Below are positions 1 through 64,000 of a stretch of 64,000 bases of DNA, piece after piece. A model generated the notes under the pieces. That model was given only the letters and a program-made list of their open reading frames with translations, was not told where the DNA came from and searched no databases. Source of the DNA: an uncultured Hyphomicrobiales bacterium (lineage in GTDB: Bacteria > Pseudomonadota > Alphaproteobacteria > Rhizobiales > Xanthobacteraceae); the NCBI GenBank assembly GCA_903878085.1, contig CAIRGJ010000064.1, forward strand, positions 1-64,000. The letters run 5' to 3'. A program made the position numbers and the translations under genes. Within the stretch, counting starts at the first letter, position 1. Each line of letters opens with the position of its first letter.

Positions 1-84
1 GACCGGCCGCCCCTGCGAGGTCAGCACGTCAACCTGCCGCAGCTTCGTGACGATCTCTTCAGCCGTGTGTCTCTTCCTTGGCAT
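1..84 (-). CDS. IS3-family transposase OrfA, N-terminal fragment
   Basis: The ATG at 84-82 opens a frame of 28 codons that runs off the window edge. It begins MPRKRHTAEEIVTKLRQVDV, the typical N-terminus of IS3-family OrfA, a small helix-turn-helix protein that binds the element ends and is normally fused to the DDE catalytic OrfB by -1 frameshifting. Only the first part of the HTH region is visible, so activity and group within IS3 cannot be judged. Confidence 0.8.
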   Translation of the reverse strand, partial: MPRKRHTAEEIVTKLRQVDVLTSQGRPV

Positions 85-148
85 TCTTCAGTCCTCCATC
101 AGGCCTTAGCCATACATCAGGGAGGACCACTTCTCAGGGGGCAGACCA
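1..148 (-). mobile_element. IS3-family insertion sequence, left end (partial)
   Basis: The window opens inside an insertion sequence. Read on the minus strand it starts with a terminal-repeat-like end at 148-121 (TGGTCTGCCCCCTGAGAAGT...), followed by a short leader and the start of an OrfA transposase. The TG terminus and OrfA type fit the IS3 family. The other end, orfB and the target duplication lie outside the window. The element has landed in a metallo-beta-lactamase-fold gene whose 3' part survives to the right. The family call rests on the OrfA start and is good; the exact border (148) is an inference of about 2 bases precision. Confidence 0.75.
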
Positions 149-489
149 GCGCAGATAATGGATTCACGAATAAGAACTTCATTGAGAGACTTAAGCCAAC
201 GTTAGCCATATGCTCTGCTGATTATGACAATCAGTACGACCACCCGCGCCAGGAAATTCGAGACTTGCTCTTCGAATACGGAATTCGCTTGATGACAACG
301 AAGACAGGCGACGTGATTATAAAATCGATTGGAGATCACACCGGACAATTCGAAGCAATAAACCTCAAAGCAAACTCGACAGAGATTTCGTCTCGTTATA
401 CATTTCAATCAAAAAAGAGTCGCCTGCTTTCATTTAATCGAGACACCATTCGCGAGATATACGCTCCGAAAAAATCACACTTTCGATAA
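149..489 (+). pseudogene. 3' remnant of ComEC/Rec2-like metallo-beta-lactamase-fold gene, truncated by IS
   Basis: An open frame follows the IS end and ends at 489. The peptide has the C-terminal signature of ComEC/Rec2-like metallo-beta-lactamase-fold proteins: a phenylalanine-rich helix, then LKPTLAICSADYDNQYDHP, a helix, and a GDVII strand. The upstream metal-binding HxHxDH part is missing, so the enzyme cannot be functional as seen. Its base composition is clearly AT-richer than the rest of the window, which suggests recent acquisition. MBL proteins of this subtype are often found in accessory and defence islands; that role is inference. An ATG at 67 keeps the frame open through the IS end, but translation from there is not credible. 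Confidence 0.65.
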
Positions 490-577
490 TTTGCAGAAGC
501 GTCCATCCCGTAGCGCGACTTAGCGCAGCGTAATCTGTCAATCGAGAATGTAACCCAACGCCATCATCCGTTGCGCT

Positions 578-1132
578 CTACGCGTTCAGGAGTACCTGCT
601 CCGGCATTTCTTCATCGGCCGCTTCCGCAGCCGTGCCTAAAATGCTGTCGAGGTTGATCAGCCCCACCATCGCGTCATCGACGTTCACGAGCCCGGACAG
701 GAAACCGTGGCCGCCCATTTCCGCCACCGCCGGCACCGCCTTGATAGTGGCGCGCTCGACGGAAATGATATCGGACACACGGTCGGCGAGCAGGCCGACC
801 TGTTGCTGGCCGATCTGGACGATGATGAAAACGTGAAGCGGCGTCAGCTCCGTCAGCCCCTGCCCGAAACGGCAACGCAGGTCGACGATCGGTATGAACG
901 CGCCGCGCAGGTTGCATATGCCGCGCACATAGTCCGGCTGACGCGGCAGATGCCTGATGTCCGTCCGGTCTTTGATCTCGCGCACCGCGACGATGTCGAT
1001 GCCATAGACATCGTCGCCGATGGCGAAGGTAATGAACTGGCCGGCGCCGGCGGCGGTCGCGTCATCGGTCCCGGAAAACGGTTGCGGGATCGGGGCGAGG
1101 CTGACGTTTTGCACCGCGGCTTGCTCGCTCAT
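578..1132 (-). CDS. cheW: CheW-like chemotaxis coupling protein
   Basis: This 184-residue protein is a single CheW domain preceded by a flexible N-terminus of about 30 residues. The domain begins at QFITFAIGDDVYGIDI and carries the usual VRGICNLRGAFIPIVDL core and a closing GLINLDSIL segment. CheW couples methyl-accepting receptors to the CheA kinase at the inner membrane. No cheA, cheY or receptor gene is next to it, so it is a solitary copy that presumably serves an array encoded elsewhere. The ATG at 1132 lies upstream of the whole domain and is the natural start. Confidence 0.9.
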   Translation of the reverse strand: MSEQAAVQNVSLAPIPQPFSGTDDATAAGAGQFITFAIGDDVYGIDIVAVREIKDRTDIRHLPRQPDYVRGICNLRGAFIPIVDLRCRFGQGLTELTPLHVFIIVQIGQQQVGLLADRVSDIISVERATIKAVPAVAEMGGHGFLSGLVNVDDAMVGLINLDSILGTAAEAADEEMPEQVLLNA

Positions 1133-1226
1133 GTTCCAACGCCCTTACCTGCAAATTCCCTGATGAAGCGGCCAGATTGTTGTGACGTCTTGCCGGTGGC
1201 TCGCTTCGCTTAGCCGGTTCTGCCCG

Positions 1227-1403
1227 CTACGCCCGCTCTTTGGCGTCGTGGACTTTGACCTGGATGTGCGAATCTTTGTTCTTGAGTTCCATGCCCGCGC
1301 GCAAGGCCGCGGTCAGGCTGCCGTATTCCGAATTGAACTGCCCGCCGACTTCGACGACATAGCCTTCGGGCTGGAGGGCATCGGCCGGAATTGGGTTTTG
1401 CAT
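1227..1403 (-). CDS. small conserved hypothetical protein
   Basis: This encodes 58 residues starting MQNPIPADALQPEGYVVEVG. It reads like a small soluble alpha/beta protein: a strand (YVVEVGGQFN), a helix (LTAALRAGMELK) and a final charged strand. I do not recognise a characterised family. I chose the internal ATG at 1403, preceded by GAGG, over an in-frame ATG 54 bases upstream because the longer N-terminus is His/Cys-rich and unlike a folded start. It follows cheW on the same strand with a gap of under 100 bases, so co-transcription is possible but not shown. Confidence 0.55.
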   Translation of the reverse strand: MQNPIPADALQPEGYVVEVGGQFNSEYGSLTAALRAGMELKNKDSHIQVKVHDAKERA

Positions 1404-1661
1404 GAGAGCCTCATGGGTCGCCGCGTGACAGCGATGGTGACCCATATATATGCGCACGTAGGCGTTGCAGCCAGTTTAAGCGACCCAGTTAATTTTTGCT
1501 GAAGGGGCGGAACCGGCCGTTCAGCTGTCATAGCCGTCGAAGACGGCGTCGCTTCGCTCGCCTATGTCCATGCATGACAGTGATACCATCTCACTTTCAC
1601 CACGAACGGAGCCGCAACTGTGGCCGCGCGTGCTATGCAGGGTCCGATGGAGACTTCGTCA

Positions 1662-1976
1662 ATGCGTGTTCTGTCCGCCCTTACCGCCCTCGCGATTTCT
1701 CTATCGCTGGCGCTGCCGGCCCTCGCCGCGCCCACCCACAATTCCCCGCCGCACAAGCGCCACTATAACCGCTCCAACCCCGGCTACGGCTTCCTGCCCG
1801 GCGTGCGCACGCCCGAGCAGATCGAGCGCGACCGCGCCCGGCGCTTCTATGCCTCAGGCCCGCATTATTACGGCCCGGCGTGGCCGCGGTTCTATCGCGG
1901 CCGCTGGAACGGCGGCGGCTTCGGCCCCTGCTACACCCAGACGCCGATCGGCTACATGTGGAATTGCGGGCGGTAG
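1662..1976 (+). CDS. small secreted protein, Tyr/Gly/Pro-rich
   Basis: This encodes about 104 residues. A clear Sec signal peptide (MRVLSALTALAISLSLALPALAA) should be cut after ALA. The mature part is short and rich in Tyr, Gly, Pro and Arg (FYASGPHYYGPAWPRFY), with two cysteines near the C-terminus that could form a disulfide. No catalytic motif is visible. The product is probably a periplasmic or envelope-associated protein of unknown role. ATGs at 1620 and 1647 are in frame upstream, but the signal peptide is textbook only from 1662. The gene converges with the next one 4 bases away. Confidence 0.6.
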   Translation: MRVLSALTALAISLSLALPALAAPTHNSPPHKRHYNRSNPGYGFLPGVRTPEQIERDRARRFYASGPHYYGPAWPRFYRGRWNGGGFGPCYTQTPIGYMWNCGR

Positions 1977-1980
1977 CGGC

Positions 1981-2346
1981 TCACCCTGGCGGCGTCACGG
2001 TCCAGACATAGGCGCCGCCCGCGATCTGCTCGAGCTGGCTGACATAGTTCGGATTGTTGCCCTGGAGCGCGAGACCGCCGTGGCTGTCGAACCAGAATTG
2101 CTGGTTGGTGGCGTTGATGGTCGGCAGGCTCGGGTTCATGGAAAACTGGCCCTGCCGGCCGTTGCAGCCGTGGCCGTCGGTGCGCACGAAGGTGAAGCCG
2201 CTCGACTGGGTGTGCGGCGGGACGCGCACAGCGAAGCCGGGCTTCGGTGCGTCGCAGCAGTTCCACCAGTCGTCGCCGTTCGGCACCGTATAGGTGATCC
2301 ACCAGGGTGAGTTGTTGTTGATGATCAACGTGCCGGGGTCGGCCAT
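1981..2346 (-). CDS. tryptophan-rich hypothetical protein, beta-structured
   Basis: This encodes 121 residues without a signal peptide. The protein starts MADPGTLIINNNSPWWITYT and is rich in Trp, Asn, Gly and Pro, with a vicinal NCC pair and a third cysteine. The alternation of polar turns and hydrophobic strands suggests a compact all-beta fold such as a lectin-like or aegerolysin-like sandwich; that is only an impression from composition. Start codon and length are unambiguous. It is divergent from the SRPBCC gene. I do not recognise a function. Confidence 0.55.
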   Translation of the reverse strand: MADPGTLIINNNSPWWITYTVPNGDDWWNCCDAPKPGFAVRVPPHTQSSGFTFVRTDGHGCNGRQGQFSMNPSLPTINATNQQFWFDSHGGLALQGNNPNYVSQLEQIAGGAYVWTVTPPG

Positions 2347-2398
2347 GGCGGTATCCTTCCCTTCTCTCGTCGGTTGTGAGGTTTAGAGGTGCACTTTT

Positions 2399-2418
2399 AG
2401 ATTGCTTTTGAGCAATCT
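2399..2418. other. hairpin in divergent intergenic region
   Basis: AGATTGC and GCAATCT form a perfect 7-bp stem around a 6-base loop, followed 12 bases on by a run of six T on the plus strand. It lies between the divergently transcribed Trp-rich gene and the SRPBCC gene. It could be an operator or part of a 5' leader; the distance to the T-run makes a terminator unlikely. Confidence 0.3.
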
Positions 2419-2474
2419 GCAACCGGCGTTTTTTCGCGGTCGATTTCCGCCGCCCCGCCTGCTAACGCACCGCC

Positions 2475-2933
2475 ATGTTCTCCTATCCCATCAAGGCTGA
2501 ATTCCACGCCGACGCTGTTCCGCAGGCGGTGTGGGACGCCATCACCGGCGTCGAGCGCTGGGCCGAGGTGCTGCCCGGCGTCGGCGCCGCGCGCATCGAT
2601 CCGCCCGGGCGGCTCGAGGCCGGCGCGACCATCCGCTCGCTCACCGGCCCGCAGGATTCGCCGGTCATCCTGTTCTATCGCGTCACGATGGCCGAGCCGC
2701 CGCACTTCCTGACGCTGGAATCGGAATCCGAGGCGTGGCGCGGCCGCACCGACTACACCATCGAGCCCGACGGCAGCGGCAGCAAAGTCTCCGTGGTCTC
2801 GACCATGGAGGTCACCGGCGCGCTCTTGCGTCTTCAAATGCTGGTGGTCGGCAAAGCCATGAACAAGCAGCGCGAGGATGCGCTGCGCGAGCGCACCCGC
2901 CTGCTGCTGACGCTGGCCGAGCAGATCGCTTAA
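2475..2933 (+). CDS. SRPBCC family protein (START-like lipid/ligand-binding fold)
   Basis: This encodes 152 residues. The pattern fits the SRPBCC fold: a first strand ending in VPQAVWDAIT, then WAEVLPGV, a central sheet (ATIRSLTGPQ..VILFYRVTM), the W-R-G-R turn, and a long C-terminal helix (MNKQREDALRERTRLLLTLAEQ). Proteins of this fold bind hydrophobic ligands or act as cyclase/hydrolase subunits; the specific ligand is not predictable. The ATG at 2475 begins exactly at the first strand. The end of the gene is echoed 310 bases downstream, suggesting a former tandem copy. Confidence 0.8.
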   Translation: MFSYPIKAEFHADAVPQAVWDAITGVERWAEVLPGVGAARIDPPGRLEAGATIRSLTGPQDSPVILFYRVTMAEPPHFLTLESESEAWRGRTDYTIEPDGSGSKVSVVSTMEVTGALLRLQMLVVGKAMNKQREDALRERTRLLLTLAEQIA

Positions 2934-3007
2934 GCTCGGTCGCCCTGCTCGTCTACCCTATCGCCCCCCCCCTAGCCGGCACGCCCGCGAAGCGGCATAG
3001 TGTTGAA

Positions 3008-3190
3008 ATGACAGCGTCTCGCAAACTTCTATTGGCCTACGGCATTGCTGCCGTGCTGACCCTCATATTCCAAATTTGGGTGCGATCGGGCCTATGCGGA
3101 GACGCTTGCGGTCTGAGTTACGCCAAGGCCGTCGTTTGGGCCGTATTATGGCCCGCGTCATGGGCCGTTTATATCGCGGGCATTATCTGA
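3008..3190 (+). CDS. small inner-membrane protein
   Basis: A 60-residue protein starts MTASRKLLLAYGIAAVLTLI and has two predicted membrane helices, one at residues 6-24 and one at about 41-58 (AVVWAVLWPASWAVYIAGII). A short loop with two cysteines (GLCGDACGL) joins them. A positively charged N-terminus suggests an N-in topology with the Cys loop in the periplasm. No functional motif is recognisable. It lies in the segment separating the SRPBCC gene from its duplicated 3' remnant and may have arrived with that rearrangement. Confidence 0.6.
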   Translation: MTASRKLLLAYGIAAVLTLIFQIWVRSGLCGDACGLSYAKAVVWAVLWPASWAVYIAGII

Positions 3191-3202
3191 CCTACGGGCC
3201 AG

Positions 3203-3244
3203 CGCGCCCGCCTGCTGCTGACGCTGGCCGAGAAGCTGGCGTAG
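3203..3244 (+). pseudogene. 3' remnant of a second SRPBCC copy
   Basis: The last 13 codons plus stop of the SRPBCC gene at 2892-2933 reappear here with few changes: RARLLLTLAEKLA-stop against RTRLLLTLAEQIA-stop, with the DNA almost identical across ctgctgctgacgctggccga. No start or body precedes it, so this is the tail of a lost tandem paralogue or the product of a partial duplication. Confidence 0.6.
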
Positions 3245-3251
3245 CGCCGCC

Positions 3252-4010
3252 TCAGGTGCGCTGGCGGTCGTTGTCGATCGGGATCGCCTGGCCGGAAATC
3301 GATTTCGCCGCGTCCGACGCCAGATAGACCGCGAGCGCCGCGACGTCGCGCGGGTCGATCAGCGCCTTGATCGACTGATTGGCAAAAGCCTCGGCGCGGA
3401 TCTCGTCGACGGTCTTGTTGGCGATTCTGGCACGGCCCGCGAATACCCGCTCGATGCGCTCGCCCGCGACCGCGCCGGGCAGAATAGCGTTGGCGCGGAT
3501 GCCGTGGGACCCGAGTTCGAGCGCCAGCGTCTTGGTGAAGCCGACCACCGCCCATTTGGTCGCGGCGTAAGGGCTGCGGTTGACGAAGCCGAGCCGGCCG
3601 GCGATCGACGACATGTTGATGATGCAGCCTGCGGCGGATTTCTTCAGATGCGGGATCGCCAGCCGGGTGACGTCGAACATGCCGGTGATGTTGACCGCGA
3701 CCGTGCGGTCCCATTCCTCCGGCGGCATCTGGTCGACCGGCAAAGTCGGACCGGCGATACCGGCATTGTTGATGAGCACGTCGAGTCCGCCGAGCCGCTC
3801 AACGGCCTGCGGCACCATGCGCTCGATGGCGGCACGGCTCGCCATGTCGCAAGGCGCGGTGGCGAGGCCGGGGATTTCCCGAGCGAGGGCGCCGAGCGCC
3901 GCGGTGTCGATATCGCAGACGAACACCGTAGCGCCCGTGGCGGCAAAGGCGCGCGCCATGTCGCGGCCGATTCCCGATGCCCCGGCCGTTATCAATACGC
4001 GTTGCGTCAT
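3252..4010 (-). CDS. short-chain dehydrogenase/reductase (SDR)
   Basis: This encodes 252 residues with the full classical SDR set. There is an N-terminal NAD(P)-binding TAGASGIG motif, a D following beta-2 that favours NAD(H) (VCDID), NNAG, and the catalytic Ser/Tyr/Lys as NMSS and YAATK. The C-terminal part has PGAVAG and a final SGQAIPIDND. The substrate is unknown. The start at 4010 has a strong AAGGAAGG ribosome site; the frame continues nine codons further upstream but that would move the site inside the gene. The ATG overlaps the stop of an upstream broken frame (ATGA), showing it was a downstream operon member. Confidence 0.85.
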   Translation of the reverse strand: MTQRVLITAGASGIGRDMARAFAATGATVFVCDIDTAALGALAREIPGLATAPCDMASRAAIERMVPQAVERLGGLDVLINNAGIAGPTLPVDQMPPEEWDRTVAVNITGMFDVTRLAIPHLKKSAAGCIINMSSIAGRLGFVNRSPYAATKWAVVGFTKTLALELGSHGIRANAILPGAVAGERIERVFAGRARIANKTVDEIRAEAFANQSIKALIDPRDVAALAVYLASDAAKSISGQAIPIDNDRQRT

Positions 4011-4165
4011 AGCCCCACCTTCCTTGCGAGATCGCAAGACAGCTTACACAAGAATGGCCGCTGAAGATCCACCAGTGTCTTCTTCGTGGTGAAGAACAGC
4101 GGATAGCCCTTGTTCTTGCCGCGTTCGGTCGCCGCCTTGGTCTCGGCGACGTCACGGGTATCGAT
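4007..4165 (-). pseudogene. 3' stub of a lost upstream operon gene
   Basis: A 52-codon frame without start (IDTRDVAETKAATERGKNKG...) ends with TGA overlapping the ATG of the SDR in an ATGA junction. That arrangement is typical of translationally coupled genes, and the peptide looks coding (balanced charge, LFFTTKKTLVDL). An in-frame stop lies just before 4165, and the plus-strand dehydrogenase-like gene begins shortly beyond. The 5' part has evidently been replaced by a rearrangement. I cannot assign a family. Confidence 0.4.
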
Positions 4166-4207
4166 TCAAGCTTGGGCGTGACAGACTGGCGCCAGCCGGA
4201 GGCTGCC

Positions 4208-5209
4208 ATGGCCACGATCTTTCTCACCCACATCCCCGACATGCTGGCGAACTATTATGGCGCCCGCGCGATTGCCGCGTTGCGCCAACTCGGCGAGGTG
4301 CGTCTCAACGACACCGGCAAGGTGCTGGATGCGCCGGCTTTGGCGCAGATGGCGCGCGGTTGCGCCATCATCGTCTCGGACCGGCAGACGCCGGGCCCGG
4401 CCGAGTTCTTCGCAATGGCCCCGGATTTAGTGGCGTTTCTGCGGGTCGCGGTCGACATCCGCAACATCGATGTGGCGGCGGCAAGTGACCATGGCGTTCT
4501 GGTGACCCACGCCACCCCCGGCTTTGTCGCCGCGGTGGCGGAACAGGCGATTGGCTTCATGATCGACTGCGGCCGCAACATCAGCGCATCGGCCGCGATC
4601 TATCACGACGGCCGTGTGCCGGAAGCGCGCATCGGCCGCCAGCTCAAAGGTTCGACCGTCGGCATCATCGGCTATGGCGTGATCGCAGAGTACCTCGCGC
4701 CGCTGTGCGTCGCGCTTGGCATGACGGTTCTGATCAGCGACCCGTTCAAGCAAGTTGCCGTGGCGGGCATTCAACAGGTCGAGTTTGACGAACTGCTGGC
4801 GCGTTCCGATTTCGTCATCTGTCTCGCCATCGCCAACGAGCAGACCGAGAACCTGATGAATTCCGCAGCCTTCGCGCAGATGAAGCCTACCGCCTACTTC
4901 ATCAACTTGTCGCGCGGCAATCTCGTCGATGAAACGGCGCTGGCCGAGGCGCTCGACAACAAACGCATTGCCGGCGCCGCGCTCGATGTCGGCCGCGCAC
5001 CGGATCAGATGCCCTCGCCCGCTTTGGCGCAACGCGCCGACGTCATCGCAACACCGCACAGCGCCGGCCTGACGCCGGACGCCGCCGAGCATCAGGCCTT
5101 CGACACCGTCAATCAGGTCAAAGAATTACTGGCCGGCCGCATACCACCGGGCGCGGTCAATCCGCATGCGGCGACGCGGCTTGCCAAATTCAAAAATGCG
5201 AACGCATGA
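4208..5209 (+). CDS. D-isomer-specific 2-hydroxyacid dehydrogenase family protein (atypical)
   Basis: This encodes 333 residues with the two-domain formate/glycerate dehydrogenase fold. An N-terminal catalytic half is followed by a Rossmann half (STVGIIGYGVIAEYLAPL), INLSRGNLVDE with the substrate-binding Arg, and ATPHSAG with the catalytic His. Two positions are unusual. The third Gly of GxGxxG is Ala. The Glu of the usual DVxxxEP motif is absent (ALDVGRAPDQMP), so the Glu-His relay looks broken. The protein may be a slow or specialised dehydrogenase or a non-catalytic relative. The ATG at 4208 is preceded by GGAGG; an ATG 36 bases upstream lacks a site. Confidence 0.8.
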   Translation: MATIFLTHIPDMLANYYGARAIAALRQLGEVRLNDTGKVLDAPALAQMARGCAIIVSDRQTPGPAEFFAMAPDLVAFLRVAVDIRNIDVAAASDHGVLVTHATPGFVAAVAEQAIGFMIDCGRNISASAAIYHDGRVPEARIGRQLKGSTVGIIGYGVIAEYLAPLCVALGMTVLISDPFKQVAVAGIQQVEFDELLARSDFVICLAIANEQTENLMNSAAFAQMKPTAYFINLSRGNLVDETALAEALDNKRIAGAALDVGRAPDQMPSPALAQRADVIATPHSAGLTPDAAEHQAFDTVNQVKELLAGRIPPGAVNPHAATRLAKFKNANA

Positions 5210-5373
5210 ATGCCCTGCAAAAATTGCGGGCTCGGATCGGCGGTATAGGTCAGCCTTGCTGCTTCATTGATGCGCGCATCGCGCGTTAGCCTGCTTCATC
5301 AAAAAGGGGATCGGGGATTAACACGGCGCGCAAGCGGGTGGCGGTTGCGTGAAACATGTCAAGGAGCCCCGCT

Positions 5374-5565
5374 ATGGAACTCTCCCGTGCCCACGCAAAA
5401 TTCGCCCGATCGCGCCCGATAACCGAGTGCGCACAATGCGGCGAGCATCTGTTCGTTCCAGAATGGTCGGAGTTCGTCGATGCGCGGCGGGTCCGGCATT
5501 TGTGGGAATGCGAAGCCTGCGGCTACGCGTTCGAAACCACGATCCGGGTTACCGCAGCAGCGTAG
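5374..5565 (+). CDS. small zinc-ribbon protein
   Basis: This encodes 63 residues: an N-terminal basic helix, then two CxxC knuckles, CAQC and CEAC, separated by about 31 residues. This is the classic geometry of a single zinc ribbon binding one Zn. No other domain is present, so a nucleic-acid-binding or regulatory role is possible but unproven. AAGGAG lies 8 bases before the ATG at 5374 and decides the start over an upstream in-frame ATG at 5356. Confidence 0.7.
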   Translation: MELSRAHAKFARSRPITECAQCGEHLFVPEWSEFVDARRVRHLWECEACGYAFETTIRVTAAA

Positions 5566-5630
5566 CGCAGGATCGGCATGCAAGGCTGCGAGGGCGCGCC
5601 GGCTGCCGAAAATCCCAGCGCACGTAAGAG

Positions 5631-5698
5631 AGGAGCCGGTTCGGCACACGCGCCCACGCCCGAACGATGAAGCGGCGACGTCGCACGAACCGGCTCCT
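5631..5698. repeat. 13-bp perfect inverted repeat with 42-base loop
   Basis: AGGAGCCGGTTCG at 5631-5643 is matched exactly by its reverse complement at 5686-5698, followed by TTT. It lies between the zinc-ribbon gene and the glutathione peroxidase gene. It may be a terminator with an extended loop, an mRNA-stabilising structure, or a small mobile repeat. Confidence 0.45.
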
Positions 5699-5785
5699 TT
5701 CGCTGCCCATTCGAGGCCCGCTACCGGCCGTCGGTAACGTAATTTTGCGCGGCGCCGTGGCGGCTGGCGGGCTATAAAGTCGGTC

Positions 5786-6349
5786 ATGATCGACCGCCGA
5801 AATGTCTTATTGCTGGGCGCCCTCGTCTTGATGTCGCCGCGGCTGGCACAGGCCACTGCGATGAGCCGCGTCACGGCCTATGCCTTTACCTTCACGGGTT
5901 TGGACGGCAACGCGATCCTGCTGTCGGCTTATGCCGGGCATCCGATCCTGGTGGTCAACACGGCCTCACTGTGCGGTTACACGCCACAATATACCGGCCT
6001 GCAGGCGCTATGGACGCGTTACCGCGACAAGGGCCTGATGGTGCTCGGCGTGCCATCCAATGACTTCGGCGGCCAGGAGCCGGGCGGCGTGAGCGAGATC
6101 GCCAAGACCGCGCATGACGACTACCACGTCACCTTCCCGCTCACAGAGAAGGCAACGGTGAAAGGTCCGAGCGCCCATCCGTTCTACAAATGGGCGGCGA
6201 TCGAGCGTCCGCTGGACGCGCCGCGCTGGAATTTCCACAAATACCTGATCGGCCGCGATGGCCAGTTGAAGGCCAGCTTTACCTCTGCGGTCGAGCCGGG
6301 CGACCCGCGGGTGATCGCGGCGATCGAAAAAGAATTGGTGAGTGCTTAG
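5786..6349 (+). CDS. glutathione peroxidase family protein, exported
   Basis: This encodes 187 residues: an N-terminal signal sequence (RRNVLLLGALVLMSPRLAQA) and then a thioredoxin-like peroxidase domain. The catalytic tetrad is recognisable: Cys in NTASLCGYTPQY, Gln in FGGQEPG, and Trp-Asn in WNFHKYLI. The active site uses cysteine, so it probably reduces peroxides with thioredoxin-type donors. The signal peptide implies a periplasmic location, unlike the usual cytoplasmic form. The RR near the N-terminus could also suit Tat export, though the full motif is missing. Confidence 0.85.
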   Translation: MIDRRNVLLLGALVLMSPRLAQATAMSRVTAYAFTFTGLDGNAILLSAYAGHPILVVNTASLCGYTPQYTGLQALWTRYRDKGLMVLGVPSNDFGGQEPGGVSEIAKTAHDDYHVTFPLTEKATVKGPSAHPFYKWAAIERPLDAPRWNFHKYLIGRDGQLKASFTSAVEPGDPRVIAAIEKELVSA

Positions 6350-6498
6350 TCTCGGCGTCCGCTGTCTTAATATCGATAAATGCGGATTGACGAATCGTCG
6401 CTGCCGTGACGGAGTGCCGGTACGGCATTTAGTCACGTGGGCCGACGGCCATCGCCGCCGACCCTAAGCAGGTTCCTCCCGCGTGGCGTTTTAGACTG

Positions 6499-6523
6499 GG
6501 CGGCCGCGAGGCCGCCCTTTTTC
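6499..6523 (+). terminator. Rho-independent terminator
   Basis: GGGCGGCC and GGCCGCCC form a perfect 8-bp GC stem with a GCGA loop, directly followed by TTTTT on the plus strand. It lies 150 bases after the peroxidase stop and just before the convergent glycine-zipper gene, so it ends plus-strand transcripts. Confidence 0.75.
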
Positions 6524-6531
6524 ACACCTGG

Positions 6532-6846
6532 CTAGTAGCAGTAGTCACGCGACACGCGGCGATAGCTGCCGTCGCCGCGCCGCAGCCAGCAGCGGCCTTC
6601 GTACCAATAGTAGCCGCGATGGCGCGGCTCCATCTGCGAGCCCAGCGCAGCGCCTGCCGCCGCACCGATGATGCCGCCGGCAATCGCACCACCGGCCTTG
6701 CCGGTCGTAGCTCCCCCGACAATCGCGCCGATGCCGCCGCCGATGATGGCGCCGCCCAGAATGTTGTCCTGCGCTGCGGCTGGCTGGGCCGGCATCAATC
6801 CAAGCAACGCGAGCGCTGAAATAGCGGCGATAATGCGAGTCCTCAT
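6532..6846 (-). CDS. secreted glycine-zipper protein
   Basis: This encodes 104 residues: a signal peptide (MRTRIIAAISALALLGLMPAQPAAA), then a long glycine-zipper segment (ILGGAIIGGGIGAIVGG and further GxxxG repeats) that likely inserts in or packs against the outer membrane. A short Tyr/Arg-rich tail follows, with two cysteines (CWLRRGDGSYRR...YCY). Such proteins are common envelope components of unknown function in rhizobia. GGAGGAGGC precedes two candidate ATGs at 6852 and 6846; the second gives the better spacing. Confidence 0.7.
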   Translation of the reverse strand: MRTRIIAAISALALLGLMPAQPAAAQDNILGGAIIGGGIGAIVGGATTGKAGGAIAGGIIGAAAGAALGSQMEPRHRGYYWYEGRCWLRRGDGSYRRVSRDYCY

Positions 6847-6947
6847 GAGCATGCCTCCTCCAATAATCTGGGGAATCTTATGCCAGATCGGCTTTGGCTC
6901 GATTTGCGCCATGTCAAACCGGCGCAGCCCCGGCGTATCGGCCGATA

Positions 6948-8564
6948 TCAAGCGGCCGTGGCGCGGTTGCGCAGGCCGGCCGGTTTTTCGTCGGCCACGG
7001 GCAGCGGATCGAGGGCTTCGATCAGTTGCAGGAACGCGCTGCCGGGCAGCGGCGGCGCAAACACATAGCCTTGGGCCGAGCGGATGCCGAGTTCACGCAG
7101 GTGTATTACTTGCTCGAAATTCTCGACACCCTCGGCAACAACATCCATCCGCATATTGAGCGCCAGGTCGACCAGCGTCTCGACGATGGTCGTCGAGTTT
7201 CGGTCGGTGCCGATGGCGTCGACGAACATCTTGTCAATCTTGATGATATCGACGCCGAGCTTGAGCATGTAGGACAGTCCGCTGTGGCCGGTGCCGACAT
7301 CGTCAATGGCGATGCGCACGCCGAGCCCTTGCAGCGCGGCGATGACCTGGCGGGTTTCGGTGAAATTCTCGATCGGATCGCGCTCGGTCAGTTCCAGGAC
7401 GACTTGCGACAGCTTGATCTCGGAGCCGAAGAAGATATTGCGGACGTCCTTCACGATCGACTTATTGCTGAACAACTGACCGGCGAAGTTGAACGCGATC
7501 TTGAGCCCCGGCCGGCGGCCGATGGCGGGGCCGGCTTCGACGCATACCCGGCGCATCAGGTCACGCGTCATATCGAGAATGAGGCCGCTGGATTCCGCAA
7601 GCGGAATGAACGAACCGGGCAGCACCAGTGTGCCGTCCGCTTTACGCCACCGCACCAGCACTTCGGCGCCGCGCAACTGTCCGGAGCGGATATCGACGAT
7701 GGGCTGGTAATACGGGACGAACTCGCCCGCCTCGAGCGCGGCCTCAAGTGCGGCCACCGGGTTTCCGGCGTCGCGCCGCGGCATGATCCAGCCAAGGACG
7801 GCGACAACCAGCACGATGGCGCCGGTGGCAAACAGCCCGAGCCATTTCAAATCGGAACTGTTGGCGATCGCATGGTCGCGCGACATCGCGATCTCGACGC
7901 CCAATCCGTATTTATCGGACCTGGCCTTGCCGATGAGCAGGTCGTCGGAGGCCGCGACAGGCTGGTTCGCCTTGGCCAGCGAAATGCCGCCGGGAGTGTC
8001 GATGCGGGCGTTGGCACTGAACTGGCCGCCCTGCGACGTCACTTGCGGAATGAAAAGAACCGCCGGAACCAGCGCCGCAATCGCGCTAGGACCGTTGCCG
8101 GACGTGCGGCGGAGCCGCACCATTTGCTGTTCATTCGCGACTTGAACGACGTCGAGGCTATAGCCCGCGGCGCCGCTCAAGGGCTCCGATGCGACGATGT
8201 TGCGTACGCCCAGCGGCAGGCCGAGATCGGTACATACCGTCTGCCCGTCGGGGCCGACGATGGAAAGCTCTTTGATAGGGATGGTCTGGAATACGGCGAT
8301 CTGCATCGCCTTGATGTGGGCGGGGTCGCAGGAATCTATGCCGCGTGCGGCGAGGTCGTCGAGCGCACCAACTACGGTGCTGACACGGGACTCGGCGAGC
8401 GCGACGGCTCGCTTGGCCGAGGTTTCAACCTCCGCCCGCCCCTGCCGGTCGATCAGACCGCCGAGCCAAAAATCAAATGCGACCAATGGCACGCCAACAA
8501 GGAGTACGCCGGCAGTGATCGCAATAAGATTTTTGCGCGGAATTGCGCGCACAAAAAGCCCCAT
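6948..8564 (-). CDS. CSS-motif sensor with EAL domain; cyclic-di-GMP phosphodiesterase
   Basis: This encodes 538 residues: a first membrane helix at 12-32 and a periplasmic CSS-type sensor at about 35-240 with the redox cysteines C79 and C111. A second helix lies at 242-262 and an EAL domain at about 270-515. Catalytic residues appear intact: E301 (EVL in place of EAL), N in FNFAG, E393 in ELTER, the DD pair at 421-422, K442, D444 and E478. The protein should degrade c-di-GMP to pGpG when periplasmic redox state changes the CSS disulfide. In this family DsbA/DsbB keep the enzyme off. It stands alone, divergent from the amidohydrolase. Confidence 0.88.
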   Translation of the reverse strand: MGLFVRAIPRKNLIAITAGVLLVGVPLVAFDFWLGGLIDRQGRAEVETSAKRAVALAESRVSTVVGALDDLAARGIDSCDPAHIKAMQIAVFQTIPIKELSIVGPDGQTVCTDLGLPLGVRNIVASEPLSGAAGYSLDVVQVANEQQMVRLRRTSGNGPSAIAALVPAVLFIPQVTSQGGQFSANARIDTPGGISLAKANQPVAASDDLLIGKARSDKYGLGVEIAMSRDHAIANSSDLKWLGLFATGAIVLVVAVLGWIMPRRDAGNPVAALEAALEAGEFVPYYQPIVDIRSGQLRGAEVLVRWRKADGTLVLPGSFIPLAESSGLILDMTRDLMRRVCVEAGPAIGRRPGLKIAFNFAGQLFSNKSIVKDVRNIFFGSEIKLSQVVLELTERDPIENFTETRQVIAALQGLGVRIAIDDVGTGHSGLSYMLKLGVDIIKIDKMFVDAIGTDRNSTTIVETLVDLALNMRMDVVAEGVENFEQVIHLRELGIRSAQGYVFAPPLPGSAFLQLIEALDPLPVADEKPAGLRNRATAA

Positions 8565-8786
8565 TCTGGTCCGGCTCGCCTACCCGTTCTGGTATCGCAT
8601 TAATGAGCCATACCCGGTGTAAAGGCCGCCTTAAGCTAAAAGCCGCGTCATCCTATAAACGCGCCATATACCATCCCGCCCGCGGCTATGGTTAGCGAAG
8701 GGTGAAGAGCCGAGCGCGGCGTCAGTAGGCAGGCTAGACTGCCGGCAAGCCACCGCGCCAGAATCGGTGGATCCGGGAGGACTTTG

Positions 8787-9857
8787 ATGGCCGATACGAC
8801 ACGACGCCTTTTGCGTTCCTGCATGTGCTGCGATGAACCGGCAGGCATGAGCCGCCGGGGCTTTCTGGCAACCGCGGTGAGCGCCGCCGCCGCGACCGGG
8901 CTACCCGCAAGCCCGGCGCTAGCCCAGCCGGCGACAGCCAAGCCGGGCCGGATCGATGTGCATCATCATTACGCCCCGACGTTTCATCGCGACGCGCTCG
9001 GCGACAAGCGCGGCGGGGCGTGGCCTAAATGGTCGCCACAGATGTCACTCGAAGACATGGACAAGAGCGGCATCGCCACCGCGATGCTCTCGATCATCCA
9101 GCCCGGCACCTGGTTCGGCGATGCGCAGGAATCGCGCAGCCTGGTGCGCAAGCTCAACGACTACGGCGCCACCATGGTGCGCGACTATCCCGGGCGGTAC
9201 GGCCTGTTCGCCTGCATCGCGCCGCCGGATGTCGAAGGCAGCCTGAAGGAGATCGAATACGCTTTCGACACGCTGCATGCCGACGGCATTGCGCTATTCA
9301 CCAGCTACGCCACCAGCTATCTCGGCGACCCGGCTTTCACGCCGGTCTATGCCGAGCTCAACCGCCGCAAGGCGATCGTCTACGTGCACCCAACCGCGCC
9401 GAACTGCTGCCAGGCTTTGGTGCCGGGAATTCCGGTCGGCTCGATCGAATACGCCACCGACACCACGCGCACCATCGCGCATCTGGTGTTTTCCGGCATG
9501 GTGACGAAATTTCCCGACATCCGCTGGATCTTCTCGCACAGTGGCGGCACGTTGCCGTTCCTGACCGGCCGCTTCACGCGGCTCGCGCAAGAGCGCAAGC
9601 CCGCGCATTTGCCGAACGGTCCGCTGCCGGAATTCCGCAAATTCTATTATGAACTCGCGCAGGGCAACACGCCGGGCCAAATTGCGGGACTCCTGAAGAT
9701 GGTGCCGATCGAGCAGGTAATGTACGGCACCGATTTTCCGTTCCGCGACGGCGCCGAGGTCAATGCCGGCATCGCCGACTACGGTTTTAGCACCGCCGAT
9801 ATCGCGTCGATCGAGCGTGGCGCCGCGCTTAAACTCTTGTCGCGGCTCAAGGGGTGA
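8787..9857 (+). CDS. amidohydrolase 2 family protein (ACMSD-like), Tat-exported
   Basis: This encodes 356 residues. It has an N-terminal twin-arginine signal (SRRGFLATAVSAAAATGLP) ending in PALAQ, then a TIM-barrel amidohydrolase with the metal site DVHHH, a VHP strand, FSHSGG and the terminal metal-binding Asp in GTDFPF. Relatives decarboxylate aromatic acids such as amino-carboxymuconate semialdehyde or hydrolyse cyclic amides; the substrate here is unknown. The unusual point is export before folding-dependent metal loading, consistent with Tat. Start is ATG 8787 with GGGAGG six bases upstream; a TTG immediately before it is not needed. Confidence 0.83.
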   Translation: MADTTRRLLRSCMCCDEPAGMSRRGFLATAVSAAAATGLPASPALAQPATAKPGRIDVHHHYAPTFHRDALGDKRGGAWPKWSPQMSLEDMDKSGIATAMLSIIQPGTWFGDAQESRSLVRKLNDYGATMVRDYPGRYGLFACIAPPDVEGSLKEIEYAFDTLHADGIALFTSYATSYLGDPAFTPVYAELNRRKAIVYVHPTAPNCCQALVPGIPVGSIEYATDTTRTIAHLVFSGMVTKFPDIRWIFSHSGGTLPFLTGRFTRLAQERKPAHLPNGPLPEFRKFYYELAQGNTPGQIAGLLKMVPIEQVMYGTDFPFRDGAEVNAGIADYGFSTADIASIERGAALKLLSRLKG

Positions 9858-9951
9858 CGCAGCAACCACCTATTGGCTAGTCGCGAAGGCCGCCTATCTA
9901 TGTTGTTATCGGCACCAGCGACGGCGCTAAAACATATGAGGGATGCGCTCG

Positions 9952-10911
9952 ATGAGTTTTTTTCCCGGCAAGGACCCGGAAGCGGGCGACCGCTATAGCT
10001 GCGACGCCATTGCCCATGTCGTGGTGCCGCGCACCGTCGATCTCGGCGATGGCTTCTCGGTGCGCCGCGCGCTGCCCTCGGCGCGTTCGCGCATGGTCGG
10101 GCCGTTCATTTTCTTCGATCATTTCGGCCCGGCGGAATTCAAGGCCGGCAACGGCCTCGACGTGCGCCCGCATCCTCATATCGGGCTCGCCACCGTCACC
10201 TATCTGTTCGACGGCGAGATCATGCACCGCGACAGCCTCGGCACCGCGGCGCCGATCAAGCCCGGAGAAGTGAACTGGATGACGGCCGGGCGCGGCATCG
10301 TGCATTCCGAGCGCACCGGCCCGCAATTGCGCAGCACCGGAAGCCCGATCCATGGCCTGCAGATGTGGGTCGGCCTGCCGGCCGACAAAGAGGAAATGGA
10401 CCCGGGCTTTGCCCATCACGACATCGCCGCGTTCCCGATGATCAAGGACACCGGCAAATCGGTGCGCGTGGTGGTCGGCTCGCTTTACGGCACCAAGTCG
10501 CCGGTGCCGACGCTGCACGAGACCATCTTCGGCGACGTGCATCTCGACATGGGATCGAGCCTGCCGCTCGACGCCGACCACGAGGAGCGCGCGGTCTACG
10601 TCATCAAGGGCACCATCGACATCGCCGGCGACAAGTTCGAACCGGGACGGCTGCTGGTATTCAAGCGCGGCGACCGCATCACCGTCACCGCCGCGACCGA
10701 CGCCCATTTCGTCATCGTCGGCGGCGCGCCGATGGATAGCCCGCGCCACATCTGGTGGAATTTCGTGTCGTCGCGCAAGGAACGCATCGAGCAGGCCAAG
10801 GCGGAATGGACCGCCGGCCATTTCGGCAAAGTGCCGGGCGACGAGATCGAGTTCATCCCGCTGCCGGAGAAACCGGGCGTCAATTCAGTCGACCAGGCCG
10901 CGCCGCTTTAG
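9952..10911 (+). CDS. pirin family protein
   Basis: This encodes about 319 residues forming the bicupin pirin fold. The N-terminal cupin has the metal ligands in RPHPHIG, then GEIMHRD and GRGIVHSE (two His, His and Glu in the usual order). The C-terminal cupin runs from HLDMGSSL to HFVIVGG. Bacterial pirins bind Fe and some oxidise quercetin or modulate pyruvate metabolism; which applies is unknown. GAGGG upstream favours ATG 9952; an ATG 9 bases earlier is possible. It converges with the GMC dehydrogenase with only 2 bases between stops. Confidence 0.88.
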   Translation: MSFFPGKDPEAGDRYSCDAIAHVVVPRTVDLGDGFSVRRALPSARSRMVGPFIFFDHFGPAEFKAGNGLDVRPHPHIGLATVTYLFDGEIMHRDSLGTAAPIKPGEVNWMTAGRGIVHSERTGPQLRSTGSPIHGLQMWVGLPADKEEMDPGFAHHDIAAFPMIKDTGKSVRVVVGSLYGTKSPVPTLHETIFGDVHLDMGSSLPLDADHEERAVYVIKGTIDIAGDKFEPGRLLVFKRGDRITVTAATDAHFVIVGGAPMDSPRHIWWNFVSSRKERIEQAKAEWTAGHFGKVPGDEIEFIPLPEKPGVNSVDQAAPL

Positions 10912-10913
10912 GA

Positions 10914-12500
10914 TCACCCGGCGACGCTGCCCCACTTCGACACCAGGTTCTCGGCGCCGCGCTGCGACACCGCGAAGATCGTATAAGTCGGATTTGACGC
11001 GCCTTCGGTCGGAAACAGTCCGGGACCTGCGACCCACAAATTCGGAATGTCGTGGGTCTGCCCGTAGCTGTTGGTGACCGAGGTGCCGGCGCCCTCGCCC
11101 ATGATGGTGCCGCCGAACAGATGAATGGTCGGCATCGGCCCGCGCGCCGACCAGTATTCCTTGGCGCCTGTCGCCTTGGCGATCTCGATGCCTTCGTCGA
11201 AGTTCGCGTTCCACAGCGCGATGGCCTCGTCGCTGAAGCTGTGCACGATCTTGGCGAGCGGCATACCGAATTCGTCCTTGCCGTCGGCCAGTTCGACGCG
11301 GTTTTCGATGTTCGGCATCTCCTCGCCGAACGCGGTCAGCCGGGTGATGCCGCGCTTGGCGCGCTGCATGAACTCCGCGAGCTTGGGCCCGAACAGATCC
11401 AGCCGCGCATTGGCGAAGCCGCCGAGGTCTGAGGTCTTGAGCGCGGTGCCGGCGACGATATAGGTGCTGCCGAACGCGCCCTTGGCCTTCTTGCTGTTCT
11501 TGTCGTAGCGCTCATAGGACATGTATTGCGCGCCGACCGTGCCCATGTGGGGTTCGACATCCTCGTCGAACATCGCCCAGGTTCCGGAGGCGTAATGCGC
11601 CATCATGTATTTGCCGAGCACGCCGCTTGAGTTGGCGAGGCCCTTGGGATGCTTGTCGGTCGACGAGTTGATCATCAGCCGCGGGTTCTGCGCCGCCCAG
11701 GCGGCGAGGATGACGACGCTGGCCTCCTGCACCTGCTTTTCTTTCTTGGCGTCGTAATACTCGACGCCGGTCACCTTGGCCCCCGAGGCGTCGGTGAGAA
11801 TGCGCGTCACGGTCGAAAGCGCGCGCACCTCGGCGCCCGCCTTCCGGGCGTCGGCGAGATACGTGATCACCGGATTGGCGAGCGCGCCGATCGGACAACC
11901 AACATGGCACCAGCCGTCATAGATGCAGGCCGGGCGGCCCTTGAAGTCGACCGAGTTCATGCCGACCGCGGCCGGCACCATGCGGATGCCGTTGGCCTCC
12001 AGGCCCTTCAGCCAGACCTGGCCGTTGCGGAACGTCTTCATCGGTGGCATCGGATAGGCTTCGCCTTTGGGCCGCCAGATTTCCTCGGCCTTGGCGTCGC
12101 CCGACACGCCGATCTCGGCGGCGACCTTGTCGTAATAAGGCGCGATGTCGGCATAGTTGATCGGCCAGTCGAGGCCTTTGCCGTGCTCGCTTTTCACCTT
12201 GAAGTCGGTCGGCAGATAGCGCGGGAAGTTGGCGAAGTAATGCAGCGCCGCTCCGCCAACGCCCCAGCCGCCTTGATAGGCGTAGCCGTAGGGGTTCTTG
12301 CCTTCGAACAGGAACGGAACGCCGCTCGGCTTTACGCGGCGGCCCCAAAAATCCGAACTGATCAGATCTGTCATCTGCCAGTCGGGACCGGCCTCGAGCA
12401 GCACGACCTTTTTGCCGGCTTTGGCCAGCACCGAAGCGTAGAGCGAGCCCGACGCGCCGGCGCCGACAATGACCACGTCGACTTTTTCGAGTGTTGCCAT
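10914..12500 (-). CDS. GMC-family FAD dehydrogenase, gluconate-2-dehydrogenase large-subunit type
   Basis: This encodes 528 residues. The N-terminus has the FAD-binding VVIVGAGASGSLYA with the distal Glu in LLEAGPD. The middle contains CHVGCPIGA, a cysteine segment typical of gluconate dehydrogenase flavosubunits, and the C-terminal HLFGGTIMGEG contributes the active-site region. It oxidises a sugar acid or alcohol and passes electrons to the respiratory chain. The small subunit is encoded 2 bases upstream on the same strand, and the pair forms an operon. The usual cytochrome c subunit gene is not adjacent. ATG 12500 follows an AAGAGG site. Confidence 0.88.
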   Translation of the reverse strand: MATLEKVDVVIVGAGASGSLYASVLAKAGKKVVLLEAGPDWQMTDLISSDFWGRRVKPSGVPFLFEGKNPYGYAYQGGWGVGGAALHYFANFPRYLPTDFKVKSEHGKGLDWPINYADIAPYYDKVAAEIGVSGDAKAEEIWRPKGEAYPMPPMKTFRNGQVWLKGLEANGIRMVPAAVGMNSVDFKGRPACIYDGWCHVGCPIGALANPVITYLADARKAGAEVRALSTVTRILTDASGAKVTGVEYYDAKKEKQVQEASVVILAAWAAQNPRLMINSSTDKHPKGLANSSGVLGKYMMAHYASGTWAMFDEDVEPHMGTVGAQYMSYERYDKNSKKAKGAFGSTYIVAGTALKTSDLGGFANARLDLFGPKLAEFMQRAKRGITRLTAFGEEMPNIENRVELADGKDEFGMPLAKIVHSFSDEAIALWNANFDEGIEIAKATGAKEYWSARGPMPTIHLFGGTIMGEGAGTSVTNSYGQTHDIPNLWVAGPGLFPTEGASNPTYTIFAVSQRGAENLVSKWGSVAG

Positions 12501-12502
12501 GG

Positions 12503-13066
12503 CTACCACCTCTTCTCGGGTGCGATGTGCGGCATGTAGGGAATGCCGAGCGCGGCGTAGCCTTCCATCGTGCCATAGACGACATCGACGGCGTCGCTGC
12601 GCAGGATCAGATAGACGAAGGGACCGGCCGGGCCCTGCCAGCCTTCGATCTTGTTCTGGCGCATCAGATCGACGAAGCCGTACCGCTCGTCGGCGCTGAG
12701 CTGCGCGAATTTCTTGTCGCCGTTCTTGGCCTGACTGGCTTTATCCACGGCACTGAGCGCCGCGCGATAGAAATTCGCATAAGGCGGACGCACGTTGAGA
12801 ATGCGGGCTTCGAGCAAGGCCTCGCCGTGCGGGATCGACAACTGCTGATCGACGAAATTGGAAATGCCGGCCTGCTTGGCGCCGGGCACCAATGTCTCGC
12901 CCAGCGCCTCAAGCGTTTCGACCTGCTCCGGCGTCAGGGTCCGGAACGGAATGTTTTGTGCATGCGCTTGGCGCGGCGAGAGCAAAATTTCGGCGCCGCC
13001 GACGCTGAAGGCAAGCGCGCTTAGGCCCGCGCCCTTGATCAGGGCGCGCCGCTCGATGTCCGACAT
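12503..13066 (-). CDS. gluconate 2-dehydrogenase subunit 3 family protein
   Basis: This encodes 187 residues. The N-terminus ERRALIKGAGLSALAFSVGG is a Tat-type signal that ends near QAHAQ; in this family the small subunit carries the folded flavosubunit through Tat. The mature part has FRTLTPEQVETLEALGETLVPGA, the hallmark of GA2DH subunit 3. The ATG at 13066 follows GGGAGGAATTG. The stop lies 2 bases before the ATG of the catalytic subunit, showing translational coupling. Confidence 0.87.
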   Translation of the reverse strand: MSDIERRALIKGAGLSALAFSVGGAEILLSPRQAHAQNIPFRTLTPEQVETLEALGETLVPGAKQAGISNFVDQQLSIPHGEALLEARILNVRPPYANFYRAALSAVDKASQAKNGDKKFAQLSADERYGFVDLMRQNKIEGWQGPAGPFVYLILRSDAVDVVYGTMEGYAALGIPYMPHIAPEKRW

Positions 13067-13416
13067 CAATTCCTCCCAGGAATAGATCGCAGTTCTTGGC
13101 AGCGTTATGGTTGTCGTTCTCGCGGCTTTGTGTGCGCGTCGCCGTCTCTGGAACGAGATCAAATCCAAGCTGAAAACGAACGGGCGCGCAAGCGCCGTCA
13201 CCCGCGTGCCGCGTGCGGCGCAATAATTAACTTCGAGGACAATGTCATTTCTCTGGCTGCGCGCCGAGATGGACTTCATCCCGCTGCCGGAGACATCAGC
13301 CGTCGGCTACTGGCAGCCCCAACGTTTATTGCCTGAGGCTGGTCGCGCCCTCGCCCGGCCCATGCTATCAATAAGTTGCTATAATCAATTTTACACGCAC
13401 TGGTTTTATCCCGGAA
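13067..13416. other. intergenic region between divergent operons
   Basis: These 350 bases separate the gluconate-dehydrogenase-type operon (minus) from the broken membrane-protein gene (plus). The plus-strand half is AT-richer near 13,360-13,400. It contains TATAAT at 13380-13385, at a plausible -10 distance from the start at 13417, but no convincing -35 hexamer. No structured RNA or additional gene is evident. Confidence 0.4.
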
Positions 13417-14786
13417 ATGCACGAATCGCCCCCCACGAGGTCAATTCGTTTCTTCCCGCTTCTCTTCACCAAGCCGCGCGCTGCTGCGGCGTTGAGCCTC
13501 GCCGCCGTACTGGTCGTCACGCTGACGTCGCGCACGGGATTGCTGAACGACCTGGATCGCATTCTCTTCAATTATTACAACAACACACTCAACCCACATG
13601 CATTGATCTATTTCAACGGATGGATCCACCTCCTGCCGGGAGCCGTCGCCTATCTCGCGCGTGGACTTTCCGTGACAGCACAGATGGCGATCTACTCGGG
13701 CCTCGCCATCGCCACCCTGATTCTCATGCAACGGGAGTTGCATAAGCTCCTCGAATGCTGGTTCGACGCGATGGAAGCGATGGTGCTCTCCTGCGTCGTG
13801 CTGGTTTATTTCCAGTTCTATCTGCCGATGTTCACCGATGCCGTCTGGTCCGTCTGGCTGGCGGTCATCGCCGCCTGGTGCCACATCCTGCGCAAGAATC
13901 TCGCCGGCGAGCACTACACATGGACCGGGCTAGCCGCGACCACACTCGCCTGCATGTCGAACCCAACCTCAGCCGTATTCATTCCGGTGCTCGGCTTCTT
14001 CGCGTTGACGGCGGTCGATCCGGCCCTAAAACGACAGAACCTGTCGCTTGCCTTGGTGTTGCTCGTCTATTTCGCCGTCATGACCGCGTTCAAGCCGGCC
14101 GAGGTGAATTATCTGTCGAACAACCTGATCATCGATGTGGCACACGTCGTGTGGAGACAGTTGAGACAGCCGACATGGCGCACGCCGCCGGCCATCGTGG
14201 CGATTCTTACGCTGATGTGGGCTGGTTACGCGGCCTATCGCGACAGACACCGCGATGGCGCGTCACGCACGGCAACATTGTCGCTCACCTATATCGGCTT
14301 TGCCTCGCTTGCTTTGTACCTGTTCTCGGGACGGGCGGAGATCGCGCCCGCGCTACCATCGCGCTACACGATCATTATGGCCGTCGCCGCGCTGATTGCG
14401 CTGATGATCGCTGCCGCGAATAGGCTCGATGCGCGCGGACGCCGCTGGCTGGTTTTGGTGGTCGCGCTCGGCGTGGCGGCGAGCGAGATTTTCCTACTTG
14501 CGGCACGGCTGCCCAGCAACTTGCGCCGGGCGCGCGAGCAAATCGCCTATGCTTTTGCGCCGACGATTTCCGCGCGACTTGTCGGACGGGCGAGGCGCTG
14601 GCGCAACGGCAGAATCGGCTCAGCCTCGGTGTGCTCTGCATACGCTTCGACTTCGCGCCCCCCGCCGGCGGGCCGCCGATCAAGCGGCGTGACAGGTTTG
14701 GCAATACCTTCGTCGAGGGCCCAACGGCGAAAGTATGGGCTAAGCCCGAGACAACAGCGCTCGATATGCTCGCGCCGCGACGCTAA
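13417..14786 (+). pseudogene. polytopic membrane protein, broken by a one-base frameshift
   Basis: From ATG 13417 the frame encodes about ten hydrophobic segments separated by short loops, resembling GT-C-like or O-antigen-polymerase-type integral membrane proteins. Around 14553-14556 the coding signal moves by one frame. The first frame turns Arg-rich and runs antisense into aspS. The other frame gives FCADDFRATCRTGEALAQ and later RFGNTFVEGPTAKVW, ending at TAA 14786, 7 bases before aspS. Restoring one T in the run at 14553-14556 joins the halves as AYAFCADDF. The whole would be about 456 residues. This is either a genuine inactivating deletion or an assembly error. Confidence 0.65.
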
Positions 14787-14793
14787 AGGTAAA

Positions 14794-16590
14794 TTACTTC
14801 TTCGGCAATTCCAGCCGGATATGCAGTTCCTTGAGCTGCTTTGCTCTGACTTCCGACGGCGCGCCCATCAGCAGATCTTCGGCGCGCTGGTTCATCGGGA
14901 ACAGGACGACCTCTCGCAGGTTCTCTTCGCCGGCGAGCAACATGACGATGCGATCGATACCGGGCGCGATGCCGCCGTGCGGCGGCGCGCCGAGCGACAG
15001 CGCGTGCAGCATGCCGCCGAACTTCGCCTTGAGCACGTCCTCGCCGTAGCCGGCGATGGCGAAGGCCTTCTTCATCACCTCGGGGCGATGGTTACGGATC
15101 GCGCCCGACGACAATTCGGTGCCGTTGCAGACGATGTCGTACTGGATCGCCTTCATCGACAAAATCTTGTCTTCGTCCTTCGGGTCGAGCGCGAGGAATT
15201 CGTCGACCGGGAAGTTCGGCATCGAGAATGGGTTGTGCGAAAAGTCGATCTTCTTCTCTTCCTCGTTCCATTCGAACATGGGGAAGTCGACGATCCAGCA
15301 CAGATCGAAACGGTCCTTGGCGATCAGGTTCAGCTCTTCGCCGACCTTGGTGCGCGCGCTGCCGGCGAACTTGACGAAATCCTTCGGCTTGCCGGCGACA
15401 AAGAAGCAAGCGTCGCCGACCTTGAGGCCAAGTTGATCGGCGATCTGCTTAGTACGCTCCGGCCCGATGTTCTTGGCCAGCGGACCCGCACCGCCCTCCT
15501 CGCCTTCGCGCCAGAAAATGTAACCGAGACCGGGCTGGCCCTCGCCTTGCGCCCACGAATTCATGCGATCGGCAAACGCACGATTGCCGCCGGTCGGCGC
15601 CGGAATTGCCCACACGGCGTTCTTCGGATCGGACGCCAGAATATTGGCGAAAATCTTGAAGCCTGAGCCGCGGAAGTGCTCGCTGACATCCTGCATCTCG
15701 ATCGGATTGCGCAGGTCCGGTTTATCGGTACCATATTTGCGCAACGCCTCGGCATAGGGAATGAGCGGAAACTTCTGCGTCACCGCTTTGCCTTTGCCGA
15801 ATTCCTCAAACACGCCGCGGACGACCGGCTCGACCGCGTCGAACACGTCTTGCTGGGTGACGAAGCTCATCTCCAGATCGAGCTGGTAAAATTCACCAGG
15901 AGATCTGTCGGCGCGCGCGTCCTCGTCGCGGAAGCACGGCGCGATCTGGAAATAGCGGTCGAAGCCCGCGATCATGATGAGCTGTTTGAACTGCTGCGGC
16001 GCCTGCGGCAGCGCGTAGAATTTGCCCGGATGAATGCGCGACGGCACCAGATAGTCGCGCGCACCTTCCGGCGACGACGCGGTCAGGATCGGCGTCTGGA
16101 ATTCGAAGAAGCCGCCGTCCTTCATGCGCTTGCGCAGCGAGTCGATGACCGCGCCGCGCAGCATGATGTTGTTGTGAAGTTTCTCGCGGCGCAGATCGAG
16201 GAACCGATAAGTGAGCCGGGTCTCTTCCGGATATTCCTGGTCGCCAAACACCGGCATCGGCAGTTCGCCGGCGGCGCCCAGCACTTCGATTTCGTCGATA
16301 TAGACTTCGACCTGGCCGGTCGGCAGATCGGCGTTCTCGGTGCCGGCCGGACGCTTCCGCAGCTTGCCGTCGATGCGCACCACCCATTCCGAACGCAGCG
16401 TCTCGGCGAGCTTGAACGCCAGGCTGTCGGGGTCGGCCACCACCTGGGTCAGGCCGTAATGGTCGCGCAGGTCGATGAACAGCAACCCGCCATGGTCGCG
16501 GATGCGGTGGCACCAGCCGGACAGCCGCACCTGTTTGCCGATATCGCTCTCGCGAAGCGCGCCGCAGGTGTGTGAGCGATAGCGATGCAT
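14794..16590 (-). CDS. aspS: aspartyl-tRNA synthetase
   Basis: This encodes 598 residues, the usual bacterial length. The order is an anticodon-binding OB domain ([16 protein letters not shown]), the class II catalytic core with motif 2 [10 protein letters not shown], the bacterial insertion domain, and motif 3 [12 protein letters not shown] near the C-terminus. The enzyme charges tRNA-Asp and, in organisms with GatCAB, may also charge tRNA-Asn. Whether it discriminates cannot be told from sequence alone. The chosen start [10 protein letters not shown] matches the family's N-terminus; an ATG two codons upstream is also possible. The frame stays open far upstream but that part is antisense to the TPP enzyme. 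Confidence 0.96.
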
Positions 16591-16821
16591 GGTCATTCTG
16601 GGCCGATCCGGCAGGCGATTCTGGTGGGGTGTGAGGTGCGCGAAAAGCGCATGGGGGGTGGGCTTTGTCAAGATAAGGCGCATGGCTGGGGCAAGTCCGA
16701 GCGCTCGACAGACTCGGGCCAATCTGCAAACTCGGGTGGCAGTTGCCGGAGCGTGCCCTTGTCCAAGCCAAAGCCCCCGAAAAAGGCCAAAACGAAGACC
16801 AAGCCTGAGCCTGTCGTAGAG

Positions 16822-18438
16822 ATGTCGACGGCCGAGGCGACCGTGGCGACCCTGCTCGCCCATGGCATCAATACCGTCTATGCGCTGCCGGGCGTCCACA
16901 ACGATCATCTGTTCGACGCCTTCCAGCGCGCCGGCGAAAAGCTCCGCGTGGTCCATGCCCGCCATGAACAGGGCGCGGCTTATATGGCGCTGGGCGCGGC
17001 GCTGGCGACCGGGAAGCCGCAGACTTATTCGGTGGTGCCCGGCCCCGGCCTGCTGAACTCCGGCGCGGCGCTGTTGACCGCCTATGGTATGAACGCCCCG
17101 GTGCTGGCGCTGATCGGGCAAATTCCGGCAGATGCCATCGGCCGCGGCATGGGGCACCTGCACGAAATCCGCGATCAAGCCGGCATCATTGCGCGGCTGG
17201 TCGATCATTCCTCGCGCATCGACAGCCCGGCGGAAGCCCCGGCAAAAGTGGCCAAGGCGATCGCGTCGATGCATCAGGGGCGGCCGGGTCCGGCGGCGCT
17301 GGAATGCGCCATCGACGTGTGGGGCAAGCGCGGCAAAGTCGGTGCGATCCCGTCGCCTCCGCCGCCGCGCCCGCCGCGCATCGATGACGACGCCGTGCGC
17401 GCGGCGGCGAAACTGCTCGGCAAAGCCAAGCGCATTCTAATTGTCGCTGGCGGCGGCGCGCAGGATGCGTCGGTGGAAGTCACCGAACTTTCCGCGATGC
17501 TGCAAGCGCCGGTGCTGGCCTATCGCCGCGGGCGGGGCGTGTTGGATAGCCGCGATCCGTTCAGCGTAAACCTGCCCCTCGGTCATGAACTGTGGGAAGA
17601 AGCCGACGCGGTGCTCGCGGTCGGCACCAAGCTTAATCCGATGACGGCCTGGGGCGTCGACAGCAAGCTCGCCATCGTGCGCGTCGACGCCGACCGGGAA
17701 GAGCCTTCGCGCTATCGCAAACCGAAAGTGGCGCTGATCGGCGATGCCGCGCCGATCCTGCGCCAACTGATCGACGAGCTTGCGCGGTTCAACCAGCACC
17801 GCGCGCCGCGCGACGATGAGATGCTGGTGCGCCAGACCAAAATGCGCGGGCGGTTGAGCAAACTCGAGCCCCAACTCGCTTTCCTCAAGGTGATCCGCGA
17901 AGAACTGCCGGAAGACGGCATCCTGGTCGACGAGGTGACGCAGCTTGGCTTTGCCGCCCGCCTCGCCTTCCCGGTCTATAAGCCACGCACCTTCCTGTCG
18001 CCCGGCTTCCAGGACAATCTCGGCTGGGGCTACGCCACCGCACTCGGCGCGCAGCACGCGCGTCCGGATGTGCCGGTGCTGTCGATCAACGGCGACGGCG
18101 GCTTCATGTACACCGCCAACGAGATGGCCACCGCCGTGCGCCACAACATTCCACTGGTGGCGGTCGTCTTCGCCGACGGCCATTTCGGCAATGTGAAGCG
18201 CATCCAGGAAGAGCAATTCGGCGGCCGGTTGATCGCCAACGACCTTGCCAACCCGGATTTCGTCAAATTCGCCGACAGTTTCGGCGCCGCCGGGAGGCGG
18301 GCCCGCAATCCGGACGAACTGGGTGCGGCGCTGCGGCTGGCAATCGCTGCCCGTGAGCCGACCCTCATCGAAGTTCCCGTCGGGCCGATGCCGAGCCCCT
18401 GGGAGTTCATCCACATGCCGCGCATTCGCGGACTTTAG
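16822..18438 (+). CDS. thiamine-pyrophosphate enzyme, acetolactate-synthase-like
   Basis: This encodes about 538 residues in the three-domain TPP-enzyme layout: N-terminal PYR domain with catalytic Glu ([16 protein letters not shown]), central Rossmann-like domain, and C-terminal PP domain with GDG ([13 protein letters not shown]). The second Mg-binding position, normally Asn-Asn, reads ADG here. Relatives include acetolactate synthase, benzoylformate decarboxylase and oxalyl-CoA decarboxylase; no isoleucine-valine neighbours are present, so a catabolic role is likelier. An upstream Lys/Pro-rich extension is open. TTG 16759 has a well-placed GGAG and could start the protein 21 residues earlier. 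Confidence 0.82.
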
Positions 18439-18443
18439 GCTTG

Positions 18444-18492
18444 GCGCATGATCTTTTCCGAAAACCGGTGCTCACTTTTCGGGATCATGCGC
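18444..18492. repeat. 49-bp palindromic intergenic repeat, copy A
   Basis: GCGCATGATC and GATCATGCGC close an outer 10-bp stem, and CCGAAAA/TTTTCGG forms an inner stem. It lies 5 bases after the TPP-enzyme stop and before rnd. Near-identical 49-bp copies occur at 27332, 51393 and 55193, which marks it as an interspersed repeat family rather than a local terminator. Confidence 0.85.
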
Positions 18493-18538
18493 GAAAATTT
18501 GCCATAACCGGCACAGATCGGGTTAGGTTCGCTCCACA

Positions 18539-19687
18539 ATGCATTCCATCACCACCACCGACGAACTGGCGCTAGTCTGCGCGCGCATGGCGAAGTTTCC
18601 CTTCGTCACGGTCGATACCGAGTTCCTGCGCGAGACCACCTATTACCCGCTGCTCTGCGTGGCGCAGATCGCCTCGCCCGACGAGGCCTTTGTCATCGAC
18701 GCGCTGGCGCCGGGTATCGATCTGACGCCATTCTTCGACCTCTTGGCCGACGAGACTATCGTCAAGGTGTTCCATGCCGCCCGCCAGGACATCGAAATCG
18801 TCTGGAACATGGCGAAAAAAATCCCGCATCCGATCTTCGACTCTCAGGTCGCCGCCATGGTGCTCGGCTACGGCGATTCGATTTCCTACGACCAACTGGT
18901 GCAACGCATCACCGGCGACGTGCTCGACAAGTCGCACCGCTTCACCGACTGGACGCGGCGGCCTTTGACCGACGCGCAGATGACCTACGCTCTGTCCGAC
19001 GTCACGCATCTGCGCGACGTCTACCTCAAGCTGTCCGCCGATCTGGAGAAGCGCGGCCGCAAGAGTTGGGTCGACGCCGAGATGGGCATTCTGACCTCAC
19101 CGGAAACCTACCGCATGGAGCCCGAGAAGGCCTGGGAGCGGCTCAAGAACCGCGTGCGCAAGCCCAAGGAACTCGGTGTGCTGATCGAGGTCGCCGCCTG
19201 GCGCGAACGCGAGGCGCAGGCGCGCGACGTGCCGCGCTCGCGCGTGCTCAAAGACGACGTGATGGCCGACATCGCCGTGCAGGCGCCCAACACGATCGAA
19301 AAACTTGGCCATTTACGCTCGATGCCGAAGGGCTTCGAGCGTTCGCGCTGGGGCGACGCTATCGTCGAGGCGGTGATACGCGGCATCGAGCGCGACCCGA
19401 AGACGCTGCCGCGGCTCGATCGTTTCCGTCCGGCGCCGAATGGCGCCGCCACCGTCGAACTGCTCAAGGTGTTGCTGCGCATGACCGCCGAGAGCAACGG
19501 CGTCGCCGCCAAAGTGATCGCGACGGTCGATGAACTCGACCGCATCGCCGCCGACGACGAGGCCGACGTGCCGTCGCTCAAAGGCTGGCGCCGCGAATTA
19601 TTCGGCGAGAAGGCACTGGCGCTCAAGCACGGCAGACTGGCGCTGGCGGTCGACAAGGGCCGCGTGGTGACGGTGGCGAAGAGCTAG
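18539..19687 (+). CDS. rnd: ribonuclease D
   Basis: This encodes 382 residues. The DEDD 3'-5' exonuclease domain is complete: VTVDTEF (first Asp and Glu), [10 protein letters not shown] (third acidic residue) and the YALSDVTHL motif with the catalytic Tyr and last Asp. HRDC-like helices follow (residues about 205-290). The enzyme trims tRNA precursors in the cytoplasm. Start ATG 18539 sits directly before the domain. In related genomes rnd follows aspS; here a TPP-enzyme gene lies between. Confidence 0.93.
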
Positions 19688-19721
19688 ACCGTATAATCAT
19701 AAATCGAGATTGGTGAGCAGC

Positions 19722-19739
19722 GGCTGGTCAACGCCAGCC
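19722..19739 (+). terminator. possible terminator hairpin after rnd
   Basis: GGCTGG and CCAGCC pair perfectly around a 6-base loop, followed by a T-rich stretch (TTCGATCTTGTCTT). It lies 35 bases after the rnd stop and before the convergent GlcG-like gene. The T-run is interrupted, so termination would be weak. Confidence 0.35.
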
Positions 19740-19805
19740 TTCGATCTTGTCTTACAAGGTCTTCACCAGGTTGGGGATGCGCCGCTGATCAGGCTATCGG
19801 CAATC

Positions 19806-20279
19806 CTATTTCGTCTGCCTGACATTCACGCCGCGGCCCATGGCGGCACAATCGTCGTCCGTCTTCAAGCCGACGCTATGGATGCCAAAGATTGCCAATT
19901 CTTCGTCGCGATCTTCCGTATCGCCGGTCACGCCGACTGCGCCGATGACATCGCCATTATCGGCGCGGATCAGCATGCCGCCGCCTTCGGGGAATATCTT
20001 GTCGTCGGTCGCGCTAAACAGATACCGCATGAAGGCCGGCTTTTCCTCGTTGCGGATTCGCACGAGACGTGAAGACCGGCCCAGCGCCAGCGACGCGTAG
20101 GCTTTGCCGAAAGCCATTTCGAACCGCACCATCGACGAGCCGTCCTCTTTCTGGAAGGCCTTCACGATGCAGCCCGGCTCGACGACGACCACGCTCAGCG
20201 GCCGGCATGCCATTTCGGCGCCGCGCTTGAGGATCGCTTCGATAATACGGTTGGCTTGATCGAGGGTGATTGAACTCAC
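19806..20279 (-). CDS. GlcG/HbpS-like heme-binding family protein (DUF336)
   Basis: This encodes 157 residues without signal peptide. The order is SSITLDQANRIIEAILKRG, then PLSVVVVEPG, the F-GKAYASLALG helix and the terminal GGMLIRADNGDVIGAVGVTG strand, the standard GlcG/HbpS core. Family members bind heme or small organic acids and sit beside transporters and oxidoreductases. GTG 20279 is the start, since the frame upstream is Arg-rich shadow of the Bug gene; the site AAGGAA lies upstream. It follows the Bug gene by 13 bases and is probably co-transcribed with it. Confidence 0.78.
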   Translation of the reverse strand: MSSITLDQANRIIEAILKRGAEMACRPLSVVVVEPGCIVKAFQKEDGSSMVRFEMAFGKAYASLALGRSSRLVRIRNEEKPAFMRYLFSATDDKIFPEGGGMLIRADNGDVIGAVGVTGDTEDRDEELAIFGIHSVGLKTDDDCAAMGRGVNVRQTK

Positions 20280-20292
20280 GAGGATCTGTTCC

Positions 20293-21279
20293 TTACGTCG
20301 GTTGCATGCCGGCGGCTTTGATGACCGGCACAAGGCGTTGCCGTTCCGACGCGAGATACGCTTCCGCCGCAGCCGGGCTGGCGTCCGTGCGTGGCTCAAG
20401 ACCGGCGGATTCCATGATCTTCCCGAATTCGGGGTCCTTGATGATCTGCGCCGTCGCTTCGGAAATCTGCGCGACAATCGGCTGCGGCGTTCCCGCAGGC
20501 GCCAGCACGCCACACGTCAGCTGAACGACGAGGCCCGGCAGTGTTTTGGCGGCGGCCGGAATATCCGGCGCGGTCTTCAACGGCTCCGGGGCGCAGACCG
20601 CGAGAATCCGCACCTTGCCGGCGCGGTGAAGGCCAAGCACTTGGCCCGTGACGTTCGGCGTCATCATCGGCACGGTTCCGGCGATGAGATCGCTCAAGCC
20701 AGGACCGGCACCGCGATACGGTATATGCGTGATGTCCGGCGCCTTGATGAGTTGCTTGAACAATTCTCCGGCCAGATGCGTCACCGTTCCGGTGCCTGCT
20801 GACGCGTAGGACAACTGCTTCTGGTTGCTCTTCGCATAGGCGATGAACTCGGCCAACGTCGTCGCCGGCACGCTTGGATGCACCACGATAGCCGTCGACG
20901 ACGTCGCCACCATGGAAACGGCGGCAAAATTCTTGGCCGGATCGTAAGGCGGATTGATCATCAAGGAGGGCGCGATGATCTGCGAAGAGGTGTCGCCGAA
21001 CAGCAGCGTGTAGCCGTCGGGCGTGGTGCGCGACACCGTGGCCGCGCCGATGGTGCCCCCGCCGCCACCCTGGTTCTCCACGATAACGGTGCCGAGCAGC
21101 ACCTTCATCCGATCGGCCCAATGGCGCGCGACGGTGTCCACGACGCCGCCGGGCGCATAAGGCACGATCAGCCGGATCGTGCTCTGCGGATATTTCGACT
21201 GCGCAAATGCAGCGCCTGCGGGGAGAAACCGCGCCACAACGGCGGCGGCGCCCAAGCGGATGCAATCGCGACGATCCAT
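20293..21279 (-). CDS. Bug-family tripartite tricarboxylate transporter substrate-binding protein
   Basis: This encodes 328 residues. The signal peptide (RRDCIRLGAAAVVARFLPAGAAFA) carries twin arginines. The mature protein has the Bug hallmarks IRLIVPYAPGG, GGGGGTIGAA, the YASAGTGT loop and IPYRGAGPGLSDL. These periplasmic proteins bind carboxylates for TTT transporters, but no membrane TctA/TctB genes are near, as is usual for orphan Bug paralogues. Ligand is unknown. ATG 21279 is followed directly by the signal. Confidence 0.9.
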   Translation of the reverse strand: MDRRDCIRLGAAAVVARFLPAGAAFAQSKYPQSTIRLIVPYAPGGVVDTVARHWADRMKVLLGTVIVENQGGGGGTIGAATVSRTTPDGYTLLFGDTSSQIIAPSLMINPPYDPAKNFAAVSMVATSSTAIVVHPSVPATTLAEFIAYAKSNQKQLSYASAGTGTVTHLAGELFKQLIKAPDITHIPYRGAGPGLSDLIAGTVPMMTPNVTGQVLGLHRAGKVRILAVCAPEPLKTAPDIPAAAKTLPGLVVQLTCGVLAPAGTPQPIVAQISEATAQIIKDPEFGKIMESAGLEPRTDASPAAAEAYLASERQRLVPVIKAAGMQPT

Positions 21280-21412
21280 GAAGCGTCCCCACCTATAACG
21301 AGAGGGCGTTTAAAGCAGGCCGCCCCTTTTTCGTTGACAATCTTTGCTCGCATCCTCGATATCACGGCCTCTGAGTAGGCTCAATGTTCAGTTCGGAAAA
21401 GGACGCCCCGCA

Positions 21413-22288
21413 GTGACCGCAACAAGCAACTCGTCGTCAGGATTCGCATGGCCGGGCGGCGCGCGTATCGCCGTTGTCGTGACCTGCCTGATGGAAAACT
21501 GGTCCGGCGACAAAGGTCCGCCGTTTTCCGTGCAGACGACATCGCTCAAGCCAGGCACGCACGATCGCGCGGCGATGACCTGGGGCACCTATGGTGGACG
21601 CAATGGCGTGTGGCGTCTGCTGAAGATCCTCAACGAAAACCGCACGCCCGCCACTTTCGTCGCCAATGCGCATTCGCTAGAGCTCGCGCCGAAGGCGGCC
21701 GAATGCATGCTGAAATCGGGACACGAGATCGCCGCGCATTCCTACACGCAGGACGCGCTGATGGCGTACCTTTCTATCGAGGAAGAGCGCGCGCTCATCG
21801 CCAAGTGCATCGCCGTGTTCAAGACCATCACCGGCGCGCCGCCAAAAGGCTGGCTGAGCCCGGTGCTGGCGCCCACCGCAAATACGGAAGAGCTTATCGC
21901 GGAGGCCGGTTTCCTGTGGTACGGCGACTACAATCACATCGACCTGCCCTTCTGCGTCAACACCAAGAAGGGCGAGATCGTCGCGCTGCCGCATTCCGAT
22001 TTTGCCGATCATCGCGTGCTACGGGGCAATCCGCGCGACTGGTACGACGTCCACAAGGACACCTTCGACTACCTCTACGCCAACGAGCCGATGTCTTTTC
22101 TCAACATCACGATGCACTGCCATTTTGGTGGACGGCCGCTGATGGCCGCGCAGGTTGACCGCATCCTGAAATACATCCGCGGCTTTTCCGACATATGGCT
22201 GGTGCGCCACGACGAGCTCGCCGAGTGGGTCAAGAAAAACAAAATCACCGAGTGGACGAACCAGCAGCGCTTCTTCCCGGGAAGTTGA
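21413..22288 (+). CDS. polysaccharide deacetylase family protein
   Basis: This encodes 291 residues, cytoplasmic (no signal). The NodB-like core is present: RIAVVVTCLMENW (first strand, with the usual TFDD altered), ATFVANAHSLE, GHEIAAHSYTQD carrying two metal His, and MHCHFGG near the end. The altered first motif resembles the PuuE/allantoinase-type branch rather than true chitin deacetylases, so it may act on a small amide. GTG 21413 has AAAGGA upstream and is preferred over the ATG at 21344. It is divergent from the Bug/GlcG pair and could share its regulation. Confidence 0.78.
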   Translation: MTATSNSSSGFAWPGGARIAVVVTCLMENWSGDKGPPFSVQTTSLKPGTHDRAAMTWGTYGGRNGVWRLLKILNENRTPATFVANAHSLELAPKAAECMLKSGHEIAAHSYTQDALMAYLSIEEERALIAKCIAVFKTITGAPPKGWLSPVLAPTANTEELIAEAGFLWYGDYNHIDLPFCVNTKKGEIVALPHSDFADHRVLRGNPRDWYDVHKDTFDYLYANEPMSFLNITMHCHFGGRPLMAAQVDRILKYIRGFSDIWLVRHDELAEWVKKNKITEWTNQQRFFPGS

Positions 22289-22313
22289 ACGGCCGGTCGC
22301 TGGTAAGCTTGCT

Positions 22314-23393
22314 TTAGTCTCCTGTAAGTATCCATTTTCTAATGGGCTCGCATCTGAAAGCCCACGCAAAAAGACGCTCCAATAATCTTGGATAAATTAA
22401 GCAACGCCAAAACTTGCCCTTTCGAAGCGGGGCAATGACATTCCGATAATCCTCGCAGTAAATCTCCAAGGCACCACGACCTGCCGTGCGTGAAAGAGCG
22501 GTCGCAACAGCCATGCCCGCGGCGGCGCCAGTTTGCATCGCGAAAGGAATGCCTTCGCCCGATATCGGATCGACGGCTCCTGCAGCATCGCCGCATAAGA
22601 GCACGTTCGATCGCCCAGGTATGACTGGGTAATCGCCGCTTGGGAGATGCTGTCCTTTCACCTTGAATTCCCTTGAATCCAAGCCCTTGCGCCGGAAATA
22701 CCGATCAAGCCGGTTGCGAAGGTCCGGGTTAAGGCGATGGATGCCCCCAATGCCGATTGTAATGGAATTCTGCTTCGGAAAAACCCAACCGTACCCCCAG
22801 CGCGCCGCACTGAAATCTATTTCGACCAGGTCACCCTGTTGAGGGAGCCTGTCTCGCGGCACTTCCGCTTCTAAAGCAAAAGCAATGGTCGTGGGATCAA
22901 ACGATCGTCCAAACAGCGTTTTCGCGACGAGGCTGTTGACGCCGTCCGCGCCGATCAAAAAACTGAAGGTAACTTCATCCCCAGATCGAAGAGTGATCGA
23001 TTGTCGCTCGATATCGATCGTGCCGACGGCATTCCCGAGCTTGAGCGTTGCTCCCGCTGCTTGAGCCAGACTGAGCAGGTAATGATCGAAACTCAGACGC
23101 GTCGTGAAATAGATCTTTCCCGGGCCTTTATAGGAAGCGAGAAATCTTCCGTGTGAAAAGAAAGAGACATTTTGGGAGGAGTTAATTAGTTCAGCCTTCC
23201 ACTGTCGCTTAAAAACTTGTTCGAACGCTCTTTTGCTTCGAAACGTCAGCCCGCCGCCGCACAGCTTGTCGCGGGGAAATTCCGATTTATCGATCAGGCA
23301 TACTGTCTTGCCGGCGGCAGCAAGCGTGTAAGCGGCGGCTGACCCGGCGGGGCCGCCACCTATGACAACCGCGTCGTATCGCTCGGCGCTCAT
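22314..23393 (-). CDS. geranylgeranyl-reductase family FAD oxidoreductase
   Basis: This encodes 359 residues. The Rossmann VVIGGGPAGSAAAYTLA opens the protein, followed by LIDKSEFPRDKLCGGG, the diagnostic PxDKxCGG motif of the geranylgeranyl reductase/ChlP group. A second FAD site (LLCGDAAGAVDPISGEGI) lies near residue 285. Members reduce isoprenoid chains or halogenate/hydroxylate small molecules. No photosynthesis or carotenoid genes are present, so the substrate is unclear. Codon use is slightly AT-richer than its neighbours. It converges with the deacetylase gene 25 bases away. Confidence 0.83.
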   Translation of the reverse strand: MSAERYDAVVIGGGPAGSAAAYTLAAAGKTVCLIDKSEFPRDKLCGGGLTFRSKRAFEQVFKRQWKAELINSSQNVSFFSHGRFLASYKGPGKIYFTTRLSFDHYLLSLAQAAGATLKLGNAVGTIDIERQSITLRSGDEVTFSFLIGADGVNSLVAKTLFGRSFDPTTIAFALEAEVPRDRLPQQGDLVEIDFSAARWGYGWVFPKQNSITIGIGGIHRLNPDLRNRLDRYFRRKGLDSREFKVKGQHLPSGDYPVIPGRSNVLLCGDAAGAVDPISGEGIPFAMQTGAAAGMAVATALSRTAGRGALEIYCEDYRNVIAPLRKGKFWRCLIYPRLLERLFAWAFRCEPIRKWILTGD

Positions 23394-23449
23394 CCCAATA
23401 TATCTAATCTATTGCCCGCCTGTTTGCGAGAGAATGCGTGTCGCTGCCC

Positions 23450-25063
23450 CTAAGTCACTATCTCAGGCTCGCGCCCCACTAGCCTTGCTAGCTGCCGCAA
23501 CCGGTTAGCCAGCCGGTCACTGGTGAGCTTGCTGTAGCGGCCTGGCAGCTTCAACACCAACTTGCCGCGCTGCACCTGCATCGGCGTCTCCGGCAGCACG
23601 CCCTCCTGCCCCGCGGTGAGAATGTAGGCGACGCGCATGGCGGCGCCGAGCACGCGGGCGCGGTCGAGAATCCGGGTCGTCGCCAGTTCGCGCAAACGCG
23701 GCGATAGATCTTCTTCGCTCAATCCGGCGTGGCGGAAATAGACCGACAGCGCCAAGTAGGCGCGGCTCGGATGATCGATGGCAACGAAAGCGCCATGCGC
23801 GATGATGTTCATCGACTGCTCGCCGCGATAATCCGGGTGCGCGCGCCAGCCGATGTCGCCCAAAAGGCAGGCGGCATGGCGCAGCCGCCGTTCATCGGCG
23901 GTTTCATCGAGGCCGGATGACGCCATGAAGCGGTCGGTCCAGGCGATCAGCTCTTCGCCGTGAACCGGCGAACGCGAGCGCAGCACGTTGAGGTCGGCGG
24001 CGGCGGCGATCAGCGGGTCGCGCTTGCTCTCGCTTTTCTTAAGCAGCGAATAGAGCAAACCTTCGCGCACGCCGAGCACCGAGAACACAACGTCCTTCGG
24101 CTTGATCGTGCGCACCAAATCTTCCAGCACCACCGCGGCATAGGCGAGCAGCGGCCGGCGCGCGGCATTCACGACTTCGATCTTCGACAGCGTCTCGGTA
24201 TCGACGCGATGCACCAGCCGCGAGAAGTCCAGCGCCTCGCGCGCCGGGATGCGGTAGTTGTGCATGACGTGGAACGGATAGCCGGTCTGCCACATGTGCA
24301 GCCGCGCCAGCGCGCGCCAGGTGCCGCCGACGGCGTAGAACGTGCGGCCCTCGCCGTCCTTGAGCAGCGACAGGCCGCGAAACGCGTTCTCGACCACCGT
24401 CTCGGCCTTCTTGAGCGAGCGGCCGGCGATGTCCTGCAACGCCAGGCCGCCCAGCGGCAGCGTCACGCCGCCGCGTACCCGCGAGCCATGGACATCGACC
24501 AGTTCCAGCGAACCGCCGCCGAGATCGCCGACGATGCCGTCCGGCTTGTGGATGCCGGAAATGACGCCGAGCGCGGTGAGCTGGGCTTCGCGCTTGCCCG
24601 ACAGAATCTTGATCGGGGTGCGGCAAATCCGCTCGGCTTCGTCGATGAAGGCGCGGCCGTTGCGGGCGTCGCGGCAGGCGGCGGTGGCGATCGCCCAGAT
24701 CTTGCGGACGTGCAGCATGTCGCACAGTGCGCGGAAGCGCACCAGCGCGGTCAAGGCGGTGTCGATGGCATCCAGCGCCAAGAGGCCGGTGGTCTGAACT
24801 TGCCGTCCGAGGCCCGCCAGCACCTTTTCGTTGAAGATCGGCGTCGGCGCGCGCGTCAAGCCTTCGTAGATGACGAGGCGGACCGAGTTTGAGCCGATGT
24901 CGATGACGGCGATCGGCGGCCCGTGGTCGAGCCGGCCTTTGGCGGACTGGATTCGGGCCGCCTGCGCCTTCGCGGACCGGGACGCGGGACGCGGGTCTTT
25001 ACGCGCCTTCGACGAGGCGGCGGATGAGACTGCGCGGCGAGGATTCTTTGAGCGATTTACCAC
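23450..25063 (-). CDS. ppx: exopolyphosphatase
   Basis: This encodes up to 537 residues. The ASKHA-type phosphatase domain starts at [16 protein letters not shown] (about residue 51), has the catalytic Glu region and the [10 protein letters not shown] loop, and is followed by an HD-like C-terminal domain. It removes terminal phosphate from polyphosphate, opposing ppk. The first ~48 residues are Lys/Arg/Ala-rich and overlap the end of ppk by 65 bases in another frame. The GTG at 25063 is the open-frame start, but a later start near the domain cannot be excluded. Confidence 0.9.
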
Positions 25064-27221
25064 GGCCCGACAGACTTGGATTGGTCATGAAGTACTTGTG
25101 GGCGTTGAACGGTTCTTCGCCCGGCGCGGCCTTTATGCGCGTGGAACTGCCGTCGGGCAAGAGCGTCCAGCTTTGCTCGTTATCCTTGAAATTCGCCGCC
25201 ATAATCTGGCCGAGAATCTGCTCGTGCACCGTGGCATTGAGAATCGGGCACAGCACTTCGACGCGGCGGTCGAGATTGCGCGGCATCATATCGGCAGACG
25301 AGATATAGAGCGCGGCCTTCGGATGCGGCAGCGGATGGCCGGCGCCGAAACAATAGATGCGGCCGTGTTCGAGGAAGCGGCCGACGATCGATTTCACATG
25401 GATATTGTCGGACAGGCCCGGCACGCCGGGCCGCAGGCAGCAGATGCCGCGCACCACCAGGTCGATCGGCACGCCGGCGGTCGATGCGTCGTAGAGCGCA
25501 TCGATGATGTCCGGATCGACCAGCGAATTCATCTTCATCCAGATCGCCGCCGGCTTGCCGGCCTTGGCGTTGGCCGCTTCCTGCGCGATATGGTCGAGAA
25601 TGCGGGCGCGAAGACCGCCCGGCGAGATCGCCATCTTCTCGAGTTCGGCAGGCTCCGCATAACCGGTGATGTGGTTGAAGATGCGCGCGACGTCGCGCCC
25701 GATCACGGCGTCGGCGGTGAAGAACGACAGGTCGGTATAGATGCGTGCGGTGACCGGGTGATAGTTGCCGGTGCCGACGTGAACGTAAGTCGCCAGCGCG
25801 CCGCCCTCGCGGCGCACCACCATCGACAACTTGGCGTGCGTCTTGAGTTCGATGAAGCCGTAGACCACCTGCACACCGGCGCGTTCCAGATCGCGCGCCC
25901 AGCGGATGTTGGCTTCCTCGTCGAAGCGCGCCTTGAGCTCGATCAGCGCGGTGACGGATTTGCCGGCCTCCGCGGCTTCGACCAGCGTCTTGACGATCGG
26001 GGATTCGGCGCTGGTGCGGTACAGCGTCTGCTTGATCGCGACCACGTTGGGATCGCGCGCCGCCTGCTGCAGGAATTGCACCACCACGTCGAAGGATTCG
26101 TAGGGGTGATGGACCACCAGATCCTTCTGCCGGATGGCGGCAAAACAATCGCCGCCGTGATCGCGAATGCGCTCGGGGTAGCGCGGATTGTACGGCACGA
26201 ATTCGAGATCGGGCCGGTCGAGCTTGGTGAGCTGGGCGAGATCGTTGAGCGCCAGCACGCCGTCGACCATGAACACTTCGTCGTCCGCCACTGCCAAGGC
26301 GCGCTGCACGAAGCTGCGCAACTCGACCGGCATGGTGGCGTTGAGCTCGAGCCTGATCACCGAGCCGCGGCGGCGCTGCTTCAGCGCAGTTTCGAACAGC
26401 CGCACCAAATCCTCGGCTTCTTCTTCGATTTCCAGATCGGAATCGCGGATCACGCGGAAGGCGCCTTGGCCCTTCACGGTATAGCCGGGAAACAGCCGGC
26501 CGATGAACAGCGCGGTCGCCTCTTCAAGCGTGATCAGGCGGATGTTCTGATCGGGCGTATTCGGCAGCCGGATGAATCGCTCGATTTTCTGCGGCATGCG
26601 GATGAGCGCGCTCATCGACTTGCCGTCCTTGGCGCGCGAAAGCTGCAGCGCCATCGAGAAGCCGAGATTGGGAATGAATGGGAACGGATGCGCCGGATCG
26701 ATGGCGAGCGGCGTCAGCAGCGGGAAGACGTGGGTCAGGAAGCGCTCTTCCAGCCACACGCGCTCCGGCTTCTTGAGATCGCCGGCCTCGACCAGGGTCA
26801 CGCCAACCTTGGCCAGCGCCGGACGCAGTTCTAGCCAGCGCTTCTGCTGATCGCTGGCGAGCCGCGACACGGCTTCGACGATTTGAGTGAGCTGTTCACT
26901 CGGCGTTAGCCCGTCGGGACTCTTGGTGGTGATGCCCTCGCGTACCTGACCCTTGAGGCCTGCGACGCGCACCATGAAAAATTCGTCGAGGTTGTTGGCC
27001 GAAATCGACAGGAACCGCACCCGCTCCAGCACCGGATGGTTCTCGTTCTCCGCCTCTTCCAGTACCCGGCGATTGAAGTGAAGCCAGGACAACTCACGGT
27101 TGATGAATCGCTCGGGCAGGTCCCGCAGGGAGGGGGTGGCATGCGCAGCCGCGGCACCGACTCGGCTTTCAGTCGAGTCAATTTCATCAACAGGAACAAT
27201 AGCTTGTGCGCGATCTGCCAT
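24999..27221 (-). CDS. ppk: polyphosphate kinase 1
   Basis: This encodes 740 residues, full-length PPK1. The N-terminal domain begins [19 protein letters not shown]. The catalytic C-terminal halves carry the autophosphorylated His at 462 (ELKTHAKLS), ARFDEEANI, and the second His region [21 protein letters not shown]. It makes polyphosphate from ATP and is membrane-associated. The enzyme is upstream of ppx and their reading frames overlap, so synthesis and breakdown are co-expressed. ATG 27221 is clear. Confidence 0.96.
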
Positions 27222-27331
27222 TTATGACGCCTGATAGAAAACCTAGCCCGCGAACATGGCAACCGGATGACACGCCCGTCGGTTCGCCCCGTCAAGGTAC
27301 CTTAAAGGGGCCAGGTTAAGCTTTTTGTCTT

Positions 27332-27380
27332 GCGCGTGATTTTATCCGAAGACCGATTCCCACTTTTCGGGATCACGCGC
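27332..27380. repeat. 49-bp palindromic intergenic repeat, copy B
   Basis: Same design as copy A, with GCGCGTGATT/GATCACGCGC outer arms. The last base is also the first base of the hdaA stop codon, so the element abuts the 3' end of that gene. The inner arms are TCCGAAG and CTTTTCGGG, slightly diverged from copy A. Confidence 0.8.
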
Positions 27381-28051
27381 TAACGAAACAGTTCCGCCGC
27401 CAGCGCCCGCGTCACCGGCCGGTGCTGGCGCATCGCCTCCTCGTCCAACCGCACCACGGCGGCATGGGCGGCGGCGAACGAGCGTTCGATGCGGTTGGCG
27501 AGATAATTCACCAGCGCCTCGTCGACGGTGAGCTGGCGGTCAGCGGCAAGCTTGAAGATCAACGAGCGGAGCAGATCGTCATCGGGCGGCGCCAGCGCGA
27601 CGCTCGGCACGGCGCGCAGACGCGAGGCCAGATCGCGGATCGCGACCGGGAAACTTGCGACCGGCGTGCGCGCCGTGAGCAGCACATAAGCGCGCTCCTC
27701 CTTCGCCAGATTGATCAGGTGGAACAGCGCACGCTCGTCGAGGCCTGCGGGTTCGAGATCCTCGACCACCAGCGCGCCGGTCGCGAGAGCCGATGGCAGG
27801 TCGGTTTCCGGCAACAGCTTCGCGCTGAGCACGCGCGCGCCCGCCGTTTCGGCCCAGATTGTGGCGAGATGGCTCTTGCCCGATCCTTGCGGGCCCACCA
27901 GCGCCATAATGCGGTCCGGCCAGTCCGGCCAGCGCTCGATCAGCGTCAGCGCCGTGGCATTCGACGGCCCGCCGAGGAAATCCTCGCGCGCAAAACTCAC
28001 CGCATGATCGAGCGCGAGCACGAGCTGACGTGGACCGAAGGCTTGATCCAT
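27380..28051 (-). CDS. hdaA: DnaA-related regulatory protein HdaA
   Basis: This encodes 223 residues with only the AAA+ part of DnaA: Walker A GPQGSGKSHLA, Walker B VVEDL, sensor region LLTARTP and a short helical C-terminus. The N-terminal RQLVLAL is a QxxLxL clamp-binding motif, which ties the protein to the beta sliding clamp. In alphaproteobacteria HdaA stimulates DnaA-ATP hydrolysis and prevents over-initiation. The ATG at 28051 places this motif at the N-terminus; an upstream TTG at 28096 is less likely. Confidence 0.87.
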   Translation of the reverse strand: MDQAFGPRQLVLALDHAVSFAREDFLGGPSNATALTLIERWPDWPDRIMALVGPQGSGKSHLATIWAETAGARVLSAKLLPETDLPSALATGALVVEDLEPAGLDERALFHLINLAKEERAYVLLTARTPVASFPVAIRDLASRLRAVPSVALAPPDDDLLRSLIFKLAADRQLTVDEALVNYLANRIERSFAAAHAAVVRLDEEAMRQHRPVTRALAAELFR

Positions 28052-28092
28052 ACGACCTGTCTTTACACTCAACTTGACGTCCAATTTTCCGT

Positions 28093-29199
28093 TCAACCGG
28101 ATTTCTCGCCGGTATAAAGCGAGCTTTCCAGATAGCGCCGCAACGCGAACCGCGCCAGCACGCCGATGGTGGCCGCGAGCGGCACCGCCACCAGCAGTCC
28201 GACAAAGCCGAACAGATAGCCAAAGGCGAGCAGCGCGAAGATCAGCCAGACCGGATGCAGACCGACGCTCTCGCCGACCAGCTTGGGCGCCAGCACATTG
28301 CCCTCAAGGAACTGGCCGACCAGGAAGATACCGAGCACGATCAGGATCGAGGGGTATTCCGGCCAGAACTGCGCCACCGCCACGGCGAGCGCCAGGATCA
28401 GGCCGGTCATCGAACCGACATAGGGAATGAAGGTGATCAATCCCGAAATCAGGCCGATCAGCAGGCCAAAATTGAGCCCGCTCAGCGTCAGCGCCACTGC
28501 ATAGAACGAACCGAGGATCAGGCAGACCGCGCTCTGCCCGCGCACGAAACCGGCAATCGCGGCATCGATCTCGCACGCCAATTGCCGCACCGTGCCACGC
28601 TGCTGCACCGGCACCCAGCTGTCGACGGTCGCAATCATGCGGTGCCAATCGTAGATCAGATAGAACGCCACCACCGGCGTCACCACGATCAGTGAGAACA
28701 GCGACACCAGCGCCCGCCCGCCTGACCACAGAGATTTCAGGAAGGCGGTGAGCCAGCCGACGCCTTGCGTCGCCAACTCCGAAATCGATTTGTCCGGACT
28801 AAAACCGGCGCCCAGCAGTTTTTGCACCCACGGCATGCTCTGATCGGTCAGCAGCGTCTGCAGCTTGGTCACGTAGCCGGGAATGTTGGCGATAAAGGAC
28901 GACAACTGGCCGCCGAGGATCGGCGCCACCAGCAGGATCATGACGACAAGGGCCAGGACCACCACGATGATGATCAGCAGCGCGGCGGCGAGGCGGTGCA
29001 GGCCCATGCGCTCGAGCCGGTCGGTCACCGGCCTCAGCAGATAGGCGATGGCGAGACCCGCGATGAACGGCAGCAGGATTTCGCTCAGCAGCCACAACAC
29101 CAGGATGAAGACGGCAAGCGCCGCCAGCCAGAAAACCATTTGACGCTGGAGGGCGAGCCCGCTGCCCGCCTTGGAACTCTGACGCGGCTCGCCGGTCAT
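28093..29199 (-). CDS. AI-2E (PerM/YdiK) family permease-like protein
   Basis: This encodes 368 residues with about eight membrane helices. A first cluster is at residues 20-90 and a second at about 150-175. The C-terminal set at 230-350 includes the family signature LISGLITFIPYVGSMTG and LGPKLVGES-type motifs (NVLAPKLVGESVGLHP). Family members export small molecules or ions; the substrate here is unknown. The ATG at 29199 overlaps the pgsA stop in an ATGA junction, so the two genes are coupled. Hda follows 41 bases later. Confidence 0.85.
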   Translation of the reverse strand: MTGEPRQSSKAGSGLALQRQMVFWLAALAVFILVLWLLSEILLPFIAGLAIAYLLRPVTDRLERMGLHRLAAALLIIIVVVLALVVMILLVAPILGGQLSSFIANIPGYVTKLQTLLTDQSMPWVQKLLGAGFSPDKSISELATQGVGWLTAFLKSLWSGGRALVSLFSLIVVTPVVAFYLIYDWHRMIATVDSWVPVQQRGTVRQLACEIDAAIAGFVRGQSAVCLILGSFYAVALTLSGLNFGLLIGLISGLITFIPYVGSMTGLILALAVAVAQFWPEYPSILIVLGIFLVGQFLEGNVLAPKLVGESVGLHPVWLIFALLAFGYLFGFVGLLVAVPLAATIGVLARFALRRYLESSLYTGEKSG

Positions 29200-29741
29200 G
29201 GTCCGGCCAACGTGGCGTTCATGTGGCGCATCCATTCGGCGACGTAGGCCGCCACCGACAGCAGGGTCAAAGCCGCGACCGTAATCATCAGCACCAGCGT
29301 CAGCATGTCGGCCTTGATGTCGAAACCGAGCGTGCCGAGCACCACGCAGGCGAACAGAATCTGCGCCACGGTGTTGAGCTTGGACACCAGCAGCGGCTTG
29401 ATCTTGAGCGGATTGCCGATCACCCAGGACAGGATGATGCCGCCGACGATCAGAATATCGCGCGACACCACCAATATCACCAGCCAGCGCGGGATCAGAT
29501 CGCTAATGCCGAGAGCGAGGTAAATGGACACAATGAGCGCCTTGTCAGCCAGCGGATCGAGATAGCGGCCGAGCTCGGTGGTCATGCCGAAGCGCTTGGC
29601 CAGAAAGCCGTCGACTGCATCGCTGACCCCGGCCACCACAAACAGCACGAACGCGATCCACATCGCGCCGGACGTAATCGCCCAGACCACGACCGGCACC
29701 AGCAGAATACGCCCCAGCGTAATGAGGTTTGGAATACTCAA
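29196..29741 (-). CDS. pgsA: CDP-alcohol phosphatidyltransferase, phosphatidylglycerophosphate synthase type
   Basis: This encodes 181 residues with five to six membrane helices. The CDP-OH catalytic motif is complete: DAVDGFLAKRFGMTTELGRY followed by LDPLADK, covering the D-D-G-A-R-G-D-D pattern (Lys-Arg variant). It transfers phosphatidyl from CDP-diacylglycerol to glycerol-3-phosphate in the inner membrane, the first committed step to phosphatidylglycerol. Cardiolipin- or choline-type relatives share the motif, but length and N-terminus (MSIPNLITLGRILLVP) suit PgsA. Divergent from purM. Confidence 0.85.
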   Translation of the reverse strand: MSIPNLITLGRILLVPVVVWAITSGAMWIAFVLFVVAGVSDAVDGFLAKRFGMTTELGRYLDPLADKALIVSIYLALGISDLIPRWLVILVVSRDILIVGGIILSWVIGNPLKIKPLLVSKLNTVAQILFACVVLGTLGFDIKADMLTLVLMITVAALTLLSVAAYVAEWMRHMNATLAGP

Positions 29742-29891
29742 GGCAATCCCGGCTTGCAGGCCCGCCCTGACCTACCCGGCCGGATGCGCACCTTCCCTAA
29801 GGGCGGAGTATAACGGCGCCCTGACCATTGCGCGAATTTCGATTTCTCCGTAAGACCCGGCCAACAATAGCGTGGTCCAGACAGAGCCATC

Positions 29892-30962
29892 ATGGCAGAA
29901 AAAGAGCGCGGCCTCACTTACGCGCAAGCTGGCGTGGATATCGATGCCGGCAACCGGATGGTTGACCTGATCAAGCCGCTGGTGCGCGCCACCGCGCGGC
30001 CGGGCGCCGATGCCGAAATCGGCGGCTTTGGCGGCCTATTCGACCTGAAACGGGCGGGCTTTAAAGACCCGGTGCTGGTCGCGGCCAATGACGGCGTCGG
30101 CACCAAGGTCAAGATCGCCATCGAAACCGGCCGCCACGACACCATCGGTATCGACCTGGTGGCAATGTCGGTGAACGACCTGGTGGTGCAAGGCGCCGAG
30201 CCGCTGTTTTTCCTCGACTACTATGCATGTGGAAAACTCGAGCCGGAGGTCGGCGCCGCCGTGGTCGCCGGCATTTCCATCGGCTGCCGCGAGGCCGGCT
30301 GCGCGCTGATCGGCGGCGAGACCGCGGAAATGCCAGGCCTTTATTCCGGCGACGACTACGACCTTGCGGGCTTTGCGGTCGGCGCGGTCGAGCGCGGCGA
30401 AGTGTTGCCGCGCGCCGATATCGCGGCAGGCGACACCATCCTCGGCCTCGCCTCCTCCGGCGTGCATTCCAACGGCTTCTCGCTGGTCCGCAAAGTGGTG
30501 GCGAAGACCGGACTGGCCTGGTCTCAGCCTGCGCCGTTCGCGCCGGAGCAAAGCCTCGGCGACGCCATTTTGACGCCGACACGCATCTATGTGAAATCGT
30601 GCCTCGCCGCGATCCGCGACACCAAGGCGGTCAAGGGTTTTGCCCATATCACCGGCGGCGGATTTCCCGACAACATCCCGCGCGTGCTGCCGAAAGGCTT
30701 GGGCGCGCGCATCGATCTCACACGCGTCGCCGTGCCGCCGGTGTTCAAATGGCTGGCGAGCGAAGGCGGCATCGCGCAAAATGAAATGCTGCGCACCTTC
30801 AACTGCGGCGTCGGCATGATCGTGGTCGTTGCACGCAATGACGCCGCCGCTGTCACCGATGCGTTGACCCGCGCCGGCGAAACGGTGTCGATGCTTGGCG
30901 ACGTCATCCGCGCCGTAGATGAGCCGCGCGTGGTCTATGACGGCACGCTCGATCTCGGTTGA
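29892..30962 (+). CDS. purM: phosphoribosylformylglycinamidine cyclo-ligase
   Basis: This encodes 356 residues of the full AIR synthetase family. The N-terminal [18 protein letters not shown] is diagnostic, followed by [36 protein letters not shown] and the C-terminal [13 protein letters not shown]. It closes the imidazole ring in purine synthesis using ATP. purN follows 17 bases later on the same strand, the standard purM-purN operon. ATG 29892 is unambiguous. Confidence 0.97.
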
Positions 30963-30979
30963 TTGATTTTGGGTGAACC

Positions 30980-31633
30980 ATGAGCCGCAAGCGCGTTGCC
31001 GTTCTCATTTCCGGCCGCGGCTCCAATATGGCGGCGCTGATCGACGCCGCGAAAGACAGAAACTTTCCGGCGGAAATTGCTCTGGTACTATCGAACCGGC
31101 CGGACGCCGGCGGGCTAGCGACCGCGAACGCCGCGGGCATCGCCACCGCGGTGGTCGATCACACTCAATTCGGCAAAGATCGCGCCGCCTTCGAGTGTGC
31201 GCTGCAGGCAGTGCTGGTCGAGCATCGCATCGACATCGTCTGCCTCGCCGGCTTCATGCGGCTTTTGACCGCTGACTTCGTCAAACAATGGCCGGAACAG
31301 CTGATCAATATTCATCCGGCGCTGCTGCCGGCGTTCAAAGGCCTCGACACGCATCGACGTGCGCTCGACGCGAAGGCCACGATTCATGGCGCCACCGTGC
31401 ATTTTGTCGTGGCCGAAATGGATGCCGGACCGATCATCGCCCAGGGCGCGGTCGCGGTGCGGGCCGACGATAGCGAGAGCACGCTGGGCCAGCGCGTGCT
31501 TGCGGTGGAACATCGCCTCTACCCGCTGGCGCTGAAACTGGTGGCCGAGGGCCGTGTTAGCGTCGTCGACGGCCGCTGCCTCATCGACGGCGTTCCGGTG
31601 CCGGACGCCGCTTCGCTGGTTCCGTCGGCGTAG
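30980..31633 (+). CDS. purN: phosphoribosylglycinamide formyltransferase
   Basis: This encodes 217 residues. The N-terminal strand VAVLISGRGSNMAALI binds the substrate phosphate. The formyl-folate site has INIHPALLPAFKGLDTHRRAL with catalytic Asn-His, and the catalytic Asp is in VAEMDAGPIIAQ. It transfers formyl from 10-formyl-tetrahydrofolate to GAR in purine synthesis. It forms an operon with purM. Confidence 0.96.
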   Translation: MSRKRVAVLISGRGSNMAALIDAAKDRNFPAEIALVLSNRPDAGGLATANAAGIATAVVDHTQFGKDRAAFECALQAVLVEHRIDIVCLAGFMRLLTADFVKQWPEQLINIHPALLPAFKGLDTHRRALDAKATIHGATVHFVVAEMDAGPIIAQGAVAVRADDSESTLGQRVLAVEHRLYPLALKLVAEGRVSVVDGRCLIDGVPVPDAASLVPSA

Positions 31634-31731
31634 TTTTCCCCACACGTCAACGTGAATATTCCAGCGCCGCGCGGTGTTATAGAGGGGACGCCACCGGTCA
31701 GAGTGGCCGAACACAGCACGGGGGTTACGTT

Positions 31732-32163
31732 ATGAACGGGCAAGCAGAACCAAAATTGATTTTTCCGGGACTGGCCGGTTTTTATGCGGCAGTGTCTAAT
31801 CTTTGGTATCCGATGATCCGGATCGTGGCCGTAGCGCCCTTGTTTACGCACGTCTGGCCGAAGCTCATGAACCCGGCCGGCACAATCGCCTTCTTGGGCA
31901 AAGCGGGATTCTCGCCGGTCTTAGTCTACACGGTCATGTTTTTGGAAACGGTCGGCGCGGCCTGCGTCATGATTGGTTTGTTCACCCGCTTCTTCGCCGC
32001 CGCACTCGCCATCGAAATGGCCGTCATTACATTCGTGTACATGCCACCGCAGGGCTGGGCTCGCATGGAGCCCACCTTTATCTGGGGCATCATTTTCTTG
32101 GCCATCGTCTTGCGCGGCGGCGGGCCCTACTCGGTCGACCGCAAGATCGGAAGAGAACTCTAG
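31732..32163 (+). CDS. DoxX family membrane protein
   Basis: This encodes 143 residues with four predicted membrane helices. The first contains a conserved Arg (MIRIVAVAPLFTHVWPKL), and helices 2-4 include LVYTVMFLETVGAACVMIGLFTRFFAAAL. The DoxX/SURF4-like family is linked to quinol oxidases and thiosulfate metabolism, but most members, including this stand-alone one, have no assigned function. A strong terminator follows. Confidence 0.85.
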   Translation: MNGQAEPKLIFPGLAGFYAAVSNLWYPMIRIVAVAPLFTHVWPKLMNPAGTIAFLGKAGFSPVLVYTVMFLETVGAACVMIGLFTRFFAAALAIEMAVITFVYMPPQGWARMEPTFIWGIIFLAIVLRGGGPYSVDRKIGREL

Positions 32164-32192
32164 GCGCCGTTGATCTGATCGCCCGATTTGAG

Positions 32193-32229
32193 CCCGCCCG
32201 CGGACCCATCCGCGGGCGGGTTTTCTTTT
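32193..32229 (+). terminator. Rho-independent terminator after doxX-like gene
   Basis: CCCGCCCGCGG and CCGCGGGCGGG form an 11-bp perfect stem with a 6-base loop, followed by TTTTCTTTT. It lies 30 bases after the stop of the DoxX-family gene. Confidence 0.9.
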
Positions 32230-32304
32230 GCAATTGATGCAATCTAGAGTAGCATAAAGCCCTTGAGTGCAGGATTTGTCGCGTTCTAGCGTCGGGGGGC
32301 GTCG

Positions 32305-34236
32305 ATGGCGGGCCGCACAAGTTGGAAATCGATTGCGTATCTGAACGCAATCTTAGCTGCCGGCGGCGCGTGTTCGTCGGCTCTAGCGGCCACGCCACCA
32401 GATCCCTGCAATCACGTTCCCAAAACATCGACAGCCGGCGCCGGAGATATCTCGGTAAAACCGTACACATCGTCAACGCTGAATTCTGCGCAATCGCTGA
32501 AGACCTGGCAACGCGAAGGCAAGGAAATTGAAATCTCAATCGTCGGGTGGAAGCCAACCGACTTGACGACGGTGGTCTGCTTCGGCTGGAAAGTCGAGGG
32601 CGGAACCGAAGAGGAAAGACAGAAATTTGGCAAATTTGTACAAAGCCCATCGGTGATCCAATCGGAGCCTGCGGCGGGGTCGGACAAAGCGGCTACGCTG
32701 CCGAAGATAACCAAATTTACCGCAGTCATTCCAACCCTCGACCCTCCTAAGAAGCATGATCAGCCGGGCGACGTCGGCGTGGTGCGCACGCAAAACAATA
32801 CCAATCCAACCGCCGAAGTTCGTCTTCTGATTTTCGGCAACAAGCCAGCCGCGCCCCCACCCGCCAACCCAGACGAGCCGACGGTCGCGCTATTTTCGTC
32901 GATTGGCGTCGTCGCCGCCGACAATTATTGCGACATTCCCGGACTAACGACGAGGACCGATAATGGGATCGTCATCCTCAGCGATCACAAAAATTGGCAA
33001 TCGGTCGGTGGCGAATTTGAATTTACAATCAATTCCACATCACCGCTTCCGCCCGACGCTCTCATTAAGGTGTGTTATCGATGGAAGCTAAAGGCCGGCG
33101 ATCCTGGAGAGTTCTTGGACAGCAGAAATCCTCGCCTCCTCGACAAGCAATCCAGAAGCATCAAAATCGCCTCCCGGGTCCCGCCGATCGAGCACGCGCC
33201 GAGTTGGTTCTCAAAACAACGCGTCGCGGATTACGCCGTTCTGGGAATTGCGGTGCCGCGCGCCGACGTCAGAGTCCTTGTCTTCGATCGCGATGACTCG
33301 CCGGTTGTCGACGTGGTGACGACCGTTGGAATTACCCAATTTTTGGCCGCAATTATCGTGGTCCTTGCCGTGCTCGGAATTGCCAGCTTCGGCCTTGTCG
33401 GCGTCTGCCGGCAAAGGTTATCGCCATCGCACCATGCCAATGCGCTGTTGTGCGTTATCACCAGTCGTCGCGGATTCGCCAGTCTTTCGCAATTCCAGGT
33501 CGTGCTGTGGACATTCGTAGTGCTGGCGTCGTCGATCTATGTCATGGCGCTATCCGGCAGTCTGATCGAGATCACGTCCGGTACGCTGGTCTTGCTCGGG
33601 ATTTCCGGCGCGGCGATTATTACTTCGAAAGCAAAGAGCGAACAGGACGCGGCGAAAGGACCTTCCATGGATCCGGTCGCCACGCGTCAACTCGCAACGA
33701 CGGCGCAAATCGACGCGGACAAACTTAAGGCTAAAGCCGCGTTATTGACCGGCGATGAAAAAAAAGAAGCTGATGCCGCAGCCCGGGAGGCGCAGGCCAA
33801 AGCTGACGCCGCAAAAGCCAACGCAGATGCGGCTGCCGCGGTTGACACCGCCCTGAAGATGCGTGCGACCGCCATCAACTCGACCGATCCAGCTCAGAAA
33901 TCCCAGGCCGCAGCCGACGCGCCTAAACTTGAGGCCGACGCGGATATAAAGCAGCGGGAGATGGCGGATGCGGCCGCCCGCGCTATGCAAGCCGTCAAGG
34001 TAAGACATCCACGCTGGTCGGACCTGGTGATGGAGGAAACCCAGGGCCGCGAACTCGATGTCACACGGGTGCAGATGGTGTTCTTCACCTTGGTCACGGC
34101 CGCATTCGTGTTGCTCACCGTGGCCACGACCTATGAAATTCCCGAGATACCGCAGGGCTTCCTGTATCTCATGGGGATCAGCAACAGCGTCTATGTCGGC
34201 TCGAAATTCGTCAATAATAATGATGCGCGATCCTAG
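32305..34236 (+). CDS. unrecognised membrane protein with duplicated extracellular and membrane modules
   Basis: This encodes 643 residues. A signal peptide (about 1-29) is followed by two related beta-rich periplasmic domains. The first has VVCFGWKVEGG (90-100) and AEVRLLIFGN (170-179); the second has KVCYRWKLKAG (255-265) and ADVRVLVFDR (320-329). One membrane helix lies at about 343-368. Then a two-helix module (389-442) is repeated without gaps at 581-634, ending in GIS...SK each time. Between the two copies lies a 120-residue Ala/Lys/Asp-rich coiled-coil (about 445-570), probably cytoplasmic. No enzymatic motif is seen. Base composition is AT-richer than nearby genes. It stands alone after a terminator and converges with the molybdopterin gene. 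Confidence 0.7.
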   Translation: MAGRTSWKSIAYLNAILAAGGACSSALAATPPDPCNHVPKTSTAGAGDISVKPYTSSTLNSAQSLKTWQREGKEIEISIVGWKPTDLTTVVCFGWKVEGGTEEERQKFGKFVQSPSVIQSEPAAGSDKAATLPKITKFTAVIPTLDPPKKHDQPGDVGVVRTQNNTNPTAEVRLLIFGNKPAAPPPANPDEPTVALFSSIGVVAADNYCDIPGLTTRTDNGIVILSDHKNWQSVGGEFEFTINSTSPLPPDALIKVCYRWKLKAGDPGEFLDSRNPRLLDKQSRSIKIASRVPPIEHAPSWFSKQRVADYAVLGIAVPRADVRVLVFDRDDSPVVDVVTTVGITQFLAAIIVVLAVLGIASFGLVGVCRQRLSPSHHANALLCVITSRRGFASLSQFQVVLWTFVVLASSIYVMALSGSLIEITSGTLVLLGISGAAIITSKAKSEQDAAKGPSMDPVATRQLATTAQIDADKLKAKAALLTGDEKKEADAAAREAQAKADAAKANADAAAAVDTALKMRATAINSTDPAQKSQAAADAPKLEADADIKQREMADAAARAMQAVKVRHPRWSDLVMEETQGRELDVTRVQMVFFTLVTAAFVLLTVATTYEIPEIPQGFLYLMGISNSVYVGSKFVNNNDARS

Positions 34237-34246
34237 CGAGGCGTGG

Positions 34247-36355
34247 CTAGGTCGAAGCTGCCCGCCGCACCCACACTTTGTTGTCGTGGAACGCGGCGCC
34301 GCCGTAAGGCGCGATCGCATCGGCGCCGGTCAGCGTGTTGATGCCGCAGCCGTCGGCGTAAGCCGAATTCGGCCAGATCGATTCCGCAATCAACACGCCG
34401 CGCCGCAGGCCGTCGAACAGCCGCGCATGCAGCCGCACTTCGCCGCGCGTGCTGCCGAGCACCACAGTGTCGCCGTCGCCGATGCCCTGCCCCGCGGCGT
34501 CGTCGGGATGGATCAGCACCGTCGGACGCTTTTCCTGCGCCAGCGACGTCGGCGTCTCGTTGAAGGTCGAATTGAGAAAGCCGCGCGCCGGCGACGTCGC
34601 CAGGCGGAACGGGTACGTCGCGTCCGCCTCTTCGATCGCGGTCCAATGATCCGGCAGCCCCGGCATGTCGGCGACCGGGCCGCTTTGATACGGGCTGCGG
34701 AACGGCACCGTCGGCCAATCCGGCTTGAAGCGGAATTTGCCGTCCGGCCAGGCGAAACCGTCGAGATAATGCGCCGTCGCGAACGGCGGCTGACAGTCGA
34801 GCCAGCGATTGGCTTCGAGTTCGGCCAGCGTGCCGCGCTTCGATGCCTGCAGCATCTGATCGATCAGCTGGCGCGGGCTCATGCCGAAGCCGGCGTGCTC
34901 GGCGCCGACACGTTTCGCCAAGCCTGAGATCACCTCGTGATTGTTGCGGCACTCGCCCGGCGGCTCGACCAGCTTCGGGCCGAGGATGATGTATTGGTGG
35001 CCGCCGCCGCGATAGACGTCGTCGTGCTCGAGGAACGTGGTCGCCGGCAGCACGATATCGGCCATCTTCGCCGTCTCGGTCATGAACTGCTCGTGCACGC
35101 AGACGAATAGATCGTCGCGGGCAAAGCCCTGCTTGACCTTGTTCTGATCGGGCGCGACCGACACCGGATTGGTGTTCTGGATGATCATCGCCGTCACCGG
35201 TCCGCCGCCCTGCAAGGCGTCGCGCTCGCCGGTCAGCACCGCGCCGATGCGCGACTGATCGAGCATGCGCACCGAACGGTCGAAGCAATCGAGCCCTTCG
35301 ATCACCGTCTTGTCGAGCTTGTAGATATCCGAATTATTGTGGAACGCGCCGCCGCCTTCCAGTTGCCAAGCCCCCGTCACCGCCGGAATGCAGCTTGCCG
35401 CATGCATATTGGCCGCGCCGTTGCGCGAGCGCGCGAAGCCGTAGCCGAGACGGAAGAAGGCGCGTTTGCGCTCGCCGATCAGTTTGGCGAATTCCTCGAT
35501 GGTCTCTACCGGCGTGCCCGTGATCGCCGACGCCCAGACCGGATCGCGCGTCTTGAGATGCGCTTCCAACTCGCGCGGATGATCGGTGTATTTGTTGAGA
35601 TAGTCCCAATCGGCCTTTCCATCGCGGAACAGGCAATGCATCACCGCGCAGGCGAGTGCTGCGTCGGTGCCGGGCTTCACCAGCACCGGCAGATCGGCCT
35701 GTTCCATGGTGCCGTTCATGTAGATGTCGACCGCCGCGATCTTGGCGCCGCGTTCTTTGCGGGCGCGGATCGCGTGCGTCATGACGTTGACCTGGGTGTT
35801 CACCGCATTGGTGCCCCAAATCACCACCAGATCGGATTTCGCCATCTCGCGCGGATCGGGTCCGGCGATGCGGCCGACGCCCGCGGCGAAACCGGCATAG
35901 GCCGGGTTGACGCAGATGGTGGAATGAAAGCCGGAATATTTCTTGACGTGCCGCAGCCGATGGATGCCGTCGCGCATCACCAGACCCATGGTGCCGGCAT
36001 AATAATAAGGCCACACCGCCTCGGCGCCGTGGCGCTGTTCGGCTTTCAGGAAATTCTCGGCCACCAGATCGAGCGCGTCGTCCCACGAAATGGCTGAAAA
36101 CTCGCCGGAGCCTTTAGCGCCGGTCCGGCGCAGCGGCTGCAGCAGCCGGTCGGCGTGATGCTCGCGTTCGGCGTAGCGCGCGACCTTGGCGCAGATCACG
36201 CCGGCGGTGTAGTCGTTGTCGCGCGAGCCGTGAACACGGCCGATGGTGCGCTCGTCGATGAGTTCGACGTCGAGCGCACAGGTCGACGGGCAGTCGTGCG
36301 GACAGGCGGAGTGGCCGATCCGCTTTGCTTTGAGGGGCCGAACGGCTTGATTCAT
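34247..36355 (-). CDS. molybdopterin-containing oxidoreductase (DMSO-reductase family)
   Basis: This encodes 702 residues. The N-terminal 4Fe-4S site is CPHDCPSTCALDV plus a later GVICAK cysteine. The bis-MGD-binding domain follows: WGTNAVNTQ, the YGFARSRNG region and the C-terminal NTNPVSVAPD and LIHPDDAAGQGIGDGD cap. The protein lacks a signal peptide, so it is cytoplasmic. It resembles formate-dehydrogenase/nitrate-reductase-like enzymes, but no electron-transfer subunits are adjacent, so substrate and partner are unknown. ATG 36355 starts directly before the cluster domain. Confidence 0.88.
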   Translation of the reverse strand: MNQAVRPLKAKRIGHSACPHDCPSTCALDVELIDERTIGRVHGSRDNDYTAGVICAKVARYAEREHHADRLLQPLRRTGAKGSGEFSAISWDDALDLVAENFLKAEQRHGAEAVWPYYYAGTMGLVMRDGIHRLRHVKKYSGFHSTICVNPAYAGFAAGVGRIAGPDPREMAKSDLVVIWGTNAVNTQVNVMTHAIRARKERGAKIAAVDIYMNGTMEQADLPVLVKPGTDAALACAVMHCLFRDGKADWDYLNKYTDHPRELEAHLKTRDPVWASAITGTPVETIEEFAKLIGERKRAFFRLGYGFARSRNGAANMHAASCIPAVTGAWQLEGGGAFHNNSDIYKLDKTVIEGLDCFDRSVRMLDQSRIGAVLTGERDALQGGGPVTAMIIQNTNPVSVAPDQNKVKQGFARDDLFVCVHEQFMTETAKMADIVLPATTFLEHDDVYRGGGHQYIILGPKLVEPPGECRNNHEVISGLAKRVGAEHAGFGMSPRQLIDQMLQASKRGTLAELEANRWLDCQPPFATAHYLDGFAWPDGKFRFKPDWPTVPFRSPYQSGPVADMPGLPDHWTAIEEADATYPFRLATSPARGFLNSTFNETPTSLAQEKRPTVLIHPDDAAGQGIGDGDTVVLGSTRGEVRLHARLFDGLRRGVLIAESIWPNSAYADGCGINTLTGADAIAPYGGAAFHDNKVWVRRAAST

Positions 36356-36377
36356 GGCCCCACTATAGCCGACGTGT

Positions 36378-37151
36378 CTAGACCTCGCTCGACAGCTTTG
36401 CCTGCTCCCGCGACCGCCGCCACAACCCGCCGACCGTCAGCACCAGCACGGCGCCGACGGCGGCCGCGACGTACTCTGCCTTGTGCGCGACATCGGCGCC
36501 GTAATGGCCGTTGAGATAGCCCACCGACACCGGATCGGTGGCGATCACCTCGCCGACAATCCAGCCGAGCAGCCCGGCGCCGGCCCAGACCAAAATCGGG
36601 AACTTGTCGAGCAGTGCCATGATCAGCGCCGCGCCGGCGACGATCATCGGAATACTGATGGCAAGGCCGAGCACCACCAGCGCCATGTTGCCGCCCGCCG
36701 CCGCGGCGATGGCGATGACGTTGTCGAGGCTCATGATGATGTCGGCGACGGCGACGATGCGCACCGCGCGCCACAGATGCTCGACCGCTTCGGCCTCGCC
36801 CTCGTCCGGATCGTCCGGCACCAGCAGCTTGGCGGCGATGTAGAACAGCGCCAGGCCGCCGACGATCTTGAGGTACGGCAGCAGCATCAGCGACGCCACC
36901 ACGCCGGTGAAGACGATGCGCAGGCCCACGGCGACGCCGGCGCCGAGGATCATGCCCCACAGGCGCTGCTTCGGCGGCAGGCCGCGGCACGCCATGGCGA
37001 TGACCAGCGCGTTGTCGCCGGACAACAGGATGTTGATCCACATGATCTTGACGAGCGCGACCCAGAATTCGGCGCTACCCATCTCGTTCCAGCCGTGGCC
37101 GACCATGGCCAGCCACGCGGACGGATCCATCATTTGCGCGAAAGATTGCAC
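36378..37151 (-). CDS. TerC family integral membrane protein
   Basis: This encodes 257 residues with seven predicted helices. Two acidic membrane motifs typical of TerC occur: ILLSGDNALVIAMA and IIMSLDNVIAIAAA. Members such as Alx and YjbE/MeeF export manganese or load secreted enzymes with metal; which applies here is unknown. GTG 37151 has GGGGGGCGA upstream; an ATG at 37133 is the alternative. It lies upstream of the molybdopterin gene in the same direction with 22 bases between. Confidence 0.88.
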   Translation of the reverse strand: MQSFAQMMDPSAWLAMVGHGWNEMGSAEFWVALVKIMWINILLSGDNALVIAMACRGLPPKQRLWGMILGAGVAVGLRIVFTGVVASLMLLPYLKIVGGLALFYIAAKLLVPDDPDEGEAEAVEHLWRAVRIVAVADIIMSLDNVIAIAAAAGGNMALVVLGLAISIPMIVAGAALIMALLDKFPILVWAGAGLLGWIVGEVIATDPVSVGYLNGHYGADVAHKAEYVAAAVGAVLVLTVGGLWRRSREQAKLSSEV

Positions 37152-37270
37152 GCCGTCGCCCCCCGATTTTCCGTGACAGATACCACGGATTATCGGGCCC
37201 GGTCGCTATGGGCGCTTTTGTCGCAAGTGCTTGAGCCGTAAGTGCCTGGAACCGCCGGTTCCGGCCGGCG

Positions 37271-37693
37271 CTAGCCGACGATTTCGTTGCCGGAAAAGAA
37301 CTGCGCAATTTCGATCGCGGCGTTCTCGGCGGAGTCGGAACCGTGCACTGAATTCTCGCCGATCGACTTGGCGTGAACTTTGCGAATGGTATTGGGGGCG
37401 GCCTTGGCCGGGTCGGTGGCGCCCATGACGTCGCGGTGTTTGGCGATGGCGTTCTCGCCTTCGAGCACCTGCACCACCACCGGCGCGGAAATCATGAACT
37501 CGACCAATTCGCCGAAGAACGGCCGCGCCTTGTGCACGCCGTAGAACTGCTCGGCCTGTGCCTTCGTGATCTGCACGCGCTTCTGCGCGACGATGCGCAG
37601 GCCGGCCTGCTCCATCATGGCATTGATGGCGCCGGTCAGGTTACGCGCGGTCGCATCAGGTTTCAGGATCGAAAAAGTACGCTCGACCGCCAT
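37271..37693 (-). CDS. ndk: nucleoside diphosphate kinase
   Basis: This encodes 140 residues, the full length for bacterial NDK. Conserved motifs are TFSILKPDA (substrate Lys), and the catalytic His in NSVHGSDS near residue 117, followed by the C-terminal [10 protein letters not shown]. It transfers gamma-phosphate between nucleotides through phosphohistidine. Start ATG 37693 is clear. Confidence 0.97.
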
Positions 37694-37834
37694 CGGATAA
37701 GTCCTTCAGTGAGATTGATCGGAGAGATGACCGACATTCATTGGAACGTCTGGGTTGCGCGGCTTATAGCTGGGGCTTCGCACTGCGGCAAGATCGCCCG
37801 AGCGGCCCTAAGGTACCTCCCAAAGGAACATCCC

Positions 37835-38362
37835 ATGAAGTCCCGATACCGGATGTTTGCCGGCTACAACGCCTGGTGCAACGAGCGGCTGTACGACGCC
37901 GCGGCCACGCTATCCGACCCCGATTACCGCGCCGACCGCGGCGCCTTCTTCAAGTCGGTGCACGGCACCCTCAATCATATCCTGGTCGCCGACCGCATCT
38001 GGATGATGCGTTTTACCGGCGTCGGCGAGCAGCCGCCCGGCCTCGACGTCATCCTGCACGACGATTTCGAGGCGCTGCGCACGGCGCGGCGGACCCAGGA
38101 CACCTTGATCAGCCGCTATATCGACCGGCTGAGCGACGACGACCTCGCCCGCCCTTTCCGCTACCGCACGGTGACCAACCCGCAGACCATCGAGCAGCCA
38201 CTGGCGCCGGCGCTCGACCATTTCTTCAACCACCAGACCCACCACCGCGGCCAGGCGCACGCGCTGCTGTCCAGCGTGCTCGGCAACGACGCCACGCCGT
38301 CCTTCGACCTGATCGTTTACCAGCGCCAGACCGGCCAAGGTGGCATCCGCAAGGCGGATTAA
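37835..38362 (+). CDS. DinB family protein
   Basis: This encodes 175 residues forming a four-helix bundle. The metal triad is visible: His in LNHILVADRIWM and two His in FNHQTHHRGQAHALL. DinB proteins are metal-dependent thiol transferases or DNA-damage-associated proteins of varied function. AAAGGA before ATG 37835 fixes the start; a much longer open frame upstream is antisense to ndk. Confidence 0.88.
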   Translation: MKSRYRMFAGYNAWCNERLYDAAATLSDPDYRADRGAFFKSVHGTLNHILVADRIWMMRFTGVGEQPPGLDVILHDDFEALRTARRTQDTLISRYIDRLSDDDLARPFRYRTVTNPQTIEQPLAPALDHFFNHQTHHRGQAHALLSSVLGNDATPSFDLIVYQRQTGQGGIRKAD

Positions 38363-38378
38363 GCCTTTTGGCAGCGCC

Positions 38379-38401
38379 GGCCCGCGATACCGAGGCGGGC
38401 C
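38379..38401. other. GC hairpin between dinB-like and ABC-F genes
   Basis: GGCCCGC/GCGGGCC forms a 7-bp stem with an 8- to 9-base loop. No T-run follows, so it is a transcript structure rather than a standard terminator. It lies before the ABC-F start. Confidence 0.3.
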
Positions 38402-38447
38402 AAAGACAAGCATTGCGTTGTGCAGCGCACTCGTCCAAAAGGCGCGC

Positions 38448-40322
38448 ATGCTTGTCATCGACGACCTCACCGTACGAATTGCCGGCCGTTCTTTGCTCGA
38501 AAACGCCTCGGCCCGCATCATTCCCGGCGCCCGGGTCGGCCTGATCGGCCGCAATGGCACCGGCAAATCCACGCTGTTCAATGTCATTACCGGCGAAATG
38601 GGTGCGGAAACCGGCTCCATCGAAATCCCGCCGCGCTGGCGCATAGGACGGCTGGCCCAGGAAGCGCCGAACGGCCCGGAGAGCCTGCTCGAGGTCGTGC
38701 TGCAGGCGCCGAGCGAGCGCACCCAATTGCTCGAGGAAGCCGAGACCGCGACCGACCCGCATCGCATCGCCGACATCCAGACCCGGTTGGCCGATATCGG
38801 CGCGCACGCCGCGCCGGCGCGCGCGGCCTCGATCCTGTCGGGCCTCGGTTTCTCGACCGCCGATCAGGCGCGGCCTTGCACGGAATTTTCCGGCGGCTGG
38901 CGCATGCGCGTCGCGCTCGCCGCGACTTTGTTCTCCGAACCCGATCTCCTGATGCTCGACGAGCCAACCAACTATCTCGATCTCGAAGGCACGCTGTGGC
39001 TGCAGGACCATCTGGCGAAATATCCACACACCATGATCATCGTCAGCCATGACCGCGATCTCTTGGACAATGCGGTCAACCAGATCCTGGCGCTCGAAGC
39101 CAAGAAGCTGACGCTCTACAAAGGCGGTTATTCGGATTACGAGCGTCTGCGCAGCGAAAAGCTGGTGCTCGACCAGAAGATGATGAAGAAGCAGGACGCG
39201 CAGCGCGCGCATCTGCAGGCCTTCGTCGACCGTTTCCGTGCCAAGGCCTCGAAGGCCAGCCAGGCGCAATCGCGCATCAAGATGCTGGCCAAAATGCAGC
39301 CGATCTCGTCGATGGTCACCGACGAGGTGCGGCCGATCCATATTCCGGCGCCGGACAAGCTGCTGTCGCCGCCGATCATCGCCACCGACGACGTGTCGGT
39401 CGGCTATGAGCCCGGGCGGCCGATTTTGTCGGACCTGTCGCTGCGCATCGACAATGACGATCGCATCGCGCTGCTCGGCTCCAACGGCAACGGCAAATCG
39501 ACGCTGGTCAAACTGCTCGCCGGAAAACTCGCGCCCGAGCACGGCACCGTCACGCGCGCGGCCACGCTGCGCGTCGGCTATTTCGCCCAGCATCAGGTCG
39601 ACGAGCTCGACATGGAAGGCAGCGCCTACGATCACGTGCGCCGGCTGATGACGGACCAGCCGGAACACAAAGTGCGCGGGCGCGTCGGTTCTATTGGCTT
39701 TTCAGGACCTGCCGCCAATACCAAGGTGGAGAAATTATCCGGCGGCGAGAAGGCGCGCTTGCTGCTGGGACTGGCGACCTTCGCTGCGCCGCAGCTCATC
39801 ATCCTCGACGAGCCGACCAACCATCTCGACATCGACAGCCGCGGCGCGCTGATCGAGGCGATCAACGACTATCCCGGCGCGGTGATCCTGGTATCGCACG
39901 ATCGCTATCTGCTCGAGGCTTGCGTCGATCGTCTCTGGCTCGTCGCCGGCGGCCGCGTCAAACCGTTCGATGGCGATCTCAACGACTACACCCGTCTCGT
40001 CCTGTCATCGGAAAGCCGCGGCGCAACGGTCGGCTCGAAATCGGGGACGCGAACCGACCCGGTTCAGGCGCGCCGCGCTGCAGCCGAGAAACGCGTCGAC
40101 ACCGCGCCGTTGCGCAAACGCATTTCTCAGATCGAAAGCGTAATCGCGCAACTGACGCGCCAACTCGGCAAGCTCGACACGACCCTCTCCGACGGCGAGT
40201 TGTTCGCCAAGGATCCGGCGCGCGCGGCGGATTTGTCGAAGACCCGCGCCAATGTCGTCGCCGCATTGGAGAAAGCGGAAGAAGAATGGATCGCCGCCAG
40301 CAGCGCGCTGGAAACGGCCTGA
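38448..40322 (+). CDS. ABC-F family ATPase (Uup-like)
   Basis: This encodes 624 residues with two nucleotide-binding domains and no membrane segment. Domain 1 has Walker A GRNGTGKST and signature FSGGWRMRVALA with LDEPTN. Domain 2 has GSNGNGKST, LSGGEKARLLLG and LDEPTNHLD. The linker is Lys/Gln-rich (KKQDAQRAHLQAF), and the C-terminus is a coiled coil (residues about 560-620). ABC-F proteins act on ribosomes; the coiled-coil tail points to Uup or a housekeeping EttA-like factor, not a resistance protein with certainty. ATG 38448 matches the family start MLVIDDLTVR. Confidence 0.92.
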   Translation: MLVIDDLTVRIAGRSLLENASARIIPGARVGLIGRNGTGKSTLFNVITGEMGAETGSIEIPPRWRIGRLAQEAPNGPESLLEVVLQAPSERTQLLEEAETATDPHRIADIQTRLADIGAHAAPARAASILSGLGFSTADQARPCTEFSGGWRMRVALAATLFSEPDLLMLDEPTNYLDLEGTLWLQDHLAKYPHTMIIVSHDRDLLDNAVNQILALEAKKLTLYKGGYSDYERLRSEKLVLDQKMMKKQDAQRAHLQAFVDRFRAKASKASQAQSRIKMLAKMQPISSMVTDEVRPIHIPAPDKLLSPPIIATDDVSVGYEPGRPILSDLSLRIDNDDRIALLGSNGNGKSTLVKLLAGKLAPEHGTVTRAATLRVGYFAQHQVDELDMEGSAYDHVRRLMTDQPEHKVRGRVGSIGFSGPAANTKVEKLSGGEKARLLLGLATFAAPQLIILDEPTNHLDIDSRGALIEAINDYPGAVILVSHDRYLLEACVDRLWLVAGGRVKPFDGDLNDYTRLVLSSESRGATVGSKSGTRTDPVQARRAAAEKRVDTAPLRKRISQIESVIAQLTRQLGKLDTTLSDGELFAKDPARAADLSKTRANVVAALEKAEEEWIAASSALETA

Positions 40323-40325
40323 TCG

Positions 40326-40961
40326 TTACTGCGCGGGCGCCGCTTTTTTCTTCGGTGCGGCTTTCTTTTTCGGCGGCGCCTTGGGCGGGGCCGGCGGCGC
40401 GGGCGCGCGGTCGATCACTTTGAGCCGGCCGTCGCTGAAGCGGTAGATGCCGGGCCAGGTACCGCTGAGATAAGTCAGCACCACGCTGCGCTCGCCTTTT
40501 TCGCCGGCACCGATCGCGACATTGCCCGGCGTGCCGGCGCGCTGCACCGTCTGGCACTCAGTCATACCGAGCGCGATGCCGCCCACAACCGTCGGAGCGT
40601 CCGGTGCGTTGACCGCGACCGCGCCAGCCGGCATCGGCGCGCCCGCGAGATCGCCGGCCACCGAACCGGCCGGCGGTTGCGCCGGCTCCGGCGCGGCCAC
40701 GGGCGCCGCCGTGGCTGGTCCGCAACGGCCGTCGGCGCCGACCAGATCGTCCGATCCGACCGGGCCGCTGGGGCCCAATTCTGCATTGTTGACGCTCGCG
40801 GGCTTGGCCCAATCCGGCTTTTTGAAAAACTCGACCGGCTTGGAAAAGAAGCCGCCGTCGTTCTGATCGGTGAACACCTGGGCGGAATTCTTGCAGCTGG
40901 CCACGGCCAAAGCCGCGGCGCAAACCAGCACAATTCCAGAAGCAATCTTCAAACGCGGCAA
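40326..40961 (-). CDS. lipoprotein with Pro/Lys/Ala-rich tail
   Basis: This encodes 211 residues. The signal ends in the lipobox VASC (residues 20-23), so the mature protein is lipid-anchored. A Pro/Ala/Gly-rich middle is followed by a small folded segment (GMTECQTVQRAGTPGNVAIGAG...VVLTYLSGTWPGIYRFSDGRL) and a basic tail (KAPPKKKAAPKKKAA). The folded segment resembles small outer-membrane assembly or SmpA/OmlA-like modules, but the match is too short to assign. The gene converges with the ABC-F gene with 3 bases between stops. Confidence 0.7.
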   Translation of the reverse strand: MPRLKIASGIVLVCAAALAVASCKNSAQVFTDQNDGGFFSKPVEFFKKPDWAKPASVNNAELGPSGPVGSDDLVGADGRCGPATAAPVAAPEPAQPPAGSVAGDLAGAPMPAGAVAVNAPDAPTVVGGIALGMTECQTVQRAGTPGNVAIGAGEKGERSVVLTYLSGTWPGIYRFSDGRLKVIDRAPAPPAPPKAPPKKKAAPKKKAAPAQ

Positions 40962-41661
40962 GCGGCTTCCCCCGGCTAATCCAAGCTGTTGTCCTTTAAG
41001 ACATATTTTGCGTCATCACCATGGCAGCGAGCAAGCCGGCGCTGGCCGGACACGCCACGGCTATTGGCCCATGGGTCAATGGCCGAGCGATCGGCTGAGA
41101 CAAGCGCCATCGCCCGTATTTTTTGCGGCGCCGGGTACGCCGTCGTCCCTCGTCGCGCCCTCGCATAAAAAGCGAGGGGATGGAGCGCCGATTGGCGCAA
41201 CATCGTAGTCCACGCCTTGCGTCCGCCTACGCCCTTTCGGGCTTCGGCGGACAAGGCATGTGCGCATCTGGCGAGATGCGCTGCGCCTCTCGGCGCTCCA
41301 CCCAGACAAGCTTTAAGCAGTCTGGGCTCATTTACGGCTTTTCTGTCCCCGGGACCGTACTTCCGGGTGCCGACGGGGGCCTCGTGGCCCCCCCGATCCG
41401 GCAGGCTTTCGCCCGCCTTCGTCTGCACCGCGTCCAGCCATCAAAGGCAGTCCCGCGTAGTCGGGACGGACGGTGACCCGAGGCCTCCCGAGTGCGGGGT
41501 TACGAACCCCGCCCGCAGGCGCCGCATCCGAACCCGCTATCAGAACGTCTCATGACAACGCCCCTCGGTGGATCGGACGGATAGCATCCGATCCTATATG
41601 AGGATTATTGTCAAGAGGCCACCCATCGAAAAACTGCGGGAATTAAGCGCAAGCCGATGCC
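40962..41661. other. 700-base gene-free region, hairpin-rich
   Basis: No frame in this region has the composition or motifs of a protein. The open frame on the minus strand across 40976-41428 is Arg/Gly-rich and overlies perfect hairpins. The core is at 41158-41512 and is listed as a separate ncRNA candidate. The flanks hold the start region of the lipoprotein gene (left) and the end of holC (right). Confidence 0.6.
41158..41512. ncRNA. candidate structured RNA or palindrome cluster (strand unknown)
   Basis: At least eight perfect or near-perfect stems follow one another. Stem and partner positions are 41158-41164/41172-41178; 41185-41189/41194-41198; 41214-41227/41246-41257 with an inner GCCC/GGGC; 41262-41269/41274-41281; 41283-41287/41292-41296; 41301-41307/41320-41326; 41375-41381/41386-41392; 41450-41455/41462-41467; and 41494-41501/41505-41512. 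Short tetraloop-like loops (GATT, GGCG, TCTC, TCGT) recur. This density in 355 bases without a gene suggests a structured RNA or a repeat mosaic. It does not show RNase P, tmRNA, 6S or SRP consensus that I can recognise. Confidence 0.45.
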
Positions 41662-42114
41662 TCACGCCTTCTTCACCCAGCGGCCGTTTTCGTCGGGCTG
41701 CCAATAGGTCGCCTCGAAGCCCTTGGCCTTGGCGTCGGTCCATTGCGCGCGGGCGGCCGCGACCGCATCGTCGTCGTCGCCGTCAAACACCAGCACCAGG
41801 CGCTGATAACTCGCGGCGTCGGCCGGCACCGCGGCGCCTTCGATCAGGAAGCGCACGGTCGCCGCGTTCGGATTGCCGTCGTTAAGCGTGAGCAGCACCG
41901 GCTGCGCCGCGGCGTCCGGTTCGCGCCAGGTGCCGTGCGGCAGAAAGCCGTCGTCGCTGTAAGTCCACAGATGCGCGTCGAGCGCGTCGATGCGTTCCTC
42001 GGACGCGCCCTGCACCGCCACCTTCCAGCCGCGCTCGAGCGACTTCACCAAAAGCGGCGTCAGCACGCCTTCCAGCTTCTGGCCTTGCAGGTGGTAGAAG
42101 AGAATTTCGGTCAT
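41662..42114 (-). CDS. holC: DNA polymerase III chi subunit
   Basis: This encodes 150 residues of HolC. The N-terminus TEILFYHLQG and the middle FLPHGTW plus PVLLTL are characteristic, with a final helix (AVAAARAQWTDAKAKGFEATYWQ). Chi links the clamp loader to SSB during lagging-strand synthesis. The ATG at 42114 overlaps the stop of the toxin gene (ATGA). In many proteobacteria holC follows pepA directly; here a toxin-antitoxin pair is set between. Confidence 0.9.
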   Translation of the reverse strand: MTEILFYHLQGQKLEGVLTPLLVKSLERGWKVAVQGASEERIDALDAHLWTYSDDGFLPHGTWREPDAAAQPVLLTLNDGNPNAATVRFLIEGAAVPADAASYQRLVLVFDGDDDDAVAAARAQWTDAKAKGFEATYWQPDENGRWVKKA

Positions 42115-42398
42115 GGTGTTTTGAGGGGCTGCCGCGCGCCGTGCCGGATGTGCAATATCAACATGTCTTGACCGCGGACCAAGTAATGGATGCGATAGGG
42201 ATAACGAAACACCAAGCAACTTCGCAACTCAGTCGCCCGGGCGTTCTTGATACCGGTATAAGGCCGTGACGCGGCAAGCTTGATGGTCGCCAAAATCGCA
42301 GCTTTCACGCGTTTCGCTGCGTGTGGATTCTCCTTGGCGATGTACGAATAAATTTCCTCGATGTCGTTACGCGCTCGCGCTGCGTAACGAACCCTCAT
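42111..42398 (-). CDS. ParE/RelE-type toxin
   Basis: This encodes 95 residues with the ParE/RelE fold: RVRYAARARNDIEEIYSYIA, a helix, RPYTGIKNARATELRSCLV, and the strand YRIHYLVRGQDMLILHIRHG. The Arg and His in the last strands agree with the family. ParE members poison gyrase while RelE cut mRNA; this one is closer to ParE by its helix-led N-terminus. Start ATG 42398 overlaps the antitoxin stop (ATGA), and its own stop overlaps the holC start, so the three genes are translationally chained. Confidence 0.85.
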   Translation of the reverse strand: MRVRYAARARNDIEEIYSYIAKENPHAAKRVKAAILATIKLAASRPYTGIKNARATELRSCLVFRYPYRIHYLVRGQDMLILHIRHGARQPLKTP

Positions 42399-42625
42399 TG
42401 ATCGAAGCGTTTCCAGAGCGATTCCATTTCCTCGTCGGTTGCGAATTCGCCACGGCGCGCTTGATCCAAGCCCTCCTGTATGGCCAACCACTCGTCATCC
42501 GACGGGTGATAGAGTTCGCCTTCCTGTGCTTCCAAAAGCGTCAGCAACTCCGCAGCCTCCTGCTGGCGCTCGGCGGGCCAGGTCAGGACGCGATCAAGCA
42601 CCTCTTTGATCTGCGCTTTGGTCAT
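42395..42625 (-). CDS. antitoxin of ParE/RelE-type pair
   Basis: This encodes 76 residues, acidic and helical: TKAQIKEVLDRVLTWPAERQQEAAELLTLLE, then EWLAIQEGLDQARRGEFATDEEMESLWKRF. The second half, with the RRGEFATDEE stretch, matches antitoxin C-termini that wrap toxins. It lacks a clear DNA-binding ribbon-helix-helix beginning, so autoregulation is uncertain. Its ATGA junction with the toxin gives the usual antitoxin-first order. Confidence 0.82.
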   Translation of the reverse strand: MTKAQIKEVLDRVLTWPAERQQEAAELLTLLEAQEGELYHPSDDEWLAIQEGLDQARRGEFATDEEMESLWKRFDQ

Positions 42626-42668
42626 GATGCGATACTACCACCGAGCGAAACCACTCGCCAGCATTCCC

Positions 42669-44171
42669 CTACTTCTCGTAATAATCCGCCACCAATTTAT
42701 CCAACAGCCGCACGCCCCAGCCCGAGCCCCAGCTCTTGTTGATGTCGGTCTGGCGTGAATCGAAGGCGGTGCCGGCGATGTCGAGATGCACCCACGGCGT
42801 CTTGTCGGCGACGAAGCGCTGGATGAATTGCGCGGCGGTGATGGCGCCGCCCCAGCGCGTGCCGCCGGTGTGCTTCATGTCGGCGAATTTGGAATCCAGC
42901 ATCTTGTCGTAGACCGGGTTGAGCGGCATGCGCCAGACCAGTTCGCCGGTGGCCTCGCCAACTTGATGCAGGCGATGGCTGAGTTCGTTGTCGTTGGAGA
43001 ACATGCCGGCATATTCCTGGCCGAGCGCAACGATGATGGCACCAGTCAGTGTCGCCAGATCGACCATGAATTTCGGCTTGAATCGCTTGGCGGCGTACCA
43101 AAGGACATCGGCGAGCACCAAACGTCCTTCGGCGTCGGTGTTGATGATCTCAATGGTTTGCCCGGACATGGATTTGACGATGTCGCCCGGGCGTTGCGCG
43201 TTGCCGCCGGGCATATTCTCGACGAGACCGATCAAGCCGACGGCATTGACCTTGGCTTTGCGCGCCGCGAGCGCATGCATCAGGCCAACCACGCAGGCCG
43301 CGCCCGCCATGTCGCCTTTCATGTCCTCCATCGAGGCTGCCGGCTTGATCGAGATGCCGCCGGTGTCGAAGCACACGCCCTTGCCGATGAAGGCGAGCGG
43401 CGCCTCGCCTTTTTTGCCGCCGTCCCAGCGCATCACCACGACGCGGCTGTCGCGCGCCGAACCCTGGCCGACACCGAGCAGCGCGCCCATGCCGAGCTTG
43501 GTCATCGCCTTGACGTCGAGCACTTCGACGGCGACGCCGACTTTCTTCAGCGCCAAAGTGCGGCGGGCGAATTCTTCCGGATAGAGCACATTGGCCGGCT
43601 CGTTCACCAGATCGCGCGCGATCACCACGCCGTCGGCGATGACGTCGCGGCTCGCGAAGGCCTTGCGTACCGCCGCGACGTCGCCGACGGCGATCGTCAC
43701 GTTGCGGCTGGCCGGCGGCTTTTCGTCGTCCTTGTGCTTGGTCTTGTAGCGATCGAATTTGTAGGCGCGCAGCCGCACGCCTTGCGCGAGATCGGCAGCC
43801 TGCTCCGCCTTCATCGCGCCGCCCGGCAGTTCGGCGAACACCGCGCCGTCCGTCGCCGAGGCCGACAGCTTGCCCATGGCGATGCCGCCGAGTTTGAGGA
43901 AGTCTTTGGACTTAAGGTCAGCGACCTTGCCGACGCCGATTACCGCCAGCCGGCCGGCCTTGAGGCCTTCGGGCATGATCAGCTCCAGCGACGTGCCGTT
44001 TTTGCCGGTGAAGTGTTCGGCCTTGGCAGCGCGCACGACTAGGCCAGCGGCCGACCCCAGCGTCTTGGCGGTGGCGCCCCCGAATTTGAGGCCGTCGTCG
44101 CAAAAGACGACGAGGATGCCCTTCGCCGGAGCGGTGAACGGGCCAAAGCTAAGTTTCAGACGGTCGGTCAT
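42669..44171 (-). CDS. pepA: leucyl aminopeptidase
   Basis: This encodes 500 residues. The M17 core is complete: [15 protein letters not shown] (metal-binding Lys, Asp), [12 protein letters not shown] with the catalytic Arg and metal Asp/Glu, and WRMPL. It cleaves N-terminal amino acids from peptides using two metals in the cytoplasm, and in some bacteria binds DNA. ATG 44171 follows AAGGATT, and a longer frame by three codons lacks a site. It is the first gene of a minus-strand operon with the toxin-antitoxin pair and holC. Confidence 0.96.
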
Positions 44172-44605
44172 GAACAGCAATCCTTAAGCTGGGGCGGCGG
44201 TCGGTTCAGGCGGGCATTTTCCCGGGCGGCCGGCCGGCCGGGGCGCCGAAGGAGCGCGATTCCGCGGCCCGTCCATATGGCGCGGCCGGCGACCTGCTGC
44301 AAAGCCCAAACTGGCCCCGTTTTTCGGCTTTTCACAGGCCAGCGGCCGGCGTCATGGTAATTAGATACTGGTATCCTATTTGCTTGCCAGAATCGCCACC
44401 TACAGGCTTGGATCGCGCTGTAAGCTCCCGTCGCACCTTAACTTTTTGTTGTGCATGTTCAACGCATTGCCTTTGCGCGGCCACTTTGTGAAGTGATCAA
44501 GGTAAACCCTAACGGGGGTTAGGTTTACGATGTTTCGGCTGCGCGCCCGGCGGGGACCCCGGGCGGCAGGTAAGTGTATGCCGCAACTGGGGGATATCGC
44601 TGCGG
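44172..44605. promoter_or_regulatory. divergent pepA/lptF intergenic region with two palindromes
   Basis: These 434 bases hold no gene but are likely to contain both promoters. Two symmetrical sites stand out: GATACTGGTATC at 44364-44375, within a wider AT-rich stretch, and GTAAAC(C)CTAAC/GTTAGGTTTAC at 44502-44528, a near-perfect stem with one bulged C and a G loop. The second is 78 bases before the lptF ATG. Either could be an operator or leader structure; no regulator is identified. Confidence 0.4.
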
Positions 44606-45766
44606 ATGGGGTCTATCGGCCGATACATCTTTCGCACCACCTTCGGTGCGTTCCTCGTCGTGCTCGTCAGCCTGACCGCGGTCATCTGGGTCACGCAGGC
44701 GCTGCGCGATATCGACCTGATGACCAGCCAGGGTCAGACCATCCTGGTCTTCATCGGCATCACCGGATTGATCGTTCCGCTGCTGGTCTTGGTGATCGCG
44801 CCGATCGCGCTGCTGATTGCGGTCGCACATACCCTCAACAAGATGTCGACGGACTCCGAAATCATCGTGATGAACGCCGCCGGCATGTCGCCGTGGGTAT
44901 TGTTCCGCGCCTTCCTGTCGGTGGCGATCGTGGTGTCGATCTTGGTGACGGCGATCAGCGCCTATTTTGCACCGAAGGGCCTGCGCATGCTGCGCGACTG
45001 GCTCACCGAGGTGCGCGCCAATGTGGTGAGCACCATCGTGCAGCCCGGCCGCTTCACCTCGATCGAAAACGGCGTCACCATCCACATTCGCGAGCGGCGC
45101 AACAACGGCCAACTGGTCGGCATTTTCCTCGACGACCGTCGCAATCCAGCCGAGCGCATGACGGTGCTGGCGGAATTCGGCGAGCTGGTCGACAACGACA
45201 ACGGCACGTTCCTGGTGCTGCAGGAAGGCACCGTGCAACGCCACGAGGTCAAGGAGCGCGATCCGGCGATGGTGAAGTTCGAGCGCTACGCGTTCGATCT
45301 GTCGCAGTTCTCCGGCGGCCCGCAGGCGGTGAAATATTCGATCCGCGAGCGCTATCTCTGGCAACTGATGTTCCCCGATCCGAAGGATCCGTTCCTCATC
45401 GAGCAGCCGGGCCCGTTCCGCGCCGAATTGCATGACCGCCTGATCGCGCCGCTGTATCCGCTGTCATTCGTGGTGATCGCATTCGCTTATCTAGGCGCGC
45501 CGCGTACCACGCGGCAGGGCCGCACGTTGTCGATGGTCGGCGCGATCGGCGGCGTCGGCCTGCTGCGGCTGATTGGATTCACCTCGACCGTGTTCGGCGC
45601 CACCGTTCCGACGATGCTGGTGCTGCAATACATCGCGGTGGCTCTCGCAGTCGGCGGCGGCCTGTTCGTGATCCGCCGCGGCGTCATCATCGAGCCGCCG
45701 GCGTTCCTGTTGAACTGGATCGCCGCGCTGACCGAACGTATTTCCCAGCGTTTCGCACCAACATGA
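44606..45766 (+). CDS. lptF: LPS export ABC transporter permease LptF
   Basis: This encodes 386 residues. Three N-terminal helices (GRYIFRTTFGAFLVVLVSLT onward, then LIVPLLVLVIAPIALLIAVAHTLN) and three C-terminal ones flank a beta-jellyroll periplasmic domain at about residues 130-270. YjgP/YjgQ-family features DSEIIVMNAAGMSP and LYPLSFVVIAFAYLGAP are present. LptF forms the inner-membrane LptB2FG complex that extracts LPS. The start ATG begins right at the first helix. lptG follows 7 bases on. Confidence 0.93.
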   Translation: MGSIGRYIFRTTFGAFLVVLVSLTAVIWVTQALRDIDLMTSQGQTILVFIGITGLIVPLLVLVIAPIALLIAVAHTLNKMSTDSEIIVMNAAGMSPWVLFRAFLSVAIVVSILVTAISAYFAPKGLRMLRDWLTEVRANVVSTIVQPGRFTSIENGVTIHIRERRNNGQLVGIFLDDRRNPAERMTVLAEFGELVDNDNGTFLVLQEGTVQRHEVKERDPAMVKFERYAFDLSQFSGGPQAVKYSIRERYLWQLMFPDPKDPFLIEQPGPFRAELHDRLIAPLYPLSFVVIAFAYLGAPRTTRQGRTLSMVGAIGGVGLLRLIGFTSTVFGATVPTMLVLQYIAVALAVGGGLFVIRRGVIIEPPAFLLNWIAALTERISQRFAPT

Positions 45767-45773
45767 AGTGACG

Positions 45774-46871
45774 ATGCAGGTCCTCGGCGGCGCACTGGCA
45801 CGATATTTCGGACTGCGCTTCCTGAGCGCGGTGGTGATGGTGTTCGCTGGCATTTTCGTACTGGTGGCGCTGATCGATTACATCGAGATGATGCGCCGCT
45901 CCAGCGACATCCCGAACGTCTCGGCAGTCCTGGTGGCGAAGACCTCATTCTACCGCGTGCCGCAGGTGACCGAGCGCATCATGCCGTTCTGCGTGCTGAT
46001 CGGCGCGATGTCCTGCTATCTGAATTTGTCGCGACGGCTCGAACTGGTGATCGCGCGCGCGGCCGGCATGTCGGCCTGGCAATTCGTATCGCCGGCTTTG
46101 GTGGTGGCCTTCCTGATCGGGATTTTCGCCACCACCGTCTACAATCCGGTCTCCGCCATGCTGCAGGAACAATCGAAGCGTTACGAAGCCGAACTGTTCA
46201 ACCAGAACCCGGCGGGGCTGGGCGGCACCACGTCAAATTCCTGGATCAACCAGCGCTCGAGCGACGGCCAGGCGATCATCGGCGCCAAGTCGAGCCGCGA
46301 TCAGGGCGTGGCGCTCAACGGCGTGATGGTCTTCACCTTCGACCCGGCCGGCCACTTCAAACAGCGCATCGAGGCTCGTGCCGCCACCCTGACGCCCGGC
46401 GTCTGGAAGCTGGAGGATGCCCGGGTCTACGAGCTCGGCGTGTTGCCGAAGGACTATGCCGAGTTCCCGCTCAAGACTACGCTGACGCCGGAGCAGGTTC
46501 GGGAAAGCTTTGCGACGCCGGAAACCGTCCCGTTTTGGGAATTGCCGTCGTATATCGAGCTCGCAGAACACGCAGGACTTGGCGCTGCAGGCTATAGATT
46601 GCAGTTCCAGAAGCTTCTGGCCCGGCCATTTTTGCTCGCCGCCATGGTTTTCCTTGCCGCAGCCGTGAGTCTACGGTTCTTCCGGTTTGGCGGGGTGCAA
46701 AAGATGGTTTTGAGTGGCATGGCCTCCGGCTTTCTGCTTTATGTTTTATCCAAGGTAACCGAGGACTTAGCCAAGGCCGAGCTGATGCACCCTGTGGCAT
46801 CGGCATGGCTGCCTGTGCTTGTCGGGGGACTGACGGGGTTTATTGCGTTGTTGTTCCAGGAGGACGGTTGA
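45774..46871 (+). CDS. lptG: LPS export ABC transporter permease LptG
   Basis: This encodes 365 residues with the same six-helix plus jellyroll layout as LptF. The typical YFGLRFLSAVVMVFAGIF start, LELVIARAAGMSAWQF coupling helix, and C-terminal FFRFGGVQKMVLSGMASGFLLYVLSKV support LptG. It partners LptF in LPS extraction. ATG 45774 is used; a GTG 6 bases earlier is also open. Its stop overlaps the lptD start (TGATG), giving coupling. Confidence 0.92.
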   Translation: MQVLGGALARYFGLRFLSAVVMVFAGIFVLVALIDYIEMMRRSSDIPNVSAVLVAKTSFYRVPQVTERIMPFCVLIGAMSCYLNLSRRLELVIARAAGMSAWQFVSPALVVAFLIGIFATTVYNPVSAMLQEQSKRYEAELFNQNPAGLGGTTSNSWINQRSSDGQAIIGAKSSRDQGVALNGVMVFTFDPAGHFKQRIEARAATLTPGVWKLEDARVYELGVLPKDYAEFPLKTTLTPEQVRESFATPETVPFWELPSYIELAEHAGLGAAGYRLQFQKLLARPFLLAAMVFLAAAVSLRFFRFGGVQKMVLSGMASGFLLYVLSKVTEDLAKAELMHPVASAWLPVLVGGLTGFIALLFQEDG

Positions 46872-49354
46872 TGGCGGGGCTTAGCGCTCCACCCGCAGTG
46901 CGCCGGCCTCACCGCCGTGGCGTTGCGCGTCTTGCTGCCGTCCTCAGCCTTATGGTCTGCGGCGGCTTAATGCTGCCTGCCGCGCTGTCGCCATTCGCGC
47001 CCGCTGTGGCACAAGAACTCGGCTTCCCGGTCCCGCCGCCGATAGGAAAATCCCCGGCCGCGATCGCGCGCGCCGCAAGCAAGCAGATGCTCGTGCAGGC
47101 GCGCGAGATCAACTACGACTACAACAACCACAAGGTTTCGGCGGTCGGTAACGTCCAGATTTATTACGGCGGCAGCACCATCGAGGCTGACCGCGTGATC
47201 TACGACCAGACCACCAAGCGGCTGCACGCCGAAGGCAATGTCCGCCTCACCGAAGAGGAAGGCAAAGTCACCTACGGCGAAATGATGGACCTGTCCGACG
47301 ATTATCGCGACGGCTTCGTCGATTCATTGCGGCTGGACACGCCCGATCAAACGCGCATGGCCGCAACGCGGGCCGATCGCACCAGCGGCAATTACACCGT
47401 GTTCCATAACGGCGTCTACACCGCCTGCGCACCGTGCAAGGACGATCCGAAAAAGCCGCCGCTCTGGCAGGTGAAGGCGTTGCGCATGATCCACGATCAA
47501 AACGAGAAGATGATCTATTTCGAGGACGCGCAACTCGAATTCTTCGGCGTACCGATGGCCTGGCTGCCCTATTTCTCGGCGCCCGATCCGACCGTCAAGC
47601 GCAAGACCGGCTTCCTGATACCATCGATCGGCTCGAGCCGCGTGTACGGACAAGCGGTCGAGATTCCGTATTACTGGGCGTTGGCGCCCGACTACGAAGC
47701 CACGTTCTCGCCGTTGTTCACGACCAGGCAGGGTCCGCTGCTCCAAGGCCAGTTCACCCAGCGCCTGAGCAACGGCTACTATGATATTCGCGCCTCGGGC
47801 ATCCGCCAGCTCGACAAAGAATATTTCGCGCCGGCTAACCCGACCATTAACGCCCCGGGCTACCGCGACTTCCGCGGCAGCATCGAAGCCAAGGGCCAAT
47901 TCGCCATCAACAAGAACTGGCTGTGGGGTTGGGACGCCGTGCTGCTGTCCGACATGGCCTACCTGCAGGATTACAACCCGCACCTGTCTTCCTATCGCTT
48001 TGGCGATCCGTTTACGCAGGCAGCCAACGTGGCCGTCTCGCAACTCTATCTCACCGGCCAGGGCAACCGCAGTTTCTTCGACGCGCGCACGATTTATTTC
48101 CAGGGCTTCTCGGGGGCCGACGTGCAGGGCCAGATTCCGATTATTCGTCCGGTCATCGACTACAACTACGTTTTCGACCGTCCGGTCATCGGCGGCGAGC
48201 TCAGCTTCAATTCGAATTTCACGAGCCTGACCCGCAGTACAGCTAACTTCGATGCCATCACGAAGACGGCGCAGTGCAACACGACCGCCGACGCCGCACG
48301 CAACACCACCGACTGCGTGCTTCGCGGCGTGCCGGGTAATTACAGCCGTTTCACGACGGAAGCGAAATGGCGCGAAAGCGTTACCGACAAATTCGGCCAG
48401 GTGTGGACGCCGTTCGCTTCGGTGCGGGCCGACGCCGCTTCGATACAGGTCAACAACGACCCCGGCGTGTCGAACTTCATCCAGACCGGCGACAGCAATT
48501 TGGTGCGCGCCATGCCGACGGTCGGCCTGGAGTACCGCTACCCGTTCATCAGCACGCATGCTTGGGGCACGCAGACCATCGAGCCGATCGCGCAAGTCAT
48601 CGCGCGGCCGAACGAAACCCAGATCAAACGCTTCCCGAACGAAGACGCCCAGACTTTGGTGTTCGACGACAGCAACCTGTTCCGGGTCGACAAGTTCTCC
48701 GGCTACGACCGCGTCGAAGGCGGCGGCCGCGCCAACTACGGCGCTCAATACACCACCCAGTTCAACCAGGGCGGCTTCGTCAATATGCTGTTCGGGCAGT
48801 CCTATCAGTTGTTCGGCCAGAACTCGTTCGCGCAAGCCTCGACCACCAATACGGGTCTCGACAGCGGCCTCGACAGCCGCGCCTCCGACTATGTGGCGCG
48901 CGCCTCCTACCAGCCCAACGGCACCTATAAGTTCACCACGCGTTTCCGCTTCGACCACAACGATTTCACATTGCAGCGCGCCGAATACGAGGTCAGTGCC
49001 GCCTTCAGCCGGTTCAGCACCAGCCTGCTCTATGGCGACTACGCCGCCCAGCCGGCGCTTGGCTACAACGACCGCCGCCAGGGCTTCCTCGGCATCGCCT
49101 CGGTCAGACTCGACGCCAACTGGCTGCTCCGCGGCTCAGCGCTCTACGACGTCCGCACCCGCGGTTTCACCTCCAACATGATCGGCCTCGCCTACATGGA
49201 CGATTGCTTCATTTTGGCCTTGAATTACATAACTGGCTATACGTATGGCAGCGGTTCGCCGTTGCTCAACCACGCCATCACGCTGCAACTGAGCTTGCGG
49301 ACGCTGGGCGGCACCATGGTCACCCAGTCGCTCGCCCAGCAGCCGCAACAGTGA
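46871..49354 (+). CDS. lptD: LPS-assembly protein LptD (OstA/Imp)
   Basis: This encodes 827 residues. A long signal peptide (LAAVLSLMVCGGLMLPAALS, cleavage near AVAQ) precedes the OstA beta-jellyroll (REINYDYNNHKVSAVGNVQIYY, HAEGNVRLTEEEG) at about residues 75-190. A large outer-membrane beta-barrel follows (from about 230), with the PYFSAPDPTVKRKTGFLIPS segment typical of the family. Together with LptE it inserts LPS into the outer leaflet. GGAGG precedes ATG 46871. It lies with lptF/lptG and a SurA-like chaperone, its assembly factor. Confidence 0.94.
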   Translation: MAGLSAPPAVRRPHRRGVARLAAVLSLMVCGGLMLPAALSPFAPAVAQELGFPVPPPIGKSPAAIARAASKQMLVQAREINYDYNNHKVSAVGNVQIYYGGSTIEADRVIYDQTTKRLHAEGNVRLTEEEGKVTYGEMMDLSDDYRDGFVDSLRLDTPDQTRMAATRADRTSGNYTVFHNGVYTACAPCKDDPKKPPLWQVKALRMIHDQNEKMIYFEDAQLEFFGVPMAWLPYFSAPDPTVKRKTGFLIPSIGSSRVYGQAVEIPYYWALAPDYEATFSPLFTTRQGPLLQGQFTQRLSNGYYDIRASGIRQLDKEYFAPANPTINAPGYRDFRGSIEAKGQFAINKNWLWGWDAVLLSDMAYLQDYNPHLSSYRFGDPFTQAANVAVSQLYLTGQGNRSFFDARTIYFQGFSGADVQGQIPIIRPVIDYNYVFDRPVIGGELSFNSNFTSLTRSTANFDAITKTAQCNTTADAARNTTDCVLRGVPGNYSRFTTEAKWRESVTDKFGQVWTPFASVRADAASIQVNNDPGVSNFIQTGDSNLVRAMPTVGLEYRYPFISTHAWGTQTIEPIAQVIARPNETQIKRFPNEDAQTLVFDDSNLFRVDKFSGYDRVEGGGRANYGAQYTTQFNQGGFVNMLFGQSYQLFGQNSFAQASTTNTGLDSGLDSRASDYVARASYQPNGTYKFTTRFRFDHNDFTLQRAEYEVSAAFSRFSTSLLYGDYAAQPALGYNDRRQGFLGIASVRLDANWLLRGSALYDVRTRGFTSNMIGLAYMDDCFILALNYITGYTYGSGSPLLNHAITLQLSLRTLGGTMVTQSLAQQPQQ

Positions 49355-49412
49355 TCGAAGCGGCCGGTGACGCCGCGCTTCGGCAAAACGACCGCCGGCT
49401 GTATTTGAGACA

Positions 49413-50360
49413 ATGGATATCGCGATGCCGAGAATGCGTCTGAACCTTGGACCTGTCCAACTCTGGCTGGCCTGCGCCGCGATCGCCGCGGCGCTCGCAA
49501 TGCCCGCGCCGGCACGCGCGCAGGTGGTGGTGGTCGCCAACGGTTCGCCGATCACCGAACTCGATATCCAGCAACGCTCGAAGCTGATCAATGCCTCGAT
49601 TCACAGGACCCCGGCGCGGCAGGAAGTCATCAATGAGCTGATCGACGACCGGATCAAGATCGCTAAGGCCCGGACCTACAGCGTCGAAGTCGGCGATGCC
49701 GAGATCGATACAGGCTTCGAGAATATGGCGCGCCGCCAGGGCATGAACGCGCAGCAGTTTGCCCAACTGCTCGAGCGCTCCGGCATCTCGCCCGGCGCCA
49801 TCAAAGCGCGCATGCGGGCCGAACTGTCCTGGAGCCAGCTGGTGCGCGGTAAGTTCGGCTCGTCGTTGCAGATCGGCGAGTCCGACATCGCCAATGCGAT
49901 GCGCGAGCGCAACGAGACCGGGAAAGAGACCGCCGGGTACATATACACGCTCTATCCGATCGTCGTGGTGGCCGACCGCGGCCAAGGCGAGGCCGGGATC
50001 GACGCCAAACGCCGCGAGGCCGAGAACCTGCGCAGCCGCTTCACGACGTGCACCGAGGGGCTCGCTCTGGCGCGCGCATTGCGCAACGTCGCCGTGCGCG
50101 AGCCGGTGCATCGCAGTTCCGCCGACCTGCCCCAGCAGTTGCGCGAATTGCTGGGCAACATGGAAGTCGGCCGCCTGACGACGCCGGAGGTCACCGCGCA
50201 GGGCCTGCAGATGTTCGCGCTGTGCGAAAAGAAACAGAGCAACGGCGAGTCCGCCGCCAAGCGCGAAGTCCGCGAGGAGATCTTCAACAAGCGCTTCGAA
50301 GCCGAAGGCAAGAAGTATCTGGAAGAGATCCGCAAACAGGCCATGATCGAATACAAATGA
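49413..50360 (+). CDS. surA: SurA-like periplasmic chaperone
   Basis: This encodes 315 residues: signal peptide ending ARAQ (about 37), then the SurA N-terminal fold [22 protein letters not shown] and [14 protein letters not shown], helices at about 90-165 and a C-terminal segment. It is shorter than E. coli SurA and its parvulin-type PPIase domain is not obvious, so it may be a chaperone without isomerase activity. Position after lptD and before pdxA-rsmA repeats the widespread surA arrangement. Its stop overlaps pdxA (ATGA). Confidence 0.85.
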
Positions 50361-51391
50361 CCGCGCGCGCCCGTCAGCCTTTGGCGTTGACGCTCGGCGA
50401 GCCGGCCGGGATCGGCCCCGATCTGACGCTGGCGCTGTGGCGCCGCCGCGTCGAGTTGGACCTGCCGCCGTTTTACCTGATCGGCGATATCGAATTTCTC
50501 ACGCGGCGGGCGCGCCTGCTCAAGCTGGATGTGGCACTGCACGAGGTCACCCCGGCGCAAGCCAATGCCGCCTTCGAGCGCGCTTTGCCGGTGGTGCCGC
50601 TTGGCCTGGCGGTGACGGCCAGTCCCGGCAAGCCCGACGACAGCAGCGCACCGGCCGCGATCGCATCGATCCGCCGCGCCGTCGACGACGTGCTGGCGGG
50701 CGATGCTTCGGCGGTGGTGACCAACCCCATCGCCAAGAACGTGCTGTACCGCTCGGGCTTTGCCGAGCCCGGCCATACCGAATTCCTGGCGCGGCTGGCC
50801 AGCGAGGCAACCGGCAAGCCGGTGCAGCCGGTGATGATGCTGTGGTCGCCCGAATTGGCGGTGGTGCCGGTGACGATCCATCTGCCGCTGAAGGATGTGG
50901 TCGGCGCGCTAACGACGGATTTGATCGTCGACACCGGGCGGATCGTGGCGCGCGACCTGCGCGCCCGCTTTGGCGTCGCGAGCCCGCGCATTGCGGTGGC
51001 CGGGCTCAATCCGCATGCCGGTGAGGATGGCGCGCTCGGCGAGGAAGACCGCGACATCGTCGCACCGGCGGTGGCGCGGCTCAAGGCCGAGGGCATCGAC
51101 GCCATCGGGCCGCTGCCGGCCGACACCATGTTTCACGAGCGGGCGCGCGCCGGCTACGACGTGGCGATGTGCATGTACCACGACCAGGCGCTGATCCCGA
51201 TCAAGACGCTGGCGTTCGATCACGGCGTCAACGTCACGCTGGGCTTACCCTTCGTGCGCACCTCGCCCGATCACGGCACCGCCTTCGACATTGCCGGCAC
51301 CGGCAAAGCCGATCCGTCAAGCCTGGTGGCGGCGCTGACGCTCGCCGCGCGGCTGGCGGCGACCGCCCCTGCTTTTGCTGCCGCAAAGTAG
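50357..51391 (+). CDS. pdxA: 4-hydroxythreonine-4-phosphate dehydrogenase
   Basis: This encodes 344 residues. Family motifs are [63 protein letters not shown] and the metal-binding [11 protein letters not shown] with [15 protein letters not shown]. It oxidises 4-hydroxythreonine phosphate for pyridoxal phosphate synthesis. ATG 50357 overlaps the surA stop. The next gene is rsmA after palindromic repeat C. Confidence 0.96.
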
Positions 51392-51392
51392 C

Positions 51393-51441
51393 GCGCATGA
51401 TCCCGAAAAGTGTGAAGCGGTTTTCGGATCAGATCATGCGC
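51393..51441. repeat. 49-bp palindromic intergenic repeat, copy C
   Basis: Inverted relative to copy A: GCGCATGATCCCGAAAAGTG opens and GATCATGCGC closes. It nearly fills the gap between the pdxA stop at 51391 and the rsmA start at 51450, so the rsmA ribosome site lies just outside its right arm. Confidence 0.88.
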
Positions 51442-51449
51442 AAAGAGAC

Positions 51450-52301
51450 ATGAGCCAGATCGACGACCTGCCGCCGCTGCGCGAGGTCATCCGCAAGCAC
51501 GGCCTGTCCGCCAAGAAATCGCTCGGCCAGAACTTCCTGCTCGATCTCAATTTGACGGCGCGGATTGCGCGCGCGGCCGCGCCGCTCGAAGGCGCGACCG
51601 TAGTCGAGGTCGGCCCCGGACCCGGCGGGCTGACGCGCGCGCTGCTGACGCTCGGCGCTAAGCGGGTCATCGCCATTGAGCGTGACGAACGCGCGATCGC
51701 CGCGCTGGAAGAGATCGCCGCGCATTATCCGGGCAAACTCGAAATCGTCTCCGGCGACGCCTTGCGCATCGACATGCCGAAACTCGTCGGCGGCGAGCGC
51801 GCCCGCATCGTCGCCAACCTGCCCTACAACATCGCCACCGCGCTGCTGATCGGCTGGCTCACCGCCGAGCCCTGGCCGCCCTGGTACGACATGCTGGTGC
51901 TGATGTTTCAGCGCGAAGTCGCCGAGCGCATCGTCGCCAAAGTTGGCGACGACGCTTACGGCCGGCTGGCGGTGCTGGTCGGCTGGCGCTGCGAAAGCAA
52001 GATCATGTTCGACGTGGCGCCGTCGGCCTTCGTGCCGCCGCCGAACGTGACGTCATCGGTGGTGCGGCTGGTGCCGCGGCCGCAACCGCTCGCCTGCGAC
52101 GGCGTGCTTCTGCAACGGGTGACGGAAGCGGCCTTCGGCCAGCGCCGCAAGATGTTGCGGCAAAGCCTGAAGTCGCTCGGCGTCGATACCTCAGCCTTGC
52201 TGGCAGAAGCCGGCATCGCGCCGACCGCACGCGCCGAAGAAATCGATGTCGCGGGATTTGTGAAGCTGGCGGATGCTTATTCCGCGCAGACCAAGCGCTA
52301 A
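51450..52301 (+). CDS. rsmA: 16S rRNA dimethyltransferase (KsgA)
   Basis: This encodes 283 residues. Features are [22 protein letters not shown]-binding [31 protein letters not shown], the catalytic [11 protein letters not shown], and [12 protein letters not shown] near the end. It methylates two adenines in helix 45 of 16S rRNA during small-subunit maturation. ATG 51450 was chosen because the in-frame upstream codons lie in the palindromic repeat. The stop overlaps the convergent gmk stop. Confidence 0.96.
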
Positions 52302-52954
52302 GGCGCGAGCTTCTTCAGATCGGCCAAAATCTTGCCGGCAAAGGCCTCGATGTCGAGCATCTTGACGCGCTTGAGCCGCTCGGCGGTCAGGATCGCCTGC
52401 AGCCTCGCGAAGCTCTCGTTGAGGTCGCGGTTGACCAGGATGTAGTCGTATTCGCGCCAGTGCGAGATTTCCTCGACGGCGTTCTGCAAACGATGCGCGA
52501 TCACCGACGCGCTGTCCTCGGCGCGGCGCTCCAGCCTTGCCTTCAACTCGTCCGCCGACGGCGGCAGCACGAAGACGGTGACGACGTCGTCGCGCATTTT
52601 TTCGAGCAGCTGCCGCGTGCCTTGCCAGTCGATGTCGAACAAGACGTCGCGGCCGGATGCCAGCGCCTTCTCGACCGGCTCGCGCGGCGTGCCGTAATAA
52701 TTGCTGTGCACCTCGGCCCATTCCAGCAATTCGCCGGAATCGCGCATCACCTCGAATTGCCGCGCCGTGCGGAACAGGTAATGCACGCCGTCGATCTCGC
52801 TCGGCCGCCGCGCGCGCGTCGTCACCGAAATGGACAGCGCGACCTTTTGTTCCTGTTCGAGCAGATTGCGCGTCAGCGTCGTCTTGCCGGCGCCCGACGG
52901 CGAGGACAGCACCAGCATGATGCCCCGGCGGGAGATGTCCGGCTGTTCGCCCAT
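52298..52954 (-). CDS. gmk: guanylate kinase
   Basis: This encodes 218 residues. The P-loop [15 protein letters not shown], the GMP-binding [19 protein letters not shown], and [15 protein letters not shown] with VFVLPPS are canonical. It phosphorylates GMP using ATP. ATG 52954 is the start; a TTG seven codons upstream overlaps the yicC stop. It is downstream of yicC in the same transcript, as in other alphaproteobacteria. Confidence 0.95.
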
Positions 52955-52967
52955 CGCGGGTCTCAGA

Positions 52968-53855
52968 TCATTCAAGGTTCTGCACCTGCTCGCGGAACTG
53001 CTCGACCGTGCTCTTGAGCTCGAGCCCGATATTGGACAGCTCCAGGTCGTTGGCCTTGGCGGTCAGTGTATTGGATTCGCGGTTGAGTTCCTGCGCCAAA
53101 AAATCCAGCCGGCGGCCGACCGGGCCGCCGTCGGCGAGCATCTTGCGCACCTGCGCGACGTGAGAATCGAGCCGGTCAAGTTCCTCGCGGATATCCGCCT
53201 TGGTGGCGATCATGATCGCCTCCTGGTGCAGGCGGTCGCTGTCGAACCGTGCCGAGGCCGACAGCAGCGTCTCGATCTGCTCGGCGAGCCGGGCCTTGAT
53301 CGCTTCCGGCTTGCGGCCGGGCGCGGCCTCGGCGCGCGCCGCGAGCGCGGCGATCTCGTCGAGCCGCGCCGTCAGCAGGCGGCCGAGCGTTGAGCCTTCC
53401 TCGCGCCGCATCGCGATCAGATCGGCGAGCAGTTTGTCGAAGCCGGCGACGATGGCCTTCTCGGCGGCGGCGCGATCCTCTTCACGCTCGTCCTCTTCGG
53501 TGATTTCGATCACGCCCTTGAGCGACAGAATGCCGTCCAACGTCGGCTTGGTGGCGTCGACCTTGCCTTCGAGCGACTTGAGCGTCGCCAGCACGGCGTT
53601 GAGCACCGGCTCGTTGACCTTGACGGTCGGCAACACGCCTTTGCGCTCGACGGTCAAATTGGCATAGACGGTGCCGCGCGACAGTTTTTCGGTGGCGTTC
53701 TTGCGCGCCGGCACTTCGATTGCGTCCCAGCCCTGCGGCAGCCGCAAGCGCAGATCGAGGCCCTTGGCGTTGACTGACTTGATCTCCCAGCTCCAGGCAT
53801 AGGAGCCGACGACGCCGTGGCCGCGCGCGAAGCCGGTCATGCTCGACAATGCCAT
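52968..53855 (-). CDS. YicC family endoribonuclease-like protein
   Basis: This encodes 295 residues with the N-terminal SSMTGFARGHG and C-terminal region DIREELDRLDSHVAQVRKML and GRRLDFLAQELNRESNTL, both highly conserved in YicC/YloC (DUF1732). E. coli YicC is reported to be an endoribonuclease adaptor affecting small RNA stability. The protein is cytoplasmic. Its stop overlaps the upstream part of gmk, consistent with co-transcription. Confidence 0.93.
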   Translation of the reverse strand: MALSSMTGFARGHGVVGSYAWSWEIKSVNAKGLDLRLRLPQGWDAIEVPARKNATEKLSRGTVYANLTVERKGVLPTVKVNEPVLNAVLATLKSLEGKVDATKPTLDGILSLKGVIEITEEDEREEDRAAAEKAIVAGFDKLLADLIAMRREEGSTLGRLLTARLDEIAALAARAEAAPGRKPEAIKARLAEQIETLLSASARFDSDRLHQEAIMIATKADIREELDRLDSHVAQVRKMLADGGPVGRRLDFLAQELNRESNTLTAKANDLELSNIGLELKSTVEQFREQVQNLE

Positions 53856-53931
53856 CGCGATAATTCTCGTCAGGTTGAAAGCGGAAAGTGCGGCGACCTT
53901 AGCGGCGGCCCTCGGCCGTCACAAGACCGGA

Positions 53932-55137
53932 TTACTTTTTAGCGGCGCCGTTCTTTGGCGCCGAGCTGACGGGCGCGGTATCGGCCGGCGGCGCGTTGCC
54001 GTGTTCGATCGCGCGCAGCCGCGCCACGTTCTTCTGATGCTCGGCGTAGCTGTCGGCGAAAGCATGGCCGCCGGTGCCGTCGGCGACGAAGTACAGTTCC
54101 TTGGTGCGCGCCGGATTGGCGGCGGCCTCGAGCGAAGCGCGGCCCGGATTGGCGATCGGGCCCGGCGGCAGGCCGTCGATAACGTAGGTATTGTACGGCG
54201 TCGCCTGATCGATCTCGCTGCGCAGAATCGGCCGGCCGAGCGCACCTTTGCCGCCGGTCAGGCCGTAGATGATGGTCGGATCGGACTGCAGCCGCATCTT
54301 GGTCTTGAGCCGGTTGATGAAGACGGCGGCGACCCGCGTGCGTTCTTCCGCCTTGCCGGTTTCCTTTTCGACGATCGAGGCCATGGTGACGAGCTGCTCG
54401 GGCGTCTTGTACGGCAGGTCGGAGGCGCGGTGCTCCCAGACTTCCTGCAACACGCGCTTGTGGCCCTGCTGCATGCGCTGGACGATCTGGTCGCGCGGCA
54501 TGCCGAGCGTGAAGCGGTACGTCTCAGGCAGCAGTGTGCCTTCGCGCGGGATTTCCTTGATCTGGCCGGACAGCGCGGTGTTTTCCAACAGCCGCGCCAC
54601 GATCTGCTCCGACGTCAGCCCCTCGGCCACCGTGAAGGCGTGCTGCACCACTTTGTTTTCGATGATGGTGTTGACCACGTCGGCGAGGCTGGCGTTCTTG
54701 GTGAACTGATATTCGCCGTATTTGAGCTCGCTGCCGGCTTTGAGCACGACCACACCGCCCATGAACACCCAGGGCTGGTCGATCACACCTTCTCGCTGCA
54801 GGATATCGGCGATATCTCTGACACCGGCGCCGCGCGGAATGTTGACGACCTTGTCCTCGACCAGTGGACCGGACGCTTCGAAACGCTGCTTGCCGATGAA
54901 CAGCGCGCCGGCAACGACAACTGAGACGATGATCAGCGTGGTGAAGACCGCATTGCCGACGATCACCAGCGGATGGCGCACGCGCTTGGAGCGGCGGCGC
55001 GGCATCGGCACCCGTTCCGGCTCGAGTGCGGCGCGCGGGCTGCGCAGCAATTTGTTCGACGGCGGCGGCGCGGCGGCGCCATTCGGGATGGGCGCGCGGC
55101 CGTTGCCGTTGTCTGGCGGTACCGAATTCAAACGCAC
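53932..55137 (-). CDS. mltG: endolytic murein transglycosylase MltG
   Basis: This encodes 401 residues. A disordered N-terminus carrying RRRSKRVRHP is followed by one membrane helix (about 56-78), a LysM-like subdomain, and the catalytic YceG core with VTMASIVEKETG (active-site Glu), LQSDPTIIYG and YNTYVIDGLPPGPIANPG. MltG releases growing glycan strands at the inner membrane. The GTG at 55137 is the start. It lies after fabF in the same direction, with palindromic repeat D between. Confidence 0.94.
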   Translation of the reverse strand: MRLNSVPPDNGNGRAPIPNGAAAPPPSNKLLRSPRAALEPERVPMPRRRSKRVRHPLVIVGNAVFTTLIIVSVVVAGALFIGKQRFEASGPLVEDKVVNIPRGAGVRDIADILQREGVIDQPWVFMGGVVVLKAGSELKYGEYQFTKNASLADVVNTIIENKVVQHAFTVAEGLTSEQIVARLLENTALSGQIKEIPREGTLLPETYRFTLGMPRDQIVQRMQQGHKRVLQEVWEHRASDLPYKTPEQLVTMASIVEKETGKAEERTRVAAVFINRLKTKMRLQSDPTIIYGLTGGKGALGRPILRSEIDQATPYNTYVIDGLPPGPIANPGRASLEAAANPARTKELYFVADGTGGHAFADSYAEHQKNVARLRAIEHGNAPPADTAPVSSAPKNGAAKK

Positions 55138-55192
55138 GCTCCCGCAGTCGGCTCAGGCACGCTCACTTCAACACACTCCATACTGTTGCCTG

Positions 55193-55241
55193 CCGCATGA
55201 TCTTGTCCGAAAACCTGTCCCTGCTTTTCGGCATCATGCGC
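55193..55241. repeat. 49-bp palindromic intergenic repeat, copy D
   Basis: CCGCATGATC and GCATCATGCG/CGC close the stem, with CCGAAAAC and CTTTTCGG inside. It lies between fabF and mltG. It differs from copy A at several loop and arm positions, which suggests an older or decaying copy. Confidence 0.82.
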
Positions 55242-55361
55242 GCCGCCGCGCGGCTGAGAATCGGAAAATATCAGAAGTTTTCGCAGGTTAGGGAGAATTA
55301 TGGCGAAAGCTGGGGATGGCCAAAGCGTCGCCCCGCGGATCATTTTTTCCGCGCATGCGGG

Positions 55362-56627
55362 CTATTCCGCATAGCGGCGGAAGATCAGCGACGCATTGGT
55401 GCCGCCGAAGCCGAAGGAGTTCGACAGCGCGATGTCGATATCGCGTTCGCGCGCCTTGTGCGGCACCAGATCGATCGGCGTTTCCACCGACGGATTGTCG
55501 AGATTGATGGTCGGCGGCGCGACGCCGTCGCGGATCGCCAGGATCGAGAAGATCGCTTCGACGGCGCCGGCAGCCCCGAGCAGATGACCGACGCAAGACT
55601 TCGTCGATGACATTGAAATGTGGGCGGCGTCGTTGCCGACCAGGCGTTGCACGGCGCCGAGTTCGATTTCGTCGCCGAGCGGCGTCGAGGTGCCGTGGGC
55701 GTTGATGTAATCGAGGTCGCCGGCGGTGATGCCGGCGCGCTTGATCGCCATACTCATGCAGCGGAACGCACCGTCCCCGTCCGGCGACGGCGCGGTGATG
55801 TGATAGGCGTCGCCCGACAGGCCGTAGCCGATCAGCTCGGCGTAAATCTTGGCGCCGCGCGCCTTGGCATGGTCGAGCGATTCCAGCACCACGGCGCCGG
55901 CGCCCTCGCCCATCACGAAGCCGTCGCGGGCCTTGTCGTAAGGCCGCGAGGCGCGGGTCGGATCGTCGTTGAAAGCGGTGGACAGCGCGCGCAGCGCCGC
56001 AAAGCCCGCCAGCGCCATGCGATTGACCGGCGATTCCGCGCCGCCCGCCACCATCACCTCGGCATCGCCGAGCGCGACCATGCGCGCCGCATCGCCGATG
56101 GCATGCGCGCCGGTCGAACAGGCGGTGACCACCGCGCTGTTGGGGCCTTTCAGGCCGTGGGCGATCGAGACGAAGCCGGAAGCCAGATTGATGATGCGGC
56201 CGGGAATGAAGAACGGCGACACCCGGCGCGGGCCTTTCTCGTGCAGCTCGACGGCGGTCTTGGCGATGCCTTCGATGCCGCCGATGCCGGACCCGATCAT
56301 GACGCCGGAGGTGGTCTGATCTTCGTAGCTTTCCGGATGCCAATTGGCGTCGTCGAGCGCCTGCTTCGCCGCACACATCGCATAGACGATGAACTCGTCG
56401 ACCTTGCGCTGCTCTTTCGGCTCCATCCACTGATCGGGATTGAAGGTGCCGTTCGAGCCGTCGCCGCGGGGAATGCTGCAGGCGACCTTGCAGGCGACGT
56501 CGGAGACGTCGAAGCGGTCGATCTTCTTCGCGCCGCTCTCGCCCTTGATGAGGCGCGCCCACGTCGGCTCGACGCCGCAAGCGAGCGGCGTGAGCATACC
56601 CATTCCGGTGACGACGACACGTCTCAT
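55362..56627 (-). CDS. fabF: beta-ketoacyl-ACP synthase II
   Basis: This encodes 421 residues of the condensing-enzyme family. The active site is complete: C170 in TACSTGAHAIGDA, H311 in NAHGTSTPLGD and H348 in KSCVGHLLGAAG, with K343. It elongates acyl chains with malonyl-ACP. Gene order with acpP, fabG and fabD supports the fatty-acid role. ATG 56627 leads straight into VVVTGMGMLTP. Confidence 0.96.
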   Translation of the reverse strand: MRRVVVTGMGMLTPLACGVEPTWARLIKGESGAKKIDRFDVSDVACKVACSIPRGDGSNGTFNPDQWMEPKEQRKVDEFIVYAMCAAKQALDDANWHPESYEDQTTSGVMIGSGIGGIEGIAKTAVELHEKGPRRVSPFFIPGRIINLASGFVSIAHGLKGPNSAVVTACSTGAHAIGDAARMVALGDAEVMVAGGAESPVNRMALAGFAALRALSTAFNDDPTRASRPYDKARDGFVMGEGAGAVVLESLDHAKARGAKIYAELIGYGLSGDAYHITAPSPDGDGAFRCMSMAIKRAGITAGDLDYINAHGTSTPLGDEIELGAVQRLVGNDAAHISMSSTKSCVGHLLGAAGAVEAIFSILAIRDGVAPPTINLDNPSVETPIDLVPHKARERDIDIALSNSFGFGGTNASLIFRRYAE

Positions 56628-56762
56628 GGCCGGCTCCGAGCGGAATTATGCGCGGGCAGAGTCAAGCTTGCGCACACCGCGTAAACTTGCCTGCGCTTGC
56701 GCGGCGCGCAACTCACCGGCCACCGGCGCGTGAATCGATTGATCAGCCGCATATGCGGCTGA

Positions 56763-57002
56763 TCAGCCTTTGGCGTTCTTTTCGAGAAATTTAACCGCAT
56801 CGCCGACGGTCAAAATGGTCTCGGCGGCGTCGTCGGGGATTTCGCAGTGGAATTCCTCCTCGAAGGCCATCACGAGCTCGACCGTGTCGAGACTGTCGGC
56901 GCCAAGATCGTCGATGAAACTCGCCACTTCCGTCACCTTGTCGGGTTCCACCCCAAGGTGCTCCACGACGATCTTCTTCACCCGCTCGCCAATGTCACTC
57001 AT
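56763..57002 (-). CDS. acpP: acyl carrier protein
   Basis: This encodes 79 residues, strongly acidic. The phosphopantetheine attachment Ser is S37 in [11 protein letters not shown]. Helices I-IV follow the usual pattern, with an FHCEIPD loop (a Cys where many ACPs have Glu or Asp). It carries acyl chains for the surrounding fab genes. Confidence 0.97.
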
Positions 57003-57218
57003 CGTTCCGACCTCGTGTTTTTTAGATTGGGATGCGACCCGGAGCAGATCGCAACCATCGCCTACGGCCTCGTCGTGATTGACTTTGGTGCGGTGAATTC
57101 CGATCGCGGAGCGCTTGTTGCGCTTAATCCGCTATCGCCCACCCCAGCCGGGCCGAAATCCGGTTACCATACTTCAAAAGCGTTGACTAGCGCGCGGAAG
57201 CGTAGCCGCACAGGCCTC

Positions 57219-57249
57219 GAAAAGCCACGCTTTTCGGGATCATATCTTA
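57219..57249. repeat. degenerate half copy of the palindromic repeat (copy E)
   Basis: CGCTTTTCGGGATCATA matches the right arm of the 49-bp repeat, but the left arm is eroded. It runs into the fabG stop codon, mirroring copy B at hdaA. Confidence 0.45.
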
Positions 57250-57984
57250 AAACATCGCCATCCCGCCATTGATGTGGATGGTCTGGCCAGTGACGTAGGC
57301 GGCCTCGTCGGACGCCAGATAAACCGCGGCCGCAGCGATATCCGCCGGGGTTCCGAGCCGTCCCGCGGGCACGCGGGCAAGAATGACCTCGCGCTGCTTG
57401 TCATTAAGCTTGTCGGTCATAGGGGTGGCGATAAAGCCCGGCGCGATGCAGTTGGCGGTGACGTTGCGCTTGGCATATTCGGCGGCCACCGACTTCATCA
57501 TGCCGATCAATCCCGCTTTCGAAGCCGTGTAATTGCCCTGCCCCGGATTGCCGGTGACGCCGACCACCGAGGAAATCCCGATCACCCGGCCAAAACGGCG
57601 GCGCATCATGCTTTTCACCGCGGCGCGGGTCAGCCGGAAGGTTGATGTCAGATTGACGGCGATGACCTGATCCCAGTCCTCGTCCTTCAATTGCACGAAC
57701 AGATTGTCTTTGGTGACGCCGGCATTGGCGACCAGGATATCGAGCTTCTCCATCTTGGCCTCGGCGTCCGGCACCAGCTTTTCCACCGCATCCTTGTCGG
57801 AAAGATCGCAAGGCAGCACATGGACGCGGCTGCCCAACGAGGCGGCGAGCGTTTCCAGGACCGCAGCGCGCGTGCCGGAGATCGCGACGGTCGCACCCTG
57901 CGCATGCAATGCGCGCGCAATGCCTTCGCCGATGCCGCCGGTCGCACCCGTCACCAACGCGGTCTTGCCGGTTAGATCGAACAT
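57247..57984 (-). CDS. fabG: 3-oxoacyl-ACP reductase
   Basis: This encodes 245 residues of the SDR fold: TGATGGIG cofactor site, NAGVTKDNL, catalytic SSVVGVTGNPGQGNYTASK with Ser-Tyr-Lys, and GFIATPMTD. It reduces beta-ketoacyl-ACP with NADPH. GGAG lies before ATG 57984; a longer frame upstream is shadow of fabD. It sits between fabD and acpP on the same strand. Confidence 0.96.
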   Translation of the reverse strand: MFDLTGKTALVTGATGGIGEGIARALHAQGATVAISGTRAAVLETLAASLGSRVHVLPCDLSDKDAVEKLVPDAEAKMEKLDILVANAGVTKDNLFVQLKDEDWDQVIAVNLTSTFRLTRAAVKSMMRRRFGRVIGISSVVGVTGNPGQGNYTASKAGLIGMMKSVAAEYAKRNVTANCIAPGFIATPMTDKLNDKQREVILARVPAGRLGTPADIAAAAVYLASDEAAYVTGQTIHINGGMAMF

Positions 57985-58001
57985 TGTGTTCTCCAAATCT
58001 C

Positions 58002-58943
58002 TTACTTTGCCGCTTTGAACGCGGCGATATCGTCGGGCGTGCCGACGGCCGACGTCGTCGCGCCGTCGGCGATACGCTTGATCAAACCGCTCAGCACTTT
58101 GCCGGCGCCGATTTCGTAGAACGTCGTCACGCCAGCTTGCGCCATAAAAGCCACCGACTCGCGCCAGCGCACCGTACCGGTCACCTGCGCGACCAGCGCG
58201 CGCACGATCTCGTCCGGCGTTTGGATGGGTTTGGCCAGCACATTGGCGACCACCGGCACTACCGGCGCCTTGATGGCGACTTTCGCCAGCGCATCCGCCA
58301 TCACCTCGGCGGCGGGCTGCATCAGCGCGCAATGGAACGGCGCCGACACCGTCAACAGCATCGCGCGCTTGGCGCCTTTGGCCTTGGCGATGTCCACGGC
58401 GCGCTCGACCGCAGCTTTATCGCCGGAGACGACAACTTGTCCGCCGCCATTGTCGTTGGCGGCCTGGCAGACCTGGCCTTGCGCCGCTTCCGCAGCGACC
58501 GCGGCGGCCGCGTCGAATTCGAGCCCAATCAGCGCCGCCATGGCGCCGACGCCGACCGGCACTGCTTTCTGCATCGCCTTCCCGCGGGTGCGCAGCAGGC
58601 GCGCGGTGTCGGCGACGGTGAAGGCACCGCTCGCGGCAAGCGCAGAATATTCGCCGAGCGAATGGCCAGCGACAAATTGCGCGTCGCGCTTGAGATCGAG
58701 GCCGGCTTCGGCTTCCAGAACGCGGATCGCCGCGAGCGACACCGCCATCAGCGCCGGCTGGGCGTTTTCGGTGAGCGTCAGGGTCTCAATCGGGCCTTCG
58801 AAGATGAGGCCTGAAAGTTTGGCGCCGAGCGCCGCGTCGACCTCGTCGAACACCTGACGCGCGGTCATGAAATTCGCGGCCAGCGCCTTGCCCATGCCGA
58901 CCGTCTGGCTGCCTTGGCCGGGAAACACGAAAGCAACCGCCAT
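58002..58943 (-). CDS. fabD: malonyl-CoA:ACP transacylase
   Basis: This encodes 313 residues. FVFPGQGSQTVGMG opens the fold, S95 in AGHSLGEYSALA is the nucleophile, and SAPFHCALM holds the catalytic His. It loads malonate onto ACP. The ATG at 58943 is preferred, since the extra 46 residues upstream lack the motif. It is the first gene of the fabD-fabG-acpP-fabF-mltG-yicC-gmk run. Confidence 0.96.
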   Translation of the reverse strand: MAVAFVFPGQGSQTVGMGKALAANFMTARQVFDEVDAALGAKLSGLIFEGPIETLTLTENAQPALMAVSLAAIRVLEAEAGLDLKRDAQFVAGHSLGEYSALAASGAFTVADTARLLRTRGKAMQKAVPVGVGAMAALIGLEFDAAAAVAAEAAQGQVCQAANDNGGGQVVVSGDKAAVERAVDIAKAKGAKRAMLLTVSAPFHCALMQPAAEVMADALAKVAIKAPVVPVVANVLAKPIQTPDEIVRALVAQVTGTVRWRESVAFMAQAGVTTFYEIGAGKVLSGLIKRIADGATTSAVGTPDDIAAFKAAK

Positions 58944-59095
58944 ATTGTCAGCCTTTGCCGTTTTTTGGTCGTCAAACGATGAAATCGGGCCGAAAGACAC
59001 CGCGTTCAGGGGGTCTGTCAAGTTATACGGCCCGCAGTAACCTGCCGATAGGAACTGACCGCTAGGGTTGTGGCGCATCATTCAAAGGTAGTGCG

Positions 59096-59324
59096 ATGAG
59101 CGACCTGGTAACCGAGGAAGACCTCGCGCGCGCGAACCGACCCCGAATTTCGCCAACAATTAATGGCGTCGAGCCTGGAAACGCTGCTCGAGGCGCTCAA
59201 TGACATGCGGCGGACGGCCGACGTCAAGCCGGAAGTGGCCCGCCAGATCCGGCAAGGCGTTGATCTTGCAGTAAAATTGGCCGATCTCCTGCAGCGGCAA
59301 AATGGCGGCCCGCGGGTGGCTTAG
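59096..59324 (+). pseudogene. small hypothetical gene with one-base frameshift
   Basis: ATG 59096 begins MSDLVTEEDLARA, then the frame turns non-coding. A frame shifted by one base continues as TDPEFRQQLMASSLETLLEALNDMRRTAD... to TAG 59324. Dropping a single base near 59135-59145 joins the two into a 75-residue helical protein. The second half has its own ATG at 59163, so a shorter protein of 53 residues could still be made. Conservation of the helical part in related genomes would show which. It may also be a sequencing error. Confidence 0.5.
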
Positions 59325-59349
59325 CGGCCAATTAACCCCTGCGCGCGGC

Positions 59350-59377
59350 TTGCAATTGCGGGGAATCCCCCTATAAA
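59350..59377 (+). promoter_or_regulatory. candidate promoter of the rpsF operon
   Basis: TTGCAA at 59350-59355 and TATAAA at 59372-59377 are 16 bases apart, close to the vegetative consensus. The spacer contains the palindrome GGGGAATCCCC. It would give a leader of about 195 bases before rpsF. Confidence 0.4.
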
Positions 59378-59410
59378 CCGCCTCGTTCCGTCGATCCTGG
59401 TTGGGAGCTG

Positions 59411-59427
59411 AACGGACGGCCGTTTTT
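59411..59427 (+). terminator. possible attenuator hairpin in the rpsF leader
   Basis: AACGG/CCGTT forms a 5-bp stem with a 4-base loop ending in a TTTTT run. A degenerate fragment of the palindromic repeat (CTTTTCTCGAAAACCGGT, to 59450) follows at once. The position inside the leader suggests attenuation of ribosomal protein expression, but the stem is short. Confidence 0.25.
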
Positions 59428-59580
59428 CATGTCTTTTCTCGAAAACCGGTAGGGCCGCTGTGCCCGACGTCCCGTGTTCCCGCCTTCTGAGCGTTCGAGC
59501 CTTCCCAAAGGGTTCGAGGGGCTAGCCGCCAGGGTCGAGGAAGCAGGTCCAATAGTGGGCCGCAACAGGGAAGGCATTTC

Positions 59581-60027
59581 ATGCCCTTGTACGAGCACGT
59601 CTATCTTGCGCGCCAGGATCTGAGCACGCAGCAGGTCGAGGAATTGACCGCCAAGCTGTCCGCCGTCATCACCGACGCCGGCGGCAAGATCGCCAAGACC
59701 GAATACTGGGGCCTCAAGTCCCTCACCTATCGCATTTCGAAGAACCGCAAGGCGCATCTGACGCTGCTGAACGTCGAAGCGCCGTCGTCGGCCTTGAACG
59801 AAGTCGAGCGTCAGGAGCGTCTCTCGGAAGACGTGCTGCGCTATCTCACCATTCGCGTCGAAGAGCACGAGGAAGGCCCGTCGGCGATGATGCGCAAATC
59901 GGATCGCGACGACCGTGGCGATCGCGGGGACCGTGGAGATCGCGGTGACCGGGGCGATCGCGGCGATCGTGGTGGACGTGAACGCCGCCCGCGTGGCGAC
60001 GACGACGCCGTAACGGCGGAGGATTAA
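59581..60027 (+). CDS. rpsF: 30S ribosomal protein S6 with Arg-Gly-Asp repeat tail
   Basis: This encodes 148 residues. The S6 fold ([22 protein letters not shown] to [14 protein letters not shown]) covers residues 1-100. The tail from about 108 consists of repeated GDRGDR units and ends [12 protein letters not shown]. The unit codons vary synonymously (GGC, GGG, GGA, GGT; CGT, CGC, CGG), so the peptide repeat is old or selected. S6 binds S18 on the platform of the 30S subunit; the basic/acidic tail is probably disordered. ATG 59581 follows GGGAAGG. Confidence 0.96.
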
Positions 60028-60031
60028 GACC

Positions 60032-60307
60032 ATGTCATTCGGATCATCCCAAGGTGCTAGCAGCGGTGGCGGTGGCGGCGGAGCGCGTCGTCCCTTTTTC
60101 CGTCGGCGGAAAACCTGCCCGTTCTCCGGCGAAGGCGCGCCGAAGATTGACTACAAGGACGTGAAGCTGTTGCAGCGTTATGTCTCCGAGCGCGGCAAGA
60201 TCGTGCCAAGCCGCATCACTGCGGTGTCGGCCAAGAAGCAGCGCGACCTGGCGCAAGCCATCAAGCGTTCGCGCTTCCTCGGCCTGCTGCCCTACGTCAT
60301 TAAGTAA
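60032..60307 (+). CDS. rpsR: 30S ribosomal protein S18
   Basis: This encodes 91 residues. A Gly-rich N-terminal run ([22 protein letters not shown]) precedes the S18 core [24 protein letters not shown] and the C-terminal [20 protein letters not shown]. It binds the 30S platform beside S6. It starts 4 bases after the rpsF stop. Confidence 0.97.
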
Positions 60308-60418
60308 GACGCGCCGTCAGGCGTTGAATGAATACGAGGCTTGCGGGGTCACCCCGCGAGCCGATGGTTGGGACGGAATGATCCGTCTCTAACCGCTCGA
60401 AGAGCGGGACAGCTCGTG

Positions 60419-61390
60419 ATGATGCAGCTTGGACTTATCGGGATCGGTGCGGGCGCCGCGGCAGCTTTGCTGTTTGCTTCGGTGACGTCCGGCTCGTGGC
60501 TGTCGATCGTCCTGTTCTATCTCGCACCGCTACCGATCTTGATCGCAGGGCTCGGCTGGAGCCACTGGGCGGCGATTGTTGCGGCGCTGTCCGGCGCGCT
60601 CGCGGTCGGCGCGGTGTTCGGCTCGGTGTTGTTCTTTGCGTTCCTGGCCGGCGCCGGCATTCCGGCCTGGTGGCTGAGCTATCTGACCATGCTGGCCCGT
60701 CCGGGCATGGCGGGCGGCAATGGCTCCGCCGCGCCCGCGCTCGAATGGTATCCGCCCGGCCGCCTGGTGGCTTGGGCCGCGGTGCTCGCGGCGCTGGTCG
60801 TGGTGGTCGCCATCCCCAATTTCGGCACCGATGCCGAGAGCTTCCGCCTGGGGCTGCATCAAGCGCTGACGCGGATGTTCCAGATCGAAGGCAACACGCC
60901 GGGCGCCATCAGCACCGACAAGCTGGTCGGATTTCTGGTCATCGCCATACCGCCGGCGGCGGCGGTGCTCGCCACCATCACCAATATCCTCAACTTGTGG
61001 CTCGCTGCCCGTATCGTGAAGTTCTCCGGCCTGCTGAAGCGGCCGTGGCCCGATCTGGCGGCCATCGCTTTTCCGCGCTCGATGCTGGCGGCGCTCGCCG
61101 TGGCGATGGCCGTGAGCTTTGCCGGCGGCCTCATTGGCGTCGTCGCCGGCGTGCTGTCGGCCAGCCTGATGATGGCCTATGGCGCGCTCGGCTTTGCCGT
61201 GCTGCACGCCGTCACGCGCGGCATCAACAGCCGGCCGTTTCTGCTCGGCGGCATCTACGCCTCCGTCGCCGTGTTCGGCTGGCCGATTCTGGCGCTGTGC
61301 CTGATTGGCGTGACTGAGACCGCTTTCGATCTTCGCGCGCGCGCCGCGCGCCGACGCGGGCCTAAAGGCGGCCCTCCTACCCTCACCTGA
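60419..61390 (+). CDS. DUF2232 family membrane protein
   Basis: This encodes about 323 residues with eight predicted membrane helices. Typical features of the family are the early GAGAAAALLFASV helix, AFLAGAGIPAWWLSYLTMLAR, and a C-terminal LLGGIYASVAVFGWPILALCL. The family is commonly placed between rpsR and rplI in alphaproteobacteria, and its role is unknown. ATG 60419 lies within a GTG-ATG-ATG cluster, so the true start may be 3 bases to either side. Confidence 0.85.
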   Translation: MMQLGLIGIGAGAAAALLFASVTSGSWLSIVLFYLAPLPILIAGLGWSHWAAIVAALSGALAVGAVFGSVLFFAFLAGAGIPAWWLSYLTMLARPGMAGGNGSAAPALEWYPPGRLVAWAAVLAALVVVVAIPNFGTDAESFRLGLHQALTRMFQIEGNTPGAISTDKLVGFLVIAIPPAAAVLATITNILNLWLAARIVKFSGLLKRPWPDLAAIAFPRSMLAALAVAMAVSFAGGLIGVVAGVLSASLMMAYGALGFAVLHAVTRGINSRPFLLGGIYASVAVFGWPILALCLIGVTETAFDLRARAARRRGPKGGPPTLT

Positions 61391-61452
61391 AGTTCTACAT
61401 CAACCCGAACAACCGGAACTAACCCGTTCGTTCAAATCAAGGAGTGACGACA

Positions 61453-62124
61453 ATGGAAGTGATATTGCTGGAACGCGTTGGCCGACTGGGCCAAATGGGC
61501 GACGTGGTCCGCGTCAAGGACGGCTATGCCCGCAATTTCCTGCTGCCGCGCGGCAAGGCCTTGCGCGCGACCGTCGATAACAAATCGAAATTCGAAGGCA
61601 TGAAGGGCGACCTGCAGACCAAGAGCAACGAGGCCAAGGGCGTTGCAGCCCAGCTCGCCGCCAAGGTCGACGGCAAGACCTACATCGTCATCCGTCAGGC
61701 GAGCGAAACCGGCCAGCTGTTCGGCTCGGTGTCGCCGCGCGACATCGCCACGCTGGTCTCGACCGAAGGCGCCGAGATCAGCCGTTCGCAGGTCGTGCTC
61801 AATGCGCCGATCAAGTCGATCGGCCAGTACAAGGTGCCGCTGGAATTGCATCCGGACGTCGAAGTGTCGGTCACCGTGACCGTCGCGCGCAGCGAGGCGG
61901 AAGCCGAGCGCATCGCCCGCGGCGAGGACGTCACCACCCGCCGCGAGGAAGCCGAAGAGGACGCCGCAGCAGCGCTGGCCGCCGCCGAGGCTTTGTTCGA
62001 TCCGGAAGCGCTCGAGGAGCAGGCCGAAGACGAAGAGCCGGCAGCCGAAGCGGTTGAAGCCGACGCCGAGAAGAAGCCGGCCAAGGCCAAAAAAGCCAAG
62101 AAGAAAGACGACGCCGAGGCCTAA
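61453..62124 (+). CDS. rplI: 50S ribosomal protein L9 with acidic/Lys-rich extension
   Basis: This encodes 223 residues. The L9 N-domain ([36 protein letters not shown]) and C-domain ([25 protein letters not shown]) fill residues 1-148. The rest is an extension of about 70 residues, first Glu/Ala-rich then Lys-rich ([14 protein letters not shown]). L9 binds 23S rRNA and limits frameshifting. AAGGAG sits before ATG 61453. Confidence 0.96.
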
Positions 62125-62141
62125 TCGAAGACCCGACAGTC

Positions 62142-62182
62142 AACCCGCCCTTAGTCCGCTTTCGGGCTTTGGGCGGGTTTTG
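62142..62182. terminator. terminator shared by rplI and the cytochrome-like gene
   Basis: AACCCGCCC at 62142-62150 pairs with GGGCGGGTT at 62171-62179, followed by TTGATT on the plus strand. The plus-strand T-run ends rplI transcripts. The hairpin covers the stop codon of the convergent cytochrome-like gene. Confidence 0.65.
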
Positions 62183-62702
62183 ATTCCGACGGCTCGGACG
62201 GCTTTGCTTCGACAGGCTTTGCTTCAACAGGCTTGGATTCGGCAGGCTTGGATTCAGTGGGTTTGGCTTCTGCTGCCGGTTTTGACTCGGACGCTTTGCT
62301 ATCGGACGGCTTGCTATCGCCCGGCAGCGTGACGCCAGCCCCCGGCTTCTTCGCGCCGGGTTTGCCTTTTTGATCGCCCTTTTCGTCGCCTTTGGCGGTG
62401 CTCTTGGCGGTCTTTTTCGCCGGCGCGGCCGGCGCGTTACCGGCGGCCTCCAGATATTTCGCGATCGCGGCCGCCGATTCGCGGCTCGCCGTGTAATGCG
62501 AGCGCAAGAAGGTTTCGACGCCGAACAGCCCGCCGGATTTGGCCAGCCCTTGCGGCGACTTATGGCAAATGGCGCAGTCGGAGGCGAACAGCTGGGCGGG
62601 CGTCTTGCCCTGATCCAGGTTTTCCTGGGCGCCCGCGGCCCCGGCCAAACACAGCGCACAAGCGCCAAGCGCCAAAGCGATACCGCGACTAAAGACCGTC
62701 AT
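62151..62702 (-). CDS. small cytochrome-c-like protein with SKP repeat tail
   Basis: This encodes 183 residues. The signal peptide runs MTVFSRGIALALGACALCLAG and is cut near GAQE. A heme-binding site follows at FASDCAICHKSPQGL (CAICH). A second motif, VETFLRSHYTASRESAAAIAKYLEA, is helical, but no clear distal Met ligand is seen. The last about 85 residues are low-complexity Lys/Ser/Pro/Glu, with units like SKPAESKPVEAKP. It is probably a periplasmic electron carrier or a degenerate one. ATG 62702 has AAAGG upstream. Confidence 0.8.
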   Translation of the reverse strand: MTVFSRGIALALGACALCLAGAAGAQENLDQGKTPAQLFASDCAICHKSPQGLAKSGGLFGVETFLRSHYTASRESAAAIAKYLEAAGNAPAAPAKKTAKSTAKGDEKGDQKGKPGAKKPGAGVTLPGDSKPSDSKASESKPAAEAKPTESKPAESKPVEAKPVEAKPSEPSESKPAQSPKAD

Positions 62703-63007
62703 TGCCGTCAACCTTTCGAAAGCGTCGCCCGCCACAATATTCATGAGTCGGCACCTTGATAGCCGATTATTGGCAGATTGTGACCCTCGCCCCGGTTTGA
62801 GCATTTTTGGCTGCGGCGCGGCCGCGCCGCCCAAAAAACAGTCTTGCCGATTTCGCAGAAGCGCGATTAAATACCTAAAAAGGGAACCATGGACCTCCCC
62901 CGCATTCGGCTTGGGGCGAACCGCAAATTGATCCAGATCACGACGGGCGGCGGTAATTGCGTAACGATGCAACTTGAGCGTTAATCGACAGAGTAACGGT
63001 GGCTGGC
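62703..63007. promoter_or_regulatory. divergent intergenic region with a 34-bp palindrome
   Basis: These 305 bases separate the cytochrome-like gene from the cyclopropane synthase gene. A near-perfect palindrome is at 62804-62837: TTTTTGG-CT-GCGGCGCG, then CGCGCCGC-CCAAAAA. The T-run is on the 5' arm and the A-run on the 3' arm, so it is not a terminator on either strand. It may be an operator or DNA-bending site shared by the two promoters. No extra gene is seen. Confidence 0.45.
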
Positions 63008-64000
63008 ATGGACCGGTTGCTTCGTTTTCTGCTCAAGACCTTTGTCCGGCGTGGGACATTCCAGGTCACCACGTCACGCGGCACGGTCTTAAACTTCGGC
63101 GACGGCACGGGACAACCCGTCGCGGTACGTTTCGCCACCCGCGCTTCCGAATGGGGCATTCTGCTCGACCCCGAACTTAAATTCGGCGAAGCCTACATGG
63201 ATGGCGAATTCCTGGTCGAGCAAGGCTCGATCGCGGACGTGCTCGCGATCATGCTCGGACAGAACACCGAGGTGCCGCATTGGGCGCGGCTGCAAAGTGG
63301 ATTGCGCTTTCTCTACCGCCGTCTGAGCCAATACAATCCGCGTACGCGTTCGCGGCGCAATGTGGCGCATCACTACGATCTCGACGGCAGGCTCTATTCG
63401 CTCTTCCTCGACGCCGACCGGCAATATAGCTGCGCCTATTTCGAGAAACCCGGTCAGTCGCTCGACGATGCGCAACTCGCCAAGAAGCGTCATCTGGCGG
63501 CGAAACTCTATCTCGCGCCGGACAAACCCGCTCAAGGCAAGTTCGATCAAACTTTGCGCGTGCTCGACATCGGCTGCGGCTGGGGCGGGCTTGGTCTCTA
63601 TCTCGCCGAATTCGCCGGCGCCGACGTCACCGGCGTCACGCTGTCGCAGGAGCAGCACGCGGTCGCCAACGGACGCGCCGCCGAAAAGGGCCTTGCCAAG
63701 CAAGCGCGTTTTAATTTGCAAGACTATCGCGACGTTGACAGCAGCTTCGATCGCATCGTCTCGGTCGGCATGTTCGAGCACGTTGGCGTAAACCATTACG
63801 ATGGCTTCTTCCGCAAGAGCGCGCAGCTGCTCGACCGCGACGGCGTGATGCTGCTGCATTCGATCGGCCGTTCGGAAGGCCCGAGCAGCACCAGCCCGTG
63901 GATCGCCAAATACATTTTCCCCGGCGGCTATATCCCGTCGCTGTCGGAGGTGCTGCCGTCGATCGAGAGAGCCGGATTGCTGGTGACCGATATCGAGATT
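63008..64000 (+). CDS. cfa: cyclopropane-fatty-acyl-phospholipid synthase, partial (3' end outside)
   Basis: At least 331 residues are present and the frame is open at the window edge. The N-terminal part (MDRLLRFLLKTFVRRG) is followed by a methyltransferase domain with NVAHHYDLDGRLYSLFLD, YSCAYFEKPGQSLDDAQLAKKRHLAAKL and the SAM site VLDIGCGWGGLGLYLAEFAG. It then has VSVGMFEHVGVNHYDGFF. It adds a methylene bridge to unsaturated acyl chains of membrane lipids. ATG 63008 was taken; a GTG 9 bases upstream is possible. Confidence 0.9.
   Translation, partial: MDRLLRFLLKTFVRRGTFQVTTSRGTVLNFGDGTGQPVAVRFATRASEWGILLDPELKFGEAYMDGEFLVEQGSIADVLAIMLGQNTEVPHWARLQSGLRFLYRRLSQYNPRTRSRRNVAHHYDLDGRLYSLFLDADRQYSCAYFEKPGQSLDDAQLAKKRHLAAKLYLAPDKPAQGKFDQTLRVLDIGCGWGGLGLYLAEFAGADVTGVTLSQEQHAVANGRAAEKGLAKQARFNLQDYRDVDSSFDRIVSVGMFEHVGVNHYDGFFRKSAQLLDRDGVMLLHSIGRSEGPSSTSPWIAKYIFPGGYIPSLSEVLPSIERAGLLVTDIEI

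Follow-up and report, generated by a model that had tools for sequence, protein, structure and literature searches.

The gene at positions 32305..34236 (+ strand) of the window, i.e., of the whole 64,000-nucleotide stretch of DNA analysed here, encodes a two-module membrane protein of 643 aa (ORF P0001). We interpret it as a fused, ectodomain-bearing member of an uncatalogued family, in which two membrane subunits, A and B, would form a complex that is the membrane partner of hydrolases and works in a holin-like manner; the probability of this reading is put at roughly 0.45. The function is a prediction for the family as a whole, and least certain for the window's own copy.

Judging from its sequence, the paired-module family is uncatalogued in the libraries searched. 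The initial annotation had recognised no known family, and this held for the window protein in Pfam (E up to 10), NCBIfam, PADLOC and PHROGs, which gave chance-level matches only. By sequence, the window protein had no PDB match at E up to 1, and the one PDB match of the core profile (Lmo2059, E=0.48) was taken as chance. The open-access literature on the motif and on the nuclease, lipase, holin and two-helix-effector context contained, in the portions consulted, no description of a paired-module family; one paper (PMC11409702) was set aside, its excerpt using the term in an unrelated sense.

Architecture of the window protein

All parts of the protein are encoded on the + strand. The signal-peptide-like N-terminus (residues 1-29; 32305..32391) was recognised by eye and contains a helix at residues 8-19 in the structure model, with low confidence. 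Two outer beta domains follow, the first (residues 30-190; 32392..32874) with the motif VCFGWK and supported by sequence and by a model of low confidence in this part, the second (residues 191-343; 32875..33333) with VCYRWK, supported by sequence and model and found also in the relative L012. A single membrane helix (residues 346-371; 33340..33417), present in the model and as a hydropathy peak at 347-365, precedes membrane module 1 (residues 386-447; 33460..33645; helices 394-417 and 425-450), which is of the B type (SLSxxQ ... LLGIS). An Ala/Asp/Lys-rich helical linker (residues 451-565; 33655..33999) leads to membrane module 2 (residues 578-639; 34036..34221; helices 586-609 and 617-636), which is of the A type (RxQ ... 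LMGIS..Y..SK). The first reading did not include the helix at 346-371, the split form of the pair in other genomes or the hydrolases encoded beside relatives.

The initial annotation had described a 54-residue two-helix module at residues 389-442 that recurs at 581-634, and this was confirmed by shuffling, by BLASTP and by an independent model of module 1. The two segments match without a gap (16 of 54 identities, BLOSUM62 score 60), a score reached by none of 20,000 plain shuffles and by none of 20,000 shuffles that kept the hydrophobic pattern. No other diagonal of the protein is strong, the best 54-residue comparison elsewhere scoring 29, and two-sequence BLASTP gave E=1e-7 with the search space limited to the two sequences. 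A model made from the module-1 copies in 53 relatives alone, to the exclusion of the window protein and the two orthologues nearest to it, gave module 2 of the window protein 40.9 bits; among 203 multi-helix decoy ORFs the highest score, 10.6 bits, was that of L221, itself a borderline match to the family. The residue pairs that had been named (e.g., Q398/Q590), the GIS triplets (432-434 and 624-626) and the final SK are all present. So are the pairs noted in the outer domains, VCxxWKxxxG (at 91 and 256) and A(E/D)VRxLxF (at 170 and 320), where the repeat (37 aa, 38% identity, E=1e-5 by two-sequence BLASTP) is weaker and less secure than that of the membrane modules.

The model of the full protein (mean pLDDT 69.5, 23-row alignment) comprises beta-rich outer domains, the helix at 346-371, two hairpins and the helical linker. 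A simple hydropathy cut-off finds four of the five modelled membrane helices and misses the last (617-636). Modelled alone, the core of 210 residues has five long helices (mean pLDDT 83.1, pTM 0.75), and a Foldseek search with it found nothing below E=1.6 in the PDB or below E=2.0 among viral entries. The Ala/Asp/Lys-rich stretch of 120 residues forms long helices in the full model (pLDDT near 90), and no heptad signal was found in it. Of the two duplications around a coiled coil that had been proposed, the duplications (by sequence and model) and a helical segment between the modules thus stand, whereas the heptad test gave the coiled coil no support. The beta-rich domains that had been called periplasmic do lie behind a signal-peptide-like N-terminus in sequence and model, their sidedness being presumptive; SLSxxQ, the linker and the C-terminus would be cytoplasmic, given an N-terminus that resembles a signal peptide and positively charged residues that follow the first helix.

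In a set of 57 ORFs with two modules, the linker measures 131 residues in the window protein, 133 in L011 and 17-77 in the other 55, and L012 has neither linker nor outer domain 1. Between the window protein and L011, dN was 0.19 for module 2, 0.31 for the helix plus module 1 and 0.35 for outer domain 2, the least constrained parts being outer domain 1 (0.62) and the linker (0.80); over the whole gene dN was 0.46 and dS, which is saturated, about 3.6. Over 42 core sequences the S and Q of the module-1 motif SLSxxQ never vary, and the residues L, L and G in module 1 and Q, G, S, Y and K in module 2 hardly do. These comparisons identify the two membrane modules as the conserved core, to which the linker is not central; the outer beta domains and the linker are additions to that core. 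The earlier picture of a sensor or channel-like scaffold coupled to a coiled coil, which is still a candidate, consequently loses the linker as its heart, this part being long only in the window protein and L011 and absent from L012.

Locus, relatives and the split gene pair

A strong hairpin resembling an intrinsic terminator (32190..32223, + strand; 15-pair stem with 11 G-C pairs, T-rich tail) lies upstream of the gene, as had been annotated, and the gene is indeed AT-richer than its surroundings (GC3 of 0.65 vs 0.80 and 0.83 in two neighbour genes). The flanking genes, named by eye, are presumably purN, a doxX-like gene and a molybdopterin oxidoreductase gene. Thirty-five genomes of the same genus were examined, 31 of them with purN and the oxidoreductase gene on one contig. 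The gap between the two genes is 2,619 bases in the window genome vs 35-1,811 bases in all 31 (546-712 bases in 21 of them); it is 582 bases in G009, the nearest genome by its purN and oxidoreductase proteins (91% and 82% identity). Since all 31 are without room for the gene, the window gene is regarded as accessory, gained or lost at a conserved place. The doxX-like gene (31732-32163 of the window) seems to be absent from G026, in which only 35 bases separate the matches to purN and the oxidoreductase. The copies in L011 and L012 sit among neighbours similar to those in the window, judged by gene length and order; the L012 locus has extra genes, including glutathione-transferase-type and epimerase-type genes.

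The nearest relatives are L011 (51% over residues 29-639) and L012 (44% over 226-457). A first whole-protein scan of genome contigs gave no match. The whole-protein search matched 8 of 100 near genomes, and the module profile matched 10 of 120 relatives, 12 of 387 genomes in the class and 12 of 397 in the phylum, the own genome being included each time; the phylum tally has at least one false match, since G666/L096 was recognised as signal peptidase II and dropped. In another genus of the same family the profile matched 36 of 242 genomes. The match in G933 was left out of the locus set, and a Pfam match of L017 to Phage_TTP_13 (E=9e-4) was set aside as being below the model's cut-off. Such sporadic occurrence fits an accessory role. 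No relative was found in phage records (two queries) or in viral contigs (close search), and a phage origin was rejected on these grounds; plasmids gave no match with the window protein as query and one partial match with the B gene of L136. The window genome encodes a second two-module protein on another contig, C4 (L042:6454-7794, - strand). Directly upstream of it and of its relatives L017, L097 and L098 lies a gene for about 817-840 aa, which is GyrB by Pfam in L017, the one scanned. Genes in relatives were called by a composition-based picker, and some starts were extended upstream.

Other relatives are split into two proteins of 106-152 aa each (five loci aligned), each consisting of a membrane helix and one hairpin. 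The scan of named genomes yielded 60 split loci (58 in L102-L159, together with L015 and L016 on the contigs of L101 and L100), many of them from MAGs, in Alphaproteobacteria, Cyanobacteria, Acidobacteria, Calditrichota, Planctomycetes, Geobacter relatives, SAR324, Latescibacterota, Chloroflexi and others. The A gene adjoins the B gene in 59 of the 60, the exception (L150) starting at a contig end. The B ORF as called in L146 and L159 matches the module model twice.

When sequences were scored singly (62 split loci, with the duplicates L112 and L135 left out, the A genes of seven loci and the B genes of two not entered, and two contig-cut fused proteins left out of the B genes), the module-2 model gave the higher score for all 55 A genes and the module-1 model for 59 of 60 B genes, the margin for B being modest (mean 65 vs 57 bits). 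Profile to profile, module 1 matched module 2 at E=1e-16, A matched module 2 at 1e-19 and module 1 at 4e-10, and B matched both equally (2e-22 for module 1, 1.3e-22 for module 2). The scores thereby show module 2 as the counterpart of the A subunit and module 1 as that of the B subunit, the B assignment being the weaker. The window protein, with its two homologous hairpins, is therefore B-like followed by A-like, the order in the split form being A then B. Halves that are fused in some lineages and adjacent in others are classical evidence of joint action, and we consider it very probable that A and B work together as one membrane complex, carried on one chain in the window protein; the estimate is held down because the profile-to-profile scores of B do not favour module 1.

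Hydrolases beside the relatives

An Endonuclease_NS gene lies directly beside the pair and on the same strand in 36 of the 60 split loci, 34 times downstream and twice upstream (L139 and L154). Pfam was run on three of these operon nucleases (L016, L046 and L088), and the others were found by a model built from the three. Caulobacter relatives (L125, L126 and L128) are among the carriers of this A-B-nuclease operon. The motif DRGH is present in 27 of the 36 and a related [AD][RK]GH in eight of the other nine, L103 having none in the ORF as called. Within the locus set used for the lipase count given below, the same model found Endonuclease_NS only in split-pair loci. (Note that all counts of hydrolase neighbours are raw, ignore kinship and come from MAG-rich samples, and that a position beside a hydrolase gene does not by itself establish function.) Nuclease adjacency at this frequency and in two gene orders argues against a channel or transporter with a housekeeping task that merely happens to have hydrolases next to it, and we give that explanation very little credence. 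The window gene's standing alone would suit it, as would a weak match of the full model to KirBac (E=1.7e-3); the TM of this match is 0.11, however, the core alone gave nothing better than E=1.6, and the GYG/GFG signature of the selectivity filter of KirBac-like potassium channels is absent from the window translation as read; the KirBac resemblance was rejected.

A wall hydrolase adjoins the pair in nine of the other 24 split loci: a muramidase (L142), Amidase_2 (L143, L147 and L156), a GH25-LysM enzyme (L148), an M23 enzyme (L150) and VanY-type enzymes (L152, and by similarity to it L153 and L155). Six of the seven wall enzymes inspected by eye (L142, L143, L147, L148, L152 and L156) start without an obvious signal peptide, as endolysins do. 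By the same inspection the M23 enzyme has a lipoprotein-like N-terminus, and most inspected nuclease N-termini look like signal peptides; these enzymes would therefore need no holin to leave the cytoplasm. Such a mixture also bears on the view that the pair is an export or anchoring factor, holding or moving the hydrolase at the inner membrane without gating. Its partners work at or outside the inner membrane, and the C-terminal parts of the L148 A protein (L148:4384-4938) and the L152 B protein (L152:4887-5609) match a LysM-type and an endolysin-type profile, respectively, both of which agree with it; one docking face, however, does not fit partners of which some have signal-peptide-like N-termini and some do not, and we consider the view distinctly improbable. 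The two C-terminal matches fit poorly with a cytoplasmic C-terminus.

Further genes were observed near some of these pairs: a caspase-domain gene after the A-B-amidase cluster of Geomonas paludis (L156:6404-8122), a large gene that follows the muramidase gene and has a patatin-type match (L142:2619-6011) and, about 2.6 kb from the pair and left out of the partner count, a gene that by eye resembles a peptidoglycan-binding domain joined to a chitinase-type enzyme (L136:8005-8886). No hydrolase partner was identified in 15 of the 60 split loci (L134-L138, L140, L141, L144-L146, L149, L151 and L157-L159), several of which were without a neighbour scan. Scanned neighbours among them were unrelated, namely GH15 (L138), a phosphatase (L140), a dehydrogenase (L141), a MORN protein (L144) and a FAD synthetase (L146), and the Pfam-scanned neighbours of L151 and L157 matched no family.

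Regarding the fused form, a gene for a Tle1-like phospholipase follows it on the same strand in 15 loci, namely L091 and 14 of the 36 loci in one genus (L089, L090 and L188-L221, among which L188 is a split locus and L221 is doubtful). The identity of the lipase comes from a Pfam run on four of the 15 (PF09994). Where ORF calling left the starts unextended, the two genes share 4 bp (L090 and L210) or are separated by 9-36 bp. In one split locus, A, B, nuclease and Tle1-like lipase genes stand in a row (L120:3398-6853, + strand), so that two partner types share one locus. Other neighbours of fused genes in the same genus are a metallophosphoesterase (L202 and L203; weak by Pfam), a trypsin-PDZ protease with an esterase (L216) and a PAP2/vanadium-chloroperoxidase-type protein (L218 and L220). 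The module gene is present only as adjacent pieces in L209 and L213, as is the lipase gene in L201 and L213, and in these genomes the pair is apparently in decay.

These partners invite comparison with effector-immunity systems, in which the modules would shield the producer from the neighbouring hydrolase. Amidases, muramidases and nucleases all belong to classes that serve as antibacterial effectors. An immunity protein is usually specific for a single toxin, however, and here one conserved core accompanies unrelated enzyme chemistries, while the window gene and many fused genes stand alone. We therefore regard immunity as quite unlikely, despite the tight coupling of the fused gene with the lipase gene and the use of the lipase class, DUF2235, as an antibacterial effector (PMC3482391, in the part consulted).

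Outside that genus, 15 fused loci had neighbours that were at least partly scanned, and a partner was found only in L091 (the lipase) and L014, which has an SNase-type nuclease and an M48 protease; L053 adjoins a gene of the Ribonuc_L-PSP family, which was left out of the partner count. Fused loci without a Pfam neighbour scan include L042, L048, L092, L097, L098, L099 and the contig-cut L044/L045. Beside the window gene and its orthologues L011 and L012, no hydrolase of nucleic acid, wall or phospholipid was recognised by eye (the L012 neighbours were also scanned).

PADLOC gave no match for the membrane proteins tested: it assigned no family to the window protein, the L015 pair, the L016 nuclease or the lipases of L090 and L091, and only a weak SNase match to L014. 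No VgrG, PAAR or Hcp was matched among that part of the neighbours which was scanned. The same results bear on an envelope-stress sensor or regulator, in which the outer domains or modules detect damage and activate the hydrolase as an abortive or defence-like switch. Different effectors beside one membrane part, and outer domains that vary in the fused forms, are what such a switch would lead one to expect; the split form, however, is almost without an outer part, and PADLOC offers nothing beyond the SNase match, so that this explanation is judged unlikely.

Predicted role and comparison with known systems

We return to the reading of the family as membrane partners of hydrolases, which is probably its general role. 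Since the split form has hardly anything besides membrane helices, the core action should take place in the membrane, where the A+B complex would release, gate or license the neighbouring hydrolases. The identified partners share a theme, the destruction of nucleic acid or of the envelope, and some look exported and others do not; a gate or permeabiliser that gives the enzyme access to its substrate is therefore preferred, the complex acting as a holin does or permeabilising the membrane in a regulated way. As a mechanism, holin-like gating is a tentative prediction, with the odds leaning against it. That the window protein itself still serves a hydrolase falls somewhat short of an even chance; its outer beta domains may sense or restrain, and its partner hydrolase, if any, would be encoded elsewhere.

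A wider interpretation, which we offer as speculation and think rather unlikely in full, is that A+B is the core of a cross-phylum class of lysis or cell-death systems, a paired gate with interchangeable EndoG-like periplasmic nucleases, Tle1-like phospholipases and wall hydrolases. The alphaproteobacterial nuclease version would then be a bacterial counterpart of the EndoG arrangement in mitochondria, and the window protein would descend from such systems as a fused form that stands by itself and carries an outer sensor of its own. If true, this would be a general bacterial device, unnamed in the libraries searched, that joins one membrane core to several unrelated lytic enzymes; it would open to testing how Alphaproteobacteria control their EndoG-like nucleases and Tle1-like lipases, and would serve as a model of the role that such nucleases had before mitochondria.

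The kinship of the operon nucleases with EndoG/EXOG is a lead, suggested by PDB comparisons of two of the 36. The L016 nuclease (L016:5244-6176) matched EXOG at 3e-29 and Serratia nuclease at 5e-18, and the L126 nuclease (L126:5395-6252) matched EndoG-type chains at about 2e-21 and Serratia nuclease at 2e-15; both are closer to mitochondrial EXOG/EndoG than to the Serratia or Anabaena nuclease. A periplasmic site would correspond to the mitochondrial intermembrane space. The window genome's one Endonuclease_NS match is of a more distant type (best 1.3e-6, matched domain only) and lies on another contig, away from the module matches. The likeness to EndoG/EXOG therefore belongs to the neighbour enzyme of the split relatives, not to the window protein.

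SLATT and S-4TM effectors are two-helix membrane units in conflict systems with exchangeable effectors; Pfam, which we take to hold models of both, gave no match for the window protein at E up to 10. Tle1-like/DUF2235 phospholipases are represented by the PF09994 genes directly behind fused module genes, the T6SS label that Pfam gives to PF09994 being a family name. A search of the window genome for such a lipase gave no match, and neither did its control.

A further comparison is with holin-endolysin cassettes and type 10 secretion. The paired-module family differs from these in having no phage relatives for the queries used and no holin sequence match: Pfam found no holin family in the B genes of L015 and L016, and the best holin in PHROGs was at E=0.096 (gene A of L016), with none for the window protein. 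It differs further in its two homologous subunits and in its nuclease and lipase partners, which outnumber the wall enzymes. Holins are small, with one to four membrane helices, a size that the window protein exceeds with its 643 aa and that the split pair, at 106-152 aa, fits; and a wall hydrolase, not recognised beside the window gene, is present at 9 of the 60 split loci. There, as in the cassettes, small multi-helix membrane proteins are encoded directly beside a wall hydrolase, and several of these hydrolases are without an obvious signal peptide.
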